From NCBI GenBank assembly GCA_007128865.1, contig SKWP01000068.1, positions 1 through 7,990 of the forward strand: a stretch of DNA of 7,990 bases, in the 5' to 3' direction. Position 1 is the stretch's first letter; every line of letters starts with the position of its first letter. The notes beneath the pieces were generated by a model. The model was not told where the DNA came from and did no database searches. It saw only the letters and a program-made list of their open reading frames with translations. The stretch comes from Paracoccaceae bacterium (GTDB lineage: Bacteria; Pseudomonadota; Alphaproteobacteria; Rhodobacterales; Rhodobacteraceae). The translations under genes were made by a program, and so were the position numbers. Positions 1 through 7,990 of this stretch are shown here, one piece after another.

Positions 1-39
1 AAAGTGCAGGCTTCTGTTGCCAGGTGCCTGCGAACCCCG

Positions 40-61
40 CCTTGCGCGGCTAAGCGCAAGG
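40..61 (-). other. Hairpin in tmRNA coding piece downstream of tag
   Basis: CCTTGCGC (61-54) and GCGCAAGG (47-40) form a perfect 8-bp stem with loop TTAGCC. It lies 26 nt after the tag stop. A second stem, GCAGGC (31-26) with GCCTGC (11-6), follows. No T-run is seen before the window edge, so these are probably structural elements of the tmRNA coding piece. A terminator, if present, would lie further left. Confidence 0.6.
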
Positions 62-87
62 ACTTCAGGTTTCGATGTCGTTACCGC

Positions 88-126
88 TTACGCAGCAACG
101 GCCACCGGAGCACGGTTGTCGTTGGC
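88..126 (-). other. ssrA: tmRNA proteolysis-tag reading frame (ANDNRAPVAVAA)
   Basis: The frame has twelve sense codons then TAA. The resume codon is GCC (126-124), directly after a GTACAGTT context. The encoded tag ANDNRAPVAVAA follows the alanine carried by tmRNA itself. It opens with the widespread ANDN and ends in VAVAA; an Ala-Ala end with a hydrophobic residue before it is the signal read by ClpXP/ClpAP. Confidence 0.93.
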
Positions 127-212
127 AACTGTACTTTGCGGACCGATAACGGTGGTACCTCACCGGGACAAAGCAAACCCCTTTAGACGTTCGTCGATCC
201 TGTTTCGGCCCC

Positions 213-235
213 GCTTCCCGCCAACGCCGGGTTTC
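213..235 (-). other. ssrA: tmRNA intervening segment removed in processing
   Basis: These 23 nt lie between the encoded CCA of the acceptor piece and the 5' G of the coding piece. They contain CCCG and CGGG arms able to cap the acceptor stem as a small hairpin. In known two-piece tmRNAs this segment is excised by tRNA-maturation nucleases (RNase P on the 5' side of the coding piece). Exact cuts are inferred from the tRNA-like ends. Confidence 0.75.
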
Positions 236-316
236 TGGTGGAGCCGCCGGGTACCGCCCCCGGGTCCGATCCGCTTATTACGGGCGCGTTTATGTCCATA
301 GTCCCGTTGCCGGAAC
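236..316 (-). ncRNA. ssrA: tmRNA acceptor piece
   Basis: This is the upstream segment of the permuted gene and carries the T-arm and the 3' side of the acceptor stem. The T-stem is CCGGG/CCCGG with a 7-nt loop GGCGGTA, followed by CGGCTCC, A and an encoded CCA ending at 236. The 5' end near 316 is inferred from the promoter -10 box at 328-323. CGGGAC at 306-301 could pair with GTCCCG at 169-164 in the coding piece, a candidate helix holding the two pieces together. The T-loop lacks the usual UUCRA motif, which I recall as normal for alphaproteobacterial two-piece tmRNAs. Confidence 0.85.
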
Positions 317-322
317 ATGCTG

Positions 323-351
323 AAGATAGGCGCAGGCCGGCCGCACTGCAA
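323..351 (-). promoter_or_regulatory. ssrA promoter (sigma-70 type)
   Basis: On the minus strand TTGCAG (351-346) and TATCTT (328-323) are separated by exactly 17 nt. Transcription would start near 316-318, giving an acceptor precursor of about 80 nt, a sensible size for two-piece tmRNA. The position relative to a clear RNA gene is the main support. Confidence 0.65.
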
Positions 352-392
352 GGGCCTTGCCAGGGACGGCGCCGCCCGGATGCCGGCGCGAT

Positions 393-420
393 TTGACACA
401 TTCGTGATGTCTGTTAGACA
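393..420 (+). promoter_or_regulatory. Candidate transporter promoter with overlapping palindrome
   Basis: A perfect TTGACA -35 box (393-398) is followed after 16 nt by TAGACA (415-420), a weak -10 box. An exact inverted repeat TGTCT-GTT-AGACA (408-420) covers the spacer end and the -10. GACA within the -35 (395-398) also mirrors TGTC at 408-411. This is where a repressor dimer could sit. It lies about 160 nt before the BCCT start codon, so the leader would be long. The regulator is unknown, and no regulator gene lies in the window. Confidence 0.4.
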
Positions 421-567
421 AGGCCTGTGTCGTGCCAGTCCACGCCGCACCTGCGGCTGCTCACATGCCGAACGAACCACCGCCGCAGCCGCCTTGACGG
501 GGACTGCGGCCAGGGACCGGGGGAAATCCGCACCCGAGCGCCGCACCGGAAAAAGACAAGCCCGAAC

Positions 568-572
568 GGAGG
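568..572 (+). promoter_or_regulatory. Ribosome binding site of BCCT gene
   Basis: GGAGG lies 9 nt before ATG 582. It is the strongest Shine-Dalgarno match near the gene and fixes this start over downstream ATGs. Confidence 0.75.
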
Positions 573-581
573 AAACGCACG

Positions 582-2240
582 ATGAGTGACGAAGCCACCC
601 ATGGCCTGCCAGCGCCCGAAGGCGAGGCACATGTCATCGAAACCGAGTATACGGTCGGACAGGACAACATCGAAGGCCGGTTCGGCCCCTTCGGACTCGA
701 TATCCACAATCCCGTCTTCGTGATATCGGGGCTGTCCATTGTCGTGTTCGTCTTCTATGCGCTCGCCCTGCCTGACCAGGCCGGGGCGGTCTTTTCCTGG
801 CTGTTCGCCACGGTGACCCAGGGATTCGACTGGTTCTTTCTGGGCGCGGCCAACATCTTCGTGCTGTTCTGCCTTTTCCTGATCGTCAGCCCCTATGGCA
901 GCATCCGCATCGGCGGGTCGGAAGCGACGCCCGACTACAGCTACGTCGGCTGGTTCTCGATGCTGTTCGCGGCCGGCATGGGCATCGGCCTGATGTTCTT
1001 CGGTGTATCCGAGCCGATGTCGCATTTCTCTTCTGCCATGGGCGGAACCGCCGTGGGCGAGGACGGGCTGCGCACCGACTGGGCACCGCTTGGTGCCGCC
1101 GCCGGCGACCAGGCCGAAGCGATCCGGCTGGGAATGGCCGCGACGATCTTTCACTGGGCACTTCACCCCTGGGCAATTTACGGCGTTGTGGCGCTGGCGC
1201 TGGCGCTGTTTGCCTACAACAAGGGACTGCCGCTGTCGGTGCGGTCCTGCTTCTATCCGATCCTGGGTGAACGGGTCTGGGGCTGGTGGGGGCATGTCAT
1301 CGACATCCTGGCCGTCTTCGCCACCCTCTTCGGCCTGGCGACCTCGCTCGGCATCGGGGCGACCCAGGCCAATGCCGGGCTCAACGCGCTGTTCGGTGTG
1401 CCGATCGGGGCTACGGCCGAAGTGGTGCTGATCAGCGCGATCACCGCTGTGGCCCTGATTTCGGTGCTGCGCGGGCTGGATGGCGGGGTCAAGCGGCTTT
1501 CCGAACTCAACATGCTGCTGGCAGCTGTCCTGCTGCTGTTCGTGCTGCTGGTTGCCCCGACCGGCGCGATCGCGGCGCTGTTCGTTTCCAGCCTCGGCGC
1601 CTACGCCGAATACCTGCCGGCCCTGTCGATGCCCTTCGGCCGCGAGGACACCAACTTCATGCAGGGCTGGACATCGTTCTACTGGGCCTGGTGGATTTCC
1701 TGGTCGCCGTTCGTTGGCATGTTCATCGCCCGCGTCAGTCGCGGCCGCACGGTGCGCGAATTCATGATCAGCGTACTGCTCATACCGTCGCTGGTCAGCG
1801 TGGTGTGGATGTCGGTCTTCGGCGGCAGCGCGATCCTGCAGGTGATCAACGACGGCTACACCGCCGCACAGGAAGCCGAACTGCCGTTGCAGTTGTTCCG
1901 GATGCTGGATGTCTATCCGCTGGCCGCGATCACCTCCTTTGTCGGGATCACGCTGGTTATCGTGTTCTTCGTGACCTCGTCGGATTCGGGTTCGCTGGTG
2001 GTCGACACGATCACCGCTGGCGGCAAGGTCAACGCACCGGTGGGACAGCGGGTGTTCTGGTGCGTCTTCGAGGGCGCGGTGGCGATCGTGCTGCTGATCG
2101 GCGGCGGACTGGCGGCGCTGCAATCGATGGTCATCTCGACCGGACTGCCGTTCACTGTGGTGCTTCTGGTGATGTGCTGGGCGATTCTGAAGGGACTGTC
2201 CGAGGAACGTCGGCTGATACAGTCCTCCACCACAGGCTGA
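582..2240 (+). CDS. BCCT-family transporter (betaine/carnitine/choline type)
   Basis: Inner-membrane secondary transporter of 552 residues with about twelve hydrophobic segments, probably importing a quaternary amine or related compatible solute. Family marks seen: a glycine stretch GMGIGLMFFGVSEP (132-145) in the unwound third helix; the signature GWTSFYWAWW (362-371) continuing ISWSPF; and FVTSSDSGS (463-471), which matches the sodium-site region of BetP. An aromatic box is present: W192-x4-W197-xx-Y200 plus W371 and W374, the same spacing as BetP W189/W194/Y197 and W374/W377 (from memory). This supports a trimethylammonium or betaine-like substrate and sodium coupling, though the exact substrate cannot be read. 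The N-terminal tail (about 45 residues) is acidic. The C-terminal tail after the last helix is only about 18 residues, shorter than the osmosensing tail of BetP. It is transcribed alone, divergent from ssrA. Choline dehydrogenase or betI genes are absent here. Confidence 0.95.
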   Translation: MSDEATHGLPAPEGEAHVIETEYTVGQDNIEGRFGPFGLDIHNPVFVISGLSIVVFVFYALALPDQAGAVFSWLFATVTQGFDWFFLGAANIFVLFCLFLIVSPYGSIRIGGSEATPDYSYVGWFSMLFAAGMGIGLMFFGVSEPMSHFSSAMGGTAVGEDGLRTDWAPLGAAAGDQAEAIRLGMAATIFHWALHPWAIYGVVALALALFAYNKGLPLSVRSCFYPILGERVWGWWGHVIDILAVFATLFGLATSLGIGATQANAGLNALFGVPIGATAEVVLISAITAVALISVLRGLDGGVKRLSELNMLLAAVLLLFVLLVAPTGAIAALFVSSLGAYAEYLPALSMPFGREDTNFMQGWTSFYWAWWISWSPFVGMFIARVSRGRTVREFMISVLLIPSLVSVVWMSVFGGSAILQVINDGYTAAQEAELPLQLFRMLDVYPLAAITSFVGITLVIVFFVTSSDSGSLVVDTITAGGKVNAPVGQRVFWCVFEGAVAIVLLIGGGLAALQSMVISTGLPFTVVLLVMCWAILKGLSEERRLIQSSTTG

Positions 2241-2255
2241 CCTCCCGGCCGTCAC

Positions 2256-2303
2256 GCCCCGCCCGCCCACCCGCGTGCCGGCCGGGCGGGGTGCGGGCGG
2301 GGC
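2256..2303 (+). terminator. GC-rich hairpin after BCCT gene, possible terminator
   Basis: GCCCCGCCCGC (2256-2266) and GCGGGCGGGGC (2293-2303) form an 11-bp perfect stem around a 26-nt, itself structured interior. It begins 15 nt after the BCCT stop. No T-run follows, so it is either a non-canonical terminator of a high-GC genome or a structure insulating the next gene. Confidence 0.45.
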
Positions 2304-2365
2304 TGGTGCTTGCGGCGGCCGTCCGGCTGCACTAGCACCGAAATCGGGCAACCGCGGAGCAGACG

Positions 2366-3601
2366 ATGGCCGTCCTCGATCCCGTATTCGTGCGGGCACA
2401 GTTTCCCGCGTTTTCCGAACCGGCCCTGCGCGACCGGGTGTTTCTGGACAATGCCGGCGGCAGCTACCCCTGCCGGTTCGTGGTGGACCGGCTCGGCCGC
2501 TTCTACCGCGAACGCAAGATGCAGCCTTACGGGCCGGCAGAGCCCTCGCGCCTTGGCGGTCTGGAAATGGACGAGGCGCGCAGCCGGCTTGCCGCCATGA
2601 TGGGGGTGGCGCCGGACGAGCTGTGCTTTGGCCCCTCGACCAGCGCCAACACCTATGTCCTTGCGCAGGCCTTCGGCGCCTGGCTGCCCGCGGGTGCGGC
2701 GGTGGTGGTGACCGATCAGGACCACGAGGCCAATTCCGGGGTCTGGCGGCGCATGGCGGCCGCGCGCGGGCTCGAGCTTCGCGAATGGCGCCTCGATCCC
2801 GACAGCGGATGCCTCGACCCCGCCGGGCTTGCCCGGTTGCTGGACGACCGGGTGCGGCTGGTCTGCTTTCCGCATGCCTCCAACATCGTCGGCGCGGTCA
2901 ACCCGGTCACCGCGATCTGCGAAATGGTGCGGGCTGCCGGCGCGGTCACCTGCGTTGACGGGGTTTCCTATGCCCCGCACGGGTTGCCCGATGTCGGCGG
3001 GCTGGGGGCGGACATCTACCTGCTGTCCACCTACAAGACCTGGGGGCCGCATCAGGGGCTGATGACGATCCGCCGCGATCTGGCCATGGCGCTGCCGAAC
3101 CAGGCGCATTTCTTCAACGACGCGAGCCCGGCAAGCCGCCTTTCCCCCGCCGGGCCGGATCATGCCCAGGTCGCCGCCTGTGCCGGCATTGCCGATTACA
3201 TCGACGCGCTGCATGCCCATCATTTTCCCGATCGCGGCGAAACCGGCCCGCGCGACCGCGCCGCCGATGTGCATGATCTCATCCGCCGGCGCGAGGAGGC
3301 GCTCATGGTGCCGGTTCTGGCCCGGCTGGCGGGGCGGAACGATCTGCGCCTGATCGGCCCGGCGCAGCCGTCCGTCAAGGCCCCGACACTCGCGCTGGCC
3401 CACCGCAGGCCGGGCGCCGATCTGGCCCGGGCGCTGGCGGCCGAAGGCATCATGGCCGGCGGCGGCAGCTTTTATGCCGACCGCACGCTGACGGCGCTGG
3501 GCATCGAGCCGGCCCATGGCGTGCTGCGGCTCAGCTTCCTGCACTACACCACCGAGGCCGAACTTGACCGCGCGCTCGACGCGCTAGATCGGGTGCTGTA
3601 A
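2366..3601 (+). CDS. Class V aminotransferase-fold PLP enzyme (cysteine-desulfurase-like)
   Basis: A 411-residue, presumably cytoplasmic, fold-type I PLP enzyme. Seen in order: an N-terminal FLDNAGGSYP segment (26-35), the ASNIVG segment (171-176), VDGVSYAPHG with the PLP-contacting Asp (D198), and STYKTWGPHQG with the Schiff-base lysine K224. The C-terminal GSFYADR and LRLSFLHYTT segments are typical of the subfamily often named cysteine desulfurase-like (VC1184 type). No cysteine occurs after C272, whereas IscS and SufS keep the catalytic Cys about 120-140 residues after the lysine. Sulfur transfer is therefore not supported, and the real reaction (transaminase, lyase or epimerase) is unknown. 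The start at ATG 2366 is supported by GGAG 2356-2359. The photolyase gene starts 28 nt downstream, suggesting one transcript. ATG codons further in would delete conserved N-terminal residues. Confidence 0.9.
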   Translation: MAVLDPVFVRAQFPAFSEPALRDRVFLDNAGGSYPCRFVVDRLGRFYRERKMQPYGPAEPSRLGGLEMDEARSRLAAMMGVAPDELCFGPSTSANTYVLAQAFGAWLPAGAAVVVTDQDHEANSGVWRRMAAARGLELREWRLDPDSGCLDPAGLARLLDDRVRLVCFPHASNIVGAVNPVTAICEMVRAAGAVTCVDGVSYAPHGLPDVGGLGADIYLLSTYKTWGPHQGLMTIRRDLAMALPNQAHFFNDASPASRLSPAGPDHAQVAACAGIADYIDALHAHHFPDRGETGPRDRAADVHDLIRRREEALMVPVLARLAGRNDLRLIGPAQPSVKAPTLALAHRRPGADLARALAAEGIMAGGGSFYADRTLTALGIEPAHGVLRLSFLHYTTEAELDRALDALDRVL

Positions 3602-3615
3602 CGCCGCACCCGGCC

Positions 3616-3620
3616 GGAGG
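3616..3620 (+). promoter_or_regulatory. Ribosome binding site selecting TTG start of photolyase
   Basis: GGAGG lies 9 nt before TTG 3630. The only nearby alternative, GTG 3645, would be 24 nt away. The TTG start also keeps the residues before the first beta strand (IVWLRRDLR), as in other photolyases. Confidence 0.65.
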
Positions 3621-3629
3621 CCAACCCGC

Positions 3630-5066
3630 TTGCACCCCGAACCCGTGATCGTATGGCTTCGCCGCGACCTGCGGCTGGCCGACAACCCCGCGCTGCATGC
3701 CGCCGCCGCCACCGGCCGGCCGGTGCTGCCGGTATTCCTGCATGACGAAATGGTTGCGGCCATGGGCGCGGCGCCGCGCTGGCGGCTGGGGCTGGGGCTG
3801 GAGCATCTGGCCGCGAGACTGCAGGCGCTGGGCAGCCGGCTGATCCTGCGGCGCGGGCCGGCGGGCGCGGCGCTGCGCGGGCTCGTTGCCGAAACCGGCG
3901 CAGCCGCGGTCTACTGGAACCGGCTTTACGACCCTGCCCTGCGTGCCCGTGACGCCGATCTGAAATCCGCGCTGCGCACCGCCGGGGTCGAGGTTTGCAG
4001 CTTCAACGCCACGCTGCTGACCGAACCCGACCGGGTGCGCACCGGCCAGGGCGGATTCTATCGGGTCTATTCGCCGTTCTGGCGCGCGCTGCGCGGGCGC
4101 GACATTGCCGCGCCGGTCCCGGTCCCGGCGGCACTGCGCCCGCCTGCCGACTGGCCGGTTTCGGATGCCCTGGCCGACTGGCGCCTTGGCGCGGCGATGC
4201 ACCGCGGGGCGGCGGTTGTGGCAGCCCATGTCGCGGTCGGCGAGGATGCCGCCCGGGAACGGCTGGCGCGGTTTCTGGCCGGCCCGGTCGGCACCTACCG
4301 CGACCGGCGCGACCATCCGGCCGAAGCCGCGACCTCGCGCCTTTCGGAAAACCTGGCTTGTGGCGAAATCACCGCCCGCACGATCTGGCACGCGGGGATG
4401 CGCGTGCTCGAACAGGCACAGGGGCAGGCCGCAAAGGGTGCCGAGCATTTCCTGAAGGAACTCGCCTGGCGCGAATTCGCCTGGCATCTGGCGTTTCACA
4501 GCCCCGAACTGACAGATCGCAACTGGCGCCCGGAATGGGATGGCTTCCCCTGGCGGGGCGACAACCCCGATGCCGAGGCATGGCGGCAGGGCCGCACCGG
4601 CGTGCCCATGGTCGATGCGGCGATGCGCGAACTCTATGTCACCGGCACCATGCACAACCGCGCGCGGATGATTGCGGCCTCGTATCTGACCAAGCATCTG
4701 CTGACGCACTGGCAGGTGGGACAGGCGTGGTTTGCCGATTGCCTGATCGACTGGGATCCGGCCTCCAACGCCATGGGCTGGCAGTGGGTTGCCGGCTCGG
4801 GCCCCGATGCGGCGCCCTATTTCCGCATCTTCAACCCCGAGGCACAGGCCGCGCGGTTCGACCCCGATGGCGCCTATGTGCGCCGTTTCGTGGCCGAGCT
4901 TGCACCGCAGCCGGGGCAGGAGGCGCTGTCATGGTTCCGCGCCGTGCCGGCAGCCTGGGGGCTGCGGCCGGATGCGCCCTATCCGGCGGCGCCGATTGTC
5001 GGGCTCGCCGAAGGGCGAGAGCGGGCGCTGGCGGCGCATGCCCGCCTTCGGGGCACCCGGGCCTGA
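3630..5066 (+). CDS. phrB: Deoxyribodipyrimidine photolyase (class I CPD photolyase)
   Basis: Light-driven repair flavoenzyme that splits cyclobutane pyrimidine dimers in DNA. Its 478 residues compare with 472 in E. coli PhrB. The N-terminal Rossmann-like antenna domain opens with IVWLRRDLRLADN (about residues 6-18). The FAD-binding helical domain covers about 200-475, with WREFAWHL (W280), GRTGVPMVDAAMRELYVTG (321 on), HNRARM, and NAMGWQWVAGSG followed by DAAPYFRIFNP. N380 matches E. coli N378, which tunes the flavin radical. The electron-transfer tryptophans are all present: W384, W361 and W308, each offset by +2 from E. coli W382/W359/W306. This argues for a working repair enzyme rather than a drifted cryptochrome. 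The antenna cofactor cannot be told. It starts at TTG and follows the PLP enzyme by 28 nt, with a convergent gene beyond. In Rhodobacter sphaeroides a photolyase gene beside a cfa-like gene is under RpoE control (from memory); no such promoter is visible directly upstream here. Confidence 0.96.
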   Translation: MHPEPVIVWLRRDLRLADNPALHAAAATGRPVLPVFLHDEMVAAMGAAPRWRLGLGLEHLAARLQALGSRLILRRGPAGAALRGLVAETGAAAVYWNRLYDPALRARDADLKSALRTAGVEVCSFNATLLTEPDRVRTGQGGFYRVYSPFWRALRGRDIAAPVPVPAALRPPADWPVSDALADWRLGAAMHRGAAVVAAHVAVGEDAARERLARFLAGPVGTYRDRRDHPAEAATSRLSENLACGEITARTIWHAGMRVLEQAQGQAAKGAEHFLKELAWREFAWHLAFHSPELTDRNWRPEWDGFPWRGDNPDAEAWRQGRTGVPMVDAAMRELYVTGTMHNRARMIAASYLTKHLLTHWQVGQAWFADCLIDWDPASNAMGWQWVAGSGPDAAPYFRIFNPEAQAARFDPDGAYVRRFVAELAPQPGQEALSWFRAVPAAWGLRPDAPYPAAPIVGLAEGRERALAAHARLRGTRA

Positions 5067-5089
5067 GCCCGGACGCCCGTCACGACGGG
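5057..5089. terminator. Tandem hairpins between convergent genes
   Basis: CCGGGC (5057-5062) and GCCCGG (5067-5072) form a 6-bp stem whose loop holds the photolyase TGA. CCCGT (5076-5080) and ACGGG (5085-5089) form a second 5-bp stem. They fill most of the 37-nt gap between convergent stop codons and could terminate from either side. Neither has a T-run, so this is only moderately supported. Confidence 0.4.
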
Positions 5090-5103
5090 ATCATGCAGGA
5101 AAC

Positions 5104-5640
5104 CTAACTGGCCGGGCTGACACCGTTGCCACCGCCAACAGCGCCACCGCCGCCAGCGGCGCCGCCACCACCGGGCGGCGGCGGTGCGGCGACCGGGCGC
5201 AGCCGTTGCAGCGTGTTCAGTTCGAAATAGACACCGGCATCGCGGCCCATGAGGCCGAAGTCGAGCCCGACGCGGGCATGCGCGGCCTGCGCGGCCCCGG
5301 TCAGAAAGACATCGCCGGTCATCGGGTTTATGCCCGCGCCAAGATTGGCATAGGCCTTGCGTTTGCCAAATAGCCCCGCAACCGCGATACGATCAAAGCC
5401 GCTGCCGAAGCTGAAGCGTGCGTTCACATCGAAACCGGTGAGGCGGTCCGAAGCGCGCACCCGCGTTGCCTGTGCGCCGACCACCAGACCGGCCGATGCC
5501 TGCGAAGCGCTGCCGAAACTGAAGACCAGGCCGGCATAGGCGCGTGTATCATCGCGGGCCAGTGCCGCCGTAGGCAGCGCCAGCGCCACACCCAGCGCCG
5601 CAACCAGTGCGGATCTGCGGAAATCTCCGAATAACACCAT
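5104..5640 (-). CDS. Small secreted protein, unknown function, Pro/Gly-rich tail
   Basis: I do not recognise this 178-residue protein. It has a clear Sec signal peptide: basic FRRS, hydrophobic LVAALGVALALP, and an AxA site (TAALA, cut after about residue 29). The mature part (30-150) is rich in alternating short strands with Gly, Phe and Ser (YAGLVFSFGSASQ, VNARFSFGSGFD, HARVGLDFGLMG), like a small beta-rich outer-membrane or periplasmic protein. The last ~27 residues are low complexity: PPPP, then Gly blocks with single Ala or Val. There is no terminal aromatic residue, no cysteine and no lipobox. The start ATG 5640 is chosen because AAGAGAGG (5658-5651) lies 10 nt upstream and the signal peptide begins there; the frame stays open much further upstream but that part lies antisense to the next gene. 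It is divergent from the lipid methyltransferase and convergent to the photolyase. An envelope role is inferred only from the signal peptide. Confidence 0.85.
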   Translation of the reverse strand: MVLFGDFRRSALVAALGVALALPTAALARDDTRAYAGLVFSFGSASQASAGLVVGAQATRVRASDRLTGFDVNARFSFGSGFDRIAVAGLFGKRKAYANLGAGINPMTGDVFLTGAAQAAHARVGLDFGLMGRDAGVYFELNTLQRLRPVAAPPPPGGGGAAGGGGAVGGGNGVSPAS

Positions 5641-5670
5641 GATACACCATCCTCTCTTACGGATTATCCA

Positions 5671-5700
5671 TTTAGAATCAAATGTAACGAAATTGGGCAA
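5671..5700 (-). promoter_or_regulatory. Candidate promoter of the secreted-protein gene
   Basis: On the minus strand TTGCCC (5700-5695) and TCTAAA (5676-5671) are 18 nt apart, 4 of 6 matches each. Transcription would start near 5664, about 24 nt before the ATG, leaving room for the Shine-Dalgarno site. The stretch 5641-5715 is markedly more AT-rich than its surroundings, as expected of a promoter. Confidence 0.4.
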
Positions 5701-5791
5701 CCATGACAATGATAGCCTGACGAAACACCCCGGCCTGTGCCCATCCAACACGGCCGTACCGGACTTCTCGGGACGGCTTGCACCCTGCCCC

Positions 5792-5820
5792 TTGCCGGGT
5801 GGGGCCTGGCGCCCTAACAC
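5792..5820 (+). promoter_or_regulatory. Candidate promoter of the lipid methyltransferase operon
   Basis: TTGCCG (5792-5797) and TAACAC (5815-5820) are spaced by 17 nt. The start point would be near 5827, about 20 nt before ATG 5848. Matches to consensus are moderate (4 and 3 of 6), so an alternative sigma factor or the upstream TAGAAT box is equally possible. Confidence 0.3.
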
Positions 5821-5847
5821 TTGGTCAATAACAGCGCAGGGGCGGGA

Positions 5848-7071
5848 ATGACGGTTCTGACTTCGACGGAGGGGCAGCGCGGGTTGCCGCGCTACTTCGC
5901 CACGGTATTTGCCATGGCTTCGGGCCTGTCCAACGGGCGGCTCGACATCGTGCTTCCCGACGGGCGCCGGTTTCGCGTGGAAGGCCAGCGGCCCGGTCCC
6001 GTGGCCGAGGTTGTGGTCCACAACCCCGACACCTTTGCCCGGCTGATCCGCGACGGCGATCTGGGGTTTTCGGAGGCCTACATGGACGGCTGGTGGTCCA
6101 CCCCGGACCTTCAGGCCTTCATGGACCTGATCCACAACGACAATCCCGCGCTCTACGACGACTATCCGGGGCGGGCACTGGCACGGCTGTTCGAACGGCT
6201 GCGGCACTGGCTGCGCTCCAACAGTCGCGGGCAGGCGCGGCGGAACATCGCGCATCACTATGACCTCGGGAACGAATTCTACCGGCTCTGGCTGGACGAA
6301 AGCATGACCTATTCCTCGGCGCTGTTCCGCACCGGTCAGGAGAGCCTCGAACGGGCGCAGGAACAGAAATACGCCGCCATCGTCGATGCCCTGGGGGTGC
6401 GACCGGGCGAGCATGTGCTCGAGATCGGCTGCGGCTGGGGCGGGTTTGCCGAATACGCCGCCGGGGTTCGCGGGCTTCGCGTGACCGGCCTGACAATTTC
6501 AGCCGAACAGCACGCCTTTGCCACACAGCGCATCGCCCGTGCGGGGCTTTCCGACCGGGTCGAGATCTGTCTGCGCGACTACCGCGACGAACGCGGCAGC
6601 TATGACGGCATTGCCTCGATCGAGATGTTCGAGGCGGTCGGCGAAAAATACTGGCCGGCCTATTTCCAGACCCTGCGCGACCGGCTGCACCCCGGCCGCT
6701 CGGCCGCGTTGCAGATCATCCTGGCGCAGGATGCCCGCTTTGCGGCCTATCGCAGCCGGGTGGACTTCATCCAGAAGTACATATTTCCCGGCGGCATGCT
6801 GCCCGGCCCCACGGCGCTGCGCGACCAGATCAACCGCGCCGGCCTGCACCTGAAGGGCTCGATGGAATTCGCCGAAAGCTACAGCCAGACCCTGCGTCGC
6901 TGGCACGACACATTCGCCGCCCGCTGGGACCAGATCGCAGGGCTGGGTTTTGACGATCGTTTCCGGCGGATGTGGGAATTCTACCTTACATCCTGTGCCG
7001 CAGCCTTTCGCACGGGCATCTGCGATGTGACACAGATCACCGTGCACCGGCCGGAGACTGCCGCCTCATGA
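5848..7071 (+). CDS. CFA-synthase-like SAM-dependent lipid methyltransferase
   Basis: A 407-residue enzyme of the cyclopropane-fatty-acyl-phospholipid synthase family, which transfers a carbon from SAM to the double bond of membrane phospholipid acyl chains. Seen: an N-terminal CFA domain (about 1-125) with GFSEAYMDGWW; HHYDLGNEFY (136-145) with MTYSSALF (153-160); SAM motif I EIGCGWGGF (192-200); GLTISAEQ; SIEMFEAVGEKYW (257-269); KYIFPGGMLP; and YSQTLRRWHDTF with Y345. Relative to E. coli Cfa, the bicarbonate-site Cys139 is Ser157, His266 is replaced by Gln289 or Ile290, and the His after Glu239 is Ala263, while the Glu (E262) and Tyr remain. A methyl-transferring relative such as R. sphaeroides UfaM (methylated/furan fatty acids) is therefore as likely as true Cfa. 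The start ATG 5848 has AGGGG (5838-5842) 5 nt upstream; the in-frame TTG 5821 has none. It overlaps trgA by ATGA. Confidence 0.93.
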   Translation: MTVLTSTEGQRGLPRYFATVFAMASGLSNGRLDIVLPDGRRFRVEGQRPGPVAEVVVHNPDTFARLIRDGDLGFSEAYMDGWWSTPDLQAFMDLIHNDNPALYDDYPGRALARLFERLRHWLRSNSRGQARRNIAHHYDLGNEFYRLWLDESMTYSSALFRTGQESLERAQEQKYAAIVDALGVRPGEHVLEIGCGWGGFAEYAAGVRGLRVTGLTISAEQHAFATQRIARAGLSDRVEICLRDYRDERGSYDGIASIEMFEAVGEKYWPAYFQTLRDRLHPGRSAALQIILAQDARFAAYRSRVDFIQKYIFPGGMLPGPTALRDQINRAGLHLKGSMEFAESYSQTLRRWHDTFAARWDQIAGLGFDDRFRRMWEFYLTSCAAAFRTGICDVTQITVHRPETAAS

Positions 7072-7529
7072 CGACATCGCGCGCACGCATGCCGACGGCA
7101 GCCAAGGCGCTGGGCGCGCTCTGGTTCGGCGCGGTCGGTGCGATTGCCGCCGAAGCCTACAAGCCGCTGTTGCCGCCCGAAACCGTGTTCGGCCTGTTCG
7201 TGCCGATCTGTGGCGGGCTGGGGCTGCTGGCCGGATGGCGTGTCGCCGGTGCCCTTGCCGGGCGCGGCTTCAACCCTGCGGTGGCGACGGGGCTGCGAAC
7301 CTCGGTGACCCTGCTGTTCTGGGCCTTGCTGGTGTTTTCGCTGCGCGAGATGCTGTTGCGGTCGATGAACCGCCGCTATGGCGGGCCTACCGAGGCGCTG
7401 GTGGGTACCTTCGACATCATGCTCGACTACGTTTCGGTCATGGGTGACCCGGCCTTTCTGGGCGTGCTGATCGCCGGCGGTATCGGCGGCGGGTTGTTTG
7501 CCGAATGGGGCGCACGGCGCTGGCCGTGA
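7068..7529 (+). CDS. trgA: TrgA-family membrane protein (tellurite resistance associated)
   Basis: A 153-residue inner-membrane protein with about four hydrophobic helices: roughly 14-30, 38-56, 75-95 and 130-147. The sequence pattern MPTAAKALGALWFGAVG, GWRVAG...GRGF, FREM-like SLREMLLRSMNRRYGGPTEA and a terminal ARRW matches my memory of Rhodobacter TrgA, found with TrgB as a pair raising tellurite resistance. The biochemical function is unknown; a role at the membrane is all that can be said. The start ATG 7068 overlaps the preceding TGA (ATGA), implying translational coupling. ATG 7089 (MPTAAK) is a possible alternative because homologs I recall begin there, but it has no visible ribosome binding site. 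The gene is joined to trgB by a GTGA overlap. Confidence 0.82.
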   Translation: MTTSRARMPTAAKALGALWFGAVGAIAAEAYKPLLPPETVFGLFVPICGGLGLLAGWRVAGALAGRGFNPAVATGLRTSVTLLFWALLVFSLREMLLRSMNRRYGGPTEALVGTFDIMLDYVSVMGDPAFLGVLIAGGIGGGLFAEWGARRWP

Positions 7530-7990
7530 CGGGGCTTGCGGTATTCCTTGGCGGGCCGCTGGCCGAACCGGCGGTGCGGCTTGCGCTTTTCGGCAGGGCG
7601 CTGGCGGTACGGCCGGCGCATTTGCCGGGTCACGGGCTGTTTGCAACCGGCCTGCCCGGTGTGGTGGGCATTGCCGCGACCGCGGCGGGCGGGGTTTCCG
7701 GCGTCATCCTGCGTGCCGGCAAACCTGAACGGGACCGGCTGGACACTGCCATGTCAGCGCTTGGGTTGCGCGCCGATGCGGTGACCGTCCACACCTCCGA
7801 TGGCGCCGAAACCGCCGTAACGGCCTGTGTTGCGCGGCCCGGCGCGGCCCGGCCGTGGGACAGTGCCGCCTGGACGCAACGGCACACCGCAGTTCTGGCC
7901 GCCGGGCTGGACGAGGCATTGCGCTCGGTCGCCGATGGCAGCAGGCCGGCTGCGCTGTTCCGGCGCTGGCCGCAGGTTCTGAGCCGGGTG
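7526..7990 (+). CDS. trgB: TrgB, N-terminal part (GGCT-like domain; NUDIX part beyond window)
   Basis: The frame is open to the window end: 155 residues, incomplete at the 3' side. The pattern LAVFLGGPLAEPAVRLALFG, LPGHGLF, WDSAAWTQRH and FRRWPQVLSRV follows the N-terminal gamma-glutamylcyclotransferase-like region I recall from Rhodobacter TrgB, whose C-terminal half is a NUDIX hydrolase domain. The window stops where that second domain should begin. The usual FLFGTLRH nucleotide/substrate loop is degenerate here (FLGGPLAE), so cyclotransferase activity is doubtful. GTG 7526 is preferred because it overlaps the trgA stop as GTGA; ATG 7505 in the same frame would add seven residues inside trgA and has no ribosome binding site. 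Expected role: cytoplasmic nucleotide-sugar or ADP-ribose type hydrolase tied to TrgA (inferred). Confidence 0.78.
   Translation, partial: MTGLAVFLGGPLAEPAVRLALFGRALAVRPAHLPGHGLFATGLPGVVGIAATAAGGVSGVILRAGKPERDRLDTAMSALGLRADAVTVHTSDGAETAVTACVARPGAARPWDSAAWTQRHTAVLAAGLDEALRSVADGSRPAALFRRWPQVLSRV

What the first reader, a model, noticed from the sequence alone, without database searches (positions are those of the whole stretch)
1..316. Circularly permuted two-piece tmRNA gene, invisible to protein-gene calling
On the minus strand an acceptor half with encoded CCA precedes a coding half that starts GGGGCCG. The two ends pair over 7 bp including the G.U identity pair, and a tag frame ANDNRAPVAVAA with TAA follows. 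Several spurious ORFs cover the region. It firmly places the genome among alphaproteobacteria.
Basis: partly seen in the sequence, partly recalled or inferred. Interest (0 to 1): 0.7.

Follow-up and report, generated by a model that had tools for sequence, protein, structure and literature searches.

The report
Ordinary two-piece alphaproteobacterial tmRNA gene
This stretch holds a complete copy of the well-known rearranged tmRNA gene of alphaproteobacteria, whose transcript is predicted to be cut into two RNAs that would together free stalled ribosomes and tag the unfinished protein for destruction; it is ordinary for its group.

Summary
The minus strand of window 355-3 matches Rfam RF01849 (alpha_tmRNA) over the whole model, 296.9 bits against a cut-off of 50, and also RF04321. 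It is the only match in the 67% complete assembly. ARAGORN run in a script calls a permuted tmRNA with tag ANDNRAPVAVAA; the ready-made tool returned nothing, probably because the call runs off the contig end. The acceptor stem (246-240 with 212-206, G3.U included) pairs in 55 of 55 aligned sequences, the window's included, with compensatory changes in up to 26. 54 of 60 relatives carry the family. The identical tag occurs in at least 117 stretches of named genomes. A partial smpB, cut by a contig end, is in the same genome. Cutting into two RNAs is inferred from the family. The gene is standard: already known, low interest. A side observation is more interesting: relatives G257 and G001 have exchanged parts of the tRNA-like domain, in G257 beside a displaced partial copy 6.4 kb away, as if a mobile element had replaced them.

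The parts
3..355 (-). alpha_tmRNA gene (ssrA), whole Rfam RF01849 match including upstream promoter-like sequence
   Evidence: cmscan 296.9 bits, model 1-355 of 355; sole match in the genome
349..352 (-). -35-like CTTG (predicted promoter)
   Evidence: in the alignment of 55 sequences C 43, T 54, T 50, G 32 of 55; the sigma-70 consensus scan reported no site
323..328 (-). -10-like TATCTT (predicted promoter)
   Evidence: T 54, A 55, T 51 of 55 in the first three columns, then C 12 (A 39), T 47, T 35
301..316 (-). 5' leader hairpin of the acceptor piece (316-312 with 305-301); predicted transcript start near 316
   Evidence: helix 1, 96.0% of cells paired, 4 of 5 pairs with changes on both sides
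236..316 (-). predicted acceptor RNA (about 81 nt), ending in encoded CCA
   Evidence: RF01849 structure; compares with 82 nt reported for S. meliloti
247..263 (-). T arm with the alpha-type loop GGCGGTA
   Evidence: helix 6, 100% of cells paired; loop GGCGGTA in 139 of 140 parsed rows, in which the window's gene counts twice
240..246 (-). acceptor stem 3' strand CGGCUCC
   Evidence: helix 7, 55 of 55 paired at each of 7 positions
236..238 (-). encoded CCA
   Evidence: sequence; invariant in the alignment A1
213..235 (-). intervening loop, 23 nt, predicted to be removed
   Evidence: length 23 in 60 of 140 parsed rows, range 21-48
206..212 (-). acceptor stem 5' strand GGGGCCG, predicted start of the coding RNA; G3.U pair at 210/242
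   Evidence: G.U at the third pair in 55 of 55
166..297 (-). P2-type helices joining the two pieces (297-293 with 170-166, and inner parts)
   Evidence: helices 2-5: 98.9, 94.5, 79.5 and 86.7% of cells paired
150..165 (-). PK1-type stem CGGUG/CACCG upstream of the resume codon (second pseudoknot stem not established)
   Evidence: helix 8, 84.4% of cells paired; my trial of a second stem gave no pairs
88..126 (-). tag reading frame ANDNRAPVAVAA plus UAA stop
   Evidence: sequence; ARAGORN; same tag in at least 117 stretches of named genomes
40..61 (-). hairpin CCUUGCGC/GCGCAAGG downstream of the tag
   Evidence: helices 9-11, changes on both sides in 8 of 8 pairs, 83-94% of cells paired
6..31 (-). 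3' terminal hairpin GCAGGC/GCCUGC with inner CUG-GCAA-CAG
   Evidence: helix 12, 93.5% of cells paired; the contig ends 5 bases further on; no minus-strand terminator was found by the scan

Best explanation
It is a circularly permuted alphaproteobacterial tmRNA (ssrA) gene, whose single precursor is predicted to be cut into an acceptor RNA of about 81 nt and a coding RNA of about 210 nt that would stay joined by base pairing. Shown here: the sequence, the covarying structure, the tag frame, and a partial smpB gene in the same genome. Inferred from the family: tRNA-processing enzymes remove the 23-nt loop (RNase P at G212, a 3' processing step after A236), alanyl-tRNA synthetase charges the acceptor RNA through the G3.U pair, SmpB and EF-Tu bring it to a stalled ribosome, translation resumes at GCC 126-124, and the tag sends the product to proteases such as ClpXP.
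For: RF01849 at 296.9 bits over the full model and RF04321 at 139.7 bits; sole match in the assembly; ARAGORN tmRNA* with the same tag; family found in 54 of 60 relatives; 55-sequence covariation with both controls; partial smpB in the same genome; identical tag in at least 117 stretches of named genomes, of which 110 of 117 parse with acceptor stem, CCA and loop. S. meliloti northern sizes of 82 and 204 nt for the two pieces (passages of PMC2245857).
Against: The ready-made ARAGORN tool found no gene; the script run shows a call that runs off the contig end, which probably explains it. With a relaxed threshold ARAGORN adds seven further calls in the window, which I take as noise. One inner pair (271/190) is G-A in the window and unpaired in 41 of 55; one inner helix is at 79.5%. 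No promoter or minus-strand terminator by consensus scan. smpB is cut by a contig end. No RNA evidence from this organism.
Confidence: 0.97

Rival explanations
1. The gene is a decayed or displaced copy, left at the edge of a mobile element that recreated the working gene elsewhere; the contig end at its 3' side would hide this.
For: The contig ends 2 bases beyond the match. A displaced partial copy does exist in a relative, G257:C26:42280-42622.
Against: The window copy is full length with both acceptor strands, CCA, tag, 3' hairpin and conserved promoter-like boxes, and no second match is found in the assembly, which is however only 67% complete.
Confidence: 0.02
2. The RNA is transcribed but works as one uncut molecule, the loop being kept.
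For: Cutting was not tested here; the loop is short (23 nt).
Against: The loop varies in length (21-48 nt in 140 parsed rows) and sequence while its flanks are conserved, CCA is encoded right before it, and S. meliloti shows two pieces of 82 and 204 nt (passages).
Confidence: 0.01
3. The region is protein-coding and the RNA match is coincidental.
For: ORFs of 60-156 aa overlap it on both strands (a 90-aa ORF at 317-589 also touches it).
Against: E=1.6e-86 to a covariance model and changes on both sides in 39 of 56 pairs are not explained by any of these frames.
Confidence: 0.001

Closest known systems
alpha_tmRNA, Rfam RF01849 (two-piece tmRNA; Caulobacter type)
   Same: Full-length match, order acceptor-loop-coding, encoded CCA, 7-bp acceptor stem with G3.U, alpha-type T loop, tag, 3' hairpin.
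   Different: Nothing of note; only normal sequence variation.
tmRNA_permuted, Rfam RF04321 (merged alpha, beta and cyano model)
   Same: Matches over the whole model, 139.7 bits, cut-off 47.
   Different: Lower score than RF01849, as expected for a more general model (passages of PMC11915505).
Standard one-piece tmRNA (RF00023)
   Same: tRNA-like domain, tag function and SmpB partner (recalled).
   Different: In the standard gene the coding part lies inside, between the two halves of the tRNA-like domain; here the order is swapped and a loop lies between CCA and the coding 5' end. RF00023 gave no separate row (overlapping matches of one clan are left out by the tool).

Membership tests
alpha_tmRNA (RF01849) | Covariance-model score above the curated cut-off over the full model | tested here: met
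   296.9 against 50 bits, positions 1-355 of 355
alpha_tmRNA (RF01849) | Permuted order: acceptor piece with CCA upstream of the coding piece, short loop between | tested here: met
   CCA 238-236, loop 235-213, GGGGCCG 212-206; ARAGORN permuted call
alpha_tmRNA (RF01849) | Acceptor stem with G3.U alanine identity pair | tested here: met
   7 of 7 pairs; G.U in 55 of 55 aligned sequences
alpha_tmRNA (RF01849) | Open tag frame starting at an Ala resume codon, ending in small and hydrophobic residues and a stop | tested here: met
   ANDNRAPVAVAA then UAA
alpha_tmRNA (RF01849) | Two pseudoknots in the coding piece | tested here: inconclusive
   One PK1-type stem and two 3' hairpins supported; my trial of a second PK1 stem gave no pairs
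alpha_tmRNA (RF01849) | SmpB encoded in the same genome | tested here: met
   PF01668, 97.7 bits, positions 1-78 of 143, gene cut by the end of the 9110-base contig
alpha_tmRNA (RF01849) | Transcript matured into two RNAs | not testable with these tools
   Known for S. meliloti, 82 and 204 nt (passages)
alpha_tmRNA (RF01849) | Charging with alanine and tagging in vivo | not testable with these tools
   Function of the Caulobacter two-piece tmRNA is reported in a review (passages of PMC3985003)

The most novel reading that the evidence does not exclude
Because the permuted gene puts the tRNA-like domain into one contiguous block, mobile elements and phages swap it, whole or in part, as a cassette while the tag half stays native: in G257 the T arm and acceptor end are exchanged beside a displaced partial copy, and in G001, of the window's own genus, the whole block is divergent and its T arm and acceptor end equal those of permuted tmRNAs on viral contigs.
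Probability: 0.3. Interest if true: 0.4.

Novelty: already known. Interest (0 to 1): 0.08.

Why it matters
For the window itself it matters only as a correct annotation: the region is an RNA gene, the overlapping ORFs are spurious, and the draft genome has a ribosome-rescue system. The side observation in relatives suggests a simple way to ask whether permuted tmRNA genes let mobile elements replace the tRNA-like half without touching the tag.

Tried and rejected
The sigma-70 consensus scan found no promoter; promoter-like boxes were instead seen by conservation. A lasting link between the tmRNA gene and the neighbouring BCCT transporter gene was looked for and not found: blastn of the window against three genus-mate stretches aligned only the tmRNA region, and the best transporter relatives lie on other contigs than the tmRNA gene in G001, G003 and G005; G002 and G004 had no tmRNA match. 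These are fragmented assemblies, so the comparison is limited.

A donor for the G001 tRNA-like block was not found among phage or plasmid records. Among 295 family genomes 86 matched the block, but no match covering more than half of it exceeds 75% identity; those of 76-94% cover 35-97 of 195 bases. Outside its T arm and acceptor end the G001 block was no closer to the viral genes (mean 0.59 and 0.67 identity, 14 of 15 rows, one dropped as too short) than to the cellular ones (0.64 and 0.71, 50 of 54 rows, four not caught by the motif), which speaks against a simple transfer of the whole block from those viruses. The viral stretches were found by a 24-base pattern from that arm, so their identity there is by selection. 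In a third genome, G165, the ordinary-type T arm lies at a contig start while its RF01849 match is elsewhere, on C33; I did not follow it.

My motif parser required GGGG, a fully paired 7-bp acceptor stem and CCA, so those are conditions, not results. It missed 8 of 148 sequences: six are cut by the end of the held stretch, L014 has a T arm one base shorter, and L116 was not explained. A trial of a second PK1 stem gave no pairs. In this final version the odds of the novel case were lowered from 0.35 to 0.3, because in G257 only the T arm and acceptor end, not the whole block, were seen to differ.

Full report
Observation. The window is a whole contig, G000:C332, of a draft genome of 2.84 Mb in 491 contigs, 66.86% complete. 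Its minus strand from 355 to 3 matches Rfam RF01849 (alpha_tmRNA) over all 355 model positions at 296.9 bits, cut-off 50, and RF04321 (tmRNA_permuted) at 139.7 bits, cut-off 47. No other match was found in the assembly. The find_trnas tool reported nothing, but ARAGORN 1.2.41 run in a script on the same sequence reports a permuted tmRNA, c[-4,328], tag ANDNRAPVAVAA, also when padded; a relaxed threshold adds seven calls that I take as noise. The negative coordinate probably explains the tool's empty answer; that is inference.

Anatomy, read. Promoter-like boxes CTTG 352-349 and TATCTT 328-323 (predicted); leader hairpin 316-301; P2-type strand 297-293; T arm 263-247 with loop GGCGGTA; acceptor strand CGGCUCC 246-240; A 239; CCA 238-236; loop 235-213; GGGGCCG 212-206; partner strands down to 166; PK1-type stem 165-150; resume codon GCC 126-124; tag to 91; UAA 90-88; two hairpins, 61-40 and 31-6. 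The contig ends at 1, within a few bases of the probable 3' end. The consensus scan found no promoter and no minus-strand terminator.

Conservation. 55 of 61 searched genomes (the window's own and 54 of 60 relatives) match RF01849; the six without are G002, G004, G026, G058, G059 and G060, five of them under 90% complete. Of 14 control genomes only Caulobacter vibrioides matches. On an alignment of the 55 main matches, the window's included (the weak second match in G018 was left out), I counted the Rfam structure as placed on the window plus stems that I added (a PK1-type stem and two 3' hairpins, one with an inner stem). It pairs in 92.3% of 2948 cells, against 79.0 (sd 0.4) in shuffles and 35-46% when slid; 39 of 56 pairs have changes on both sides. 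The added stems come from the window sequence, so control (b) leans in their favour. The acceptor stem is paired in 55 of 55 at each of 7 positions; its two variable pairs show changes on both sides in 7 and 26 sequences; the G.U pair never varies. Weak points: pair 271/190 is unpaired in 41 of 55, one inner helix is at 79.5%, and the PK1-type stem is at 84.4%; a second PK1 stem was not established.

Distribution of the tag. The exact tag, back-translated, hits 117 stretches in the named genome collection, and the scan stopped at its limit. The titles (80 rows, all 117) are mostly Rhodobacteraceae and genera that I recall as allied; I did not look the taxonomy up. 110 of the 117 parse with acceptor stem, CCA and loop; six of the other seven are cut by the stretch end and one is unexplained. 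ARAGORN finds 93 of these 117 and 46 of the 55 aligned genes, all as permuted; of its 24 misses among the 117, seven are those that my parser missed too. So ARAGORN alone misses some genuine genes, one of them in the same genus (L024).

Partners and surroundings. smpB is present at G000:C308:8872-9105, 97.7 bits, positions 1-78 of 143, cut by the contig end. RNase P, EF-Tu, ClpXP and alanyl-tRNA synthetase were not searched. The neighbours are a BCCT transporter, a class-V aminotransferase, a DNA photolyase and a CMAS-type methyltransferase; three further ORFs gave no Pfam match. The transporter neighbourhood is not shared by the genus mates that could be compared.

Mechanism. Shown: an intact gene of the permuted type. 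Inferred from the family: one precursor is cut into an acceptor RNA of about 81 nt and a coding RNA of about 210 nt. Passages of PMC2245857 give 82 and 204 nt by northern blot for the two ends of the S. meliloti tmRNA. Passages of PMC3985003 say that the two-piece gene is permuted, that maturation probably uses RNase P and tRNase Z, that the Caulobacter molecule works in trans-translation, and that ClpXP perhaps degrades the tagged products in alphaproteobacteria. Passages of PMC11915505 describe the permuted form, its 11,946 unique sequences and the models used here. Passages of PMC11633108 count ssrA in 2,293 of 2,376 alphaproteobacterial genomes. The original papers (Keiler 2000; Sharkady 2004) are not held and I know them only by citation. 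Other papers were seen as listings only.

Side observation. In G257 (same family, other genus) a tmRNA gene with 270.3 bits at C26:35875-36227 has a T arm and acceptor end of the ordinary tRNA-like type. 6.4 kb further on (start to start) lies a second match of 187.4 bits, 42280-42622, which keeps the family-type T loop and 3' part but whose first part does not resemble the gene by eye; ARAGORN calls only the first. Between them lie ORFs that look to me like type I restriction-modification genes (read by eye, not searched; no integrase was searched for). This looks like integration of an element into the gene, a habit of genomic islands mentioned in PMC11915505 (passages). In G001 (same genus as the window) the block from P2 to the resume codon is 53-65% identical to the window outside the intervening loop (loop 26%), while the tag segment is 100% and the 3' part 84% identical; two other genus mates keep 85-100% in that block outside the loop. 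Its 32-base T arm and acceptor end is absent, at up to 2 mismatches, from 385 class genomes (G001 and G257 were not among them) and present in G001 alone of six genomes of the genus. A looser pattern for such an ordinary T arm hits 2 of 394 family genomes, G165 and G257 (G001 was not among them). A 24-base core of the G001 arm occurs in 15 viral stretches, 12 of which ARAGORN calls permuted tmRNA; 14 of 15 share all 32 bases. Outside that arm the G001 block is no closer to the viral genes than to cellular ones, so the donor is unknown. Phage two-piece tmRNAs are in print (passages of PMC9004378).

Verdict. The finding is real and correctly interpreted, and it is an ordinary, already known kind of gene.

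Noticed in passing
L168:1320-1672 (G001:C337): Mosaic-looking tmRNA in the same genus: native tag and 3' half, but a divergent tRNA-like block with T loop TGCGATT instead of GGCGGTA; donor not found.
   Followed up: partly
L235:176-528 and 6581-6923 (G257:C26:35875-36227 and 42280-42622): tmRNA gene with exchanged T arm and acceptor end, plus a displaced partial copy 6.4 kb away, with ORFs between that resemble type I restriction-modification genes by eye; looks like an element integrated into the permuted tmRNA gene.
   Followed up: partly
G018:C1:3230194-3230345 (in L175): A weak second match (41.2 bits, below the cut-off) about 7 kb from the intact tmRNA gene, possibly another integration remnant; ORFs of the stretch were listed only.
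   Followed up: partly
L234 (G165:C80:24-55): An ordinary-type T arm and acceptor end at a contig start, while the genome's RF01849 match lies on another contig, C33.
   Followed up: no
L177-L191: 15 viral contig stretches share a 24-base T-arm and acceptor end; ARAGORN calls a permuted tmRNA in 12 of 15, with varied tags such as ANDDVYALAA.
   Followed up: partly
relatives: ARAGORN misses 9 of 55 RF01849 matches, one in the same genus (L024), and it reads one tag that starts with Gly (GNDNRAPVALAA).
   Followed up: no
window 1-3: The find_trnas tool returned no gene where the same program in a script reports one with a negative end coordinate; the tool apparently drops calls that run off the contig.
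   Followed up: partly
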